Shown: positions 1-64,000 of the stretch, piece by piece | Numbering within the stretch: the stretch's first letter is position 1 | Layout: the number at the start of each line of letters is the position of its first letter | Source: Providencia vermicola | Lineage (GTDB): Bacteria > Pseudomonadota > Gammaproteobacteria > Enterobacterales > Enterobacteriaceae | Direction of reading: 5' to 3' | Assembly (NCBI RefSeq): GCF_020381325.1 | Contig: NZ_JAGSPI010000013.1 | Span: forward strand, 62,001-126,000 | Length of the DNA: 64,000 bases | Notes under the pieces: model-generated | Databases searched by the model: none | What the model saw: only the letters and a program-made list of their open reading frames with translations | Told to the model about the DNA's origin: nothing | Made by a program: the position numbers and the translations under genes

Positions 1-597
1 TGCGTCTAAGCATAAAATATCTCGTGTAGAGAATGGTTTACCTTTAGCTTTTGGTGGCGTATTTGGCAGTGTAAAACAGTAAAAGCCTAATACGACTGCA
101 ACCGCAGATGCGATATACCATGTCATGGTACTGCCAGAGAAGCCCATTTCCCCTAAAATAAATCCGATAGCCATAAAACCAAACGTACCGAATACACGAA
201 TGATAGGGAAATATTTCACACCATTAATATGGGAGAAGCTGATGCTATTAGAAAGTGCGGTTGTTGGGTAAAACAGCAGACCAATAATAAAGATCAAAAA
301 TAGGGTCATGCCACTGTTTTGTGCTTCAATAAATTGAGGAACACATAAAATGACGGCGGCATTAATTAAGTGAAGGATCCCCATCACTTTTTGTGAAGCA
401 AAGAAACGGTCAGCAACCATACCAATAAATAACGGTGAAATAATGGTCGCGACACCTAATAACGCATAAGCATTACCAATAATATGTGCCATACCATAGG
501 TACTTAATACCAGCCCCATCGTCATATTCCATGCACCTTGCATGAAATATTGCACAAACATCATGATCAGCAAGCGGGAAGTGATTTTCATATCCAT
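1..597 (-). CDS. MFS nucleoside:H+ symporter-like transporter (partial, C-terminus outside window)
   Basis: Minus-strand frame opens with ATG at 597 and stays open for 199 codons to the window edge, so the C-terminal half is missing. The N-terminal region has several hydrophobic helices and resembles the NupG/XapB nucleoside:H+ symporter family, with a typical loop after helix 2 (GMVADRFFA) and a later RVFGTFGF motif that matches RIWGTIGF of NupG. It should sit in the inner membrane and import a nucleoside or similar small polar solute. The PhnP-like gene ends 13 bases upstream on the same strand, so the two are probably co-transcribed, with this gene second. Substrate is not provable from sequence; sugar import is the main alternative. 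Confidence 0.75.
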   Translation of the reverse strand, partial: MDMKITSRLLIMMFVQYFMQGAWNMTMGLVLSTYGMAHIIGNAYALLGVATIISPLFIGMVADRFFASQKVMGILHLINAAVILCVPQFIEAQNSGMTLFLIFIIGLLFYPTTALSNSISFSHINGVKYFPIIRVFGTFGFMAIGFILGEMGFSGSTMTWYIASAVAVVLGFYCFTLPNTPPKAKGKPFSTRDILCLDA

Positions 598-610
598 TTT
601 TATTTCCCTC

Positions 611-1432
611 TTAATGTGTTTCTAACGTTAATCCGTCATATGCGACACGGATATTATAAGGAGCACAAACCGCCACTAATTCTTCATGCAGTAATTTACC
701 GCTGTGTGAAATATGAGAAACAGCAATTTGAGTATTAGAATGCAAACAACCTTGTTGTTGCAGCCTTTCTTGTGCTGCAAAGACGGTTTCTAGGCTCATA
801 TGGTTATCGGTATGGTTATTGCCATTTAGGCCATAAGTGCATTCGAATACAACAATATCTAGCGGTTTGTTTTCAAGCCATTGCCAAGTCAGCTCTGGGA
901 ACCAGCCTGAATCGTGGCCATAGAAAATCGCTTTGCCATCTTTTTCAATATGATAGACATAACAGAGCTCCCATTTCGCATGGTTTGCTAGTAATGGGGT
1001 AATTTTATATCCATTTCTTTCAACGGTGACAAAAGGGATTAAACAATGAAAAGCGAAACGCTCTTTGCTGTATCCCGGTAGCACTTCAAGGCAGCCATTG
1101 ATTGCACGATCGTTGCCAAATATGTGAAGTGGATGGTGAATTTCAAAGCCATAACCTTCCATTCGGCTGAACAGATCGCCCACATTAAAATGATCAGGGT
1201 GAGTGTGAGTGAATAGCAGGCTTTCAAAATGGGTTGCATCCATTCCATCACGCATCAGTTGATAACTAAATGTGGGAGATACGTCGATCAACATGAGGTC
1301 ATCCACAATAGCCGAGGAGTGAGTTCTGATATCTTTACCACCAAGTTGCCTTGCTTTTTGGCAGTGCTCACAACGGCAAAAAGGGTTTGGTATACCCTCT
1401 GAAGCCGCAGTGCCTAAAAAATGAATTTTCAT
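611..1432 (-). CDS. PhnP-like MBL-fold phosphodiesterase
   Basis: 273 aa metallo-beta-lactamase fold protein. The metal motif HTHPDH lies at residues 76-81, and an N-terminal C-x-C-x2-C cluster (C19, C21, C24) corresponds to the structural zinc site of PhnP, the phosphoribosyl cyclic phosphate phosphodiesterase of the C-P lyase pathway. A later NHAKW segment, GHDSGWF and a C-terminal SHISHSG give further ligands. There is no signal peptide, so it is cytoplasmic. No other phn genes are near; instead it heads a two-gene operon with the MFS transporter and faces a LacI-type regulator. I infer hydrolysis of a cyclic phosphate or related phosphodiester brought in by, or made from, the transported solute. 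Exact substrate unknown. Confidence 0.75.
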   Translation of the reverse strand: MKIHFLGTAASEGIPNPFCRCEHCQKARQLGGKDIRTHSSAIVDDLMLIDVSPTFSYQLMRDGMDATHFESLLFTHTHPDHFNVGDLFSRMEGYGFEIHHPLHIFGNDRAINGCLEVLPGYSKERFAFHCLIPFVTVERNGYKITPLLANHAKWELCYVYHIEKDGKAIFYGHDSGWFPELTWQWLENKPLDIVVFECTYGLNGNNHTDNHMSLETVFAAQERLQQQGCLHSNTQIAVSHISHSGKLLHEELVAVCAPYNIRVAYDGLTLETH

Positions 1433-1510
1433 GATAATTTCCTTTATCTTATTGTTTTATTTTGGGTTATTAAATCCCTGGTGCTGGTGTTAAATCGATA
1501 AAACTATTAT

Positions 1511-1523
1511 TTGAACGTTCCAA
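1511..1523 (+). promoter_or_regulatory. Putative LacI-family operator, copy 1
   Basis: TTGAACGTTCCAA, built on the perfect 8-base palindrome GAACGTTC with the central CG typical of LacI/GalR operators. It lies 79 bases upstream of the MBL gene start. The same 13 bases occur inverted at 1693-1705. Confidence 0.55.
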
Positions 1524-1692
1524 TGATAATTTGGTGGGGTTAGTTTGCCAATGATAGATATTCAGATCAGTGATCTCATTCAAATTAAAATAATTATCTA
1601 TTTGATTAATAGTGGTATTTTTTATTTTTTGCTTTATACGTATCGAATGTTAATACTTTCCATTATTTGATTGTTTTATCTGCATATTTATT

Positions 1693-1705
1693 TTGGAACG
1701 TTCAA
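1693..1705 (-). promoter_or_regulatory. Putative LacI-family operator, copy 2
   Basis: TTGGAACGTTCAA, the exact reverse complement of the site at 1511-1523, located 73 bases before the regulator ATG. The distance between site centres is 182 bases, which would suit a DNA loop. Autoregulation by the adjacent LacI-type protein is inferred. Confidence 0.55.
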
Positions 1706-1777
1706 ATTAATTATCGGTAGTCGTGATAAATAATTCAGGTATGCTATTGCGAGAAGCAACGTAAGGTGAAAAGACAA

Positions 1778-3988
1778 ATGGCAACAATTAAAGATATTGC
1801 AAAATTGGCGGGTGTTTCTCATGGAACGGTTTCTAACGTTTTGAATAAACGTGGAAATGTGAGTGTAGAGAAAATTGAGGCTGTCTATAAAGCAGCAAAG
1901 CAAATGGGGTACCAGCTCAATACACAAGCGCAATTGTTGAGAACCAATAAAAGCCACAAAATCGCGATACTATTACCTCAGTTAGTGTCCGATAAATACG
2001 CAATCTTTTTTAATTCATTTAGGCAATCAATCTCTTTGTATCCCGAGATAACCTATGATCTATTTTTGACGGATGATCTTGAAACAACAGAGTTAGATGC
2101 ATTACAAAAAATTGCAGCGGGTGGATATAAACAGGTGGTTGCTGTGAGCTGCTTGCAAGACGCGAACACTTATTTTGATACATTAAAATTACCTGCTTCT
2201 CAGATTGTGTTTATTTACCGCCAACCAGCTAATGCTCACCATTTTTTCACGTTAGATTTTTCTCAAGCTGCAGAGGCGATTTGCCAACAAATTGCGACCA
2301 GCCGCAGTCAACTGGTGGGGATTTTCAGCGATGAACATGGTGAATTAGAACATTCAACGTTTGTGAGTGAGTTACAAAAAAGCCTCAAGCAGTGTGCACC
2401 AAATAAAAAATATATTGTGATCCGAGCATCGAATGATGAATCCTATAAAGCGGCATTTGATTTTTTCACCTTAGACCAAACACCAGACTTGTTTGTTGCT
2501 GAAGATATTGAAAAAGCAAGTTTTTTAACTCAAGCCAGTTTTTTTGGTAGCAATAGCGATTGCCCTGCTATTTTTGCCTTAAGTGGTAATATTCCCCCAA
2601 TATTAAAAGGGCTACATTGTTTTCCGATGAATTATGCGCAGCTAGGGTTAGAGGTTGTTGATGAGCTAATGAAAGAGGATGAACTGGAAAGTGAGAACAT
2701 GGGAGCAAACACTGTTTATGTGCGCAACCAAAGTGGCAACCTCTATACTGCAACACCAGCACTTAGTACAGTTAATAAAGATGAGCCGAGTTTGAACCTC
2801 CTTATTTTGCCAAGTCCTTCGACAAATGCACTCAAAAAGCTCTTACCCCACTTTTATCGCCAAACGGGCATTAAGGTTAATTTAGCCATACATCCTTATG
2901 ACGAAGTCTACCAAATATTGGGACAGCTCCATTTACATCCTTATTATGATTTATTGCGGATTGATATGGCCTGTTTTCCTTGGTTTGCAGAGCGCATATT
3001 ACAGCCGCTAGATAACGTCGGGAACGGCTTAACGGATTTATTGAGCAGCTTTTCCAGACCAACCCAACAAAAATTTAGTTTAGTCGGGGACACTGCTTAT
3101 GCCATGCCATTTGATGCTAGTGCCCAGTTGTTGTTTTATCGAAAAGACTTGTTTGAAGATCCGATCCTAAAGCGCATGTATTACGAAAAAACAGGCAATG
3201 AATTGGCTGTGCCGACAAGTTTTCACGAATACGACCAAGTCACGCAGTTTTTTACAGAGCAGCATGAAAAAGGGCAATTTTCTCGCCCAATTGGTGCATC
3301 AACAACATTGGGAAGTGCTGGCTTAATAGCAAGTGAATATTTGCTGCGCTACTATGCAGAAGGTGGGCGGTTAATTGAGGGGGATGGTATTCCTCGATTA
3401 GAAATGCCTTTGGCAGGCAAAGTGTTAAGCGATTATCTACACCAAGTTTCTGTCACTGAAAATATCCATGAAAAGTGGTGGAGCGAATCCGTTAGGCAAT
3501 TTGAGCAAGGTGAACTTGCTATGTTAATTGCTTATATGAATCTGTTTAATGATGTGGCTCATAGCGATATTTTTCCAAAAATTGGTTATGCCTCTGTGCC
3601 TGGTGGGCTTCCACAACTCGGGGGAGGTGCACTCGGCGTATCTCGTTATAGTCAAAAATCACATTATGCGGAGCAATTTTATCGTTGGCTCTATTCACCT
3701 ATCGTGATGGATCATCTTATTTTATTGGGTGGGAATAGTAACCATCAAGATTTCAGCCATAACCAAGAAATCTGCCATCGCTACCCTTGGATGCCTCTGG
3801 CTTATCAAGAAATTAACCGTGGGATCCGCGAATCTTCCATTCCAAACGGTAAGTTATTTAATTTGCGCCAAGCTGAAGTGATTATTGGTCAAGGGATTAC
3901 TAATGTGGTGAATAAGATCATGACAATAGAAGAAACCATTGAATACATTAATCAGCGTTTATTAGTGGATACCCAAGGGGAACGATAG
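1778..3988 (+). CDS. LacI-type regulator fused to a solute-binding-protein domain
   Basis: 736 aa from the ATG at 1778, which is preceded by AAGGTG at nine bases; a GTG at 1766 is possible. Residues 1-50 are a LacI helix-turn-helix (ATIKDIAKLAGVS, then SNVLNKRG). Residues about 55-325 form a periplasmic-binding-like sensor domain as in normal LacI proteins. Residues about 338-730 add a second sensor resembling extracellular sugar-binding proteins of ABC importers (SBP family 1), with LPFYR-like and PGGLPQLGGG segments. No signal peptide exists, so the binding domain is cytoplasmic. The protein is about twice the normal LacI length. It probably controls the divergent MBL/MFS operon and itself through the paired operators. 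Ligand unknown; two ligand inputs are possible. Confidence 0.8.
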   Translation: MATIKDIAKLAGVSHGTVSNVLNKRGNVSVEKIEAVYKAAKQMGYQLNTQAQLLRTNKSHKIAILLPQLVSDKYAIFFNSFRQSISLYPEITYDLFLTDDLETTELDALQKIAAGGYKQVVAVSCLQDANTYFDTLKLPASQIVFIYRQPANAHHFFTLDFSQAAEAICQQIATSRSQLVGIFSDEHGELEHSTFVSELQKSLKQCAPNKKYIVIRASNDESYKAAFDFFTLDQTPDLFVAEDIEKASFLTQASFFGSNSDCPAIFALSGNIPPILKGLHCFPMNYAQLGLEVVDELMKEDELESENMGANTVYVRNQSGNLYTATPALSTVNKDEPSLNLLILPSPSTNALKKLLPHFYRQTGIKVNLAIHPYDEVYQILGQLHLHPYYDLLRIDMACFPWFAERILQPLDNVGNGLTDLLSSFSRPTQQKFSLVGDTAYAMPFDASAQLLFYRKDLFEDPILKRMYYEKTGNELAVPTSFHEYDQVTQFFTEQHEKGQFSRPIGASTTLGSAGLIASEYLLRYYAEGGRLIEGDGIPRLEMPLAGKVLSDYLHQVSVTENIHEKWWSESVRQFEQGELAMLIAYMNLFNDVAHSDIFPKIGYASVPGGLPQLGGGALGVSRYSQKSHYAEQFYRWLYSPIVMDHLILLGGNSNHQDFSHNQEICHRYPWMPLAYQEINRGIRESSIPNGKLFNLRQAEVIIGQGITNVVNKIMTIEETIEYINQRLLVDTQGER

Positions 3989-3990
3989 GG

Positions 3991-4010
3991 TGGTTTCTTT
4001 AAATAGTGGT
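3991..4010. repeat. Putative distal attachment-site copy of the tRNA-Phe island
   Basis: Exact 20-base match to 8019-8038, which covers half of the tRNA-Phe terminator stem and the CCA/discriminator end of the tRNA. It starts only two bases after the LacI-SBP stop codon. Confidence 0.55.
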
Positions 4011-4260
4011 ATCTAGATCTGGAATCGACTTTTAATCATAATTGATTATATTCGAAGCTTTTTAACGTTATATTTTATTTGTTCCCTCTGAGTGGCCACC
4101 AGTTTATGGTGGCTTGCCAGCACGTTCGCAGCCTCAACTGTAAGCTTAATACACAGCAAAACGTTCTCAGTGCTTTTATCTGCCTAGGTTGATATCACTT
4201 ACGATGGATCAATAAACAACAGTGTCGTTTTTCCCGCACTTATTCATATGGTATTTGTAT

Positions 4261-4302
4261 TAAAAAAACTCACCCTGTTAATAATCGACCTTACAGGGTG
4301 AG
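4261..4302 (-). terminator. Rho-independent terminator of the amidohydrolase gene
   Basis: Stem CTCACCCTGT at 4269-4278 pairs with ACAGGGTGAG at 4293-4302. Read on the minus strand it is followed by a run of seven T (4262-4268), 124 bases past the stop codon of the amidohydrolase. Confidence 0.75.
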
Positions 4303-4425
4303 AATCTCCTTTATCACGGAGAGAATGGTCAACATGTTGACCCGAGAGTTGATGAAATATTGACTAAATAATACATCCAATGAGAATGGAGACTTATTTC
4401 ACTCCATTTAAATCAAGAGGGAGCC

Positions 4426-6138
4426 CTATTTTTGAAAGACTTTGTTACCAGCAAACCATGTTTGTTCAATTTTCCAGTTTCTAATATCTTGTGGTAAAGG
4501 CTCACTCACTGTGCCATCGATGATGGCAAAATCAGCCCATTTTCCTACACTGATACTTCCGATTTGATTTCCCCAACCTGCAATATCAGCAGGGGCTTGT
4601 GTGTATGCATAGAGCGCTTCATCAAATGAAAGTGCGTTTTCCCCATGCCACGTTTTTCCATCACGTTCACGTAATACCGCATCTCCAATTTGTAATAGAG
4701 GAATTTCAACGGCAGTTGGCCAATCACTACCGAGTACCAATTTTGCTCCACTGCTCAAGAGTGTTTGCCAAGCGTAGCTTCGTTCAAGGCGAGGTTCACC
4801 GAGTCGAGAGGGAATATAACTGCCTTGAATAGCGTGGTTAGGTTGCATAGAAGCAACGATATTGTATTGTGAGAATTTAGGGACAGTTTGGGTCTCGACC
4901 ACTTCAATGTGTTCAATACGATCTGGCAAGGTAGTTTGTCGAGGTGAAAGGCTAAATGCCTTCATGACCATGTCTACACTTTTATCACCAATCGCATGCA
5001 CTGCGACTGGGAAATTTTGCGCATGGGCAAGCTTAACCAGTTTATTGAGCTTATCTTGGCTATGAATTGGGGTTCCATGGAGAGAGGTATGATCGGAATA
5101 GGCTTCATTCAGTGCGGCGGTATAGGTTGACAACACTCCATCAGCAAAATATTTGATATATCCTAAACGGAATTGGGGGCCTTGTTGCCATATTTTTTCT
5201 TGTTTTTTTGATAATGAGTTCATCTTATCACGCTGGTTGGCATAGCGTTGAAACACTTCTGGTGTGGCTTGTGAGTCAGAACTATCGGCCATTAAACCAA
5301 ACCACACTCGCATTGAAAAGGGTTCCGTGGCGAGAAGCTCTTGATAGGCCTTAATGTCCTCGGACCACATATCATGCACAGAGGTAACACCTAAGCTATT
5401 AAAATACTGGATGATATTCCTCAATGCCGCCGTTTTGGAGGGTTCAGCTTTTTTATAAATAGCTGATTGTGTCACGAGCTCCATCGCATTTTCTTTTAAA
5501 ATTCCTGTCGGTTCTCCCGTTTTAGCGTCTTTAACAATGACTCCCCCAGTGGGTGACTCGGTTTGCGCTGTAATATTCAGTAATTTCATTGCCGCGGTAT
5601 TAATCCACATGGAATGAAAATCGCTGTCTAATAATGCGATGGGGCGGTCAGGTACAACTGCATCAAGTTCGTGTCGTGTAGGTAAATCTTGCTGTTCAGT
5701 TAACGTTACATCCCAACGTCCGCCTACAATCCATGCGCCATCTGGAAGCTCTTTATCTTTTTTGGCAATAATCTCTAACCACTGAGCGCGGTCGGCAATA
5801 TTAAATAAATCGACACCAAATGCTAAATCTGTTCCCCCTAAAAAGTGGGTATGTGCATCTGTTAAGCCTGGGATAACGGTATGACCTTTCGCATCAATCA
5901 CTTTCGTTTTTTCATTTTGTAACTTTTTAACATAAAACTCACTGCCAACGGCGATAAATTTACCGTCTTGTATGGCAAATGATTGAGCGCGAGGTTTTGA
6001 TGGATCGACAGTACGAACATCTGCATTTAGCACAATAATATCTGCAATGGGCAGCGTTGATTGTGCATATGAAAAGAGGGCGGTTGTCGACATCGCAATA
6101 GCAAGGCTAAGACGAGTTAATTTATTTGAGAATGGCAT
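4426..6138 (-). CDS. Exported YtcJ-like amidohydrolase
   Basis: 570 aa amidohydrolase family 3 protein (YtcJ/NfdA type). Residues 1-26 are a Sec signal peptide (basic start, hydrophobic core, cleavage after SYA), so the enzyme should act in the periplasm; many relatives are cytoplasmic. Metal-binding motifs are complete: DAHTH (H96, H98), a later HAIGD, an HIE and the terminal GSDWP aspartate. Relatives hydrolyse N-acyl or N-formyl amide bonds, but the substrate here is unknown. The start follows AGGATG at four bases. A LysR gene ends 182 bases upstream on the same strand and may regulate it. It lies within the tRNA-Phe island remnant, and its own terminator follows. The frame is intact. Confidence 0.85.
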   Translation of the reverse strand: MPFSNKLTRLSLAIAMSTTALFSYAQSTLPIADIIVLNADVRTVDPSKPRAQSFAIQDGKFIAVGSEFYVKKLQNEKTKVIDAKGHTVIPGLTDAHTHFLGGTDLAFGVDLFNIADRAQWLEIIAKKDKELPDGAWIVGGRWDVTLTEQQDLPTRHELDAVVPDRPIALLDSDFHSMWINTAAMKLLNITAQTESPTGGVIVKDAKTGEPTGILKENAMELVTQSAIYKKAEPSKTAALRNIIQYFNSLGVTSVHDMWSEDIKAYQELLATEPFSMRVWFGLMADSSDSQATPEVFQRYANQRDKMNSLSKKQEKIWQQGPQFRLGYIKYFADGVLSTYTAALNEAYSDHTSLHGTPIHSQDKLNKLVKLAHAQNFPVAVHAIGDKSVDMVMKAFSLSPRQTTLPDRIEHIEVVETQTVPKFSQYNIVASMQPNHAIQGSYIPSRLGEPRLERSYAWQTLLSSGAKLVLGSDWPTAVEIPLLQIGDAVLRERDGKTWHGENALSFDEALYAYTQAPADIAGWGNQIGSISVGKWADFAIIDGTVSEPLPQDIRNWKIEQTWFAGNKVFQK

Positions 6139-6320
6139 TATTCATCCTATTGTTAATGCGAATAAAAAAGTGTCATGGCTGCCAGAACATATTTCTAGTT
6201 CTCTATGTATGAGAAAACCCGAAAAATATGTGTCTGCTTGCCATTGTTCGGCATTATAGGGAAATAGGGCCAACGTGAAAAAATAGGTAGTATCGAAAAA
6301 AACGATTGTAATTTTTTACT

Positions 6321-7175
6321 CTATCGAAATTGGTTGATCACCCAATTAGCGGCAGGGCCTAGCTCGGTGTTTCTCGACCAAATTAAATCTAGGGGGACTG
6401 TTTTAGGGTATCCAGGAAGCGATAGGCGCGTTAGCTGCTTTTGTGCATATAAATCAACAAGCTCATGGGGGAGTTCTACCCAACCAAATTGCTGTATCGC
6501 CATTTCCATTAACATTAAATATTGGGGAGCAGACCATATTTTAGAATGAAAAGGTTTTTGATCTCCATGAATATGATTTAGATATAATTGCCTATACGGC
6601 ATTAAGTCTTTATAGGATAAGTTTTTCACCGATGCTAAAGGATGGCTGTGAGCAACGTATAAACTTAAATGTGAGGTCAGTGCTAATTTAGAGACAGTAA
6701 TATCGGCAGGGTATTTATCCATAGACAGAATAATACCTAAATGTGCCCTTTTATCTTGTAATAATTTCACCGCATCAATATTTTCTGCAACGATACATTC
6801 GAGTTCCACATCAGGAAACGCTTTGGAAAATTCAGCCATAAGGTGTGCTTGGGGGGTAATGTAATGGTCAGAAAACACGATAGTTAGGCAATGCTCTATA
6901 TTTTCAGCTAATCGGCACGTTAGAGCATAAAGGTTTTCATTTGCTGAAATAATATCAAGTGCATGGTTGTACACTTTTCTGCCCGCTTCGGTGAGTGTCG
7001 GTTTTCGAAATTGCCTATCAAATAGTGTCAGACCCAAATCAATTTCTAAATTCGCAATGGCCGTACTAATGGTGGATTGACTCTTTCCCAACTTGCGGGC
7101 GGCTAATGTGAATGAGCGTTGAGAGACTATCTCGATAAACGCCCAGAGAGCTTCGGGGGAGTATGATTTAAGCAT
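6321..7175 (-). CDS. LysR-family transcriptional regulator
   Basis: 284 aa. Residues about 5-65 form the winged helix-turn-helix (FTLAARKLGKSQSTISTAIANLE, listed here only by its key words SQSTIS), and the remainder is a LysR substrate-binding domain with a typical LYVAHSHPL segment. Slightly short for the family (about 300 aa) but complete. It is upstream of and in line with the exported amidohydrolase, with 182 bases between, so it may control that gene or a lost neighbour. Inducer unknown. It sits inside the island remnant at tRNA-Phe, so acquisition by transfer is likely. Confidence 0.85.
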   Translation of the reverse strand: MLKSYSPEALWAFIEIVSQRSFTLAARKLGKSQSTISTAIANLEIDLGLTLFDRQFRKPTLTEAGRKVYNHALDIISANENLYALTCRLAENIEHCLTIVFSDHYITPQAHLMAEFSKAFPDVELECIVAENIDAVKLLQDKRAHLGIILSMDKYPADITVSKLALTSHLSLYVAHSHPLASVKNLSYKDLMPYRQLYLNHIHGDQKPFHSKIWSAPQYLMLMEMAIQQFGWVELPHELVDLYAQKQLTRLSLPGYPKTVPLDLIWSRNTELGPAANWVINQFR

Positions 7176-8000
7176 ACGCGCTCCTATTTTTGTGTGAATG
7201 TTTTACGTATTGAAACCAGGAGGATGTTACATTGGATACTGCGCGCAGAGCTAGACGTCATCGTTGTTGTTATTCATGGCGCGGTGCTCCTTTTATTCTT
7301 ATGCGCATTGATATCGCCTTGTGTGAAGTTTGATGAATAGGCATTCACACGGTGTATTTGTGTTTAACTTTGTATAATGTCGATATATTTTATCTCATGC
7401 CATGAATCTCCTGACAAGGCGATATCTGATCTGTGGTGTTGGGAAAATATCATACATTCCTGTAATAGAATGGATTTTCATCAGTATTGGCTCGTATTAG
7501 TGATTATACCGATTCTTAATTAAAAGAATGATTTCAGACCTTACTGTGCTTAGCAACGTCATGATGAGAGGAGCTGGCTTCGGTATTTGCTTTGGTCATA
7601 CAGCTTAATGCTATCGGTAACTGTCTAGCTTCATCACGCTTTAAACGTGCTTAGGAGAAAGAGATATTAAGGTATAAGCTAATGCTATGGTTTTCTCATT
7701 CCCTCAAGGACGATAACGTAATCGCCTGCATCAATAAATGCAGGCCTGAACCATCGGGTAATTTATAAGACTTCTCATCGGATTTAGCTTCCGCAACTTT
7801 CGTATCATCTAGAGCCATATCAAGCTTCCTGAAGAGTAAAGCGGGTACGTAAGTTTTTTGGGATCAGCCTGTATCAGCACAATGAAGTGATGTGGGTAGA
7901 GTCGCGTAGAATTCAGTGCAGTTCAAATTTGGGAGAGTGTTGACTTTAGCGGGCGCTACAAACAAAAGCAGACGAACGGATTGAATAGATTATATAAAGC
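7176..8000. other. Gene-poor island debris between LysR gene and tRNA-Phe
   Basis: About 825 bases without a full gene. It holds a 40-codon integrase remnant (7696-7818) and one tiny plus-strand frame (7232-7333) with a good AGGAGG ribosome binding site. Nothing else is recognisable; the sequence looks like decayed coding DNA. Confidence 0.5.
7696..7818 (-). pseudogene. P4-type tyrosine integrase N-terminal remnant
   Basis: Minus-strand ATG at 7818 opens a 40-aa peptide starting MALDDTKVAEAKSDEKSYKL and continuing PDGSGLHLLM. This matches the conserved start of P4-family integrases (form MxLTDTKVRxAKPxDKPYKLxDGGGLxLxV), then breaks off at a TGA. The arm-binding domain is partial and the whole catalytic domain is gone, so it is a dead gene. 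It lies about 217 bases downstream of the tRNA-Phe 3' end in the same orientation as the tRNA, as usual for integrases of tRNA-borne islands. Confidence 0.75.
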
Positions 8001-8024
8001 AAAAAACCAGCCGTAGGCTGGTTT
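8001..8024 (-). terminator. Terminator of tRNA-Phe
   Basis: AAACCAGCC (8004-8012) pairs with GGCTGGTTT (8016-8024) over a three-base loop; minus-strand reading ends in T residues. It lies ten bases past the tRNA CCA end. Confidence 0.75.
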
Positions 8025-8038
8025 CTTTAAATAGTGGT
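8019..8038. repeat. Proximal attachment-site copy at the tRNA-Phe 3' end
   Basis: TGGTTTCTTTAAATAGTGGT, identical to 3991-4010. Its last four bases are the complement of the tRNA discriminator and CCA. Confidence 0.55.
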
Positions 8039-8110
8039 GCCCGGACTCGGAATCGAACCAAGGACACGGGGATTTTCAATCCCCTGCTCTACCGACTGAG
8101 CTATCCGGGC
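8035..8110 (-). tRNA. tRNA-Phe (GAA)
   Basis: 76 bases including encoded CCA, read on the minus strand. Acceptor stem GCCCGGA/TCCGGGC, D-arm AGCTCAGTCGGTAGAGC, anticodon loop ATTGAAAAT with GAA, T-arm GGTTCGATTCC. Promoter, terminator and a decayed island lie next to it. Confidence 0.97.
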
Positions 8111-8120
8111 AACGGAACGT

Positions 8121-8149
8121 ATTAAACCTGATTCCATCAGTTGAGTCAA
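8121..8149 (-). promoter_or_regulatory. Promoter of tRNA-Phe
   Basis: On the minus strand TTGACT (8149-8144) is followed after 17 bases by TTTAAT (8126-8121), ten bases before the mature tRNA 5' end. Confidence 0.65.
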
Positions 8150-8240
8150 GGCGCATTATAAAAACTTTCGACCGTATGCGCTTTTTTTCAACACCTTAGC
8201 TACTTTTTAAACGAAATTCCCTAAAAACATTCTGGGTAAT

Positions 8241-8266
8241 GAAGAACACCCGCTGTTTAACGGGTG
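8241..8266 (-). terminator. Probable terminator after mltC
   Basis: CACCCG (8247-8252) pairs with CGGGTG (8261-8266); on the minus strand TTCTTC follows. Stem is short and the T-tract imperfect, but it lies just past the mltC stop. Confidence 0.5.
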
Positions 8267-8287
8267 ATTTTCATCTGTTCGTCAATG

Positions 8288-9361
8288 TTAGCGCAGATAT
8301 TTTTTCTGTGCTTTGTTCACTTTAATGAGGTAATTACGTGACTCAGCAGCTGGGTGCTTAGTGGACAACGTTTCATACACTTCACCGGGTTCTAAATTGT
8401 TAATACGCTGAGCTGCTTGCTTTTTATCACTATGGAACACTCGCAGAACACTGCCTGCGCCGCCATTGTATGCGGTAATAACAGCATAACGGCGAGAGGT
8501 TTGATTGCGAATATCGCCTAAATAGCTGTTTTGCAAGATAGCCAAATAGGCCGTCCCCGTATCAATGTTCTTTTCTGGGTCGAACAAATAGCTGCGACTT
8601 GGCACACCTGATTTCCCTTGTGAGCGGAAAACGTCTTTACCTGCTGTGTTTGGCATTATCTGCATCAAACCAAGAGCATCTGAGCGGCTTACGGCATAAG
8701 GGTTAAAGCTCGATTCAATTTGCATAATTGCAAGGATCAATGACTCATCAACGCCATATTTTGCTGAGGATTTTTTAATATACGGCAAATATTTGTGGGC
8801 GCGTTTGTCTAGGTGGTTAGGCACTAATTGCATCGTGACTGACCAAACGATATTCATGCCAGATTGGCGGCGCTGTATTTTGTTTTCTATCAGATAATCT
8901 GCAAACTTTGTTGCTCGCCACTCCCAACGAATCGCTTCCCCTGTGTTATCTAACACCTGACCAAATAAAAATGGTTCTTTACTGTAGGGGATATCGTTAA
9001 TATCAGAATAGAGGTCGATGGAGTTAGGGTCATCGCCCATCAATAAGGTGGTGACAATCGCTTTTTTGAGGTGTTGCGATGGCTCTACAGCGGAAATGGT
9101 TTCAACTGTAATCGTCCCTGCATCGAAATTAATATGGCTACGTGTACGGTATTCGTCCGTATATTTCACATAATCTTTTGGCCCGGCAATGAGGACTTCC
9201 TTAATGCCCCAAATATTTTCGATATTATGGGCAAATTGGCCCATTAAAATATCAAATCCATTGGTGTCTTTGACATAATCAGGGTTGAAGTCCGTTTTTT
9301 GGTTGCTGGAACACGAAACAAGTAGCGGGATCAATAAACTCAGCGCAAATAGTTTTTTCAT
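8288..9361 (-). CDS. mltC: Membrane-bound lytic murein transglycosylase C
   Basis: 357 aa from the ATG at 9361 (a GTG three codons earlier is possible), close to E. coli MltC in length and sequence. It cleaves the MurNAc-GlcNAc bond of peptidoglycan to give 1,6-anhydro ends, from the outer membrane. A lipoprotein signal ends in a LLVSC lipobox. Then come the MltC-specific N-terminal domain ([20 protein letters not shown]) and the lysozyme-like SLT domain, with the catalytic glutamate in [12 protein letters not shown], then ALGLMQ and AYNGGAGSV. Last of the run mutY-yggX-mltC, 45 bases after yggX, as in E. coli. Confidence 0.97.
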
Positions 9362-9415
9362 ACGATTCACAGTATTGGTGCAAAAGTCTACCTACAGAGT
9401 AGGTAGACAGACAGA

Positions 9416-9685
9416 TTATTTTTCAGGTGTGTAGCCGTCAATGTGAATATCATGGCCTTCAAATAAGAACTTGACCATTTCTTGTTCTAACATCTTACGA
9501 TCGTCTGGGTTCATTGTATTGAGTTTCTTTTCATTAATTAGCATAGTTTGCTTCGTCATCCACTGGCTCCATGCTTCTTTAGAAATCTCATTAAAAATAC
9601 GTTTCCCTAACTCACCTGGGTAAAGTTGAAAATCTTGCCCATCTGCGTCACGTTGTAAGAATGTACAAAAAATCGTTCTACTCAT
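9416..9685 (-). CDS. yggX: YggX, iron-trafficking/oxidative damage protection protein
   Basis: 89 aa, complete. It belongs to the small Fe(II) trafficking family that limits oxidative damage to Fe-S clusters. The conserved N-terminal cysteine lies in the motif MSRTIFCTF (C7), and a WxxWMxxQTMLINE segment matches the family. It sits ten bases after mutY, whose product carries a [4Fe-4S] cluster, so coupled expression makes sense. In other enterics this gene is under SoxRS control; no clear soxbox is seen here. Confidence 0.95.
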
Positions 9686-9695
9686 TAAAATTTCC

Positions 9696-10748
9696 TCAAA
9701 TATCAGGTAGTAAGGCGAGCTGTTTTAATAAACTTTCAACTGGGGCTGCAAGGCCGATCGTTGCGCCTAGGTGTAAGTTATACCAGAGTCCTTTGCCTTC
9801 ATCCATGGCAGAATTAAATGCCTGAATCTTAACTTTTACAGGGATAATATCTAAATGGAAATGGCTAAAAGTGTGGCGAAAGGCAATTAGCTGCTCAGGA
9901 GCATCATAAGAAAAGCCTGATTCGGCTAACCATGCTGTTAATTGTTCTGAAGACTCAAATTGTGGGAAGGCAAATAACCCTCCCCAAATACCGGAAGGGG
10001 GACGCTGCTCTAACCAGACATTGTCTTCATGCTGCATAATTAAAAACCAAGCGGTTTTTTCAGGGATTTTTTGTTTCGGTTTTTTCCCTGGGTAGTTTTG
10101 CCATGAATGGTTGGCATAGGCAACACAGCCAAAGTTAAGTGGGCAAAGCTCGCATTTTGGTTTGCTGCGGGTGCAAACCATCGCGCCTAAATCCATCATT
10201 GCTTGGTTAAAATATTCTACGCCATCATTGGGCGTGACATCGGTGCTAATTTCCCACAGGCGGTTTTCTACCTCTTTTTTCCCGGGCCAGCCATCAACGG
10301 CATAAGCACGAGCCAGCACCCGTTTTACGTTGCCGTCTAAAATAGGGTAATGTTGTTGTTGGGACAGAGATAAAATTGCGCCAGCCGTAGAGCGACCAAC
10401 CCCCGGCAAAGCCAAAACTTCATCAAAAGTGGTTGGGAATTTACCGCCATACTGATCAGCAACGACTTTTGCTGCCTTGTGCAAATTGCGCGCACGGGCA
10501 TAATAGCCAAGGCCTGTCCATAAATGTAAAACCTCATCTAACGGCGCATTGGCAAGGGCGGTAATATCCTCAAAACGAGAAATAAATTTCTCAAAATAGG
10601 GGATAACGGTACTGACTTGGGTTTGTTGCAGCATCACTTCAGACAGCCATACGTGGTAAGAGGATTTTTCCTGCTGCCATGGCAATGTTTTGCGCCCATA
10701 TTTGTGATACCAGTCGAGCACTGCATAAGAAAATTGTTGAGCTTCCAT
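9696..10748 (-). CDS. mutY: Adenine DNA glycosylase MutY
   Basis: 350 aa, the same length as in E. coli. It removes adenine mispaired with 8-oxoguanine. The helix-hairpin-helix ([12 protein letters not shown]) and the catalytic aspartate in [14 protein letters not shown] are present, followed by the C-x6-C-x2-C-x5-C [4Fe-4S] motif ([17 protein letters not shown]) and a C-terminal NUDIX-like domain that senses 8-oxoG. First gene of the mutY-yggX-mltC operon and divergent from trmB across 294 bases. Confidence 0.98.
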
Positions 10749-11042
10749 TGAACACTTTATTTTTTTATCGATTTTTTAATAATGCTAAGGATTGCAACAT
10801 AGACGCAGTAGGCTGTAAACCGCTTATTGTGTGGTTTAGTGTAAAGTTAGCTAATTATCAACTGCATCCTTGTTGAAGTTTTGCTAAACTCCTACTCTTA
10901 CCCTGCAATTACTGTTAGGTCATTAATCTAATGGATTGAATTAGCAAGGGTAATTTAAACATAATTGCTATTTACTAGCCTTATAGAACTTGATCGTTGG
11001 CACATTAACTTAATTGGGCAACTATTTTTTAGAACCTTTATT

Positions 11043-11762
11043 ATGATCAATAATGTTATCTCCCCCGAATATAATGAAGAAGGGCGGGTTATGCGCCGTG
11101 TCCGTAGTTTTGTCCGCCGTCAAGGGCGTCTGACAAAACGTCAGGAAGACGCATTAGAAAAAGAATGGGCTGAAATGGGGATTGATTTTATCAATGAACC
11201 CTTTGATTTCGCCAAAGTATTTAGTAACTCAAACCCAGTGACGCTGGAAATTGGGTTTGGTATGGGCGCCTCATTGGTGGCCATGGCATCGCAAAATCCA
11301 CAGCAAAACTTTTTAGGCATTGAAGTTCATGCGCCAGGTGTGGGCGCATGCTTAGCATCGGCAAAAGAAGAAAACGTCAGTAATGTCCGTGTGATGTGCC
11401 ATGATGCGATAGAAGTCTTGGATTGCATGGTGCCCAATGGCAGCCTTGCGATGGTTCAGTTATTTTTCCCTGACCCATGGCATAAAGCAAAACACAATAA
11501 ACGCCGCATTGTTCAAGTGCCATTTGCTGAAAAAATTCGCAGCAAATTAGCGGTTGGTGGTGTTTTCCATATGGCGACCGACTGGGAGCCGTATGCAGAA
11601 CATATGCTTGATGTCATGAAGAGCGTCGAAGGGTATAAAAATTTATCACCAACAGGTGATTATGTTCCTCGTCCAGAATCAAGACCAGAAACAAAATTTG
11701 AAAAGCGCGGCCAGCGGTTAGGGCACGGTGTATGGGATTTAATGTTTGAGAGGACCAAATAA
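11043..11762 (+). CDS. trmB: tRNA (guanine-N7)-methyltransferase
   Basis: 239 aa. It methylates G46 of tRNA with S-adenosylmethionine. The SAM site [10 protein letters not shown] and the catalytic/tRNA-binding [15 protein letters not shown] are intact. The open frame extends 26 codons upstream, but ATG at 11043 ([12 protein letters not shown]) aligns with the E. coli start (MKNDVISPEFDE), so it is chosen. The stop overlaps the yggL start in TAATG, showing translational coupling. Confidence 0.97.
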
Positions 11763-12091
11763 TGGCTAAACAACCACGTAGTCGTCGTTTACGTAAAAAA
11801 ATGCGTTTGGATGAATTCCAAGAGTTAGGTTTTACGGTTAAATGGAGTTTTAAAGAAGGTACACCGATCGAAGAAGTTGACACTATCGTTGACCAACTGA
11901 TTGCTGAAGCTATTGAACCAAACGGTTTAGCATTCGAAGCAAGCGGCTACTTGAGCTGGGAAGGGATTGTTTGCCTACAGCAAATTGGTAAATGTACCGA
12001 AGAACACCGTCAAATCGTTGAAAATTGGTTAAAAGCAAAAGGGATGAACGACGTTGTTGTTTCTGAACTGTTTGATGTTTGGTGGGAATAA
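11762..12091 (+). CDS. yggL: YggL family protein (DUF469)
   Basis: 109 aa, complete, basic N-terminus ([20 protein letters not shown]) followed by LGFTVKWSF, the conserved YggL opening. E. coli YggL has been linked to the ribosome (50S maturation); the same role is inferred here. It is coupled to trmB by a TAATG overlap, which fits a job in translation. Confidence 0.93.
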   Translation: MAKQPRSRRLRKKMRLDEFQELGFTVKWSFKEGTPIEEVDTIVDQLIAEAIEPNGLAFEASGYLSWEGIVCLQQIGKCTEEHRQIVENWLKAKGMNDVVVSELFDVWWE

Positions 12092-12195
12092 TCACTTTTT
12101 GGTTGATTAAATCACACTAAATAAATAGGCTGAGTTTCTCAGTGTTTGAAGAGGCATCCAAGTTTTGGGTGCCTTTATTTTCTGGAGTAAAAGTT

Positions 12196-13122
12196 TTGAG
12201 CGCTATGTTTTCTAACCAGCTACTTAACGACATTCTAGACCAAGTTCGGCCGCTAATAGGCCAAGGTTGTGTTGCCAACTATATTCCTGCACTAGGCTGT
12301 GTGCCTTCTCATCATCTCGGCATTGCCGTTTCCACCATTGACGGTGAGGTTTTCACTGCAGGGGATGCTTATCAACGTTTTTCCATTCAATCTATTTCAA
12401 AAGTGTTGAGCCTGACATTGGCGATGACGCGCTACGAAGAAAATGAAATTTGGAGCCGTGTTGGCAAAGAGCCATCGGGGCTACCGTTTAACTCATTAAT
12501 TCAAATTGAAATGGAAAAAGGTATTCCACGAAACCCATTTATTAATGCAGGTGCGATTGTGATTGCAGATATGTTGCAGTCGCGTTTAAGTGCGCCAAAA
12601 CAACGTATGCTAGAGTTTGTTCGAAAATTATCGTGCGAGCCTGATATTACCTACGATACAACCGTTGCTCGCTCTGAAATGGAACATGCAAGCCGTAATG
12701 CAGCAATCGGCTATTTGATGAAATCATTTGGTAATTTTGAAAATGATGTTTTAACGGTGCTCGAAACTTATTTTCATTATTGCTCTCTAAGTATGAACTG
12801 TGTTGAATTAGCGAGATGTTTCTCCTATTTAACATTGCAAGGAATGTCATCTTGCTCCATAGACCCTATTATTACCCCATTACAATCAAGGCAAATTAAT
12901 GCATTGATGATGACATGTGGGATGTATGATGGCTCTGGTGAATTTGCATTTCGTATTGGAATGCCAGGGAAATCAGGTGTTGGCGGCGGTATTGTTTGTG
13001 TTGTTCCTAACCAATTTACTGTGGCGGTATGGTCACCTGAACTCGATGCAGCAGGGAACTCTTTGGTGGGGTGCGCTGCTTTAGAGCTATTATCGAAACG
13101 AATTGGGCGTTCTGTTTTCTAA
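12196..13122 (+). CDS. glsB: Glutaminase (GlsB type)
   Basis: Hydrolyses glutamine to glutamate and ammonia. 308 aa if begun at TTG 12196, which has GGAG eight bases upstream and gives the E. coli GlsB length; ATG at 12205 (305 aa) is the alternative, with a weaker ribosome binding site. The serine-dependent, beta-lactamase-like fold shows its S-x-x-K motif in [11 protein letters not shown], then [11 protein letters not shown], [23 protein letters not shown] and GKSGVGGGI segments. It is 104 bases downstream of yggL and 27 bases before yggN, which may share its transcript. Confidence 0.95.
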
Positions 13123-13149
13123 TTAATTCAGCGCCTTCTAGGAGATGTT

Positions 13150-13881
13150 ATGTTACGCCGTACATTAATTGCATTTTCACTGTTAGCGAGTGCAGCGAGC
13201 CAAGCTGCGGATTATAACTGCTCAGTGACACCGAATGATGATATTTTCATGACGCCAGAAAGTGTGCAAGTGATTGGCCGCAGTGGCGATTTAGTGATTA
13301 CACCTAATGGTGAGATCACGTTAAATGGCAAAAATATTGCGGCGACTGAGGCTCAAAAACAGCAAGCGATCCGCTATCAATCGGCAATTCGTAATGATTT
13401 ACCTTGGATAAAACAAGAGTCTGAGAAAAAACTGGCAACGTCACGTGAAACGGTAGATAAAGTCGTAGTGAAGGTCATTGGCAGCGACAGTAATGTACGT
13501 AAACGTTTGACCAAGCTAGAAAAAGACCTGAATAGCCAAATTAACCAAATTATTGAAACCCGCCCGAATGGCTATGCTTTTCATCATGAAGCGATGAAAA
13601 ATGCGCAAGCAAAAGGCAAGCAGTTGGTGAATGAAAGCTTGGGCGGTATTTTACAAGATAGCATCAACGAAATGGGGCGCAAACAGCTGTTATCAGGTGG
13701 TGATGCTAACCAAGCGCTACAAGGTATGCTGGGTAATCTAGGTGGTTTGCAGCAAGAGCTTGAAACGGAATGGAAAAAACAAGAGAAAAGCTTCCAGTTG
13801 TTTGGCGTTCAAGTGTGTTCAAAAGTCACTGGCATTGAGCAACAACGGGTTTCTTTATTGAATTCCTTAAAAGCCAAATAA
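13150..13881 (+). CDS. yggN: YggN, exported DUF2884 protein
   Basis: 243 aa with a Sec signal peptide of about 19 residues ending SQA, then a charged, mostly helical mature part with one N-terminal cysteine (YNCSVTP) and another near the C-terminus (VQVCSKV), which may pair in the periplasm. Matches E. coli YggN (DUF2884); function unknown. It follows glsB by 27 bases, with AGGAG before the ATG. A strong terminator closes the unit. Confidence 0.9.
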   Translation: MLRRTLIAFSLLASAASQAADYNCSVTPNDDIFMTPESVQVIGRSGDLVITPNGEITLNGKNIAATEAQKQQAIRYQSAIRNDLPWIKQESEKKLATSRETVDKVVVKVIGSDSNVRKRLTKLEKDLNSQINQIIETRPNGYAFHHEAMKNAQAKGKQLVNESLGGILQDSINEMGRKQLLSGGDANQALQGMLGNLGGLQQELETEWKKQEKSFQLFGVQVCSKVTGIEQQRVSLLNSLKAK

Positions 13882-13900
13882 TCCCTTTATTTAAATACCT

Positions 13901-13938
13901 TAAAAACAGCCATGTATTTAATGTGTGGCTGTTTTTTT
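13901..13938 (+). terminator. Terminator after yggN
   Basis: ACAGCCA (13906-13912) pairs with TGGCTGT (13926-13932), followed by seven T. Confidence 0.8.
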
Positions 13939-13996
13939 ATTTATAATGGTTATTATGTGGATTTATAAATGTGATTTCAATTCCATTAATGGGAAT

Positions 13997-14015
13997 GAAA
14001 ATGAAATTGATTCTT
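13997..14015 (+). promoter_or_regulatory. Possible Fur box upstream of the siderophore-binding protein
   Basis: GAAAATGAAATTGATTCTT agrees with the Fur consensus GATAATGATAATCATTATC at 13 of 19 positions, just upstream of the -35 box of the promoter at 14022-14049. The iron-related gene supports it, but the match is only moderate. Confidence 0.45.
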
Positions 14016-14021
14016 ATTTGA

Positions 14022-14049
14022 TTGACATATAGGCCTCTCTCTTTACAAT
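14022..14049 (+). promoter_or_regulatory. Sigma-70 promoter of the siderophore-binding protein gene
   Basis: Perfect TTGACA (14022-14027), 16-base spacer, TACAAT (14044-14049), 37 bases before the ATG at 14087. Confidence 0.7.
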
Positions 14050-14086
14050 GCGAGTTTGGCTCAATGACATAACTGGGATCGTTTAA

Positions 14087-15037
14087 ATGAAAAAGTTCAT
14101 TCCTGCTTTACTTGTTTCTGTATTGTCACTCTCTGCTCCTTTAGCGCTTGGTGCTGAATCTGCGGCTTTCACTCCAAATGCTGTCACTGCGCAAGGCGTC
14201 GAAAAAGTGACTATTAAGCATTTATCGGGTGAAACAGAAGTTGTTAAAAAACCTAAAAAAGTGGTTTTATTTGACTTCGGTGTATATGACTCAATGCAAA
14301 AACTGGGTTTAGGCGATAACGTGGTGGCTTTACCGACGGCAAATGCGCCTGCTTATGTGAAAGGCAATATTCCAGCATCGATGGAAAATGCAGGTGGCAT
14401 GAAACAGCCTGATTTGGCTAAAATTGAGCAATTAAAACCTGATTTAATCGTGATCACGGGGCGTCAGGGGAAATCATACGAAGCCTTATCCAAAATTGCA
14501 CCGACCATTAATTTAGGTTCTGACAGCAAACATTATATTGAATCAGTAAAAGCAAACTTAGCCGTACTTGGTGATTTATACGGTAATCAAAAAGCTGTTG
14601 ATGAACAGCTCGTTCAGTTAGACAAAACCATTGCAGATGCTCAGAAAAAAGCGGCTGATTCTAAGAAAAAAGTCTTAGTACTGATGCACAACGACGGTAA
14701 ATTAATCCCAAATAACCAAGCCGTTGTTTATGACGTGGTAAAAGCACAGCGTGCAGAATTGCAGATTGATGAAAATGCAGATAAATCAAAACGTCGTGTT
14801 GTGGATACCAAAACTATTGCGCAAGCAAATCCTGATGTCATCTTAATTGTTGACCGCAGTGAAGCTATCGGTGCTGGGAAATTAGAAAAAACGGTCTTTG
14901 AAGACAGCAATATTCAAGAAACCAAAGCGTACAAAGACGGTAAAATCACTTACCTGCAGTCTGACCTGTGGTACTTATCAGGTGGTGGTTTTGTCAGCTT
15001 AACCGAGCAAGTTAACGCGGTCGTTAATGCACTTTAA
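14087..15037 (+). CDS. Siderophore ABC-transporter substrate-binding protein (CeuE/YclQ/FatB type)
   Basis: 316 aa with a Sec signal peptide (about 22 residues). The mature part is a class III periplasmic binding protein of the iron-siderophore group: KVVLFDFGVYDSMQKLGL, KIEQLKPDLIVITGRQ and a terminal WYLSGGGFVSLTEQ match CeuE/YclQ/FatB proteins that bind Fe(III)-catecholates. It is periplasmic and needs an inner-membrane permease and ATPase. Neither is adjacent, so it is an orphan that must borrow a permease encoded elsewhere. A strong promoter with a possible Fur box precedes it, and a bidirectional terminator separates it from hemW. The ligand is not determinable here. Confidence 0.88.
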   Translation: MKKFIPALLVSVLSLSAPLALGAESAAFTPNAVTAQGVEKVTIKHLSGETEVVKKPKKVVLFDFGVYDSMQKLGLGDNVVALPTANAPAYVKGNIPASMENAGGMKQPDLAKIEQLKPDLIVITGRQGKSYEALSKIAPTINLGSDSKHYIESVKANLAVLGDLYGNQKAVDEQLVQLDKTIADAQKKAADSKKKVLVLMHNDGKLIPNNQAVVYDVVKAQRAELQIDENADKSKRRVVDTKTIAQANPDVILIVDRSEAIGAGKLEKTVFEDSNIQETKAYKDGKITYLQSDLWYLSGGGFVSLTEQVNAVVNAL

Positions 15038-15120
15038 TGAATATCTGCCGTTGTCCTAGTGATAGCGGCAATATGAAATACCCTTATTGTTATTTTTGTC
15101 GATCTCATTTTTATCTCTAA

Positions 15121-15160
15121 TAAAAAGCCCGCGGAGTGTTATCTCTCGCGGGCTTTCATT
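15121..15160. terminator. Bidirectional terminator between the siderophore-binding gene and hemW
   Basis: AAAGCCCGCG (15124-15133) pairs perfectly with CGCGGGCTTT (15147-15156), with T-rich and A-rich flanks, between convergent genes. Confidence 0.8.
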
Positions 15161-15178
15161 AGTTCACTGATTTGGTTA

Positions 15179-16318
15179 TTATTCCTCGCCTAAAAATAGC
15201 TCCAGCAGCGAGTTTAAGAATAATTTTCCATGTTCTGTAATTTGCCATTCATCATCCGTTTCAGTGATATACCCTTTGGTTAATGCTTCATTAAGAGCAG
15301 GCCTTACTGTTGATTCGGGCAAACCTGTGTATTGGGTAAACTCTTGACGGGGCATGGCCTCAAGTAACCGAAAGCGGTTCATGAAATATTCAAATGGTTT
15401 ATCTTCGGCTTCTACATCATAAGACTGCTGGAGATACCGACCTTCCATATAACCTCGAGGATGTTTAGTTTTTACCGTACGTAAAATCCGCCCATCCTCA
15501 AAGGTAATTTTGCCATGAGCACCACAGCCAATACCGAGATAATCACCAAAGCGCCAGTAATTGAGGTTGTGCTCACACTGATAACCCGGTTTTGCATAGG
15601 CAGAGGTTTCATACTGTACATAACCCGCTGCGCTGAGTAGCTTGTGGCCTTCGGTATAAATGTCCCATAGGGTATCGTCATCAGGCAGCGTTGGTGGCCT
15701 TGAACCAAATTGTGTATTGGGCTCGATAGTCAGCTGATACCAAGACAAATGTGGCGGTGCAAGTTCAATCGCTTGTTTTAAATCTGACAAGCCTTCATCG
15801 CGCGTTTGTGCGGGTAAGCCATGCATTAAATCGAGATTGAAGCTGCGTAAGTTGAGGTGAGTGGCCAGTTTTGCTGCACGTTTCGCCTCATCAGGGCCAT
15901 GAATACGGCCTAAAGTGATCAGCTTATCGTTCCCGAAGCTTTGTACGCCGATTGAAATGCGGTTGATCCCCGCGGCCTGGTAGCCTGCAAACCGGTCTGC
16001 TTCTACGGTTCCAGGGTTGGCTTCCATGGTGACTTCTGCGTTTGGGTCTAATTGAACTCGTGCGCGAACACCATCCATCAATGCTTGCATGGCTTCAGCC
16101 GTCAGCAAGCTCGGTGTTCCTCCCCCAATAAAAATCGTTTTTACAGGGCGATCAGCAATTAATTTGGCATCAATATCTAAGTCCGCTAATAAGTGCTCAA
16201 CATACTCTTTTTGTGGGATCTCTCCTTTTAGAGTATGCGAATTGAAATCACAATATGGGCACTTTTGCACACACCAAGGAATATGGATATACAAGCTCAG
16301 TGGTGGCAACTTATGCAT
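15179..16318 (-). CDS. hemW: HemW, radical-SAM heme chaperone
   Basis: 379 aa. It resembles coproporphyrinogen dehydrogenase HemN but is HemW, a heme-binding chaperone: the radical-SAM cluster motif is [10 protein letters not shown] (C-x3-C-x2-C-x-F) near residue 16, and the C-terminal part is HemN-like. The start aligns with E. coli HemW ([14 protein letters not shown]). Its first eight bases overlap the end of rdgB, so it is translationally coupled as last gene of yggS-proC-yggT-rdgB-hemW. Confidence 0.96.
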
Positions 16319-16904
16319 TCTTCAGAGCATCCAGCATCATTGCTAAGGCTTTACCACGATGGGAAACGGCTTGTTTTTCTGCTTTGCTTAACTCTGCGGA
16401 GGTACAGCCAAGCTCAGGTACGTAAAAGATAGGGTCGTACCCAAAACCGCCTTGGCCTTTGCATTCGCGGGTGATAATACCGTGCCAACGGCCATGGAAT
16501 ACTAATGGCGTAGGGTCTTCGGCATGGCGCAAATACACGAGCACACAGTTAAATTGCGCCTGACGTTGGTCGTCAGGCACATTTTTCATTGCATCCAATA
16601 GTTTAACGAGGTTTTGCTCGTCAGTTGCTTCTTCACCAGCGTAGCGGGCAGAATAGATCCCTGGCGCGCCACCAAGGGCATCAACCGAAATTCCTGAGTC
16701 GTCAGCAATAGCGGGTAAACCCGTTTGTGCCGCTGCGTGCCGAGCTTTCAGGATGGCATTTTCAATAAAGGTTAAACCTGTTTCTTCAGCAGATTCAACA
16801 CCCAATGAAGTTTGTGCAACGATATCCATACCGAAATCGCGAAGTAAGTCGGCTAATTCATTTACTTTACCCGGATTCCCGGTTGCTAAAACAACTTTTT
16901 GCAT
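16311..16904 (-). CDS. rdgB: dITP/XTP pyrophosphatase RdgB
   Basis: 197 aa, E. coli length. It hydrolyses dITP, dXTP and ITP to monophosphates, keeping deaminated purines out of DNA. Ham1/RdgB motifs are complete: [11 protein letters not shown] at the start, [22 protein letters not shown] in the middle, FGYDPIF and SHRGKAL near the end. It follows yggT by 16 bases; yggU, which lies between them in E. coli, is absent. Confidence 0.97.
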
Positions 16905-16920
16905 CGTTTAAAACTCGTTT

Positions 16921-17505
16921 TTACATAATACCAATGGAATACATCATTGCGGTCAATGATGGGTCAATCATCAGAGAAATATCCACACGCAAATAATTCA
17001 GGGCGATTAAGATAAACATCACAATCATTGCTGAGAAATCTAACCCGCCCATTGCTGGGATAATACGGCGAATTGGCGCCATTAGCGGTTCAGTTAATTG
17101 GTATAATAAATAATCAACAGGGTTACGGCCTTGGCTCACCCAGCTGAGAATGGCACGGATCAATATCATCCAGAAGATCAATTTACCTGCATACGTTAGT
17201 AATAAAATGATCCCCATTGGGAGAATCGTTACGCCTAAGATAGGCAGTAAGTTAGTTGCCCACATGCCAAAAATAATTGCGGCAATGGCTAAAACAAAAG
17301 CAACAACAACAGACGCCGTATCAATTGAACCAATCGCTGGGATCACACGGCGTAGCGGCGCGACAATCGGCTGGGTGGCTTTGACCACAAACTTGGAAAA
17401 TGGGTTATAGAAATCCGCACGAACACACTGCATCCAAACGCGGAGCAATAACACAAAAATATATAGCTGGATCAGGGTGGTAACGACAAATACTAAAGTC
17501 TGCAT
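16921..17505 (-). CDS. yggT: YggT family inner-membrane protein
   Basis: 194 aa with two YGGT repeats, each of two membrane helices joined by a conserved loop: NPFSKFVVKATQPIVAPLRRVIPAIG in the first and a similar YLLYQLTEPLMAPIRRIIPAMGG in the second (both given only as landmarks). It should be a four- to five-helix inner-membrane protein. The precise role is unsettled; relatives help in membrane protein or osmotic functions and cell division in other lineages. It lies 18 bases after proC in the yggS operon. Confidence 0.93.
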   Translation of the reverse strand: MQTLVFVVTTLIQLYIFVLLLRVWMQCVRADFYNPFSKFVVKATQPIVAPLRRVIPAIGSIDTASVVVAFVLAIAAIIFGMWATNLLPILGVTILPMGIILLLTYAGKLIFWMILIRAILSWVSQGRNPVDYLLYQLTEPLMAPIRRIIPAMGGLDFSAMIVMFILIALNYLRVDISLMIDPSLTAMMYSIGIM

Positions 17506-17523
17506 GGCAAGTTCCGCGATTAA

Positions 17524-18345
17524 TTAAAAAAGTTTTTCCATTTCTTCTGCTCTATTGATAGCGCTTTGCATCGCGTTAGCAACAGTTTGCGGAAGGTTTT
17601 CGTTGTAAAATTGTTCTAAAGCCATCGCGGTGGTACCGCCTTTAGAAGTGACTTGTTCACGTAAGGTTGAAAATGCGGTGTCGTGCTGAGATTTCGCGAG
17701 TTCAACGGAGCCTTCAATGGCATTGAGCACTAATTCACGTGCTTGTTCTGCATCATAACCGAGTTGCTCTGCTTTTTGTTGCATCGCTTCCATAAACAGG
17801 AAGAAATAAGCAGGGGAGCTACCTGTAATTGCAATAATATTATTGATTTCTTGCTCTTTTTGGCACCAAATCGTTGAGCCGACACTTTGCATTAATTCCT
17901 GCGCAAATTGTTTGTCTTGCTCAGTCACTTTGGTTTGCGCAAATAACCCACTTACGCCTTTACCAACTAAGGATGGGGTATTTGGCATAATGCGCACTAA
18001 ATTCAGTTGATGTGCAAAGTAATCGTTATAGCGCTCTGCTGGGATGCCTGCGGCAATGGTTAACACCAGTTTGTTATCAAAATCAGTGGCATTTTGCAGG
18101 GGTTCACAGACTTCTTTCATCATTTGTGGTTTTACTGCTAATACAATGACATCGGCCTGTTTAACGGCAGCAAGGTTATCATCACTGCTAATAATGCCAT
18201 ATTGTGCGGCAATTTTATCGCGGCGCACTGGGGTTGGAGAACAAACGGTGATCATTGATGCTGGGTAACCATTGCTAACAAGCCCCGCGATGATTGCGTG
18301 AGCCATATTTCCAGCACCGATGAAAGCAATTTTACGGTGTTGCAT
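17524..18345 (-). CDS. proC: Pyrroline-5-carboxylate reductase
   Basis: 273 aa from ATG 18345, chosen because AAGGAG lies seven bases upstream; the frame is open 13 codons further. It reduces pyrroline-5-carboxylate to proline, the last step of the pathway begun by ProB and ProA at 50.2-52.5 kb. The Rossmann motif FIGAGNMAHAIIAGL and the C-terminal ITGSSPAY and TSKGGTT motifs are present. Unlike in E. coli, where proC stands alone, here it is between yggS and yggT, 13 bases after yggS. Confidence 0.97.
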   Translation of the reverse strand: MQHRKIAFIGAGNMAHAIIAGLVSNGYPASMITVCSPTPVRRDKIAAQYGIISSDDNLAAVKQADVIVLAVKPQMMKEVCEPLQNATDFDNKLVLTIAAGIPAERYNDYFAHQLNLVRIMPNTPSLVGKGVSGLFAQTKVTEQDKQFAQELMQSVGSTIWCQKEQEINNIIAITGSSPAYFFLFMEAMQQKAEQLGYDAEQARELVLNAIEGSVELAKSQHDTAFSTLREQVTSKGGTTAMALEQFYNENLPQTVANAMQSAINRAEEMEKLF

Positions 18346-18358
18346 TCTGTTCTCCTTA

Positions 18359-19063
18359 TTATTGAGGATATTGGCGCGCGCCAAAAATCGCGGTTCCTAT
18401 GCGAACTAGGGTTGAACCACAGTGAATAGCGGCGCGCATATCGTCAGTCATTCCCATCGATAGGGTATCGACTGTTGGGTAAGTCGCTTGTAACTGTTTA
18501 AATGCGTTGTCCATTTGACGAAAGGCTTCACATTGATGGTCATAGTCTGATTCAGGGGCAGGGATCGTCATCAAACCTCGTAATACAAGGTTTGGCATAG
18601 TTGCAACTTCAGCAGCAAGCTTAGCAACCTCATCTAATGTTATGCCCGATTTGCTGTTCTCATCGCTAATATTAATTTGGATGAGTACGTTTAGTGGCGT
18701 TTTATTGCTAGGGCGCTGGTCATTCAGACGCTGAGCAATTTTAGCTCTATCGAGCGTGTGGAACCAATCAAAGTGTTCAGCGACTAAACGACTTTTATTG
18801 GATTGTAATGGGCCGATAAAATGCCAAATAAGGTCAGTTCTATCCGCGAAATATTGGATTTTTTCAACGCCTTCTTGGACGTAATTTTCACCAAATTGGC
18901 GCTGGCCTGCTTCGATGGCTTCTAAAATAGCCTCACAAGGCTTGGTTTTACTGACAGCCAGCAGCGTAATGTCTTGGGGTGAACGATGACATTCTTCGGC
19001 AGCAGTTTGAATACGTGCGGTAACATCCGAGATATTATTTTGAATGGTCATGTATTTATTCAT
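18359..19063 (-). CDS. yggS: YggS, PLP homeostasis protein
   Basis: 234 aa, E. coli length. Single-domain alanine-racemase-like barrel that binds pyridoxal phosphate but has no known catalytic turnover; it keeps free PLP and amino-acid pools in balance. The PLP lysine is in LLAVSKTKP, and FGENYVQEG and WHFIGPLQSNK are signature segments. First gene of the operon. No strong ribosome binding site is seen before ATG 19063; an in-frame ATG at 19051 is an alternative start. Confidence 0.95.
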   Translation of the reverse strand: MNKYMTIQNNISDVTARIQTAAEECHRSPQDITLLAVSKTKPCEAILEAIEAGQRQFGENYVQEGVEKIQYFADRTDLIWHFIGPLQSNKSRLVAEHFDWFHTLDRAKIAQRLNDQRPSNKTPLNVLIQINISDENSKSGITLDEVAKLAAEVATMPNLVLRGLMTIPAPESDYDHQCEAFRQMDNAFKQLQATYPTVDTLSMGMTDDMRAAIHCGSTLVRIGTAIFGARQYPQ

Positions 19064-19198
19064 TATGGTTTAATTCAAAACTATTTTATTCACAGAGTGC
19101 ATGAATAGTGACTGTTGACCATAGTGTAAAGCAATTCGCGTTAGAACGGCACCTTTGCATGAGATTTCCGTGAAAAATAACCTCAAAACTGTGCAAAA

Positions 19199-19618
19199 TT
19201 AACTATGTTGCTCAAACCAGCTTTCAAGGATCACCACTGCGGAAGCCGAATCCACTTTTCCTTTGCTTAATGCGCGGTAGCCACCTTGCTCAAATAAGCC
19301 TGCTTTTGCTTCGACCGTGGAAAGTCGTTCATCATGCAATTCGACTTTAACACCAAAACGGCCATGAATACGATTGGCAAAATTACGCGCTTGGCTGGTG
19401 ACCAGCTGTTCGGTGCCATCCATATTAAGGGGGAGGCCGACAATAACCAACTGAGGAAGCCATTCTTTAAGTAACTTTTCGATTTGTTGCCAATCAGGGC
19501 GACCATCACTGGCTTTAAGTGATGTTAATGGGCGTGCTGTACCTGTGATCTCTTGCCCAATAGCAACACCAATACTTTTTGTTCCGAAATCAAAGGCTAA
19601 TAGCGTTCTTCCTGACAT
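19199..19618 (-). CDS. yqgF: Pre-16S rRNA nuclease YqgF (RuvX)
   Basis: 139 aa RNase H-fold protein with [16 protein letters not shown] at the N-terminus, [10 protein letters not shown] in the middle and HDERLST followed by a late DSASAVVIL aspartate, the metal-binding set of the family. It processes the 5' end of 16S rRNA; it was also called a Holliday-junction resolvase. Its ATG shares one base with the yqgE stop, so the two are coupled. Confidence 0.95.
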
Positions 19619-20181
19619 TATGCATGCCCCGCTTGCATGGAAATCGTATGAATATTGACACCGATTAAATTGGCAGCCGCAACCCAGCGTTCGTTAATTG
19701 GCGTATCAAAAATGAGTTTAGGGGATGCTTCAACTGTCAACCAGCTATTTTCCATGATTTCTCGCTCTAGTTGGCCTGGCTCCCAACTGGAATAACCTAA
19801 GGCAACTAAAGAGTTTTCTGGAGAGTGATCGCTACCAAGAGTTTCTAAAATATCTTTTGATGTAGTGACCATCACTTCATCATTAAGATGCAAGCTAGAT
19901 AAAAAGCCGCTAATTGGTGTATGTAAGATAAAACCATGTTCTTCTGCAACAGGCCCACCAGCAATCACGGGGCGTTGTAGGTTACGTTTATTGACTTTAT
20001 CGGATACCGTAATTTCAAGTTTTCTTAGCATGGTATCAACTGAAAAGTCATCAATGGGTTTATTAATGACTAAACCCATTGCGCCTTTTTCGTTGTGCTC
20101 ACACACATACACTACAGATTGCTCAAAATAAGGATCTGTGAGGGATGGCATGGCAATAAGAAAATGGTTTTGTAGATTCAA
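19618..20181 (-). CDS. yqgE: YqgE family protein (UPF0301)
   Basis: 187 aa, identical in length to E. coli YqgE. The start [12 protein letters not shown] and the central [17 protein letters not shown] and [11 protein letters not shown] segments are diagnostic. Biochemical role unknown. It lies between gshB and yqgF as in other enterics, overlapping yqgF by one base, but separated from gshB by a strong hairpin. Confidence 0.95.
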
Positions 20182-20214
20182 ACTTAAACTCCATTCATTT
20201 TTATTGAATTCGTT

Positions 20215-20245
20215 GGCTAAAAAGGCAGAAATCGCCTTTTTAGCC
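20215..20245 (-). terminator. Hairpin/terminator between gshB and yqgE
   Basis: Perfect 12-base inverted repeat GGCTAAAAAGGC (20215-20226) and GCCTTTTTAGCC (20234-20245) with a 7-base loop, 12 bases past the gshB stop. T residues lie within the stem and not after it on the minus strand, so it may be only partly terminating. Confidence 0.6.
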
Positions 20246-20256
20246 CGTTTTATTGC

Positions 20257-21204
20257 TTATTTTTTCAAGCGACGCTCAATGGCATCCATCAACATACCTG
20301 TGATAGAAATATCAAAAGCCGCTTCGATTTCACGAGCACAAGTTGGGCTAGTGACATTAATTTCAGTCAGGCGATCACCAATAATGTCTAACCCAACGAA
20401 CACTAGGCCTTTTTCTTTCAGTGTTGGCGCAACGGCACGTGCAATTGCCCAATCACTCTCTGTTAAAGGACGCGCTTCGCCACGGCCACCTGCGGCCAAA
20501 TTACCACGGGTTTCACCTTGCGCTGGAATACGCGCTAAACAGTACGGCACTGGCTCACCATCAACCACTAACACACGCTTATCACCCTCTTTAATTGCAG
20601 GTAAAAAGTTTTGTGCCATACAATAGCGGGAGCTATGTTCTGTCAGTGTTTCGATGATCACGCCTACATTAGGGTCATCTTGTTTTAAACGGAAAATCGA
20701 TGCACCGCCCATGCCATCAAGGGGTTTGAAGATCACATCCCCATGTTTTTGATGGAATTCTCGTAACTTTTGCGGGCTGCGAGTCACTAGTGTGTCTGGC
20801 GTTAATTCAGGGAACCAAGCGGTGAATAATTTTTCATTACAGTCACGTAGGCTTTGCGGCTTATTCACAATCAATGAACCCGCTTGTTCTGCGCGTTCTA
20901 AAATATAGGTTGCGTAAATGAACTCAGTATCGAATGGCGGATCTTTGCGCATCAAAATCGCATCAAGGGAACCGAGGGCGATATCTTGCTCACCATGGAA
21001 TTCGTACCATTTCGCAGGGTTTTCTTCGACGGTAACAATTTTAGTCTGTGCGCGAGCTTCACCTTGGTGCAAATAGAGGTCATTCATTTCCATATAATGG
21101 ATTTCATAACCACGACGCTGAGCTTCCAACATCATTGCAAAACTGGTGTCTTTCTTGATTTTGATGGATGAAATAGGATCCATCACTATACCGAGCTTGA
21201 TCAT
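20257..21204 (-). CDS. gshB: Glutathione synthetase
   Basis: 315 aa, same as E. coli. It joins gamma-glutamylcysteine and glycine using ATP, the second step after GshA (encoded at the right edge of this window). ATP-grasp fold with VIFKPLDGMGGASIFR as the nucleotide-binding segment, RVLVVDGEPVPYCLARIP, and a final TEINVTSPTC with metal ligands. It is ten bases after rsmE, so likely co-transcribed. Confidence 0.97.
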   Translation of the reverse strand: MIKLGIVMDPISSIKIKKDTSFAMMLEAQRRGYEIHYMEMNDLYLHQGEARAQTKIVTVEENPAKWYEFHGEQDIALGSLDAILMRKDPPFDTEFIYATYILERAEQAGSLIVNKPQSLRDCNEKLFTAWFPELTPDTLVTRSPQKLREFHQKHGDVIFKPLDGMGGASIFRLKQDDPNVGVIIETLTEHSSRYCMAQNFLPAIKEGDKRVLVVDGEPVPYCLARIPAQGETRGNLAAGGRGEARPLTESDWAIARAVAPTLKEKGLVFVGLDIIGDRLTEINVTSPTCAREIEAAFDISITGMLMDAIERRLKK

Positions 21205-21213
21205 TTTTTCTCC

Positions 21214-21945
21214 TTAACCCAGATCACCTAAGCGCACTTGCAGTGCAGTGATAGCGGTTAGCGCAGTCGTTTCTGTTCTAAGTACTCTAGGGCCTAACAG
21301 TATATCGGTAAATTGATAATTGGCTGTCATGGCGATTTCATCCGCTGAAAGCCCGCCTTCTGGGCCAATCAACAGTCTTACTTTTTTCAATTGAGTCGGC
21401 AGAGTATTGATGCTTTCTGTCGCTCTTGGGTGAAGATTTACTTTGAAAGCACCGTCATCTTCCGAACACCAAGTTTCCAGGCTTTGTACGGGGCGAATTT
21501 CAGGGATACGGTTTCGGCCACATTGTTCACATGCCGCAATCGCAATTTTTTGCCATTGCTGTAATTTTTTTTCGAGTCGCTCGGGGTCTAAACGCACACC
21601 ACAACGCTCTGAAATTAAAGGGGTAATGGTATTAACACCCAATTCAACAGATTTTTGGATGGTGAATTCCATTTTTTCCCCGCGTGACATGACTTGGCCT
21701 AAATGGAGATCGAGGGGGGACTCCCTATCATCAAGATTGCCACTTTCAATGTAGACCAAAACATGCTTTTTCGACGCTTCCGTAATTTCAGCACTAAAAG
21801 TTTGGTTGCTACCATCAAACAGCTCAAGCTTCTGACCAGGAGCCATACGGAGGACTCTGCCTACATGGTTTGCGGCATCATCACCAAGAGAAATGGTTGT
21901 ATTGGTTTGTATTGGCTCAGGGTGATAAATGCGTGGAATGCGCAT
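21214..21945 (-). CDS. rsmE: 16S rRNA (uracil1498-N3)-methyltransferase RsmE
   Basis: 243 aa SPOUT-class RNA methyltransferase. N-terminal PUA-like domain ([24 protein letters not shown]), then the knotted SAM-binding part with [12 protein letters not shown] and [15 protein letters not shown]. It modifies U1498 in the decoding region of 16S rRNA. First gene of rsmE-gshB. Confidence 0.96.
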
Positions 21946-22223
21946 GGTGTTTCCTTAGTACAGACTCGATTAATAAACAGGATAGCTTTGGTGAATATGG
22001 GGATTGAATCGCAAAACTCAAGCTTTGTTGTCTAGTTTATAACGAAAAAAAACGTATTTATAGTACGTCTGTGCCATCGTTGTTAGATTAGACGCGATTG
22101 ATAAATAAATAGAAAAAACTTGAGCTCGAATAAACTGATTGTATTGAACGGAATTAAAGTGTTTAGGTTGGTTATTTTTCTGCGTATATTTGTTTTTTCT
22201 CCATAATGGAATAAGGAGTTAAT

Positions 22224-23033
22224 ATGCTCAACTTATGGTGCGCAGTTTTAGAAAAATTCGTTTTTATCTTTAATGAAACAATGAATCTTTTATTTAAATT
22301 GAAAACAGAGTGGAGCTGTTTTTATATTAAATTTAATAATATTATGGTTAATAAGGAAGTTTATTTTATTTTAATGCTTTTAGTGTTATCTGTAATAATG
22401 ACCTTTAAGCTATTGAAATCTATTCCTGAAAAATATTTTAAATTACCTTCTATTGAGGTTAATTATTTTTCATTGGTTTTTATTTATTCAGTATTGAGTC
22501 TTATCATTTTTTATTCATTGAGTCATTGGCTTGTCATCATATTTTTATTCGTGTTTTTAAACTTCACTATATTGCTGTTTATTATTGATTATAAAACAGG
22601 GTATTTACCGAATATATTAACTTACCCATTTTTAGGGGCTGGGTTGTTGTATCAAATGAGTTCTCCAAACGGTAATGTGATTTCGGCTATCTATGCCATT
22701 ATTGTAGCTTATTTGACCATTATGTTTATCACAACGCTGGTGGAAAAAATTAAAAAACAGCCGCAAATGGGAAGGGGGGATTTTAAATTGATTGCTGCGT
22801 GTGCATCATGGCTTGGTGTGCTGAATTTACCGCATTTTTTAGGTCTAGCAGCAGTGCTAGGGCTTTTTCACTACAGTGCGAGTTATTGGCTATTACCTAA
22901 GTTCCATGGCGTTGGCGGAAAATCGTATTTGAAAAGTGGAAAAGGTATGAATGTGGGGGATCCGGCTATTCCTTTTGGGCCAGCGATTTTGGTTAGTGCG
23001 AGTATTTGGCTGTATTTATCACTTATTCAATGA
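22224..23033 (+). CDS. Orphan prepilin peptidase (A24 family, no methyltransferase domain)
   Basis: 269 aa inner-membrane aspartic peptidase of the type IV prepilin peptidase class. The two catalytic aspartates are seen: D122 in IDYKTGYLPN and D186 in MGRGDFKL. About seven hydrophobic segments follow an N-terminal stretch of some 85 residues that lacks the zinc-cysteine motif of the usual PilD/GspO N-methylation domain. It would cut prepilin leader peptides, but no pilin, secretin or type II secretion gene is nearby. The first half is strongly AT-rich compared with neighbours. AAGGAG lies five bases before the ATG. It could serve a pilus or secretion system elsewhere. Confidence 0.85.
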   Translation: MLNLWCAVLEKFVFIFNETMNLLFKLKTEWSCFYIKFNNIMVNKEVYFILMLLVLSVIMTFKLLKSIPEKYFKLPSIEVNYFSLVFIYSVLSLIIFYSLSHWLVIIFLFVFLNFTILLFIIDYKTGYLPNILTYPFLGAGLLYQMSSPNGNVISAIYAIIVAYLTIMFITTLVEKIKKQPQMGRGDFKLIAACASWLGVLNLPHFLGLAAVLGLFHYSASYWLLPKFHGVGGKSYLKSGKGMNVGDPAIPFGPAILVSASIWLYLSLIQ

Positions 23034-23073
23034 TAATAAATGAATAACACAGCCAAATGATTTGCTCGTTTGG

Positions 23074-23718
23074 TTATTTAGCAGCATTAACCATGGTATC
23101 TAAGAATTGTTGCCATTTATCTGGAGCGCCAAGGTAGTTTTGTAGTGGGACTCGTAGCCACTGGCCTTGTTGCTGAATCAGCAATGTAGGGAAGCCTGAT
23201 GCACCTGATTGCGCTAATAGTGTTTTACTGTTTTGAATGTGGGTCTTAGTTTCACTTAGCTCACTCTGTGCGTAGCCGGTCGTATATTGAGCGACATCCA
23301 ACCCAATGCTCTGTGCTAAATCTAACAGGACAGCGCTATCATTAATGTGGCGACCTGAAATATAGTGGGCTTTTTGAATCGCTTTTAGCATTTCTAAGCC
23401 TTTACCTTGTTTTGTTGCTGCCAATATCGCTGTTTGCGGTATTTCTGAGTCCATAATGAAATTAGGCTCATGCAACATTTTGAGGTATTCATCACCAAAA
23501 ACTTGCCCTGTCATTGACGCTATACGTTTATCAGATTGGATAATGTGTTGGCGGAAATTATCATCTAAATGTAGTCGGGAGCTGCCCGCAAGCATGCCAC
23601 CACCATGCATTTCGATACGAATGTTTGGGTGTTTTGCAGCAACTTCAATTAATGGTGCAGCAGCATAACACCAGCCACAATAAGGGTCATAAATATAGTG
23701 TAGGGTAATATTGCTCAT
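23074..23718 (-). CDS. DsbA-family thiol oxidoreductase (cytoplasmic)
   Basis: 214 aa from ATG 23718 (MSNITLHYIYDPYCGWCYAA); the frame is open 12 codons further up. Thioredoxin-fold DsbA/FrnE-like protein with active site CGWC near residue 15 and a late SGASGFPTLLI cis-proline loop. There is no signal peptide, so it is a cytoplasmic member, unlike DsbA proper. Relatives reduce or isomerise disulfides or act as glutathione-dependent isomerases; the partner is unknown. It stands alone, convergent with the prepilin peptidase gene. Confidence 0.85.
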   Translation of the reverse strand: MSNITLHYIYDPYCGWCYAAAPLIEVAAKHPNIRIEMHGGGMLAGSSRLHLDDNFRQHIIQSDKRIASMTGQVFGDEYLKMLHEPNFIMDSEIPQTAILAATKQGKGLEMLKAIQKAHYISGRHINDSAVLLDLAQSIGLDVAQYTTGYAQSELSETKTHIQNSKTLLAQSGASGFPTLLIQQQGQWLRVPLQNYLGAPDKWQQFLDTMVNAAK

Positions 23719-23856
23719 AATAATGTCTCGTTGAATTATTTTTAAGATACTCAAGGTGGTAGCATAAACTATCCCCCGAGATCATTTTGTTTTTAATGTG
23801 TATCCACAAGTTACAAGAAGTACCAAAACAAATGAAATAGGGGGGAGTTTATTGGC

Positions 23857-24729
23857 TTATTGAGGCCACTGCATTTCGCCTTTAATCACTTTGGCACTGA
23901 GCTCTAGGCTCGATTTTTCATCTAAATTAGGGTATTGCGTTTCTACTTTTTTAATCAGTTCATCCGCGTTTTTGCTTGCTTTTGTCGCAGTTTCAAAGTC
24001 ACTTAAATATTGCTGAGTAAATGTAACGGTGCCAATATCAAACTTAGAATTGCCAGTAAAATGCCCTGGTACAACGGTTTCGGGTTTAAGTGCTTTAATA
24101 CTTTCTAAAGCTTGTTGCCAGTTTTGGCGCGAAGCTTCAGTTTGGGTATCTGCCACCCAAACATGGAGGTTATCGTAAACTAATACGCCACCCACGACCG
24201 CTTTTAAAGAGGGTACCCATAGATAAGTTCTGTCTGGTGAAGCACTATCGAGGCCTTTGATCACTAACTTTTCACCATCAACGGTAAAGCTATTTCCTTT
24301 AATGACTTCAGGAACAATAACATGGCTAGGTGCTTCATTTTTTAACTCACCGCCCCAATAGGCAAGTTTGCCATCTTTAGTTGCATTAATGGCGTTGACG
24401 GTTTCGGCAGTTGCAACCACTTTGGCTTCAGGGAAAGCTTTTGTCAGCGTCTCTAAACCAAAATAAAAATCAGGGTCGGAATGGCTAATATAAATGGTGG
24501 TTAATTTCTTATTCAGCTTTTGGATTTTATCAACTAATTTTTGTGCGTCGTTGTTTTGAAATTGAGCATCAATTAAAACCACTTCAGTTGGGCCGCTAAT
24601 AATCTCAGACGAAACAGGGAAAACACTGTTATGGCCTGGGTTATACACATCTAATGTTAGCTTTTCAGCCTGTGCCATATGCATAGTTGTTGCGAATAAT
24701 GTCGTTGCTGCTAATAAGGTAAGTTTCAT
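23857..24729 (-). CDS. Exported MBL-fold protein with altered metal motif
   Basis: 290 aa with a Sec signal peptide ending MAQA. The metallo-beta-lactamase fold is visible (VVLIDAQF, VVPGHFTG), but the canonical HxHxDH is HSDPDF at residues 83-88: the second histidine is aspartate and the last is phenylalanine. Metal binding must therefore differ or be lost. The WGGELKN, DRTYLWVPSLKAVVGG and DLHVW-like segments suit a subgroup of periplasmic MBL proteins of unknown role. A LysR regulator lies divergently 132 bases away and probably controls it. Confidence 0.8.
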   Translation of the reverse strand: MKLTLLAATTLFATTMHMAQAEKLTLDVYNPGHNSVFPVSSEIISGPTEVVLIDAQFQNNDAQKLVDKIQKLNKKLTTIYISHSDPDFYFGLETLTKAFPEAKVVATAETVNAINATKDGKLAYWGGELKNEAPSHVIVPEVIKGNSFTVDGEKLVIKGLDSASPDRTYLWVPSLKAVVGGVLVYDNLHVWVADTQTEASRQNWQQALESIKALKPETVVPGHFTGNSKFDIGTVTFTQQYLSDFETATKASKNADELIKKVETQYPNLDEKSSLELSAKVIKGEMQWPQ

Positions 24730-24861
24730 TTTTATATCCTAAAATTAAGTGATGCAGGTAAATGTTGTTTGGCTTGGTGTGTATATTAGATTGTAATAAT
24801 GATGGGAAAAACAGCATAATTAGGCTTTGTTTGTTGCATAAATCGATCGAATTGGTGGGCT

Positions 24862-25782
24862 ATGGATAGATTAAAAGCGGTAGAAGTGTTTATCACTATT
24901 GTGGAGAGTGGCAGCCTAAGCGGTGCGGCAGATAAGCTAGATATGTCTCGTGCGATGGTAACTCGCTATTTATCTGAGATGGAACAATGGGCGGGTGTTC
25001 GGTTATTAAACCGTACAACAAGGCGGCTTAGCTTAACTTCTGCGGGGGAAGGGGTTTACCAACAATCGTTACAGCTAAATGCGATTTCACAAACTGTTCC
25101 TGTGCAGCAAGAGCATGATAACCAAGCATTATCAGGTTTGGTACGTATTAGCTGCTCACAATCTATAGCCCAAAGTGCGCTTTCCATTGCAATGACCGAG
25201 TTTATGCAACAGTACCCCAATATGGCGATTGATATGCAAATATCGAATAAATCAGTGAATCTTATTGAGGAAAGAATTGATTTAGCGATCCGTATTACTA
25301 ATCAGCTAGAGCCAAGCCTGATTGCGAAGCCACTTTCAACCTGTTATTCCGTGATCTGTGCATCTCCCCGTTTTTTGGAAGGAAAAAAGCACCCTACAAA
25401 ACCCGAAGATTTAGCGTTACTGGATTGTCTAACTTATAACTTTTTTGGGCGCAGTTTATGGGCGTTTGAAAAAGATGGCGAACAGCACACGGTATTAGTG
25501 GATGGAAGGTTGAGTGCTAATGAATCTGTTTTTATCGCCGAAGCGACCTTAAATGGGGCTGGGGTTTCTATGCAGCCTTATTATTCAGTTGCAAAGTACT
25601 TGGATTCAGGCGAATTAATCCAATTATTACCTGATTACACACCAATGCCATTAGGTATTTACGCTGTGTATACCAGTCGACAAAAAATGCCAACCTCACT
25701 ACGTGCAGTGATCGATTATCTTGCTAACTGGTTTACTACCTCACCCCATTGGTTATCACTGATGCAGCAAGGCCAGCGCTAA
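24862..25782 (+). CDS. LysR-family regulator, divergent from the exported MBL gene
   Basis: 306 aa. Helix-turn-helix at about residues 18-40 (SLSGAADKLDMSRAMVTRYL as landmark), followed by RLLNRTTRRLSLTSAG and a substrate-binding domain, the typical DhcR/YafC-like LysR layout. Divergent placement over a 132-base intergenic gap suggests it regulates the exported MBL protein. Its 3' end overlaps that of lysR by 27 bases in the opposite orientation. Inducer unknown. Confidence 0.9.
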   Translation: MDRLKAVEVFITIVESGSLSGAADKLDMSRAMVTRYLSEMEQWAGVRLLNRTTRRLSLTSAGEGVYQQSLQLNAISQTVPVQQEHDNQALSGLVRISCSQSIAQSALSIAMTEFMQQYPNMAIDMQISNKSVNLIEERIDLAIRITNQLEPSLIAKPLSTCYSVICASPRFLEGKKHPTKPEDLALLDCLTYNFFGRSLWAFEKDGEQHTVLVDGRLSANESVFIAEATLNGAGVSMQPYYSVAKYLDSGELIQLLPDYTPMPLGIYAVYTSRQKMPTSLRAVIDYLANWFTTSPHWLSLMQQGQR

Positions 25783-26691
25783 ATGTTGTTCAATCTGGTT
25801 AAATTGTTTCTTTAAATGTTGTGTAAAAATATCAGTGAGTTGCGATGATGGGCGGTGAATAGGCCTAATTAAGCTCACCGTAAACGGAATTGAAAAACTT
25901 AAAGGGCGCAGCGCTAGTTTACCCGAAGATTGCTGGTGAAAATCCAACGCTGTTAGTGGGTTAACAATGGAAATCCCAATGCCTTTTAGTGCCATCGCAC
26001 AAATAGAAGAAGCCGAATGTGTTTCCATCACCATTTTTCGGTCAATTTGTTGCTCCGCAAAGGTTGAGTCAATTAATTGGCGGTAGCTGTCAGTTAAAGA
26101 CAAACTGATAAAGCGTTGATGCTGAAAATCACTGGGGGTTAAGACCTTTTTTTGAGTGAGAGGATGCCCTGCAGGTAACACACACACTTCATTTAAACTT
26201 CCAAGCGTTTGTTGCTCAGTACCTGGCGGCATTTGCAAATGTTCTGTTAAACCAAAATCATAGCGCTGGGCAGAGAGCCATTCTTCGAGCACAGGAGATT
26301 CCTGCGGGATTACGGTGATACTGACATCAGGGTAGCTTTCCATGAAAGAGTGGCAGACTGACGGTAAAAGGGATTGAGCAAAAGCGGGTAAGCAGGTGAC
26401 AGAAATTTGGGCATGTTCAAAACGGCGTATTGTTTCTGCTGAGTTTTTGATGCGCTCTAATCCATAGTAAGAGCGTTCAACTTCTTCTAAAAATCGCAGC
26501 CCTTGCGCGGTGGGTTGCAAGCGCCCTTTGACGCGATCAAAAAGCTTAAATTGTAGTAAATGCTCGAGGCGTGCCAGTTCACGGCTGATGGTAGGCTGTG
26601 AAGTATTCAGCAATGCAGCGGCTTCTGTCAAGTTAGGGGCGGTCATTACTGCACGAAATATCTCAATGTGTCGCCACGAAATGGCCTGCAT
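25756..26691 (-). CDS. lysR: LysR, activator of lysA
   Basis: 311 aa, close to E. coli LysR along its whole length: SWRHIEIFRAVMTAPNLTEAA, LLNTSQPTISRELARLE in the DNA-binding domain and PQESPVLEEWLSAQRYDFGLTE in the sensor domain (short landmarks only). It activates lysA in response to diaminopimelate and lysine levels and represses itself. Divergent from lysA over 125 bases, the classic arrangement. Its end overlaps the neighbouring LysR-type gene by 27 bases. Confidence 0.95.
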   Translation of the reverse strand: MQAISWRHIEIFRAVMTAPNLTEAAALLNTSQPTISRELARLEHLLQFKLFDRVKGRLQPTAQGLRFLEEVERSYYGLERIKNSAETIRRFEHAQISVTCLPAFAQSLLPSVCHSFMESYPDVSITVIPQESPVLEEWLSAQRYDFGLTEHLQMPPGTEQQTLGSLNEVCVLPAGHPLTQKKVLTPSDFQHQRFISLSLTDSYRQLIDSTFAEQQIDRKMVMETHSASSICAMALKGIGISIVNPLTALDFHQQSSGKLALRPLSFSIPFTVSLIRPIHRPSSQLTDIFTQHLKKQFNQIEQHLALALLHQ

Positions 26692-26816
26692 TTTTCACCT
26701 CAAAACCAAAGCTATATCAAATATGAATAGACTTTAGCAAAATGGATATTTTTTTTCCCATCTTTTCTCTGAATAATAGACTTTAATATAATAAAAACTT
26801 TCAAACGAGAAACATA

Positions 26817-28082
26817 ATGACTTCATTCGCAACCACTTCAAGCCAGTATTTAACCCCTGAACATTTACGCACGCTACCTGCACAATACGGTACCCCTGTT
26901 TGGGTATATGACAGTGCTGTCATTATTGAGCGTATTAAGCAATTACAAGTCTTTGATACGGTGCGCTTTGCTCAAAAAGCCAGTTCAAATATTCATATTT
27001 TACGCCTTATGAGAGAGCAGGGTGTTAAAGTGGATTCAGTTTCTTTAGGGGAAATCGAACGTGCGCTGGTGGCAGGGTTCAAGCCAGGGCGTGAAAATTC
27101 AGAAATCGTGTTTACTGCGGACGTGCTTGATAGAGCTACACTGGCTAAAGTGACGGAGCTGGATATACCAGTCAATGCGGGGTCAATTGATATGTTAGAC
27201 CAAATTGGTCAGCAAAAAGCAGGGCACCCAGTTTGGCTTCGTATCAACCCTGGTTTTGGTCATGGTCATAGCCAAAAAACCAATACGGGCGGTGAAAACA
27301 GTAAACACGGTATTTGGCATGAAGATTTGCCAGCTGCACTCGAGAAAATTCGTCATTACAATTTATCGTTAGTCGGTATTCATATGCACATTGGCTCCGG
27401 CGTTGATTATCAACACCTTGCAGATGTATGTGATTCGATGGTGGCACTGGTTACGACTGCTGGCGTAGATCTTCATGCTATTTCAGCGGGTGGTGGGTTA
27501 TCGACACCTTACCGTGAAGGCGATGAATTAATCGATGTGCAGCATTATTATAGTTTATGGGATAACGCGCGCCAGCGCATAGCACAGCATCTAGGACACG
27601 CGATTGAACTTGAAATCGAACCAGGCCGCTATTTAGTGGCTGAATCGGGCGTTTTGCTGGCGGAAGTACGTGCTGTGAAAGATATGGGCAGCCGTCATTA
27701 TGTCCTAGTCGACAGTGGTTTTAATGATTTAATGCGCCCTGCGATGTATGGCAGTTATCATCATATTTCTGTTTTACCTGCAGACGGAAGTGCTGCGGAT
27801 GAGTCACAGCTAAAAGACACTATCATTGCAGGCCCTTTATGTGAATCTGGAGATGTGTTCACTCAGCTTGAAGGCGGGCTTGTGGTGACTCGCGCATTAC
27901 CTGAGGTCAATGTGGGGGATTATTTGGTTTTCCACGACACAGGCGCCTATGGCGCATCTATGTCTTCAAACTATAATAGCCGACCATTATTACCAGAGGT
28001 AATGTTTGTTGAGGGGAAACCGCAATTAATTCGCCGTCGTCAGACAATAGAAGAATTATTAGCGTTAGAGCTATCACTTTAA
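26817..28082 (+). CDS. lysA: Diaminopimelate decarboxylase
   Basis: 421 aa (E. coli 420). PLP-dependent alanine-racemase-fold enzyme that converts meso-diaminopimelate into lysine. The PLP lysine is in FAQKASSNIHILR, with HMHIGSGVD, SAGGGLSTPY and the C-terminal CESGDVFT active-site cysteine region and YGASMSSNYNSRP. Divergent from its activator lysR. A strong terminator follows. Confidence 0.98.
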   Translation: MTSFATTSSQYLTPEHLRTLPAQYGTPVWVYDSAVIIERIKQLQVFDTVRFAQKASSNIHILRLMREQGVKVDSVSLGEIERALVAGFKPGRENSEIVFTADVLDRATLAKVTELDIPVNAGSIDMLDQIGQQKAGHPVWLRINPGFGHGHSQKTNTGGENSKHGIWHEDLPAALEKIRHYNLSLVGIHMHIGSGVDYQHLADVCDSMVALVTTAGVDLHAISAGGGLSTPYREGDELIDVQHYYSLWDNARQRIAQHLGHAIELEIEPGRYLVAESGVLLAEVRAVKDMGSRHYVLVDSGFNDLMRPAMYGSYHHISVLPADGSAADESQLKDTIIAGPLCESGDVFTQLEGGLVVTRALPEVNVGDYLVFHDTGAYGASMSSNYNSRPLLPEVMFVEGKPQLIRRRQTIEELLALELSL

Positions 28083-28100
28083 AAATTGTCAATGTGATGA

Positions 28101-28132
28101 AAAAGCCAGCGATTAAGTCGCTGGTTTTTTTT
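28101..28132 (+). terminator. Terminator after lysA
   Basis: CCAGCGA (28106-28112) pairs with TCGCTGG (28118-28124), followed by eight T. Confidence 0.85.
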
Positions 28133-28242
28133 ATTTTAAAGAAAGTAAAAACTACTCTTTTGGGTGATTTACAATATTTTTTTGCATGTGAATATAAGGA
28201 TTTCTACCACTGATTAATTGATATTTTTGGAATAATTTAAAT

Positions 28243-28881
28243 ATGAGGCTAATACTCTTTTTTTCTTTATTTTTATTATCTGGTTGTCTTTTGAAATCAC
28301 CTAAAGACGATATTTTAAAACCTTCGTATAGGATGTTGAACTTTGGCTACGATAGTAAATATTTATCATATGATTCAGGTTATAATGTTCTAATTCCTCC
28401 TCCTAAAAATGAAAAGGACTTTTATTTATTAAAAGATAAGGCAACGTCAGGTGACTCAGAGAGCAATTTATTAATGTTTAAATTGTTCTATAAAGATTCA
28501 AATTGTAATTACTTTTCTTTTGAAACTATAAATCCTAATTTTATTTGTGCAAAGGCTGTTGATTATTTAATTGATTCAGTCAATAGCAATCCTAATAATA
28601 ATCTAGCCTTGTATGAAATGAGTAAGCTGTATTACAACGGCATTGTTTTAGAAAAAAATGATAACAAGGCAATGGGTATTCTAGACAGAATAATAAAAAA
28701 AGGGGGAAGAAACGCGGTATTGGTTTGTGATTATTTAGTTGAAATAACACTTTTTGATGATGATAGAAATATCAAAGACCTCGATAAAGCACGCTATTAT
28801 GCCAATATTGGCGCAGAAAATGGCAGTGAAAAATGTCAAAAGTATCGTGATGATATCGACAGTTATATAAATAATAAATGA
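28243..28881 (+). CDS. Sel1-like repeat lipoprotein, copy 1
   Basis: 212 aa. Lipoprotein signal with a LLSGC lipobox (cysteine at 15). After a short linker containing PSYRML, the body has Sel1/TPR-like helical pairs (GDSESNLLMFKLFY, LYEMSKLYYNGIVLEKNDNKA, KARYYANIGAENGSEKCQ). Strongly AT-rich and lysine/asparagine-rich compared with lysA and fadE, suggesting acquisition. The next gene is a diverged tandem copy. I do not recognise a function; Sel1 proteins usually mediate protein contacts, and tandem lipoproteins of this kind can be surface scaffolds or immunity proteins. The ribosome binding site is weak. Confidence 0.75.
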   Translation: MRLILFFSLFLLSGCLLKSPKDDILKPSYRMLNFGYDSKYLSYDSGYNVLIPPPKNEKDFYLLKDKATSGDSESNLLMFKLFYKDSNCNYFSFETINPNFICAKAVDYLIDSVNSNPNNNLALYEMSKLYYNGIVLEKNDNKAMGILDRIIKKGGRNAVLVCDYLVEITLFDDDRNIKDLDKARYYANIGAENGSEKCQKYRDDIDSYINNK

Positions 28882-28966
28882 AAGAGTAGGGGGGCATGGA
28901 AAGTGAAACATATACGCCAGTGCATTATTTACGAGTTGGTTAATAAAAGATAAAGACGGTACTAAA

Positions 28967-29668
28967 ATGAGATATATATTTATTTTTCTAATTTTTACTC
29001 TAATTGGATGTCAGTCAAATCTACATTCCGAAAGGTTTTTACAGAATAACGATGTTAGAACTCCCTCTTATAGAATGCTAGCATTTTTTATCGAGAGTAT
29101 AAAATTTAAACAAGAAAAAAAACTTTTCCAAACGATGCTACCAATCCAAAGCGTAAAAAATTTTTATGAACTTCAATATAAAGCCAATAAAGGTGATGCA
29201 AAAAGCCATTATCTTTTGTTTTTATTATATTTTGATGATTCAGCCTGTTCTAAAAATAGTTTGGTTAATTTAAAACGGGTTGCTGATGAAAATTGCAAGA
29301 TTGCGTTAGAACATTTAAATGAAACAGTGAATATTGATCCTAATTTTCAGCTAGGCTTGTATAAACTCGCTTATTTTAACCAGTATGGTATTGGTGTGGA
29401 TGTTAATTTTAATCAGTCAATAGCGTATTGGGAAAGGTTAAAGGAAACACAAGGTTATTATCGAGAATTAGCATTGACGTCAGCAGCAAATATCTATTTT
29501 TATGAGTTTAATGAAATAGGTAAGGCAAAGGAATATTTAACCATTTGTGCAAAAGAAGGTGGGGCTAGGTGCCAATTTGAATTAAATGGTTGGGATAACA
29601 AAATGAAGTTACGTCCTTATATATTGGATGCAAAAAATAGAGAGCGCGGGCTAGAAAATAGTGAATAG
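28967..29668 (+). CDS. Sel1-like repeat lipoprotein, copy 2
   Basis: 233 aa, lipobox LIGC (cysteine at 15). It shares with copy 1 the same plan and motifs: PSYRML after the signal, NFYELQYKANKGDAKSHYLLF against FYLLKDKATSGDSESNLLMF, then LYKLAYFNQYGIG and KAKEYLTICAKEGGARCQ. The pair must stem from a tandem duplication followed by strong divergence. Spacing to copy 1 is 85 bases with no clear terminator, so they may form one transcript. Located in the periplasmic face of a membrane; function unknown. Confidence 0.75.
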   Translation: MRYIFIFLIFTLIGCQSNLHSERFLQNNDVRTPSYRMLAFFIESIKFKQEKKLFQTMLPIQSVKNFYELQYKANKGDAKSHYLLFLLYFDDSACSKNSLVNLKRVADENCKIALEHLNETVNIDPNFQLGLYKLAYFNQYGIGVDVNFNQSIAYWERLKETQGYYRELALTSAANIYFYEFNEIGKAKEYLTICAKEGGARCQFELNGWDNKMKLRPYILDAKNRERGLENSE

Positions 29669-29730
29669 TCAGTATTATTCCTTCAAGTTAAGTCTTCGGT
29701 GTAGTTTAACCCATTAATAGTAATAACAAA

Positions 29731-29761
29731 AAACTCAAGGAGTATGATGCTCCTTGAGTTT
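29731..29761. terminator. Bidirectional terminator between lipoprotein genes and fadE
   Basis: Perfect 12-base stem AAACTCAAGGAG (29731-29742) and CTCCTTGAGTTT (29750-29761) with a 7-base loop; T-run on the minus strand. Confidence 0.8.
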
Positions 29762-29778
29762 CATTGCTTATTTATAAA

Positions 29779-32244
29779 CTAAGCGGCTTTCTTTTTCTTG
29801 CTAACGTCTTCGTTTGACGGTTCATCAGGAGACTTTTTTGACGGAAGCACTCCTAAGTCATCAAATTCAAACTCATCGACATTAATCGTACGTAACCGGC
29901 TCGCTTCTGCTTTACGTAGGATATCGGCTTCTTCCTGCGTGATGACATTTTCAGGCAGCATTTGATCTGCCAGTTTGTCTAAACGGGTGAAGCTCAGTTT
30001 ACGTTCTTTCAGGCGGCAGATACGCTCGAAAATAGGCTCAGCAGCGATGATGTCATATAAAGCCTGATTTACTAACCCATGAGGGTTATTTTCTGTTGGC
30101 GTTAAGTATTGACCACGGCCTAATCTGTCACGAGTTTCTGATGGTTCCATCAACAGCTGTGCCAATTTATGATCAAGTTTGTCTGATGGCATGGACATCG
30201 CACGGCCTGTAGGGAACAAGGTCACTCGCATAATTGTTGCCACCATTTTGTTCGGGAAGTTTTTCAGCAGATCATCAATCGCTTTTTCAGACTGATATAA
30301 ACAATCTTCAACAGCCCATTTTACCAGTGGTAAATCTGCTTTTTGGCGACCTTCATCTTCATAGCGTTTTAAGGTGGCTGATGCAAGATACAGGTTGCTG
30401 AGGATATCCCCTAAGCGAGCTGAAATACGTTCGCGACGTTTTAAGCTGCCACCTAACACACCCATTGCGACATCGGATAACAACGCTAAGTTAGCACTAT
30501 GGCGATTTAACATCTGATAATAGCGGCGTGTTTCATCTTTGGTTGGTGCATGACTACCACGACCGTTAGTTAAACCTAACCAGAAGCTGCGGAATTGGTT
30601 ACTAATGACATGACCAATGTGACCAAATACGGCTTTATCAAATTTGTGTAGGTTGTTATCTTGCGCTGCCGCCATTTCCTCTAAGACGAATGGATGGCAA
30701 CGAATTGCACCTTGACCAAAGATAATCATACTGCGAGTAAGGATGTTCGCCCCTTCAACAGTAATTGCAATCGGTGCACCTTGATAAGCCCGTGCAACAA
30801 AGTTGGAGTCCCCTAAGCAGATACCTTTACCGCCTGTGATATCCATCGCATCAATAATGGCGCGCTGACCGCGGTGGGTACAGTGGTACTTAACGATAGC
30901 CGAAAGTACTGCGGGTTTTTCGCCTAACATAATACCAGAGGTAATTAATGTGGCTGCTGCATCCATCAAGTAAGTATTACCGGCGATGCGTGCTAAGGGT
31001 TCTTCGATACCTTCCATTTTGCCAATCGGTAATTTGAATTGGCGGCGAATATAAGAATAGGCACCTGTTGCAATAGCAATACTTTTTAAGCTCCCTGTTG
31101 AGTTAGATGGCAAGGTGATACCACGCCCAACAGATAGACATTCCACTAACATTCTCCAGCCTTGTCCCGCCATTTTTGGCCCGCCGATGATATAATCGAT
31201 AGGAACAAAAATGTCTTTTCCGCGAGTCGGGCCATTCATAAATGGAATATTGAGTGGGAAGTGACGGTGACCAATTTCAACGCCCGGCGTGTTGGTTGGA
31301 ATTAATGCACAGGTGATGCCGAGGTTTTTCTCACCGCCTAATAGTTTGTCTGGATCTGACAATTTAAACGCAAGGCCAAGTACAGTGGCGATAGGCGCTA
31401 AGGTAATATAGCGTTTATTCCATGATAAACGCATACCTAATACTTGTTCACCCTGCCATTCCCCCATACAGACAACACCAGAATCGGGAATCGCACCTGC
31501 ATCGGAGCCTGCTTCAGGGCTAGTTAAGGCAAAACACGGAATTTCTTCACCCGTTGCTAAGCCTGGTAGGTAGCGTTGTTTTTGCTCATCAGTACCATAA
31601 TGCTGTAATAATTCACCTGGGCCTAATGAGTTTGGTACACCCACCGTAATGGCTAAAATACCTGATACACCTGCAAGTTTTTGTAATACTTGGGATTGCG
31701 CGTAAGCTGAAAACTCAAGACCACCATATTCTTTTTTGATGATCATGGCGAAAAAGCGGTGATCGCGAAGATATTGCCAAACTTCAGGCGTTAAGTCAGC
31801 AAGCTCATGGCTAACTTCAAAATCATTTACCATGCCACACACAGTTTCTACTGGGCCATCAATAAACGCTTGTTCTTCTGCCGTTAACTGTGGTTTTGGA
31901 TAATTATGCAGTTTGTTCCAATCAGGCGCACCACGGAAAAGGTCGCCTTCCCACCATGTTGTTCCTGCGTCAATAGCCTCTTTTTCGGTTCTCGACATTG
32001 GCGGCATGACTTTTTGGAACATTTTCATTGCACGTGCTGAGAAAAAGGATTGGCGTACAGGAGAAAAAACAAATGGGAATAAGACTAGAGCGACTGGCAG
32101 CAACATCCAATAACTCCAAATATTTAACATGCCCATGACGACAGTATAGGCTAATAGCAGTACTGTACTGAGTACAAGAGAGGTTCTGTGATAACTAAGT
32201 ACGCCAATTAAGGCGAGAAATAACACAATGCTAAGAAGGATCAT
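29779..32244 (-). CDS. fadE: Acyl-CoA dehydrogenase FadE
   Basis: 821 aa (E. coli 814). FAD-dependent first step of fatty acid beta-oxidation, acyl-CoA to trans-2-enoyl-CoA. Two to three hydrophobic segments in residues 1-70 anchor it to the inner membrane; then the acyl-CoA dehydrogenase core shows [28 protein letters not shown] and [15 protein letters not shown]. The C-terminal tail is lysine-rich (SKKKKAA). A likely FadR operator lies 26 bases upstream, so repression without fatty acids is expected. Order fadE/gmhA-yafJ-yafK matches E. coli. Confidence 0.97.
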
Positions 32245-32266
32245 AGTGGATCTCCTGTCGACTTGT

Positions 32267-32285
32267 AAGAGGTCTGACCTGTTTG
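32267..32285. promoter_or_regulatory. Putative FadR operator upstream of fadE
   Basis: Contains the palindrome AGGTC-T-GACCT (32270-32280), flanked by AAG and GTTTG, resembling FadR sites of the TGGTCNGACCA type. It lies in the fadE leader/promoter region, where FadR represses in E. coli. Confidence 0.6.
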
Positions 32286-32635
32286 ATAACTTAATCTATA
32301 CCTAGCAATAAAGAATTAGCAATATATTTACATCTTAATTACAACTTAGTTCACAAAAAAATCAAATAATGGGGGGGATAGTTGAAATTAAAATTATTAC
32401 CATTAAAGAAAATAAGGTTATTAAGCATAACAAAACGTTATTTTTGTCGACGAGCTCAAGACAGCACAATCAAAAGTAGAAACAAAAAGCCCCCTGTGCA
32501 ACAATCTGAGTATTAAAGCTTAATGACTGATATCCATCTGAATTTGTGTCCTAGTGCGAACGATTTACTGTAAATCATTTTGGATGTAAGTTGGCTATAT
32601 TCTCAATAACGTATTCTTAATTAAGGGGAAACCTC
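32286..32635. other. fadE-gmhA intergenic region
   Basis: About 350 bases, AT-rich, with promoters expected for both divergent genes. A TATATT box at about 32597 before gmhA is plausible. No gene or structured RNA is recognised. Confidence 0.4.
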
Positions 32636-33214
32636 ATGTACCAAGATTTGATCCGCAGTGAATTAACTGAAGCGGCTGAGACGTTATCAAATTTCCTAAG
32701 TGACGAAGCGAATATCGAAGCCATTCAACAAGCGGCTGTGTTATTAGCGGACTCTTTTAAAGCAGGCGGCAAAGTCTTATCTTGTGGCAATGGTGGATCT
32801 CACTGCGATGCGATGCATTTTGCTGAAGAATTGACCGGCCGTTATCGTGAAAACCGTCCAGGTTATCCAGCTATTGCGATCTCAGATGTGAGCCATTTAT
32901 CCTGTGTGAGTAATGACTTCGGCTATGAGTTTGTTTTCTCTCGTTTTATTGAAGCTGTTGGCATGAAAGGTGATGTGTTGCTGGGAATTTCAACGTCAGG
33001 TAACTCAGGAAATATTATCAAAGCGATTGCCGCTGCACGTGAAAAAGGTATGAAAGTCATCACATTAACAGGAAAAGATGGTGGCAAAATGGCAGGCACG
33101 GCAGATATTGAAATTCGTGTACCTCATTTTGGTTATGCGGATCGTATTCAAGAGATTCATATCAAAGTTATCCATATCCTTATTCAATTAATTGAAAAAG
33201 AGATGGTGAAGTAA
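32636..33214 (+). CDS. gmhA: Sedoheptulose-7-phosphate isomerase GmhA
   Basis: 192 aa, E. coli length (also named lpcA). SIS-domain enzyme making D-glycero-D-manno-heptose 7-phosphate, the first step towards the ADP-heptose of the LPS inner core. Active-site and SIS motifs are visible: [37 protein letters not shown] and [13 protein letters not shown] (landmarks). Ribosome binding site AAGGGGAA precedes the ATG. yafJ follows 27 bases later. Confidence 0.97.
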
Positions 33215-33241
33215 CGATTTAGCCGTTGTAGGAGCTTTTAA

Positions 33242-34009
33242 ATGTGCGAGTTGCTTGGCATGAGTGCCAATGTTCCAACAGATATTACCTTTAGTTTGAG
33301 TGGGTTAATTTCTCGTGGTGGCCAAACTGGACCACACAAAGATGGCTGGGGAATCACGTTTTACGAAGGTCTCGGGTGTCGCACATTTAAAGATCCACAA
33401 CCGAGCTTTACATCCCCCGTTGCGCGTTTTGTGCAGGAATACCCCATCAAGTCTGAAAGTATTGTGGCGCATATCCGCCAAGCTAATCGAGGGGATGTAT
33501 CGTTAGTGAACACTCACCCTTTCACCAGAGAGCTATGGGGACGTAATTGGACTTATGCTCATAATGGACAACTTAAGGGATATCGTTCCCTTAACACAGG
33601 GCGTTATTGGCCGATTGGGGAAACAGACAGTGAATGGGCATTTTGTTGGATTTTGCAACAACTGAGTGAAAAATATCCACGAAAACCATCAAACTGGAAA
33701 AGCGTCTTTCGTTTTATTGCAACTTTAGCTGATCAATTGCGTAGCAAAGGTGTCTTCAATATGTTGTTGTCTGATGGGCAATATTTGATGGCGTTTAGCT
33801 CAACGAAATTACATTGGATCACGCGTAAAGCGCCGTTTGGCATGGCTAAGTTGCTCGATCAAGATATTGAAATTGATTTTGCACAGTGCACAACACCAAC
33901 AGATATCGTCTCTGTGATTGCAACTCAACCTTTGACAGGCAATGAAGACTGGCAAAGGATTGAGCCAGGTAATTTTGTGTTATTCCACCTTGGTCAGCGC
34001 ATACTGTGA
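33242..34009 (+). CDS. yafJ: YafJ, class II glutamine amidotransferase-like protein
   Basis: 255 aa. Begins MCELLGMSANVP, so Cys2 is the N-terminal nucleophile after Met removal, as in class II (Ntn) glutamine amidotransferases; NTHPF and YAHNGQL are further glutaminase-site motifs. The acceptor for ammonia is unknown. It lies after gmhA as in E. coli. The last 30 bases overlap the end of yafK on the other strand. Confidence 0.95.
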   Translation: MCELLGMSANVPTDITFSLSGLISRGGQTGPHKDGWGITFYEGLGCRTFKDPQPSFTSPVARFVQEYPIKSESIVAHIRQANRGDVSLVNTHPFTRELWGRNWTYAHNGQLKGYRSLNTGRYWPIGETDSEWAFCWILQQLSEKYPRKPSNWKSVFRFIATLADQLRSKGVFNMLLSDGQYLMAFSSTKLHWITRKAPFGMAKLLDQDIEIDFAQCTTPTDIVSVIATQPLTGNEDWQRIEPGNFVLFHLGQRIL

Positions 34010-34717
34010 TTTCATCCCTAACAACTTTGTTGGGGTATCAGGTAGGCCCATGACTGCATATTTTCCTGAATTTACAGAGACCTGTGCGAGTCTTCCTGTT
34101 TGGTTGAAATACTCATAGGCAGGCTGCAGTTGCTTCCAAAACGTGTAATGGCTTGAATTTCGGTAGCGCAGCATATTTTCTTTCGTCATTTTAAACGGAT
34201 AGATATTCACGTTAATCGTCGATTGGCCGTTTAGCAATGCGGTTTCTACCGTTTGGTAAATTTCGCCCATGTATTTATCAGTCATCGCATAACAACCTAC
34301 CGACACGCAGCTGCCGTGGATCATCAGGTAACTTCCGCTATACCCTTGGGCTTTATCAAACTCATTAGGGAAACCAATATTGATAGATCGGTAATACCGA
34401 CTATTAGGGTTGAGCTGCTCTGCCGTAATTTGATAGAAACCTTCAGGGCTTTTAAGATCACCCTCTATTTTCTTTGGCCCTAACCCACCAGAAAACTTAC
34501 AAATTGGATAGGTTTTCGACAAGGTATATTTGCCTGACGGTGCTTTTTGGTATAGTTCAAGCACACCTTCTTGTTTAAATATTTGTATAAATATCGATGA
34601 GTCAAGATTCGCTCGTGATTCATTCTTTAGCAAAAATGAAGCGTTATCTGCCTGAGCAACCAATGTATACATGAGTACAAATGGAGATATGGCACAAAGT
34701 AATTTACTTTTTTTCAT
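33980..34717 (-). CDS. yafK: YafK/DpaA, L,D-transpeptidase-family protein
   Basis: 245 aa with a Sec signal peptide (about 24 residues, ending AQA). YkuD/L,D-transpeptidase fold with the catalytic motif HGSCVSVGCYAM; the second cysteine is the nucleophile. The E. coli protein (DpaA, also LdtF) removes Braun lipoprotein from peptidoglycan rather than forming crosslinks; the same role is inferred. Periplasmic. Convergent with yafJ and overlapping it by 30 bases. Confidence 0.93.
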   Translation of the reverse strand: MKKSKLLCAISPFVLMYTLVAQADNASFLLKNESRANLDSSIFIQIFKQEGVLELYQKAPSGKYTLSKTYPICKFSGGLGPKKIEGDLKSPEGFYQITAEQLNPNSRYYRSINIGFPNEFDKAQGYSGSYLMIHGSCVSVGCYAMTDKYMGEIYQTVETALLNGQSTINVNIYPFKMTKENMLRYRNSSHYTFWKQLQPAYEYFNQTGRLAQVSVNSGKYAVMGLPDTPTKLLGMKSQYALTKVE

Positions 34718-35132
34718 GCTTAAGCCAAATATTGAAGGTGATGTTGATTAAAAATAACACATGTTTTACACATTTTAGACGAGCTGTTTAAAAATTAATA
34801 TAGGTTGTTAATAGTTTTTAAATGAATCTTTATTGATTAAATAATAAACAGTCATCGATAAACATGAGCTTATTGCTCGGCAATATCGAATTGTTAATGG
34901 AAAAAATTAAATAATAATGCAATTTGCTTGAACTATGTCACTTCTCTAGACGGACAGCGTGAGCTGAAACTGATAAAATTACGACTGGCAGAAGACAAGA
35001 ATTTAGTAACAATTTTGTGAGAATACTCGCTCAAGTCACGAAGGTGACTTGAGTAGTTTTTATGACTGAGTCGCTATCATTCATTGCTGAATCGTTAGCT
35101 TAGGGTTTAACTGATAAACTTGTGCAGATCTT
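34718..35132. other. Region upstream of nqrA
   Basis: 415 bases. The left part is AT-rich and should contain the yafK promoter. A terminator-like hairpin at 35030-35061 lies 72 bases before nqrA, although no plus-strand gene precedes it within 1 kb. No coding frame is seen. Confidence 0.45.
35030..35061 (+). terminator. Terminator-like hairpin in the nqr leader
   Basis: CTCAAGTCAC (35030-35039) pairs with GTGACTTGAG (35044-35053), four-base loop GAAG, then TAGTTTTT. It could end a small RNA or attenuate nqr transcription. Confidence 0.6.
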
Positions 35133-36476
35133 ATGATTAAAATTAAAAAAGGCCTCAACCTTCCCATCGCAGGTGAGCCAGCCCAAGTGATAGAAGACGG
35201 CCCGAAAATTCAACACGTAGCATTGCTAGGTGAGGAATATGTCGGAATGCGTCCTTCGATGCTGGTTAAAGAAGGTGAGCGTGTAATAAAAGGGCAGGTT
35301 CTTTTTGAAGATAAAAAGAACCCAGGGGTCGTATTTACGAGTCCTGCCTGCGGAAAAATTGTTGCTATTCATCGTGGTGAGCGTCGTGTACTTCAATCTG
35401 TAGTCATCGAAATTGAGGGTGATGAACAAGTCACTTTTGCTGCATATACCCGTGATGAACTACCTGCATTAACTCGTGAGCAAGTCGAAGATAACCTAAT
35501 TAAATCAGGTATGTGGACCTCTTTAAGAACGCGTCCATTTAGCCGTTCTCCACAACCAGGTTCTTCACCTATTGCTATTTTTGTGACTGCAATGGATACC
35601 AGCCCATTAGCTGCTGATCCTGTTGGTATTATTCGCGAAAATGAGCAAGCATTTAATGATGGCTTATTGGTTCTTAGCCACTTAACGGAAGGTAAAATCC
35701 ATGTATGCCATGGAGAGGGAGATTTACCAAAGGTTAACAGCCAATCACAAATTGCTTATACCCAGTTTGGTGGGCCACACCCTGCGGGGTTAGCTGGTAC
35801 TCACATTCACTTCTTGGAGCCCGTTAGCATCAAGAAAAAAGTGTGGAGCTTGAATTATCAAGATGTTATCGCTATTGGGAAGCTATTTGTTACGGGTCAC
35901 TTATACACTGACCGTGTGGTTTCCCTTGCAGGGCCACAAGTTGAAAAGCCGCGCTTAGTCCGCACCCGCCTTGGGGCTGATTTATATGAATTGACCCAAG
36001 GACAACTCAAAGCAGGTGAAAACCGTATTATTTCGGGTTCTGTGCTTTGGGGGGTTACCTGTGATGAAACCCATCACTATCTTGGTCGTTTTCATAACCA
36101 AGTTTCTGTTCTCGCAGAAGGCCGTGAAAAAGAATTATTTGGATGGATTATGCCAGGGGTAAATAAATTCACTATTACCCGTACAACGATTGGGCATTTT
36201 TTGAAAAATAAACGCTTTAACTTCACGACGACGATGAATGGTGGTGAGCGTTCAATGGTACCAATTGGTAACTACGAACGTGTGATGCCGCTGGACATCA
36301 TGATTACGCACTTGTTGCGCGATCTCCTTGCGGGGGATACCGATACATCACAAGAACTAGGCTGTTTAGAGCTGGATGAAGAAGATTTGGGGTTATGTAC
36401 CTACGTCTGCCCAGCGAAGTATGAATACGGTCCGGTGCTACGTGATGTGTTGTCCAAGATAGAGCTAGAAGGGTAA
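35133..36476 (+). CDS. nqrA: Na+-translocating NADH-quinone reductase subunit A
   Basis: 447 aa, complete, standard length. Peripheral cytoplasmic subunit of Na+-NQR, which oxidises NADH, reduces ubiquinone and pumps sodium. Starts [16 protein letters not shown] as in the family, with [16 protein letters not shown] in the middle. First gene of nqrABCDEF; only four bases separate it from nqrB. Confidence 0.97.
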
Positions 36477-36480
36477 TTCC

Positions 36481-37719
36481 ATGGGTCTGAAACATTTATT
36501 TGAAAAATATGAGCACCATTTTGAGCCCGGTGGAAAGTTAGCGAAATACTATGCACTGTATGAAGCAGTTTCGACTGTTTTCTACACGCCGGGTACAGTC
36601 ACTAAAGGTCGTTCTCATGTCCGAGATACTATCGATCTTAAACGTATGATGATCTTGGTGTGGCTCGCCGTTTTTCCAGCGATGTTCTGGGGGATGTATA
36701 ATGTGGGAAATCAAGCGATCCCTGCATTACATCAACTATATAGTGGTGTTGAATTACAGCAAATTATTGCGAGTGATTGGCATTACAGCTTAGCGCAGTT
36801 CTTAGGCGCATCATTGTCGATGGACGCAGGATGGGGAAGTAAAATGCTGCTAGGTGCAGTGTATTTTCTTCCTATTTATGCCGTTGTTTTCTTGGTTGGC
36901 GGGTTCTGGGAAGTTTTATTTGCCATGATCCGTGGACATGAAATCAACGAAGGTTTTTTCATCACATCCATCTTATTTGCATTGATCGTTCCGCCTACAA
37001 TCCCACTTTGGCAGGCTGCACTAGGGATTACCTTTGGTGTGGTTGTTGCGAAGGAAATCTTTGGGGGAACAGGGCGTAACTTCTTAAACCCTGCATTAGC
37101 GGGTCGTGCATTCTTATTCTTTGCTTACCCTGCACAAATTTCGGGCGATTTAGTTTGGACTGCGGCAGATGGTTTTTCAGGTGCAACGCCATTGTCCCAA
37201 TGGGCAACGGGCGGTGAGCACGCACTGATGAATACCGTGAGTGGCGAACCTATTACATGGATGCAAGCGTTTTTAGGTAACATGCCTGGCTCTATCGGTG
37301 AAGTATCGACACTGATGCTGTTTATCGGTGGCGCGCTGATTATGTTCTTTCGCATCGCATCATGGCGTATTGTGGCTGGCGTGATGCTGGGCATGATCGC
37401 GATGTCTTATGTGTTTAATCTTATCGGTTCAGACACTAACCCATTATTTGCGATGCCATGGTGGTGGCATATGGTGTTAGGCGGTTTTGCATTCGGTATG
37501 ATTTTTATGGCGACAGACCCTGTATCCGCGTCATTTACAGATAAAGGTAAATGGGCTTACGGTATTCTGATCGGCGTAATGTGTGTTCTTATCAGGGTGG
37601 TTAACCCAGCTTACCCAGAAGGGATGATGCTGGCTATCCTGTTCGCCAATCTGTTTGCTCCTCTGTTTGACTATCTGGTCGTTCAGGCAAATATTAAGCG
37701 GAGAAAAGCTCGTGGCTAA
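36481..37719 (+). CDS. nqrB: Na+-NQR subunit B
   Basis: 412 aa multi-helix membrane subunit. The threonine that carries covalent FMN lies in the motif [12 protein letters not shown] is attached by the ApbE encoded downstream. The subunit also binds riboflavin and helps form the sodium channel. Its stop overlaps the nqrC start by eight bases, giving coupled translation. Confidence 0.97.
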
Positions 37720-38506
37720 TGAAAAAACAATTAATAACGATGGCGTTGGCAGAACATTTCTTGTTGTGTTTATTCTATGCCTCGTGTGTTCAATTATTGT
37801 TGCTGGGGCCGCGGTTGGGTTAAAACCACAGCAACAGGAACAAATCCAATTAGATACTCAACGTAATATTTTGAGTGTCGCGGGGCTTTCAACGCCGAAA
37901 ATGAGCGCAGAAGACGTGCAGAAAGTGTATGGCGAGCGTATCGAACCGAAGCTTTTAAACTTCAAAACGAATGAGTTATCTGATAGCACAGGGCATTTTG
38001 TGCTAAATGATGAACTGCGTAGTGATGAAACGAGTATTGCACTTTCACCGCAGGAAGATATTGCGAAAATTCGTCGTCGTGCGAATAGTGCTGAAATCTA
38101 CTTGGTAAAAGATGGTTCAGGCAAAGTCTCGCAAATTATTTTACCTGTTTACGGTTCAGGCTTGTGGTCAGTGATGTACGCTTTTATTGCGGTTGATGTT
38201 GATGGCGTGACATCTCGAGGTATCACTTACTACGCACATGGTGAAACACCAGGGCTGGGTGGGGAAGTGGATAACCCGCAGTGGAAAGCGCAATGGCCAG
38301 GCAAAAAACTGTTTAATGAACAAGGTATCCCAGCAATTAAAATTGTGCGTAGTGGTGCAACCGATAGCCCTTATGGTATCGATGGCCTTTCGGGGGCGAC
38401 TCTGACATCAAATGGTATCCAGCACATGTTTGATTTCTGGTTAGGTGACAACGGCTTTGGTCCGTTCCTGAAAAAAGTACGTGAAGGAGCGCTGAATAAT
38501 GGCTGA
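37712..38506 (+). CDS. nqrC: Na+-NQR subunit C
   Basis: 264 aa from GTG 37712, which has CGGAG eight bases upstream and gives the family start ([16 protein letters not shown]). One N-terminal helix anchors the protein; the rest is periplasmic with the second covalent FMN threonine in [11 protein letters not shown]. Overlaps nqrB (eight bases) and nqrD (eight bases). Confidence 0.96.
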
Positions 38507-39128
38507 TTCAAAAGAAGTAAAACGCGTCCTACTCGGGCCGCTATTCGATAATAACCCAATCGCCTTACAGGTGTTGGGGGTGTGTTCTGCATTAGCCGTC
38601 ACGACCAAACTAGAAACAGCGTTGGTGATGACCATTGCGGTGACACTGGTTACTGCATTTTCCAACTTTTTTATCTCATTGATTCGAAACTACATCCCAA
38701 GCAGTGTACGTATTATTGTGCAAATGGCCATCATTGCTTCACTGGTTATTGTGGTGGACCAAATACTGCGTGCTTATGCCTATGAGATATCAAAACAGCT
38801 TTCAGTATTCGTTGGCTTAATTATTACCAACTGTATCGTCATGGGGCGTGCAGAGGCTTATGCCATGAAAGCACCTCCGATTGAAAGCTTTATGGATGGT
38901 ATTGGTAATGGCCTTGGCTACGGTGTCATTCTTGTTTTAGTTGGTTTCCTGCGTGAGCTTTTTGGTTCGGGCAAACTGTTTGGTATCACCGTATTTGAAT
39001 CACTGCAAAACGGTGGTTGGTACATGCCAAATGGTTTGTTCTTATTAGCACCAAGCGCTTTCTTTATTATCGGTATGCTGATTTGGGGGTTACGTACCCT
39101 GAAACCCGCTCAAGTAGAGAAGGATTAA
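38499..39128 (+). CDS. nqrD: Na+-NQR subunit D
   Basis: 209 aa membrane protein of the NqrD/RnfE family with six hydrophobic helices. Conserved cysteines in the half-channel helices ([20 protein letters not shown]) hold the intramembrane Fe centre together with NqrE. Start overlaps nqrC. Confidence 0.96.
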
Positions 39129-39132
39129 TCAA

Positions 39133-39729
39133 ATGGAACATTATATAAGCCTATTTGTTAAATCCATTTTTATTGAGAATATGGCGTTAGCCTTCTTCTT
39201 GGGGATGTGTACATTCCTTGCGGTATCGAAGAATGTGAAAACCGCGTTTGGGTTAGGGATTGCCGTTACGGTCGTTCTTGGAATTTCTGTTCCTGCCAAT
39301 AACTTGGTGTACAACCTTGTGTTGCGTGATGGTGCGATAGCCGAAGGAGTGGATTTATCCTTCCTAAATTTTATTACCTTTATTGGGGTGATAGCGGCGC
39401 TGGTTCAGATCCTCGAAATGATTTTGGACCGCTATTTTCCATCGCTGTATAACGCATTAGGTATCTTCTTGCCATTGATTACCGTTAACTGTGCAATTTT
39501 TGGTGGCGTTTCTTTCATGGCTCAGCGTGATTATAACTTTAGTGAATCCATTGTTTATGGGTTTGGTTCAGGAATCGGCTGGATGCTTGCTATCGTATTG
39601 ATGGCCGCTATCCGTGAGAAGATGAAATACTCTGATATCCCAGCAGGTCTAAAAGGGTTAGGTATCACCTTTGTGACGACCGGTTTGATGGCATTGGGCT
39701 TTATGTCCTTCTCCGGTGTGCAGCTATAA
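39133..39729 (+). CDS. nqrE: Na+-NQR subunit E
   Basis: 198 aa membrane subunit, inverted-topology partner of NqrD. The helix with [11 protein letters not shown] and the segment TVNCAIFGG carry the cysteines that complete the intramembrane iron site. Four bases after nqrD. Confidence 0.96.
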
Positions 39730-39744
39730 AGGCGAGAAGAATTC

Positions 39745-40971
39745 ATGGAAATTATTATTTTAGGTGTAGTGATGTTTACCCTGATTGTCTTGGTGCTGAC
39801 AGGTTTAATCCTGTTTGCAAAATCCAAGTTGGTCAATACAGGGAACATCAAAGTTGAAGTTAATGGCGACCCTGATAAAAGCTTTGAAGCCCCTGCGGGT
39901 GACAAATTATTAGGCATGTTATCTAGCCAAGGTATTTTTGTTTCTTCTGCATGTGGTGGTGGTGGCTCATGTGGTCAGTGCCGTGTGAAAATAAAAGAGG
40001 GCGGTGGTGATATTTTACCTACTGAACTTTCGCACATAAACAAACGTGAAGCCAAAGATGGCTGTCGTTTAGCCTGCCAAGTTAACGTGAAGCAAGACCT
40101 TAAAATTGAGCTTCCAGAAGAAATTTTTGGTGTGAAAAAATGGGAGTGCGAAGTTATCTCTAATGATAATAAAGCGACTTTCATTAAAGAATTAAAACTG
40201 AAAATTCCAGAAGGTGAAGTCGTCCCTTTCCGTGCGGGTGGTTATATTCAAATTGAATGCCCGGAGCATATTGTAAAATATGAAGATTTTGATGTTCCAG
40301 AGGAATATCGAGAAGATTGGGATAAATTTAATTTGTTCCGTTATGTCTCTGAGGTTAAAGAGCCAACGGTGCGTGCATATTCAATGGCTAACTACCCTGA
40401 AGAGCACGGTATTATTATGCTGAACGTACGTATTGCAACACCTCCACCACGTAATCCTGACGTTCCACCTGGGATCATGTCATCTTATATTTGGTCATTG
40501 AAAGCAGGTGATAAAGTAACAATTTCAGGTCCATTCGGTGAGTTTTTTGCGAAAGAAACGGACGCTGAAATGGTCTTTATTGGTGGTGGTGCCGGTATGG
40601 CACCAATGCGCTCCCATATTTTCGACCAATTACGCCGTTTGGATTCAAAACGTAAAATCAGTTTCTGGTATGGTGCGCGTTCTGTTCGTGAAATGTTCTA
40701 TACAGAAGACTTTGATGAGCTGGCGGCCGAACATGAAAACTTTACGTGGAATGTAGCACTTTCAGATCCATTACCAGAAGATAACTGGAATGGCTATACA
40801 GGCTTTATTCATAATGTTCTGTATGAGAATTATTTGAAAGACCATCCTGCACCGGAAGATTGTGAGTTCTATATGTGTGGACCACCAATGATGAATGCTG
40901 CAGTGATCAAAATGCTGAAAGATTTGGGCGTTGAAGATGAAAATATCTTACTGGATGATTTCGGTGGTTAA
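39745..40971 (+). CDS. nqrF: Na+-NQR subunit F
   Basis: 408 aa electron entry subunit. One N-terminal helix, then a 2Fe-2S ferredoxin domain with cysteines in [12 protein letters not shown] and CRLACQV, then an FAD/NADH reductase domain (RAYSMANYP for [16 protein letters not shown] for NADH, CGPPMMN near the end). It takes hydride from NADH and passes electrons towards NqrD/E. A terminator hairpin follows. Confidence 0.97.
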
Positions 40972-41023
40972 CTAATTTTATTGGCTTTATCGTACTTACC
41001 AAGTAAAGTACGGACAGTAATCA

Positions 41024-41054
41024 AATAAAGAGGGAAAATACTTCCCTCTTTATT
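41024..41054 (+). terminator. Terminator between nqrF and apbE
   Basis: 13-base stem AATAAAGAGGGAA (41024-41036) and TTCCCTCTTTATT (41042-41054) with a 5-base loop. A smaller hairpin CGTACTT/AAGTACG (40991-41012) precedes it. Confidence 0.65.
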
Positions 41055-41213
41055 ATTTATATTAATGCCGTTAGTTGCTAATTATTTTATTGGTTATTAA
41101 TAGGTTGAGAGTTATTTCGACTTGAACATTCTCTGCATGGGTGACGATGTAAAGTGTGTTAATAGTCTGAGCGAATCTAACAATACGCGCTCACGATTGA
41201 CGCGGAGAAAATT

Positions 41214-42245
41214 ATGCTGAACAAAAAAATTTATACCTCAGTCTTGTTGTTTGTTGCTGCACTGTTCTTGACTGCTTGTGGTGGCCCAGAGCAACAAAAT
41301 ATGCAAGGGCAAACAATGGGGACATATTATACTGTAAAATATGTCACGGATTCTTCAGAACAAAAACCTGAAGCGATTCAAGCTGAAGTTGATAAGCGTT
41401 TGGAGGAAGTTAACGACCAGATGTCAACCTATCGTCCAGATTCCGAATTAAGTCGTTTTAACCAATTCAAAGAAGTGAATACCCCTTTTCCTGTATCAGC
41501 GGCGACAGCAAAAGTGGTAAGTAAGGCTATTGAAATTAATAAACTGACGGATGGTTCTTTGGATGTGACTGTTGGGCCATTAGTGAATTTATGGGGCTTT
41601 GGGCCAGAAGGTCGTGTGACGAAAGCACCTTCTGATGAAGAACTCGCCAAACGCCGTGCATGGGTTGGGATTGAAAAACTTTCAGTACAAGATAACAACC
41701 TGATTAAAACCATTCCAGAGCTATATGTTGACTTGTCTTCTATTGCTAAGGGATATGGTGTTGATGTTGTTGCTGAATATTTAGAGTCACAGGGTATCAA
41801 TAACTATATGGTCGATATCGGTGGCGAAGTGCGCACGAAAGGTAAAAATGGCAAAGACGCGCCATGGCGTATTGCCATTGAAAAACCATCAACGGATGGT
41901 TTGAGCCAAACAGCACAAGAAATTATTGAACCAGGTGACCGTTCAATTGCAACATCAGGGGATTACCGTAACTATTTTGAGCAAGATGGTGTGCGTTTTT
42001 CTCATACTATTGATCCAAAAACAGGACGTCCAATTACCCATAACTTGGTCTCTATCACCGTAATTGCTGAAAATTGCATGAGTGCTGATGGCCTATCTAC
42101 GGGGTTAAATGTATTAGGGCCAGAAACGGGTTTTGCGCTTGCTGAAAAAATGAATGTGCCTGTTTTTATGATAGTTAAGACAGATAAAGGATTTGAAGAG
42201 CGCTATACTAAGGCATTCGAACCATTTTTAACGAAGAAACAGTAG
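41214..42245 (+). CDS. apbE: FAD:protein FMN transferase ApbE
   Basis: 343 aa lipoprotein (lipobox LTACG). It transfers FMN from FAD onto the threonines of NqrB and NqrC. ApbE motifs are seen: GQTMGTYYTVKY, SSIAKGYGVDVVAEYLE, DIGGEVRTKG and SADGLSTGLNVLG. Periplasm-facing. It is 242 bases after nqrF with a terminator between, then 18 bases before nqrM. Confidence 0.96.
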   Translation: MLNKKIYTSVLLFVAALFLTACGGPEQQNMQGQTMGTYYTVKYVTDSSEQKPEAIQAEVDKRLEEVNDQMSTYRPDSELSRFNQFKEVNTPFPVSAATAKVVSKAIEINKLTDGSLDVTVGPLVNLWGFGPEGRVTKAPSDEELAKRRAWVGIEKLSVQDNNLIKTIPELYVDLSSIAKGYGVDVVAEYLESQGINNYMVDIGGEVRTKGKNGKDAPWRIAIEKPSTDGLSQTAQEIIEPGDRSIATSGDYRNYFEQDGVRFSHTIDPKTGRPITHNLVSITVIAENCMSADGLSTGLNVLGPETGFALAEKMNVPVFMIVKTDKGFEERYTKAFEPFLTKKQ

Positions 42246-42263
42246 TTTTGGGAGGCTAAAGGT

Positions 42264-42491
42264 ATGCTAAATATTTTTATTGCAACTTTTGCACTGTTTT
42301 TATTAGCCTTTTTGGGCATGTCATTGGGCTACATTATTAAGCGTAAGAGTATCCAAGGTAGCTGCGGTGGTTTAAGTAGCATTGGCGTCGAAAAAGTGTG
42401 TGATTGCCCTGAACCTTGTGATGCGCGTAAAAAACGTATGGCGCGCGATGAAGCTCGCCAAAAAATTCTAGATAAGAATAGAATAATATAA
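42264..42491 (+). CDS. nqrM: NqrM, iron-delivery factor for Na+-NQR
   Basis: 75 aa with one N-terminal helix and four conserved cysteines (SCGGL, VCDCPEPC). NqrM (DUF539) is required to insert the intramembrane iron centre of NqrD/E. Directly after apbE; both are Na+-NQR maturation genes. Confidence 0.93.
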   Translation: MLNIFIATFALFLLAFLGMSLGYIIKRKSIQGSCGGLSSIGVEKVCDCPEPCDARKKRMARDEARQKILDKNRII

Positions 42492-42506
42492 TTGATAACT
42501 TATTAA

Positions 42507-42540
42507 TAAAACCTTGGTATTATTTGAAACCAAGGTTTTA
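42507..42540 (+). terminator. Terminator after nqrM
   Basis: 12-base stem TAAAACCTTGGT (42507-42518) and ACCAAGGTTTTA (42529-42540), T-rich descending arm, 16 bases past the stop. Confidence 0.75.
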
Positions 42541-42713
42541 TTATAAAATCTCTCTGGATTTTCAAACTATTCTATTTTCAATAATAATTATTATTATTCA
42601 ATAATTAAATTAACTAAGCTTAATTAGCATGCGTATTTAAAAATAGATAGTGTTGTAACGTAATTTGGGTAGTTTGAAATAGAGGGATTTTAATTATATA
42701 GATAAGTTAAATA

Positions 42714-43079
42714 CTAAATTTTAGTCATTTTTTTAAAGCATGAGTTATATTTTGGATAGTTAATTTTTGTCTCTTTACTATTTACATCAAAACTAATGAG
42801 GATTTTAGCAAGTTCGGCTTTCTTTGCGTTACATTCTAAAAAACTGCCACTACTCCATGTTTGCCCGCTTTGGGTAATGATTGTCGTCTTCCAAAAACTT
42901 TTTCCACTAGTGTCATAATTGATAGTGAAGACATCATTCCTAGTTTTTTGCTTTGGTATATTATATGTAACAAAAGCCTGATTTAGTGTGTTTTTTTCAT
43001 CATGATAGATAATCTCAATTTTTTTTAAATCCTCATTCCATTTATTTTCAATCGATATAGTACCAGATGATTTAGACAT
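42714..43079 (-). CDS. Small protein of unknown function
   Basis: 121 aa from ATG 43079, which has GGGGG five bases upstream; ATG 43100 is possible. No signal peptide, no membrane segment, two cysteines (LEC, SCF). The pattern looks beta-rich (SGTISIENKW, KKIEIIYHD, FVTYNIP, WKTTIITQSGQTWSSG). I do not recognise the family. AT-rich and alone, between nqrM and the GDPD-like gene, both with their own ends. It may be a recently acquired gene. Confidence 0.6.
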   Translation of the reverse strand: MSKSSGTISIENKWNEDLKKIEIIYHDEKNTLNQAFVTYNIPKQKTRNDVFTINYDTSGKSFWKTTIITQSGQTWSSGSFLECNAKKAELAKILISFDVNSKETKINYPKYNSCFKKMTKI

Positions 43080-43247
43080 ATTACCCCCTTTCATTTGCAT
43101 TTTTATTGAATATCACATAATTCTAGGGGGAAGGAATTAATATTGAACGTTATTCATTAATAAAATAGCTAGATAATATCCAAAAACAAGCGGCTTAGCT
43201 TAATTAATAATACGTAATGTTAAATCGCTTGTTTTTAATTAAAACTA

Positions 43248-44177
43248 TCAATTAAAAGCTTTTGGTGAATCCACCATTACCGCATCAGCACCAATCTCTT
43301 TCGCTAACTGGTAATCGCTTTGGTTATTGACACCAAAGACTATGATGTAGGCATCACCGTCGCGTTTAAGACAGTCTATTGCCGCTTTATCCCATGAGAG
43401 TGTTGCTGGGGAACGAGCTTCACCTAAGGTATATTTTTCAACAACTTCAACTTTACGATGTAATTCAAAACCATACCAACGAGTAGCTGGTTTATTCGTG
43501 CTATTGCTTGATTTTGCGTCTGAAATTGAGCATTGATGGTTCATAACGCTATTTGCCAAAATAGTCCGAGTTTCATCGCGGCTTTCAAATATATAAATTT
43601 TCGGTGATAACTGTTTAAGTGCGGTTAAGAATTCAGTATTCGTAGAGTAAAAACGCACTTGATTAAATGCTTTTGTTTTTTCCAGCAATGCTAAAACCGC
43701 TTTGGCTTGAATATTTGGGTTAGCGTCTGGGGATTTTAAGTCAATATAAAAAGGAATATCTGGATACTTTTTTAAAACCGTCTCGAGTGTGCTAATCGTA
43801 GTGGTTGCAGCAGGTAATTGTTGGTTATTTTTTTGATTGAATTGGTATGCGGCATTGATATGGCTAAGTTGTTCCGCGGAATAGGCAGAAATAAAGCCTT
43901 TTTTATCTGTTAGAGAATCAAGGTCACTTGGACGATATAAAACAAGTTGATTATCTTGGCTAAGTTGCACGGTTAGCCAAATCGCATTGACTTTATTTTT
44001 TTTCGCTAACTCAATGGCATAAAGTGTATTTTCGGGGGCGTCTGCTGTACCTGCGCGATGGGCAACAATTTGCGGTGAGGCCATGAGAGTGGTGAGAGCA
44101 AATGCGTTTTGAGTGATTAAAAGTAGCAAGCCAATGAAGGCGAACGGGTTAAATTTTAATGCTGATATTATTGCCAT
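43248..44177 (-). CDS. Exported GDPD-fold protein with degenerate active site
   Basis: 309 aa with a Sec signal peptide (about 27 residues, ending AFA). The fold is that of glycerophosphodiester phosphodiesterase: HRAGTADAPENT (H40, R41, E49) keeps the first histidine. The metal-binding ExD is WLT (W67, T69), and the catalytic HD that follows is YR (81-82); the usual ELK is IDLK. The protein likely lacks normal phosphodiesterase activity, or works differently. Periplasmic; alone in its unit. Confidence 0.75.
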   Translation of the reverse strand: MAIISALKFNPFAFIGLLLLITQNAFALTTLMASPQIVAHRAGTADAPENTLYAIELAKKNKVNAIWLTVQLSQDNQLVLYRPSDLDSLTDKKGFISAYSAEQLSHINAAYQFNQKNNQQLPAATTTISTLETVLKKYPDIPFYIDLKSPDANPNIQAKAVLALLEKTKAFNQVRFYSTNTEFLTALKQLSPKIYIFESRDETRTILANSVMNHQCSISDAKSSNSTNKPATRWYGFELHRKVEVVEKYTLGEARSPATLSWDKAAIDCLKRDGDAYIIVFGVNNQSDYQLAKEIGADAVMVDSPKAFN

Positions 44178-44423
44178 ATGTAGTATCCATAAAATAATTT
44201 TTACGAGTTATGAGGAAAATAAGCCAGTCCGTTGTATTACTTTTTTATCAAGCTGTAATCTATTAGGGCTCTTTTTAAGACTAACTTTATTTATTTTTTG
44301 CTCGTTGAGTGTGACATCTTTATATGACAATAAAATGAATTCGTTTTTGTTAACAGCGGGTTAGAGGGCATTAAAATGATATTGCTATTAAGTTTCCTCT
44401 TAATTGCATGGTGAATAAAAGTA

Positions 44424-44439
44424 CTGTATATTTAATCAG
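44424..44439 (+). promoter_or_regulatory. LexA (SOS) box of dinB
   Basis: CTGTATATTTAATCAG: CTG-N10-CAG with an AT-rich centre, 27 bases before the dinB ATG. Confidence 0.85.
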
Positions 44440-44465
44440 TTGATTGGTTTTTTGTGAGTGTACCC

Positions 44466-45521
44466 ATGCGTAAAATTATTCATATTGATATGGACTGCTT
44501 TTATGCGGCGATAGAAATGCGCGATGATCCAAGCCTACGCAATGTGCCTATTGCCGTTGGGGGAAGTGCGGATCGTCGGGGGGTTATCAGCACAGCCAAC
44601 TATGAAGCGCGCCGTTACGGCGTACACAGCGCGATGTCGACCGCAATTGCATTAAGGCTTTGCCCACATTTAAAAGTCGTTCCAGGGCGTATGGCGCTGT
44701 ATAAAGAAACCTCTATTCATATTCGTAAGATTTTTGCGCGCTATACTGATTTAATCGAACCTCTTTCCCTTGATGAAGCTTATTTGGATGTGACGGATTG
44801 TACTCAGCTACATGGCTCTGCCACATTGATTGCAGAGGCTATTCGTCAGCAAATTTCTGATGAGTTACAGCTCACCGCTTCTGCAGGAATTGCGCCTATT
44901 AAGTTTTTAGCGAAAATCGCCTCAGATATGAATAAACCGAATGGTCAGTTTGTGATCACGCCACAAAATATGGATCAATTCGTTCTTACGTTACCGTTAA
45001 AGAAGATCCCAGGGGTGGGGAAAGTGACCGCTCAAAAATTGGCGGATATGGGGCTGAATACCTGTGCTGATGTGCAACAATATGATGTAGTTACATTAAT
45101 CAAGAGTATGGGGAAATTTGGACAGGTGCTTTGGGAACGTTGTCATGCTATTGATGAGCGCCCTGTAAATCCAGATAGACTGAGAAAATCTGTCGGTGTT
45201 GAACGCACGTTAGCAAAAGATATTCATCAGTGGAGTGATTGCCTTTCTCTGTTAGATAAACTTTATGATGAGTTGCAGCTACGTTTAGCAAAAGTAAAAC
45301 CCGATTTGCGTATTGCTCGCCAAGGGGTGAAATTTAAATTTGATGACTTTCAGCAAACAACGCAAGAACATGTTTATCCTATTCTTAACAAACAAGACCT
45401 TGTCCAATTAGCACAACAAGTTTGGGAAAATCGTCGGTTAAAAAGGGGGGTTAGGTTGGTGGGGGTACATGTGATGCTGCAAAGCCCACAATTAGAACGG
45501 CAGCTATTGCTTGAACTTTAA
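44466..45521 (+). CDS. dinB: DNA polymerase IV
   Basis: 351 aa from ATG 44466 ([17 protein letters not shown]), equal to E. coli DinB; a GTG at 44454 is also in frame. Y-family translesion polymerase with catalytic carboxylates in DMDCF and [10 protein letters not shown], and helix-hairpin-helix [14 protein letters not shown]. LexA box upstream shows SOS induction. Convergent with pepD. Confidence 0.97.
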
Positions 45522-45566
45522 AAAATGCCCACCACAAGGATGAGCATTCTATTCAATCTCTGCAAA

Positions 45567-47027
45567 TTAGCCTTTAACTGGGATGGCTTTTAACACCGCA
45601 GTTAACAGTTTCCAATACTCGCCAACACTGGCGATATGAACGCGTTCGTCTGGTGAGTGAGCACCACGAATGGTAGGCCCAATGGATACCATGTCCATGT
45701 CTGGGTAAGGTTTTTTGAATAAACCACACTCAAGACCTGCATGGATCACCATTACATTTGGGATTTTACCAAATAATTTGTTATAGGTTTCGCTCACTAA
45801 ATGCATCACTGCAGAGTCAGCATCTGGCTGCCAACCTGGGTAGCTACCTTCTGCGCGGTATTGTGCTTTCGCTAATTTACTGATAGAAGTTAGCATGTTA
45901 ACGACGTAGTTTTTACCGCTATCAATCAGTGAACGGACGAGGAATATAATCTCTGCTTTGTCTTCCGTCATGCGTACCACACCTTCATTCAGTGAGGTTT
46001 CAACAACACCTTTTGCGACATCACTCATACGGATAACGCCATTTGGCGCAGCATTTAAGAAAAACACAAAGCGTTGTTGGCAGTCATCAGACAGCGCTTT
46101 TAAGTCGCTTTGTGTTTCATCTAACAACAGCACTAAGTTAGGTTCAACAACCGCTAACTCATTTTTCAGAATGCTTTCGTAACGTGTTCTTAATGCAGTC
46201 AGTTCAGCAACTTTATCTGCTGGAACAGAAATAATGGCGTGCGCTTCACGTGGGATAGCATTACGCACTGTACCGCCTTTAAACTCTAATAGTTTTAGGC
46301 TGAGATCTTCTGCGTGGCCAGCAAGGAAACGTGCTAACAGTTTGTTTGCATTGCCTAAACCTAAATGAACATCACCACCCGAGTGACCACCTTTTAAACC
46401 TTTTAAGGTCAAGGTAAAGGTTTGGTAACCCTGTGGTAATGCTTCGCGAGTTAGGTCAAAAGTGGTTGTGAAGTCAACACCACCAGCGCAACCCATGTAG
46501 ATTTCGCCTTCTTCTTCGGAGTCTGTATTGATTAAAATATCAGCTTGTAACCAACCGGCTTTTAGGCCAAATGCACCTTCCATTCCCGCTTCTTCGGTCA
46601 TGGTTAACAGTACTTCCATTGGGCCGTGTTCAACGCTGTCATCAGCTAAAACTGCCAGTGCAGAAGCTAAACCAATGCCGTTATCTGCGCCTAATGTTGT
46701 CCCTTCAGCGGTTACCCACTCACCGTTTACATACGGGCGGATTGGGTCAACTTTAAAGTCATGTACAGTATCGTTATTTTTTTGCGGCACCATGTCTAAG
46801 TGCGCTTGCAGAACGACAGCTTTGCGGTTCTCGTAGCCCGCAGTAGCAGGTTTACGGATCAGAATATTCCCTACGTCATCACGCTCAACGTGGAAGCCTT
46901 TTTGTTTTGACCAATCAACGATATGTGCTGCTAAGGCTTCTTCGTGGTACGAAGGATGTGGAATGGAGCAGATGGTAGCGAAGATGTCCCACAGTGGTTG
47001 GGGGGATAGTTTGGATAATTCAGACAC
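45567..47027 (-). CDS. pepD: Aminoacyl-histidine dipeptidase PepD
   Basis: 486 aa, M20 metallopeptidase (E. coli 485). Zinc ligands and catalytic residues are seen in LQAHLDMVPQ, LGADNGIGLAS, TEEAGMEGAFG and GLECGLFK. It splits dipeptides such as Xaa-His in the cytoplasm. Its upstream region is filled by three tandem 124-bp repeats, so its promoter must lie within or beyond them. Confidence 0.97.
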   Translation of the reverse strand: MSELSKLSPQPLWDIFATICSIPHPSYHEEALAAHIVDWSKQKGFHVERDDVGNILIRKPATAGYENRKAVVLQAHLDMVPQKNNDTVHDFKVDPIRPYVNGEWVTAEGTTLGADNGIGLASALAVLADDSVEHGPMEVLLTMTEEAGMEGAFGLKAGWLQADILINTDSEEEGEIYMGCAGGVDFTTTFDLTREALPQGYQTFTLTLKGLKGGHSGGDVHLGLGNANKLLARFLAGHAEDLSLKLLEFKGGTVRNAIPREAHAIISVPADKVAELTALRTRYESILKNELAVVEPNLVLLLDETQSDLKALSDDCQQRFVFFLNAAPNGVIRMSDVAKGVVETSLNEGVVRMTEDKAEIIFLVRSLIDSGKNYVVNMLTSISKLAKAQYRAEGSYPGWQPDADSAVMHLVSETYNKLFGKIPNVMVIHAGLECGLFKKPYPDMDMVSIGPTIRGAHSPDERVHIASVGEYWKLLTAVLKAIPVKG

Positions 47028-47047
47028 GTTTATCTCCTATGATTTTC

Positions 47048-47364
47048 CCGTTATATTTCAAGCTATAGCGTTGTTGGCTACATTCACAAACCTGCGTCAC
47101 ATACTCATGTATGCTCCTCGGATTTGTTCATTTGCCGCCTAGCTATAACTTGAACTATTTAGGGAAAATATCCGTTATATTTCAAGCTATAGCGTTGTTG
47201 GCTACATTCACAAACCTGCGTCACATACTCGTGTATGCTCCTCGGATTTGTTCATTTGCCGCCTAGCTATAACTTGAACTATTTAGGGAAAATATCCGTT
47301 ATATTTCAAGCTATAGCGTTGTTGGCTACACTCACAAACCTGCGTCACATACTCGTGTATGCTC
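47048..47364. repeat. Three tandem 124-bp palindromic intergenic repeats
   Basis: Units start at 47048, 47172 and 47296; the first two are complete and nearly identical, the third breaks off at 47364. Each complete unit holds a 98-base imperfect palindrome bounded by TTCAAGCTATAGC and GCTATAACTTGAA (47057-47069 and 47142-47154 in unit 1). The makeup (GTTGGCTAC...CTGCGTCACATAC...TTGCCGCC) resembles ERIC/YPAL-like enteric intergenic repeats. They lie between divergent pepD and gpt. Confidence 0.8.
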
Positions 47365-47681
47365 TAGGTTGCTTTAGGGCAAATTCCCTGAATCATCTAG
47401 ACAGCAGCCGATTGACAGTCAACGCGAGTTTCAGCTTCAATTTTTAAAAGGAACATTGCTGTAATTATGACCTAACAGCCTGAAGTTTCGAATTAAAGGC
47501 CGCCTCTTTTATAAAATCAGGATAACACTTTCTTTTGAATAATGGACAGTGTAAATGATAATAATTAATGGCGAATGATGCTTTTTACTGGTTTTTAGCG
47601 CGCCGAATCACTATAATCTCGCGCAACCTTTTTTCCGCAAGACACATTTCAGATTTACTCAGCAGTCGGGACCCGAATTTT
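47365..47681. other. gpt upstream region
   Basis: About 317 bases after the repeats. TATAAT at 47612-47617 is a likely -10 box for gpt, with a weak TGGTTT -35. The following CGCGCAACCTTTTTTCC is shared with the E. coli gpt leader. No other gene is seen. Confidence 0.5.
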
Positions 47682-48146
47682 ATGAGCGAAAAATATGTCG
47701 TAACGTGGGATATGTTGCAAATACATGCCCGTAAACTCGCACAACGTTTATTACCAGTAGAACAATGGACCGGTATTATCGCGGTTAGCCGTGGTGGACT
47801 TGTTCCAGGTGCACTTCTTGCACGTGAACTGGGTATTCGTCACGTTGATACCGTTTGTATCTCTAGCTATGATCATGATAACCAACGTGAATTAAAAGTT
47901 ATCAAGCGCGCCGAAGGCGACGGTGAAGGCTTTATCGTTATTGATGATTTAGTCGATACAGGCGGCACAGCCCAAGCAATCCGTGATATGTATCCAAAAG
48001 CTCACTTCGTGACCATTTTTGCAAAACCTGCGGGGCGTCCATTAGTTGATGACTATGTGGTTGATATTCCACAAGATACATGGATTGAACAGCCTTGGGA
48101 TATGGGCGTTGTCTTTGTGAAACCTTTGTGTGAGCAAGATAAATAA
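47682..48146 (+). CDS. gpt: Xanthine-guanine phosphoribosyltransferase
   Basis: 154 aa from ATG 47682 ([20 protein letters not shown]), matching the E. coli start; the frame is open 38 codons upstream. It salvages guanine, xanthine and hypoxanthine with PRPP. The PRPP-binding motif [14 protein letters not shown] and the [14 protein letters not shown] loop are intact. A leader resembling that of E. coli gpt precedes it. Confidence 0.97.
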
Positions 48147-48330
48147 ATCTGTTTGTCACTTAGCGTTAGGTAAAAATATTGTAATAATAAAGTCTTATGG
48201 ATTTTATTGATGACGAGAACACATTAATACCTAAAGTTTTTGATATAAACACGATATAATTTGGGGAGTGCATTATATGCATTCCCCTTATTTTTGGGTT
48301 CCATTCAGCGACGGTATACAGGTAATTGGG

Positions 48331-49581
48331 ATGACTCAGCAAAATTTATCCGAAAAACTCTTTAAGCCTAAAATCAGACAGATTGAAACATCGACCCTGG
48401 TTTCTTATTCCGCCCAAACGCTGCCTCAAATCAAAGAGCACAGTGTGCTGAGTGGTTCTCACCATGCGGGCTGGTATCGCATGATTAATCGCTTGATGTG
48501 GATTTGGCGCGGAATTGATGCATTAGAAATTGAAGAAGTACTTAGCCGTATTGCGATTTCTAATGCACAGCGTAGTAATGAGCGTCAACTAGATACCGTC
48601 ATCGGTAATCGTTCAGGTAATTGGTGTTTTGAATGGTCTCAACAAGCGATGCATTGGCAACAAAAAGCCTTAGAGTTCGAACAAGGTATTGATGCAGGTA
48701 ATGCATGGCTGCGTTCAGCAAATTTATATAGTATTGCAGCCTATCCGTTTATCAAAGGTGATGAGCTGGCGGATCAAGCGATTCTACTGGCTAACAAAGC
48801 CTATGATAGCGCCGCAAAGTTCTCCGAATATCGTTTAAAGAAAATTCCTTTTAAAGTGGATGGTGGTAAAGAAGTTTGCGGTTTTTTGCATATCCCATCT
48901 CATGGGCAAGGCCCTTATCCAACGGTGATGATTTGCGGGACGTTAGATAGCTTACAAATTGATTTCTGTCGCTATTTTCGTGATTATCTTGAACCATTAG
49001 GGATAGCGATGTTAACACTGGATATGCCATCTATTGGTTATTCGGTCAAATACAAGTTAACCCAAGAAACTAGCACATTACATGAGCAAATTGTTCGCCA
49101 AATCGATGATATAGCATGGATTGACCATACGCGCTTTGGCATCGTAGGAATGCGCTTTGGTGCGAACATAGCATTAAGGTTAGCTTATATGTGTCCAGAG
49201 AAAATTAAAGCGGTCGCTGTGATAGGTCCAATTGTGCACAGTTTATTGCACGAAGAGAAATATCAACGAGATATTCCTAGGATGGTTTTGGATGTGTTCG
49301 CCAGTCGTCTGGGGATTTACCAAGTCGATGGGTCTGCGTTGCGTCATGAGCTTAGTTGTTATTCTCTTAAAAATCAGGGGCTTTTGGGTAGGAGAAGCAA
49401 AGTTCCTATGTTGGCGGTCAGTTTAAAGGATGATATTTATAGCCCGAAAGCGGAAGCGGATCTAATTAAACGCTCTTCTATGGATGCGGACGCTATTATG
49501 TTGCCAAGTCATCCCGTATTCGCCAACTTTGAGAAGGCGCTAAGTGAAACAACGTATTGGTTGAAAACAAAAATACTTTAA
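48331..49581 (+). CDS. frsA: FrsA, esterase-like fermentation-respiration switch protein
   Basis: 416 aa from ATG 48331 (MTQQNLSEKLFKP), which aligns with E. coli FrsA (414 aa). Alpha/beta-hydrolase fold with an N-terminal helical part (WYRMINRLMWIWRGID). E. coli FrsA binds EIIA-Glc and shifts the balance between fermentation and respiration; its nucleophile-elbow position reads GMRFGANIA here, so esterase activity is doubtful. Between gpt and crl, as in E. coli. Confidence 0.93.
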   Translation: MTQQNLSEKLFKPKIRQIETSTLVSYSAQTLPQIKEHSVLSGSHHAGWYRMINRLMWIWRGIDALEIEEVLSRIAISNAQRSNERQLDTVIGNRSGNWCFEWSQQAMHWQQKALEFEQGIDAGNAWLRSANLYSIAAYPFIKGDELADQAILLANKAYDSAAKFSEYRLKKIPFKVDGGKEVCGFLHIPSHGQGPYPTVMICGTLDSLQIDFCRYFRDYLEPLGIAMLTLDMPSIGYSVKYKLTQETSTLHEQIVRQIDDIAWIDHTRFGIVGMRFGANIALRLAYMCPEKIKAVAVIGPIVHSLLHEEKYQRDIPRMVLDVFASRLGIYQVDGSALRHELSCYSLKNQGLLGRRSKVPMLAVSLKDDIYSPKAEADLIKRSSMDADAIMLPSHPVFANFEKALSETTYWLKTKIL

Positions 49582-49622
49582 AATAATTTAATAACTTGCT
49601 TATTTTTTCCCATTTGTTAAAA

Positions 49623-49649
49623 AGGGATCTTCCCAAGAAGGAGATCCTT
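49623..49649 (+). promoter_or_regulatory. Hairpin covering the crl ribosome binding site
   Basis: AGGGATCTTC (49623-49632) can pair with GGAGATCCTT (49640-49649; includes G-U pairs), loop CCCAAGAA-like of seven bases. The Shine-Dalgarno AAGGAG (49638-49643) lies partly in the stem. No T-run follows, so it is not a plain terminator. Confidence 0.5.
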
Positions 49650-49652
49650 AAC

Positions 49653-50054
49653 ATGGCTTTACCGACTGATTACACAAATGGAAAATATTTAAAGAAATTT
49701 GCAGCGATAGGTCCGTATTTAAGAGAAAAACAATGCTTAAATGGTTGTTACATATTTGATAGCTTGGTTGTGTGTGTGAATGCCAACATAGCACCTGAAA
49801 AACGTGAATTTTGGGGGTGGTGGTTAAAGTTAATTGCAACTGATGCGGGTTTTGAATTTACTTATCATTTAGGGCTGTACAATGGGCATGGCAGTTGGCA
49901 GGTTAAAGCATTAAAAGACAATGCAACCACGGAAGCTGTCGAAAAGAATTTAGTCTCTTTTCACCAAAACCTCACTAAGCAATTATCTGACCTTGAATTA
50001 AGCCTCTTTCCTTCACCGCTAATGTCAGAATTAAAATTGGAATTAAGCGCATAA
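49653..50054 (+). CDS. crl: Sigma-S assembly factor Crl
   Basis: 133 aa from ATG 49653 (MALPTDYTNGKYLKKF), E. coli-like in length and start; AAGGAG precedes it. Crl binds RpoS and helps it form holoenzyme. Conserved CVCVN-like and REFWGWWLKL segments (the sigma-S contact face) are present. A hairpin overlaps its ribosome binding site. phoE, found between crl and proB in E. coli, is missing. Confidence 0.95.
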   Translation: MALPTDYTNGKYLKKFAAIGPYLREKQCLNGCYIFDSLVVCVNANIAPEKREFWGWWLKLIATDAGFEFTYHLGLYNGHGSWQVKALKDNATTEAVEKNLVSFHQNLTKQLSDLELSLFPSPLMSELKLELSA

Positions 50055-50085
50055 ATTTGTTTTAAACCAACTTTTGTTGAATTTT

Positions 50086-50109
50086 GCGTTATGCCTGTTG
50101 GCATAACGC
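50086..50109. repeat. Perfect hairpin between crl and proB
   Basis: GCGTTATGCC (50086-50095) and GGCATAACGC (50100-50109) with loop TGTT. No T-run follows on the plus strand, so it may be a weak terminator for crl or a regulatory element. Confidence 0.6.
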
Positions 50110-50166
50110 GCTTCTCCTGATAAAAATGATACCTACTTTTGTTTTATTAATCCTAATGGCAGAAAA

Positions 50167-51273
50167 ATGATGAAAAATAGCCAGACGCTGGTCGTTAAGT
50201 TAGGCACCAGTGTACTTACAGGGGGCTCGCGTCGTTTAAATCAAGCTCATATTGTTGAGTTGGTCAGACAATGCGCGCAGCAATATGAAAAAGGGCACCG
50301 TATTATTATCGTGACATCTGGGGCAATTGCCGCAGGTCGTGAGCACTTAAATTACCCCGAACTGCCAGCGACCATTGCATCTAAACAGCTGCTCGCGGCG
50401 GTTGGTCAAAGTCGTCTTATCCAATTATGGGAAAGGTTATTTTCTATTTATGGCATCCATATCGGGCAAATGTTGCTAACTCGTGCGGATTTAGAAGACA
50501 GAGAACGTTTTTTAAATGCGAGGGACACCTTACAAGCGTTGCTTGATAATGGCATCATTCCTGTCATCAATGAAAATGATGCGGTTGCAACTGCGGAAAT
50601 AAAAGTGGGGGATAATGATAACTTATCGGCACTCGCTGCAATTCTTGGTGATGCAGATAAATTGTTATTATTGACAGATATTGAGGGGCTGTATGACGCG
50701 GATCCTCGTAGTAACCCAGATGCAAAATTGATCCCTGAAGTGTATGGTATTAATGATGAACTCAGGGAAATGGCGGGTGGTAGCGTAAGTGGCTTAGGAA
50801 CGGGTGGAATGGCCACTAAGTTGCAAGCTGCGGATGTTGCAGGCCGTGCGGGTATTGATGTGGTTATTGCGGCGGGCAATAAGCCTGATGTCATTAATGC
50901 AGTCATTGAAAATATTCCAGTGGGAACCCGTTTTTACGGGCAGAAAAACCCTATGGAAAACCGTAAACGCTGGATTTTTGGTGCACCAGCGGCAGGTGAT
51001 GTGTACATCGATGATGGTGCTCAACTGGCGATTATGGAAAAAGGCAGCTCATTATTGCCAAAAGGTATTAAGAAAATCGAGGGGGATTTCTCTCGTGGCG
51101 CTGTGATCCGCATCCGCAATATGGCAGGGAAAGACCTTGCTCATGGTGTCACTCATTATAACAGTGATGCACTTAGAATGATTGCAGGTCAACATTCTCA
51201 AGATATAAACAAGATACTTGGCTATGAACACGGCTCTGTGGCTGTTCATCGCGATGATATGATAGTGAGTTAA
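50167..51273 (+). CDS. proB: Glutamate 5-kinase
   Basis: 368 aa. It phosphorylates glutamate, the first and feedback-inhibited step of proline synthesis. Amino-acid kinase domain ([32 protein letters not shown]) followed by a C-terminal PUA domain from about residue 275. Two bases separate it from proA, which takes its unstable product. Confidence 0.97.
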
Positions 51274-51275
51274 TT

Positions 51276-52529
51276 ATGTTAGAAACAATGGGTAAAGCAG
51301 CAAGGGCTGCATCATGGCAATTAGCTCAGCTAAGCACCAAACAAAAAAATGCAGCATTACTGCAAATTGCGGATTTATTAGAGCAAGAAAGTGCAATAAT
51401 TTTAGCTGCAAACGAAAAAGACATGGAACAAGCAAGAGCGAGTGGCATGAGCGAAGCGCTGCAAGACCGCTTGTTATTAACGCCTGAGCGTTTAAAAAAT
51501 ATCGCTGATGATGTCCGAAAAGTATGCCAACTTGCAGACCCAGTAGGGCAAGTGATTGATGGTAGCAAGCTAGATAGTGGTTTAAATTTGCAGCGTCGTC
51601 GTGTTCCATTGGGTGTGGTTGGCGTTATTTACGAAGCGCGTCCTAATGTCACTGTCGATGTGGCTTCTTTGTGCCTAAAAACAGGCAATGCGGCGATTAT
51701 GCGTGGTGGGAAAGAAACCCATAATACAAATCTGGCAGTTGTCAGCGTGATCCAAAAAGCCCTAAAAAATAGTGGGTTGCCAGCAGAAGCGGTGCAAGCG
51801 ATTAACAACCCAGATCGAGAACTCGTGGCACAATTACTGAAATTGGATCGTTACGTCGACATGCTAATTCCTCGCGGTGGTGCAGGGTTACATAAGTTAT
51901 GCCGCGAGCAATCAACGATCCCTGTGATCACAGGCGGAATTGGTGTGTGCCATACTTTTGTTGATGAGTCTGTCAATTTTGATAAAGCCATTAATGTCAT
52001 CATTAATGCAAAAGTACAGCGCCCAAGTGCCTGTAATTCACTTGAAACATTACTCGTTCACAAAAATATTGCCGCTGAATTCTTGCCATTACTCAGTGAG
52101 AAAATGGCAGAACAACAAGTCACTTTACATGCTAGCGTACAGGCGATGCCATTCTTACAACAAGGCCCAGCAAAAGTGGTTGATGTTAAACCTGAAAACT
52201 TAGTTGATGAGTGGCTGTCGCTGGACTTAAATGTGGACATTGTTACCGATGTGGATGCGGCTATCGACCACATTCGCCATTATGGTACCGCACACTCAGA
52301 TGCTATTTTGACAGAATCGATCAGCCAAGCAGATTATTTTGTACAGTGTGTTGATTCAGCGGCAGTTTACGTGAATGCGAGCACACGCTTTACGGACGGT
52401 GGGCAGTTTGGTTTAGGCGCTGAAGTTGCAGTAAGTACGCAAAAATTACATTCACGGGGCCCTATGGGGTTGGATGCATTAACAACCTACAAATGGATTG
52501 GTTATGGCGACTTTTTAAATCGCCCATAG
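51276..52529 (+). CDS. proA: Glutamate-5-semialdehyde dehydrogenase
   Basis: 417 aa, E. coli length. NADPH-dependent reductase of gamma-glutamyl phosphate, aldehyde-dehydrogenase fold. The catalytic cysteine lies in [13 protein letters not shown]. ProA's product cyclises to pyrroline-5-carboxylate, used by ProC (17.5-18.3 kb). Coupled to proB; strong terminator follows. Confidence 0.97.
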
Positions 52530-52548
52530 AAGTTAATATAGAAAATGA

Positions 52549-52583
52549 GAAAGCCACACAAGTGAAGTGTGGCTTTCTTTTTT
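52549..52583 (+). terminator. Terminator after proBA
   Basis: 11-base stem GAAAGCCACAC (52549-52559) and GTGTGGCTTTC (52567-52577), then six T. Confidence 0.85.
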
Positions 52584-52665
52584 ATGGTTTGCCATGTTTG
52601 GCAACATTTATAAGCAAATGAATGGCTAAATTTTATTAGTATTCATGATGATGGGATGGAAATTA

Positions 52666-53163
52666 ATGTTTTACATTATCGGTCCAAGAGGTTCAGGGAA
52701 AACAACAATTGGGAAATTATTTGCCGAATCTAAAGGCTACCAATTTGTTGATACAGACAAGTTAATACTTGAAAAAGCAGGTAAAAGTATTGCAGAAATT
52801 GTTGAGCAACATGGTTGGGATTATTTTCGACAGCTAGAAAGTGAAATCTTAAAATCAATTGCACAAGATGATGCGATTATTTCTACAGGGGGAGGGATAA
52901 TCCTTTCTGACGAAAACCAAAAAGTGATGCGAGACAATGGGACGGTGATCTATCTAAATGCCAAGCCTGAAATTTTGGCTAAACGCCTTGCCGCAGAGCC
53001 CCAAGCAGATCAACGGCCAAGCCTAACAGGTAAATCTTTAGTAGAAGAAATTGAAGAGGTTATGCAGCAACGAGAGCCCATTTACCGCGCGACTGCTCAT
53101 TATATTATTGATGCGACCCAACCTATTGACGAAATTATCGCGCAACTCAATGATTTATCTTAA
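52666..53163 (+). CDS. aroL: Shikimate kinase (AroL type)
   Basis: 165 aa from ATG 52666; in-frame ATGs at 52645, 52648 and 52651 would add up to seven residues, and E. coli AroL is 174 aa. It phosphorylates shikimate in aromatic amino-acid synthesis. Walker A GPRGSGKTT, the shikimate-binding DTD and STGGGIIL, and the lid region RPSLTGK are intact. AroL rather than AroK is favoured by GPRG and LTGKSLVEEIEEV. It stands alone between proA and aas, an unusual spot. Confidence 0.9.
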   Translation: MFYIIGPRGSGKTTIGKLFAESKGYQFVDTDKLILEKAGKSIAEIVEQHGWDYFRQLESEILKSIAQDDAIISTGGGIILSDENQKVMRDNGTVIYLNAKPEILAKRLAAEPQADQRPSLTGKSLVEEIEEVMQQREPIYRATAHYIIDATQPIDEIIAQLNDLS

Positions 53164-53310
53164 ACTCATTATAGACAGCGGCTTTCCATATTGGGTGTTT
53201 TCGGATTATGCCCCTAGTGGAGAGCATATTGCTCAGTAAGATAAGTGTTATTACGGCATAACAATATTTTGGTAGCATACAAAAATATAATCATAATATA
53301 GGGATTCATT

Positions 53311-55458
53311 ATGTTGGTGAAAATAATCAAAGCCATCCTTACCTTTTTATTTCGTGTTGAAGTTATTGGTGATGCGAAAGAGTTTGATCAAGATAAATGC
53401 TTGATTACACCCAACCACGTCTCTTTTTTAGATGGTGTTTTGATCGCGCTTTTTCTCCCTGTAAAACCTGTATTTGCCGTTTACTCAACCTTTGCAACAC
53501 CTAAAATGGTGAAGCGCCTTAAGCCTTATGCTGATATTGTCCCTCTTGACCCTGCCAATCCATTGGGTATTCGCCACCTCGTTAAAGAGGTAGAAAAAGG
53601 GCGCCCGATCGTTATCTTCCCTGAAGGGCGAATTTCGGTGCATGGCTCTTTAATGAAAATTTATGAGGGTGCGGCGTTTGTTGCCGCTAAATCTGCAGCA
53701 AAAGTTGTCCCTATTCGTATTGAAGGAGCAGAGCGTAGCCACTTTGGGCGCTTAAAAGGAATTATTCCGTTAAAATGGTTCCCAAAAATTACCTTGCATA
53801 TTTTGCCTGCGCAAACTATTCCGATGCCAGAAGCGCCAAAATCGGTTGAGCGCCGTGCACTCGCGGGCGAACATCTGTATCAAATCATGAAGTCTGCACG
53901 TATGGCTTGTTTGCCACAAGTGACGCTGGTTGAAGAGTTTATCGGCAGTGTTCAACGTTTTGGTCGCCGCACACCTTGTATTGAAGATATTGCATTTAAA
54001 GAAGACTCGTACCAAACATTGCTGAAGAAAACACTAGGGGTAGGGCGTATTATTGAGCGTTATACCCATGAAAATGAGCGTGTTGGTCTTTTGCTACCGA
54101 ATGCAACAGTGACGGCAGCCGCAATTTTTGGGGCATTGATGAGAGGCCGTGTCCCTGCGATGTTAAATTACACTGCGGGTAGTCATGGGATTAGTAATGC
54201 ACTTAAAGCTTCAGCAGCTAAAGTGGTGTTCACTTCGCGACAATTTCTCGAAAAAGGGAATCTCACCCATATTCCAGAGCAAGTTCCTGAAGCAAATTGG
54301 ATTTACCTTGAAGATTTAAAAGACACGGTGACTTGGCAGGATAAGCTATGGATTGTTAAGCACTTATTCAATCCGCGTAAAGCCATTATTCCGCGAAAAG
54401 CATCGGATGAAGCCATTGTGTTATTTACCTCTGGTTCTGAGGGGACACCAAAAGGTGTGGTGCATAGCCATGCTAGTTTGATGGCAAACGTTGAGCAAAT
54501 TAAAACCATCGCTGACTTTACGCCGCGGGATCGTTTTATGTCATCCTTGCCATTGTTCCACGCATTTGGTTTAACCGTTGGTTTATTTATTCCTCTATTT
54601 TCGGGGAGTCGCGTTTTCCTGTACCCAAGCCCATTACATTACCGCATTATTCCTGAACTTGTGTATGACAAAAACTGTACAGTTTTGTTCGGTACATCAA
54701 CATTCCTAGGGAATTATGCCCGTTTTGCTCACCAATATGATTTTGCTCGTTTACGTTATGTCGTTGCAGGCGCTGAAAAGCTTTCAGATAAAACGAAGAA
54801 AATTTGGTTTGAAAAATTCGGTATTCGTATCCTTGAAGGTTATGGCGTGACCGAATGTGCACCAATTGTCTCTATCAACGTTCCAATGGCGGCAAAAGAA
54901 GGCACGGTAGGGCAAATTTTACCTGAAATGGAAGCGCGTATTATCCCCATCTCTGGTATCGAAAATGGCGGTAAACTGCAACTTAAAGGCCCTAATATCA
55001 TGAAAGGGTACTTACGTGTTGAAGCGCCAGGCGTGCTTGAAACACCAAGGGCTGAAAACGCACAGGGCGAGGTAGAAGAAGGCTGGTACGATACAGGGGA
55101 TATTGTTGAGTTGGACAATAAAAACTTCTGCACTATCAAAGGCCGAGTGAAACGTTTTGCAAAACTGGCAGGGGAAATGGTTTCCCTTGAAAGTATTGAA
55201 CAGATGGTTGCCGCTTTGTCACCAAATGCAAATCATGGCGTAGTGACAAAACCAGATAGCAGCAAAGGTGAGGCATTAGTTTTGTTTACTACCGATAAAG
55301 AGTTAGATAGAAGCGCGTTATCAGCAGCGGCGAAAAGTAGAGGATTAACTGAGCTTGCGGTTCCCCGTGATATTCGTTTTGTGAAAGAGTTACCTGTGCT
55401 AGGTAGCGGAAAAACGGATTTTGTCACACTGAAACAAATGGCCTTAAAGGATGCCTAA
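53311..55458 (+). CDS. aas: Aas, 2-acylglycerophosphoethanolamine acyltransferase / acyl-ACP synthetase
   Basis: 715 aa (E. coli 719). Two enzymes in one: residues about 15-200 form a PlsC-like acyltransferase (NHVSFLDG, the H-x4-D motif, and FPEGRIS), and residues about 230-710 an AMP-forming acyl-ACP synthetase ([33 protein letters not shown]). It re-acylates lysophospholipids at the inner membrane. The adjacent lplT encodes its flippase; 55460 follows at once after the stop. Confidence 0.97.
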
Positions 55459-55459
55459 T

Positions 55460-56656
55460 ATGCAAGAAAGTACCTCGAATTTACCGTTGATGAGCCGAGG
55501 AATGAAGGCCGTTTTAGCGTCTCAGTTTCTCTCTGCATTTGCGGATAACGCACTGTTATTTGCGATATTAGCGCAACTCAAAGCTGAATTTTATCCAGAA
55601 TGGAGTCACCCTATTTTACAAATGGTGTTTGTATTTACTTACATCGTTTTAGCTCCATTTGTTGGGCAAATTGCCGATAGATTCTCTAAAGGGCGTGTGA
55701 TGTTGTTCTCCAATATTTTTAAATTTATTGGGGCGCTAGGGATTTGCTTTGGATTAAATCCGTTCCTTTGTTATGGATTAGTGGGGATTGGTGCAGCATC
55801 TTATTCACCCGCTAAATACGGTATCTTAGGCGAATTAACAGGGGGAGATAACCTTGTTAAAGCCAATGGTGTGATGGAAGCTTCGACAATTGCGGCAATC
55901 TTAGTGGGTTCTGTTGTTGGGGGAATGCTTTCCGATATCAATCTCTTATTAGCGTTAGGGACATGTGCGATTTTATATGCCCTGGCGGTTATTGCTAACG
56001 TCTTTATTCCACATCTTGTGGCTGCAAGGCCAGGAAAGGGCTGGGATCTCAAATTACTGGTCACAGATTTTTTTCAAGCATGCCGTATTTTATGGGCAAA
56101 TCAGGAAAGCCGTTTTTCGCTAGTTGGAACCAGTCTGTTCTGGGGTGCAGGGGTCACATTACGTTTTTTGTTAGTTGCTTGGGTACCTGTCGCTTTAGGT
56201 TTACAAGATAACACAACGCCAACTATCTTAAATGCGATGGTTGCTGTGGGGATTGTTGCAGGAGCCGGGCTTGCGGCTAAATTTATTACCTTGAAAACAG
56301 TTTACCGCTGTATTCCTGCAGGGGTTATTATCGGTGTGATGGTGGTATTACTTTCCTTGCAAACTAATATTATTCCATCCTACTTTATTTTGATTATTTT
56401 AGGGGTATTTGGTGGGTTATTTGTTGTGCCCCTAAATGCTTTACTACAAGATAAAGGAAAGGAAACCGTTGGCGCAGGAAATGCCATTGCAGTACAGAAC
56501 TTAGGCGAAAACAGCGCGATGCTGATTATGTTAGGCTTATATTCATTGGCAATTAAGGGCGGCTTATCTGTGGTGAATGCAGGTATTGGTTTTGGTGCCG
56601 TATTTACGATTGCGATTGCAGGCTTATGGATCTGGGATCGCGCTCGTAAAAAATGA
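55460..56656 (+). CDS. lplT: Lysophospholipid transporter LplT
   Basis: 398 aa from ATG 55460, chosen because AAAGGA lies eight bases before; ATG 55451 overlaps the aas stop. Twelve-helix MFS protein that flips lysophosphatidylethanolamine inward for Aas. Signature [22 protein letters not shown] and [14 protein letters not shown] (landmarks). Same pair order as in E. coli. Confidence 0.96.
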
Positions 56657-56676
56657 TGTAAAAGGCGGATTACATA

Positions 56677-57180
56677 ATGGTAGATGAGACGCGACTCGAA
56701 ACATTAAGTATTCAGATTGGGCAAAAACTGAAAGCACAAGGTAAAACAGTCACTACCGCAGAGTCTTGCACAGGGGGGTGGATTGCAAAGGTGCTGACCG
56801 ATATTGCTGGAAGTTCAGATTACTTCCAGCGTGGCTTTGTCACTTATAGTAACGAAGCTAAACATCAAATGATTGGTGTGACTGACGCATCTTTGCAACA
56901 ATTTGGTGCTGTTAGCCAGCAAGTGGTAGAAGAAATGGCATCAGGAGCACTGGAAGAAGCAACAGCCGATGTTGCGATTTCAGTCAGTGGTATTGCAGGC
57001 CCTGGTGGCGGTAGTATAGACAAACCCGTTGGAACTGTATGGTTTGGTTTTGCCCAAAAACAGGTAGATGGTACAGTGTTGGTTATCGCTAGGCATCGCG
57101 TGTTTCAAGGTGATAGAAATCAAGTGCGTTTACAATCAACAGGTTATGCGCTAGAAACACTTTTGAGTCTGTTAAATTAA
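56677..57180 (+). CDS. pncC: Nicotinamide-nucleotide amidase PncC
   Basis: 167 aa, stand-alone CinA C-terminal domain protein (YgaD in E. coli, 165 aa), which deamidates NMN to NaMN for NAD recycling. Motifs TTAESCTGGWIAKVLTDIAGSS and VSGIAGPGGGSIDKPVGTVW are complete (landmarks). It lies directly upstream of recA, as in E. coli. Confidence 0.96.
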   Translation: MVDETRLETLSIQIGQKLKAQGKTVTTAESCTGGWIAKVLTDIAGSSDYFQRGFVTYSNEAKHQMIGVTDASLQQFGAVSQQVVEEMASGALEEATADVAISVSGIAGPGGGSIDKPVGTVWFGFAQKQVDGTVLVIARHRVFQGDRNQVRLQSTGYALETLLSLLN

Positions 57181-57188
57181 AAATTTTC

Positions 57189-57216
57189 TTGATACTGTAT
57201 GATTATACAGTATAAT
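57189..57216 (+). promoter_or_regulatory. recA promoter with embedded LexA box
   Basis: TTGATA (57189-57194), then the 16-base LexA box CTGTATGATTATACAG (57195-57210) filling the whole spacer, then TATAAT (57211-57216). The same layout as the E. coli recA promoter. Confidence 0.95.
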
Positions 57217-57284
57217 TAGTTCCAACAAATCGAATTCAATCGTTTTATTCGCAGTGGCAAGGCCATTGCACTTAGGGAGTAAAC

Positions 57285-58352
57285 ATGGCTATTGATGAAA
57301 ACAAACAAAAAGCACTGGCTGCGGCACTGGGTCAAATTGAAAAGCAATTTGGTAAAGGTTCCATTATGCGTCTTGGTGAAGACCGCTCAATGGATGTTGA
57401 AACCATTTCAACGGGTTCTTTATCTCTTGACGTTGCATTAGGTGCTGGTGGCCTGCCATTAGGTCGTATTGTTGAAATCTACGGTCCAGAATCTTCGGGT
57501 AAAACCACCCTAACCTTACAAGTCATCGCTGCTGCACAACGCAGTGGTAAAACCTGTGCATTTATCGATGCCGAGCATGCACTTGACCCTATCTACGCGA
57601 AGAAACTCGGCGTTGATATCGATAACTTACTGTGTTCTCAGCCAGACACCGGCGAACAAGCGCTCGAAATCTGTGATGCACTGACTCGCTCAGGTGCTGT
57701 TGACGTTATTATCGTTGACTCCGTTGCTGCATTAACCCCTAAAGCGGAAATAGAAGGTGAGATTGGTGATTCTCACATGGGGCTTGCAGCACGTATGATG
57801 AGCCAAGCAATGCGTAAATTAGCGGGTAACTTAAAAACCTCAAATACGCTTCTGATCTTCATCAACCAAATTCGTATGAAAATTGGTGTGATGTTCGGCA
57901 ACCCAGAAACAACAACGGGTGGTAATGCACTGAAATTCTACGCATCTGTTCGTTTAGATATCCGTCGCATTGGCGCGGTGAAAAATGGTGAAGAAATTGT
58001 CGGTAGTGAAACTCGCGTTAAAGTGGTGAAAAATAAAGTTGCTGCGCCATTTAAACAAGCGGAATTTCAAATTCTTTATGGTGAAGGGATTAATACCTTT
58101 GGTGAATTAATTGACCTGGGTGTTAAACACAAGCTAATTGAAAAAGCGGGTGCTTGGTATAGCTATAACGGCGATAAAATTGGCCAAGGTAAAGCTAACT
58201 CAACGACTTATTTAAAAGAGCATCCTGAAGTTGCGCAAGAAATTGACACAAAACTGCGAGAAATGTTGCTCAATCATACTGGTGAGTTTAGCAGTGCTGC
58301 AACAGACTTTATCAGTGATTCTGATGAAGAAGAAACACCAGAAGAATTTTAA
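57285..58352 (+). CDS. recA: Recombinase RecA
   Basis: 355 aa. ATP-dependent strand exchange and SOS co-protease. Walker [29 protein letters not shown], loop L2 with [14 protein letters not shown], and an acidic tail ([12 protein letters not shown]). SOS-controlled through the promoter LexA box. recX, which usually follows recA in enterics, is absent. Confidence 0.99.
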
Positions 58353-58678
58353 TTATTAGCTAGTGACTTGATTAATCATTAGATTATAGGCGCCGCTCTT
58401 ATTGAGTAGCGCCTTTTTTATTTTTTCCAATCGTAATAATAGTTTATTCAACAGTTTTTCTGTGGAAAAATACGCTGACCAGAGGTATAAACATACTTTC
58501 AGAAAATATCTAGACGCTTTACAATGAAAGCCACGAATGGATGTAGCTATAATTTTACTTCTATGCAAAGAGACTTTATCTTATCAGTCACTTTTTAATC
58601 GGAGAGTTGATTAGAGGTGATGTTACACTCCATCTCAACAATTCATAATTCTGTTTCCAGCTTGATATCGGGATAAAT
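58353..58678. other. recA-alaS intergenic region
   Basis: 326 bases. A recA terminator lies at its left end and alaS promoter signals must lie to the right. No recX frame or remnant is visible. Confidence 0.5.
58388..58422 (+). terminator. Terminator after recA
   Basis: AGGCGC...GCGCCT stem with an inner CTC/GAG pairing, followed by TTTTTTATTTTTT. Confidence 0.75.
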
Positions 58679-61306
58679 ATGAGTAAAAGCACCGCTGAGA
58701 TCCGCCAAGCGTTTCTCGACTTTTTTCATACAAAAGGTCATCAGGTGGTCACCAGCAGTTCGCTAGTGCCTAACAATGACCCGACACTATTGTTCACAAA
58801 CGCAGGGATGAACCAGTTCAAAGATGTATTTCTTGGCCTGGATAAAAGAGCATATTCCCGAGCGACAACTGCACAGCGCTGTGTGCGTGCAGGTGGTAAA
58901 CATAACGACTTAGAAAACGTAGGTTATACAGCTCGTCACCATACATTCTTTGAAATGCTAGGTAACTTCAGCTTTGGTGACTACTTTAAGCACGATGCAA
59001 TTCGCTTTGCTTGGGAATTACTGACAAGTGAAGAATGGTTTAACCTGCCAAAAGAAAGATTGTGGGTCACTGTTTATGCAACAGATGATGAAGCCTATGA
59101 TATTTGGAATAAAGAAATTGGTGTTCCAGTAGAGCGCATTATCCGTATCGGTGATAACAAAGGCGCACCTTATGCCTCAGATAACTTCTGGCAGATGGGT
59201 GATACAGGTCCTTGCGGCCCTTGTACTGAAATTTTCTATGATCATGGCGATCATATCTGGGGTGGCCCTCCAGGCAGTCCAGAAGAAGACGGTGACCGAT
59301 ATATTGAAATCTGGAACCTTGTCTTCATGCAGTTTAACCGTCAATCAGATGGCACCATGGAACCACTGCCGAAACCTTCTGTCGATACAGGAATGGGCTT
59401 AGAGCGTATCTCTGCGGTATTGCAACACGTCAATTCAAACTATGACATTGATATTTTCCGTGAATTAATTGCAGCAGCAGCGAAAGCGACAGGTGCTACC
59501 GATCTGGAAAATAAATCACTGCGTGTTATCGCTGACCATATTCGTTCTTGTGCTTTCCTTGTTAGTGATGGTGTTATTCCATCAAACGAAGGCCGTGGCT
59601 ATGTTCTGCGTCGTATTATTCGTCGTGCGGTTCGTCATGGTTACATGCTTGGTGCTAAAGAAACGTTTTTCTACAAATTAGTTGCTCCATTGATCAAAGT
59701 GATGGGCTCGGCTGCTGAAGAACTTCAACGTCAACAAGCCATGGTTGAAAAAGTTCTGAAGACAGAAGAAGAGCAATTTGCACGTACTTTAGAGCGTGGC
59801 TTGCAATTATTAGATGAAGAACTGGCATCTTTAAAAGGGGATACCCTTGATGGTGAGGCTGCATTCCGCCTCTATGATACTTACGGTTTCCCAATCGACT
59901 TAACCGCTGATGTGTGCCGCGAGCGCAATATCAAAGTGGATGAAGACGGTTTTGAGCGTGCGATGGAAGACCAGCGTCGTCGTGCAAGAGAATCGAGTGG
60001 TTTTGGCGCTGACTATAACTCATTAATCAAAGTTGATAAGCACAGCGAATTCTCAGGTTACCAATATGATGAGCAACAAGCGACCATCACTGCATTATAT
60101 AAAGATGGTCAGCCTGTTGATAGCTTAAATGTCGGTGAAGAAGGCTTAGTTATTCTTGATAAAACCGCATTTTATGCCGAATCAGGTGGTCAGGTTGGGG
60201 ACATTGGTTTCTTAAATAATGACAATGCTCGCTTCAATGTGACAGACACACAAAAATATGGTCAAGCTATTGGGCATATCGGTAAAGTCGAATCAGGCTC
60301 ATTAGTTGTTAACCATCGTATTACCGCTGTGGTCGATAGCGCAAGACGCAATGCGATTCGTTTGAATCACTCTGCAACGCACTTATTACATGCTGCGTTA
60401 CGTCAAGTTCTTGGCGAACACGTATCTCAAAAAGGTTCACTTGTTAATGACAAGTACCTGCGTTTTGACTTCTCACATTTTGAAGCTATGACCCAAGCGC
60501 AACTTCGCCAAGTTGAAGACATTGTAAATGCTCAAATTCGCCAAAATTCAGAAATTGAAACTGAGTTGATGGATTTAGAGGGGGCGAAAGCGAAAGGGGC
60601 TATGGCATTATTCGGTGAAAAATACGAAGAACGTGTTCGCGTATTGAGCATGGGCGATTTTTCTATTGAATTGTGCGGTGGTACACACGCAAAACGTACA
60701 GGTGATATTGGCCTGTTCCGTATTCTGAGTGAATCAGGAACAGCAGCGGGTGTTCGTCGTATTGAAGCAACAACAGGTGTAATGGCGATTGAAAGTGTTC
60801 ACCATCAATCAGAGCAGCTTTCGGCAATCGCTCACCTATTAAAAGGTGATATTAATAGCCTCGTTGAGAAAGTGAAATCTGCGTTAGACAAATCTCGTCA
60901 GCTAGAAAAAGAGATTTTGCAACTAAAAGATCAACAAGCTTCTCAAGAAAGTGCTTCACTAAGTAGCAAAGCAAAAGATGTGAAAGGCATCAAATTGTTA
61001 GTGAACCAATTAAGCGATACTGATCCTAAGCTATTGAGAACCATGGTTGATGATCTGAAAAATCAGTTGAAATCAGCGATTATCGTGCTTTCAACAACAA
61101 GTGGTGATAAAGTCAGTATGATCGTTGGTGTGACTAATGATTTGACTGCTAAAATTAAAGCAGGTGACTTGATCTCTTATGTTGCACAACAAGTAGGTGG
61201 TAAAGGTGGTGGGCGGCCTGACATGGCACAGGCAGGCGGTACTGACGTAAGTGCATTACCTGCTGCAATGGCTAGTGTTGAAGAGTGGGTCGAATCACGA
61301 CTGTAA
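58679..61306 (+). CDS. alaS: Alanine-tRNA ligase
   Basis: 875 aa (E. coli 876). Class II catalytic domain ([20 protein letters not shown] as landmark), central tRNA-recognition part, editing domain with [12 protein letters not shown] and [11 protein letters not shown] zinc site, and a C-terminal C-Ala domain with [12 protein letters not shown]. It charges tRNA-Ala and clears Ser/Gly misacylation. Precedes csrA as in E. coli. Confidence 0.98.
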
Positions 61307-61316
61307 GTACTTACCA

Positions 61317-61348
61317 AAAGTTGCCTTGTAGAAATATAAGGCAACTTT
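61317..61348 (+). terminator. Hairpin after alaS
   Basis: 11-base stem AAAGTTGCCTT (61317-61327) and AAGGCAACTTT (61338-61348), ten bases past the stop. Only a short T-run, so termination may be partial. Confidence 0.6.
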
Positions 61349-61537
61349 AAATCTGTTGCGGCATTGTTAATGTATTGCTTGTAGTGCTATATTTTGCTTG
61401 TAAATAATTAGAATGATTGCCTTGATGGCATCAATGCTTTAGGTGCATGTCATTACTTTACGTTTTCACGGTGTGTGATGGACAATAGCGGGGGATACCT
61501 AGAGACCCGACTCTTTTAATATTTCAAGGAGCAAAGA

Positions 61538-61723
61538 ATGCTTATTCTGACTCGTCGAGTTGGTGAAACACTCATGATAGGCGATGAGGTAACAGTTACT
61601 GTATTGGGTGTTAAAGGCAACCAAGTTCGTATTGGTGTTAATGCCCCAAAAGAAGTTTCTGTTCACCGTGAAGAAATTTATCAACGGATCCAGGCCGAAA
61701 AGACTCAACCAGATAATCAATAA
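61538..61723 (+). CDS. csrA: Carbon storage regulator CsrA
   Basis: 61 aa, E. coli length, nearly identical family sequence: [43 protein letters not shown] (landmarks). Dimeric RNA-binding protein that controls translation of carbon storage, motility and biofilm mRNAs. The ribosome binding site AAGGAG lies eight bases before ATG. Confidence 0.98.
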
Positions 61724-62158
61724 TAATGAATAAGCGTCCAATGATTGATCACACAGCAAGAATGGGCGCTTGTCTTACTGCGTTTTAATAATTTTTACGT
61801 TCTCAAACTTCGTTTCATTTGCTTCACTCACTTATTTCGTTGAGCGTGATGATGCATTGTCAGCAAACACCTTTTCATCTTTGTTTATAATTGCGCCGTA
61901 TCATGGTGGCGAGCAAATAATTTTTTGGTTCAAAAGTAATTTTATCCCTCTCATTTTTATTCATAAAGTAAGTTATTTAAGGGCTGAAAAAGTTCTTTTT
62001 CGGTGTTAAACTAAGCATCTTGCTTGTGAAATGTGCAAACAGACTGCGGAATGCAAAAAGTTTGGAAAAATTGTTTGACTTCTAAGTCTAGGAAAGTAAT
62101 ATGTGCGCCACACAGAGACGAGATGTTTGAAAAAACAAATCATGTGTAACTAAAATAT
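61724..62158. other. csrA to tRNA-Ser intergenic region
   Basis: 435 bases; AT-rich, no convincing gene. The right end holds the tRNA-Ser promoter. Confidence 0.5.
62075..62102 (+). promoter_or_regulatory. Promoter of the tRNA-Ser/tRNA-Arg cluster
   Basis: TTGACT (62075-62080), 16-base spacer, TAATAT (62097-62102), then GTGCGCC, a GC-rich discriminator typical of stable-RNA promoters. Confidence 0.65.
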
Positions 62159-62251
62159 GGTGAGGTGGCCGAGAGGCTGAAGGCGCTCCCCTGCTAAGGG
62201 AGTATGCGGTCAAAAGCTGCATCGAGGGTTCGAATCCCTCCCTCACCGCCA
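62159..62251 (+). tRNA. tRNA-Ser (GCT)
   Basis: 93 bases with encoded CCA. Long variable arm, acceptor GGTGAGG/CCTCACC, anticodon loop CTGCTAA with GCT. Matches E. coli serV, which also sits after csrA. Confidence 0.97.
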
Positions 62252-62262
62252 TTTTAGATTAT

Positions 62263-62339
62263 GCATCCGTAGCTCAGCTGGATAGAGTACTCGGCTACGA
62301 ACCGAGCGGTCGGAGGTTCGAATCCTCCCGGATGCACCA
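62263..62339 (+). tRNA. tRNA-Arg (ACG), copy 1
   Basis: 77 bases with CCA. Acceptor GCATCCG/CGGATGC, anticodon loop CTACGAA with ACG (A34 expected to become inosine), T-arm GGTTCGAATCC. Equivalent to the E. coli argV-argY-argZ-argQ cluster. Confidence 0.97.
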
Positions 62340-62484
62340 TATTAACCCTACAGGGAAGCCTAGTTGGGTTCTATTTTGGTTCTACTTAGTGAGTAATCAA
62401 AATAGCGCAGTAACGAAGAAATTGATTTACAGAAGTAGATGTTGATAAGAAGTTTGAGAGAGAAGCACGTCTTGCAGTAACTAT

Positions 62485-62561
62485 GCATCCGTAGCTCAGC
62501 TGGATAGAGTACTCGGCTACGAACCGAGCGGTCGGAGGTTCGAATCCTCCCGGATGCACCA
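62485..62561 (+). tRNA. tRNA-Arg (ACG), copy 2
   Basis: Identical over all 77 bases to copy 1; starts 222 bases after it. Confidence 0.97.
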
Positions 62562-62651
62562 TCTCTTAGCTAATTAGTTAGCGTATCAATAATCCATTTA
62601 GTGTATACATTCTCAGTTATTGAATTAATCGATATTTATCGACAGAATTTT

Positions 62652-62728
62652 GCATCCGTAGCTCAGCTGGATAGAGTACTCGGCTACGAACCGAGCGGTC
62701 GGAGGTTCGAATCCTCCCGGATGCACCA
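62652..62728 (+). tRNA. tRNA-Arg (ACG), copy 3
   Basis: Identical over all 77 bases to copies 1 and 2; starts 167 bases after copy 2. Confidence 0.97.
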
Positions 62729-62739
62729 TAACAAGAAAG

Positions 62740-62766
62740 ACTCCTCAATTTGAGGAGTTTTTTTTT
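62740..62766 (+). terminator. Terminator of the tRNA cluster
   Basis: ACTCCTCA (62740-62747) pairs with TGAGGAGT (62751-62758), followed by nine T. Confidence 0.85.
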
Positions 62767-62914
62767 GCCTGAAAAGTCAATTAAATAACATTTCCGATGC
62801 ATCTTTTGTTTTAATCCCTCCTAAACCACACATCTAGACAGCGACAATTTATGTGATTTAAGCTAAAGTAATTGCCTTAATAAAATAAATTAACATCACA
62901 GGCGGGAGGTCGAT

Positions 62915-64000
62915 TTGATCCCGGACGTATCGAAAGCGCTCTCATGGTTAGAGGCGCACCCAGAAACACTAAATGGTATTCAACGTGGTATTGAGCGCGA
63001 AACATTGCGTGTGACGCCTACAGGCTCAATTGCAGAAACGTTGCACCCTGAAGGGCTGGGACAAGCTTTAACACATAAATGGATCACGACAGATTTTGCG
63101 GAGTCCTTACTCGAATTTATTACTCCCGTAGATAAAAGTATCAGCCATAACTTGGCTTTTCTCAGGGATTTACACCGTTATACTGCACGTCACCTTCAAG
63201 ATGAAAGAATGTGGCCACTCAGTATGCCGTGCTTTATCGAAAGTGAAGATAAAATCACTCTTGCTCAATATGGTACTTCTAACGTCGGGCGTTTTAAAAC
63301 CTTATACCGTGAAGGCCTTAAAAATCGTTATGGCGCATTGATGCAGACGATAGCAGGGGTGCATTATAACTTTTCTTTGCCAACTGAATTTTGGCAGGCA
63401 TGGGCGGGTGTTGATGATCCTGACAGCGAAAGTGGTAAAGAAAAAATTTCTGATGGCTATTTACGCTTGATCAGAAACTACTATCGCTTTGGTTGGGTGA
63501 TCCCATATTTATTCGGTGCATCTCCTGCCATTTGTGGCTCTTTCTTAAAAGACAGAGATACCACGCTCACATTCGATAAAACAGAATGTGGAACTTACTA
63601 TTTACCTTATGCGACGTCTTTGCGCATGAGCGATTTGGGTTATACCAATAAATCACAGAGTGATTTGAATATCACATTCAATAAGCTAGGTGAATATGTT
63701 GAAAACCTGAAAAAAGCCATTCATAAGCCTTCCGCTGAGTTTGAAAAGCTAGGTGTGAAAAAAGATGGTAAATACGTTCAGCTTAACTCTAACGTGTTGC
63801 AAATTGAAAATGAGCTCTATGCCCCAATAAGACCTAAACGCGTTCCTAAAGGCTCAGAGTCCCCTTCTGATGCATTATTGCGTGGTGGTATTGAGTACAT
63901 TGAAGTACGTTCTTTGGACATCAACCCATTTAGTGCGATTGGGGTGAATGAAACCCAAGCGCGATTTGTTGATCTATTCTTAATATGGTGCGTGCTCGCT
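62915..64000 (+). CDS. gshA: Glutamate-cysteine ligase (partial, C-terminus outside window)
   Basis: First 362 codons of about 518. Joins glutamate and cysteine, the first step of glutathione synthesis; GshB is at 20.3-21.2 kb. Start is TTG 62915, with GGGAGG six bases upstream, exactly as the E. coli gene, which also uses TTG ([16 protein letters not shown] against IPDVSQALAWLEKHPQ). [20 protein letters not shown] and GVHYNFSLP are conserved active-site segments. Confidence 0.97.

Follow-up and report, generated by a model that had tools for sequence, protein, structure and literature searches.

The analysed window is a stretch of 64,000 nucleotides of Providencia vermicola (assembly GCF_020381325.1, contig NZ_JAGSPI010000013.1, positions 62,001–126,000, forward strand), and in its first part a gene for a LacI-type regulator fused to a solute-binding protein (SBP) diverges from genes for a PhnP-like MBL-fold enzyme and a NupG/YegT-type MFS transporter. 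The MBL-fold hydrolase (273 residues) is encoded at 611–1432 on the minus strand. The transporter, of the NHS type, lies at 1–597 on the same strand, where the window edge leaves its N-terminal part; the full gene encodes 415 residues, reaches about 650 bases before the window and is followed by an MgtC/SapB gene. All three genes lie where the first-pass annotation had placed them, and this fourth gene is missing from it because it is located outside the window. An amidohydrolase and a LysR gene beyond the regulator were considered as module members and dropped; the Amidohydro_3 protein was unmatched in the related loci searched.

The open reading frame of the regulator spans 1766–3988 on the plus strand and opens with GTG (740 residues). 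Since the N-termini of its relatives read M(A/P)TIKDIAK, we place the start at the ATG at 1778, which gives a protein of 736 residues. It begins with a LacI-type helix-turn-helix and hinge (residues 1–57; 1778–1948, plus strand), recognised by its invariant columns and by Pfam LacI (53.4 bits, cut-off 27, at residues 7–50 in 740-residue numbering), continues with a divergent LacI-type core (residues 58–330; 1949–2767, plus strand) and ends with an SBP family 1 domain (residues 337–736; 2786–3985, plus strand), to which Pfam SBP_bac_1 matches at residues 352–645 of the 740-residue frame (56.9 bits, cut-off 26, E 4e-15), spanning profile positions 4–303 of 307. The core has no Pfam match; its AlphaFold2 model can be aligned with chains of the LacI family and of ribose/glucose-binding proteins (Z ~22, rmsd ~2.5–3, ~255 residues). 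In the model of the whole regulator this core is modelled well and the SBP part has a mean pLDDT mostly of 25–50; folded alone, the latter reached 44.2 from an alignment of just 14 close relatives, which is probably why its confidence is low. A Foldseek search with this poor model (pLDDT 44) ranked SBPs first at a TM of only 0.1–0.24 and was discarded as evidence. The family assignment thus rests on sequence: in addition to the Pfam match, a profile of the SBP part matches solved SBPs in the PDB (best 5iai, E 7e-12), including sugar-binding proteins for trehalose/maltose and sulfoquinovosyl glycerol (SmoF). No ABC permease partner for the domain is present in the four-gene module. The composition proposed earlier, a LacI DNA-binding domain, a LacI-type core and an SBP-type C-terminal part, is hence borne out, as is the picture of a regulator without signal peptide that faces an uptake-plus-hydrolysis operon.

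The first-pass annotation had furthermore credited this protein with two ligand pockets, which our comparisons do not support. In LacI-family proteins the effector pocket includes the Arg of an R..G motif and the Asp of a G-F/Y-D motif. Across 13 diverse members of the regulator family, the mean pairwise identity is 71% in the DNA-binding domain (26 of 57 columns invariant), 45% in the SBP domain and 31% in the core, making the core the least conserved part. The pocket Arg is absent in all 13 members, one of which has an Arg one column off, whereas each of the five LacI proteins compared from the same genome has it. The pocket Asp aligns in none of the 13 and in at most six under a shifted alignment, the window protein having a Gly. 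Because the core is divergent and lacks the effector Arg while the SBP domain is better conserved, we favour a sensor swap over two working pockets: as judged from these comparisons, the SBP domain seems to have replaced the core as the sensor, leaving the core probably as a dimerisation scaffold, and we propose the SBP domain as ligand sensor. It is unlikely, in our estimation, that the core still senses the inducer and that the SBP domain serves as second input, in oligomerisation or in binding a partner protein. The retained core fold would allow this, and LacI cores can read corepressor proteins, CcpA–HPr structures being among the structural matches of the core; yet the loss of the Arg, the shortening of the core in two members of family f9 and the higher conservation of the SBP domain all argue against it.

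Two operator-like palindromes, CpG-centred and near the target operon, lie between the divergent genes: TTTGAACGTTCCAA at 1510–1523 upstream of the MBL gene and TTGGAACGTTCAAA at 1693–1706 upstream of the regulator. TTGGCA-17-TATCAT (1523–1551, minus strand), which may serve the MBL operon as promoter, touches the first, although the promoter scan was not above chance (3 found, 2.7 expected). Wherever the locus itself contains the regulator, a palindrome near TTGnnACGTnnCAA is found upstream of the MBL gene (52 of 52 loci: 50 with a whole regulator, one with it broken and one with it in pieces), compared to 3 of the 17 loci without it; base shuffles predict the motif in 0.4 of the 69 loci. The three genomes that carry the motif without a regulator in the locus encode one elsewhere, and for the 14 remaining genomes, which lack the motif, a genome-wide search at E 1e-30 detected none. 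The motif pattern was defined after the sites had been seen, and the genome-wide test for the regulator was performed later. Since palindrome scores of single loci are rarely significant, with often 13–29 and in several loci 70–119 of 300 shuffles matching them, we take this co-occurrence across loci as the operator evidence. TTGGAACGTTCAAA occurs only twice among the genome's zero-mismatch places, both at the module. A looser pattern matched at 114 and 107 places genome-wide and its reversed control at 106 and 104, counts so similar that we claim no wider regulon. Altogether, this suggests that the regulator probably controls the MBL–MFS operon through these operator-like sites.

In the 69 loci examined for the MBL enzyme, which form 34 clusters at 90% identity, the MFS gene adjoins the MBL gene in 68. 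Because the set of regulator, enzyme and transporter recurs in other genomes, as the earlier reading would have it, the association is not due to chance. Among 350 genomes of the order, 14 are regulator-positive, all of them within the 23 that are MBL-positive. In a class-wide sample of 303 genomes, with at most three candidates scored in each, the regulator matched over its full length only in G000, so that this sample gives no support for a widespread class; 13 other genomes listed in that sample match over the LacI part only. Likewise, MBL orthologues at E 1e-30 were limited to G000 among 369 genomes of the class sample. The cassette is present in 46 of 5426 complete E. coli genomes, at 44 places on a plasmid and 2 on a chromosome. 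Its carriers are gut-associated and related bacteria. We found no paper on the module or on LacI–SBP fusions among the open-access papers searched, and a search for the terms fusion, fused and solute-binding in a LacI regulon survey (PMC4052901) had no match.

The nearest solved relative of the MBL enzyme is PhnP, in which the metal site, structural Cys/His residues and H200 have assigned roles. The enzyme is 29% identical to PhnP and scores 85.8 against the NCBIfam PhnP equivalog, below the cut-off of 272.25. The equivalents of C21, C23, C26, H76, H78, D80, H81, H143, D164, H200, H222 and H225, which comprise metal and catalytic positions, are kept in 69 of 69 enzymes. A role in the C–P lyase pathway was dropped, as PhnJ is absent from the genome by a search that detected the E. 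coli positive control.

The transporter is a member of the NupG family, as predicted: its in-window part exceeds the gathering score of Pfam Nuc_H_symport (136.6 bits), while the full protein scores 272.1 against an NCBIfam nucleoside permease subfamily with a cut-off of 446.1. Its nearest solved relative is YegT. We compared 66 such MFS proteins. The GxxxD proton motif of NHS transporters (G319 and D323 of NupG) is conserved in all of them, and NupG Q261, a uridine contact, corresponds to I, V or T. Four further uridine contacts, F143, N228, Y318 and F322, are named in PMC11979927. Of these, Y318 is replaced by Q and F322 by W in 66 of 66 proteins, and F143 is kept in 57, with Tyr in the other 9; the N228 position is Lys in one alignment and a gap in the other, an invariant lysine lying at or near it.

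Other lineages add partner genes. In f3 loci, a phosphoglucomutase (Pgm) gene lies directly upstream in 8 of 9, and a Na/Pi transporter gene is present in 8 of 9, adjoining the MFS gene in 7; three of the eight Pgm proteins were scored against NCBIfam, and all fell somewhat below the pgm cut-off. GalT is encoded in 6 of the 69 loci, including 5 of the 6 f9 loci, and is convergent in one (L019); in L127, the MBL gene is separated from a divergent galT-galK-galM by a stretch with operator-like sites. A distant relative from Cetobacterium (29%) is encoded by the last gene of a phn-type (phosphonate-type ABC) importer operon with a histidine phosphatase. Phosphoglucomutase, GalT and the Na/Pi transporter point to hexose-1-phosphate.

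The best explanation, which we hold with evenly balanced confidence, is thus the inducible uptake of a hexosyl-1-phosphodiester, hydrolysed to hexose-1-phosphate under control of the LacI–SBP repressor. The MFS protein would import a small diester together with protons, the PhnP-like enzyme would hydrolyse it to Glc-1-P or Gal-1-P, and phosphoglucomutase or GalT, adjacent in some lineages, would channel the product into metabolism. MgtC, or the Na/Pi transporter in another family, may balance the imported phosphate. The regulator would repress the operon and its own gene from the palindromic operators until the fused SBP domain binds ligand in the cytoplasm, the LacI core acting as scaffold only. 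Some observations count against this scheme: Pgm and GalT each accompany the module in a small number of lineages only, the MBL–MFS pair occurs without regulator in 14 genomes, F143 is mostly kept and the residue replacing F322 is also aromatic. A simple phosphate-relief role of MgtC fits poorly, since MgtC in Salmonella promotes rather than limits phosphate uptake according to PMC6658541. By analogy to PhnP, the most specific substrate candidate is perhaps hexose 1,2-cyclic phosphate, a putative natural nutrient. The related apiose 1,2-cyclic phosphate arises from UDP-apiose breakdown, as described in PMC5607165; among titles and abstracts, we recognised no paper on bacterial use of cyclic sugar phosphates. 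We consider it rather doubtful that the full pathway runs from such a compound, released in animal guts by UDP- or ADP-sugar breakdown, through non-nucleoside NHS import and PhnP-like opening under a captured-SBP repressor.

The first-pass annotation had instead suggested a nucleoside- or ribose-phosphate-like solute. In such a salvage route a nucleoside-like ester, e.g. a 2',3'-cyclic nucleotide, would enter through the transporter before being opened by the MBL enzyme. Membership of the nucleoside–H+ symporter family, the largely retained F143 and PhnP as nearest solved enzyme relative keep this suggestion alive in weakened form. However, the invariant replacement of Y318 and F322, the substitutions at Q261, the absence of PhnJ, the hexose-1-phosphate partners and the lack of any nucleoside phosphorylase or ribokinase among the annotated partners make it improbable, as does the finding in PMC11979927 that YegT did not significantly bind the nucleosides tested. 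A route that takes up a neutral galactoside or glucoside, with the MBL protein acting as another hydrolase (lactone, ester) beside coincidental phosphate-related neighbours, fits the sugar-binding SBP relatives and galT-galK-galM in L127 but is very unlikely given the complete PhnP-type ligand set with its H200 equivalent, the Na/Pi transporter in f3 loci and the phosphonate-type importer beside the Cetobacterium relative.

If the preferred hexosyl-1-phosphodiester scheme with its sensor swap holds, the binding protein of an ABC importer can assume the sensing role in a LacI repressor, inside the cytoplasm, as the old sensor decays, a natural modular exchange that might guide biosensor design. 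PhnP-like enzymes would gain a function outside C–P lyase, and there would be a lead for NHS transporters like YegT, which showed no significant nucleoside binding in the source cited above. The cassette would also be a catabolic unit that can travel, with a testable substrate class.

With the LacI/GalR repressors LacI, PurR and CcpA, the regulator shares the DNA-binding domain, hinge, core fold, CpG-centred palindromes and a divergent or nearby operon, yet it adds an SBP_bac_1 domain of about 400 residues to a divergent core without pocket Arg. With SBP family 1 (5iai, trehalose/maltose-binding protein, SmoF) it shares a near full-length Pfam and PDB profile match, whereas here the SBP is internal to a DNA-binding protein and the module has no cognate ABC permease. 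LysR-type regulators also use a binding-protein fold, of type II, as cytoplasmic sensor; their DNA-binding domain is another one, and here a family 1 SBP stands behind a LacI core. With PhnP, the phosphoribosyl 1,2-cyclic phosphodiesterase, the MBL enzyme shares the complete set of metal-site residues, the structural Cys/His residues and H200, but at 29% identity, in a genome without PhnJ, and with the MFS transporter and, elsewhere, hexose-1-phosphate genes as partners. Finally, the transporter shares with NupG/YegT the family, the proton-site Asp (NupG D323), E264, R136 and mostly F143, while differing from NupG in the replaced Y318 and F322 contacts, with N228 uncertain.

The regulator gene (1766–3988, plus strand) encodes a LacI helix-turn-helix and an SBP family 1 domain, each well over its Pfam cut-off, and most likely starts at the ATG at 1778, giving a protein of 736 aa. 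The finding of the first-pass annotation is real, and better supported than its reader could know. Across 13 diverse members the LacI core varies most, with a mean pairwise identity of 31% and 11 of 276 columns invariant; the SBP domain averages 45% (55 of 408 invariant columns) and the DNA-binding part 71% (26 of 57). We compared the core motifs with those of five LacI proteins from the window's own genome; eight further LacI loci that yielded no protein after filtering were set aside. The arginine of the R..G motif is absent from the core in 13 of 13 members, one of them with an Arg in a neighbouring column. In no member does the aspartate of the G-F/Y-D motif align; a shifted alignment allows it in at most six, and the window protein has glycine. 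Furthermore, the core is shortened in two members from f9 (the family codes f9, f27 and f3 probably stand for Pasteurellaceae, Orbaceae and Succinivibrionaceae). Judging from these alignments, we read the LacI core as a putative scaffold and the SBP domain as the probable sensor. The two ligand pockets proposed earlier are better replaced by a probable sensor swap.

The gene of the PhnP-like MBL-fold enzyme (MBL gene; 611–1432, minus strand) and that of the NupG/YegT-type MFS transporter look like one operon, which extends out of the window; with flanking DNA included, the full-length MFS has 415 aa, and an MgtC/SapB gene begins 23 bases after it. The encoded protein matches NCBIfam models under their cut-offs, and a relative from f9 passes Pfam MgtC. 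Convergent with the fusion gene are genes for an Amidohydro_3 protein with a signal-like start (4426–6138) and, next to it, a LysR regulator (6321–7175; best NCBIfam match AceR, far under cut-off). Outside the module, about 7–10 kb before the window, genes resembling by eye a ribose-type ABC sugar importer (permease, ATPase and periplasmic binding protein; locus L013, 1–1838 and 1996–2910) are found, and a tRNA-Ser and three tRNA-Arg(acg) genes stand in a row at 62159–62728.

Of 394 genomes of the order, 23 have an MBL orthologue at E 1e-30; the counts are 14 of 295 for the family, 9 of 56 for f3 and 6 of 140 for f9, and in a class sample of 369 genomes only the window's own has one. We assembled 69 loci with the MBL gene, leaving out L024, which lacks it, and short search loci repeating the same places; these are far from independent, since they form only 34 clusters at 90% identity and include some genomes fetched twice (e.g. 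L022 and L025). The MFS gene adjoins the MBL gene in 68 loci (split in L021, shortened in L039), the exception, L043, being a short contig; MgtC is present in 39, and the regulator in 52 (50 whole, L021 broken, L043 in pieces). In most loci the regulator and the MBL gene diverge; in those of f27 and f9 the regulator follows MFS, MgtC or GalT, with two intervening genes in L119. Of 24 searched Providencia genomes, counting the window's own, nine have a whole regulator and one a broken one. Relatives share 76–80% identity in Proteus, 46–54% in Raoultella, Klebsiella and an uncultured Pluralibacter, and 49% on E. coli plasmids. One such plasmid record carries MgtC, MFS, MBL and fusion consecutively, the fusion annotated only as 'extracellular solute-binding protein', which omits the DNA-binding domain; L044 and 46 E. 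coli genomes carry the cassette, mostly on plasmids, several of which come from poultry or from human hosts.

In some strains the module is decaying: in L021 (same-genus genome G012) stops and frameshifts disrupt the regulator gene and the MFS is split, while MBL and MgtC appear intact. Another genome, G011, has two copies (L016 and L019); in the second copy the regulator has 53% identity and galT-galE lies downstream. In one Klebsiella michiganensis strain, two contigs hold pieces, L039 with its shortened MFS and L043 with a short MBL frame and fragmented regulator, which may reflect a further copy or an error of assembly.

The divergent intergenic region contains two operator-like palindromes, TTTGAACGTTCCAA (1510–1523) and TTGGAACGTTCAAA (1693–1706), spaced 183 bases apart. 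All 52 regulator-holding loci have a related site about 34–109 bases ahead of the MBL gene; of the 17 lacking the regulator, 3 show the motif, and the expectation from base shuffles is 0.4 of 69. As this pattern was defined after the sites had been inspected, the genome-wide regulator test weighs more than the motif count: for each of the three exceptions (G203, G254 and G083) the regulator is encoded elsewhere in the genome, and in the 14 motif-less genomes (nine of them f3 drafts, one 82% complete) no regulator match at E 1e-30 was found genome-wide. By cluster, 21 have motif and regulator and 13 have neither. Across the 1.16 Mb of loci, the strict form TTGnnACGWnnCAA matches 38 sites, of which 34 lie immediately before the MBL gene; it fails to recover 22 of the 52 loci with the regulator, and the window's own sites are among those missed. 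Since all 14 regulator-positive genomes among 350 of the order are MBL-positive (at most three candidates scored per genome), the regulator looks dedicated to this module. LacI family membership and a site touching a candidate promoter, itself not above chance in a promoter scan, lead us to infer that it may repress both the operon and itself.

Partner genes bear on the substrate. In eight of nine f3 loci a phosphoglucomutase (Pgm) precedes the MBL gene, and in eight a Na/Pi transporter is present, adjoining the MFS in seven. Three Pgm proteins reach 629–703 bits against the NCBIfam pgm cut-off of 778, and three Na/Pi proteins were scored against Pfam; the remaining ones were assigned by likeness to these. 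GalT occurs in five of six f9 loci, four having it in line after MgtC; in L127 (f9), operator-like sites separate the MBL gene from the divergently transcribed galT, galK and galM, and the galT-galE of L019 is convergent. A Cetobacterium plasmid operon (L152) encodes a histidine phosphatase, PhnD-like protein, phnC, phnE and phnE, then a 29% relative of the MBL enzyme, possibly a separate organophosphate system. Altogether, the Pgm, Na/Pi, GalT and Cetobacterium phn-type contexts suggest that the module imports an organophosphate and releases hexose-1-phosphate. The nearest analogue of PhnP's substrate is hexose 1,2-cyclic phosphate, which may occur naturally; the one supporting example is that of apiose (PMC5607165). 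The nucleoside-type substrate of the first-pass annotation is better replaced by a proposed hexosyl phosphate class.

The listed metal-site and structural residues of PhnP and the H200 equivalent are kept in 69 of 69 enzymes, yet the MBL enzyme shares only 29% identity with PhnP and is far under the PhnP model cut-off; PhnJ was not found in the window's genome. In the 66 of 69 loci with a long enough MFS stretch, the NHS proton site (NupG D323 and E264) is retained throughout. Four NupG residues have been named as uridine contacts, F143, N228, Y318 and F322: every one of the 66 has Q for Y318 and W for F322, whereas F143 is retained in 57 and replaced by Tyr in nine. NupG Q261, presumably also a contact, is replaced by I, V or T. 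A lysine at or near NupG N228 is invariant; its placement differs between two alignments, which makes the N228 equivalent uncertain. The solved relative YegT is reported to show no significant binding of the nucleosides tested (PMC11979927). MgtC occupies the place of the Na/Pi transporter in f3, which suggests a phosphate-related task; its effect could run in either direction, since Salmonella MgtC is reported to promote phosphate uptake (PMC6658541). The module is one of known parts in a new combination.
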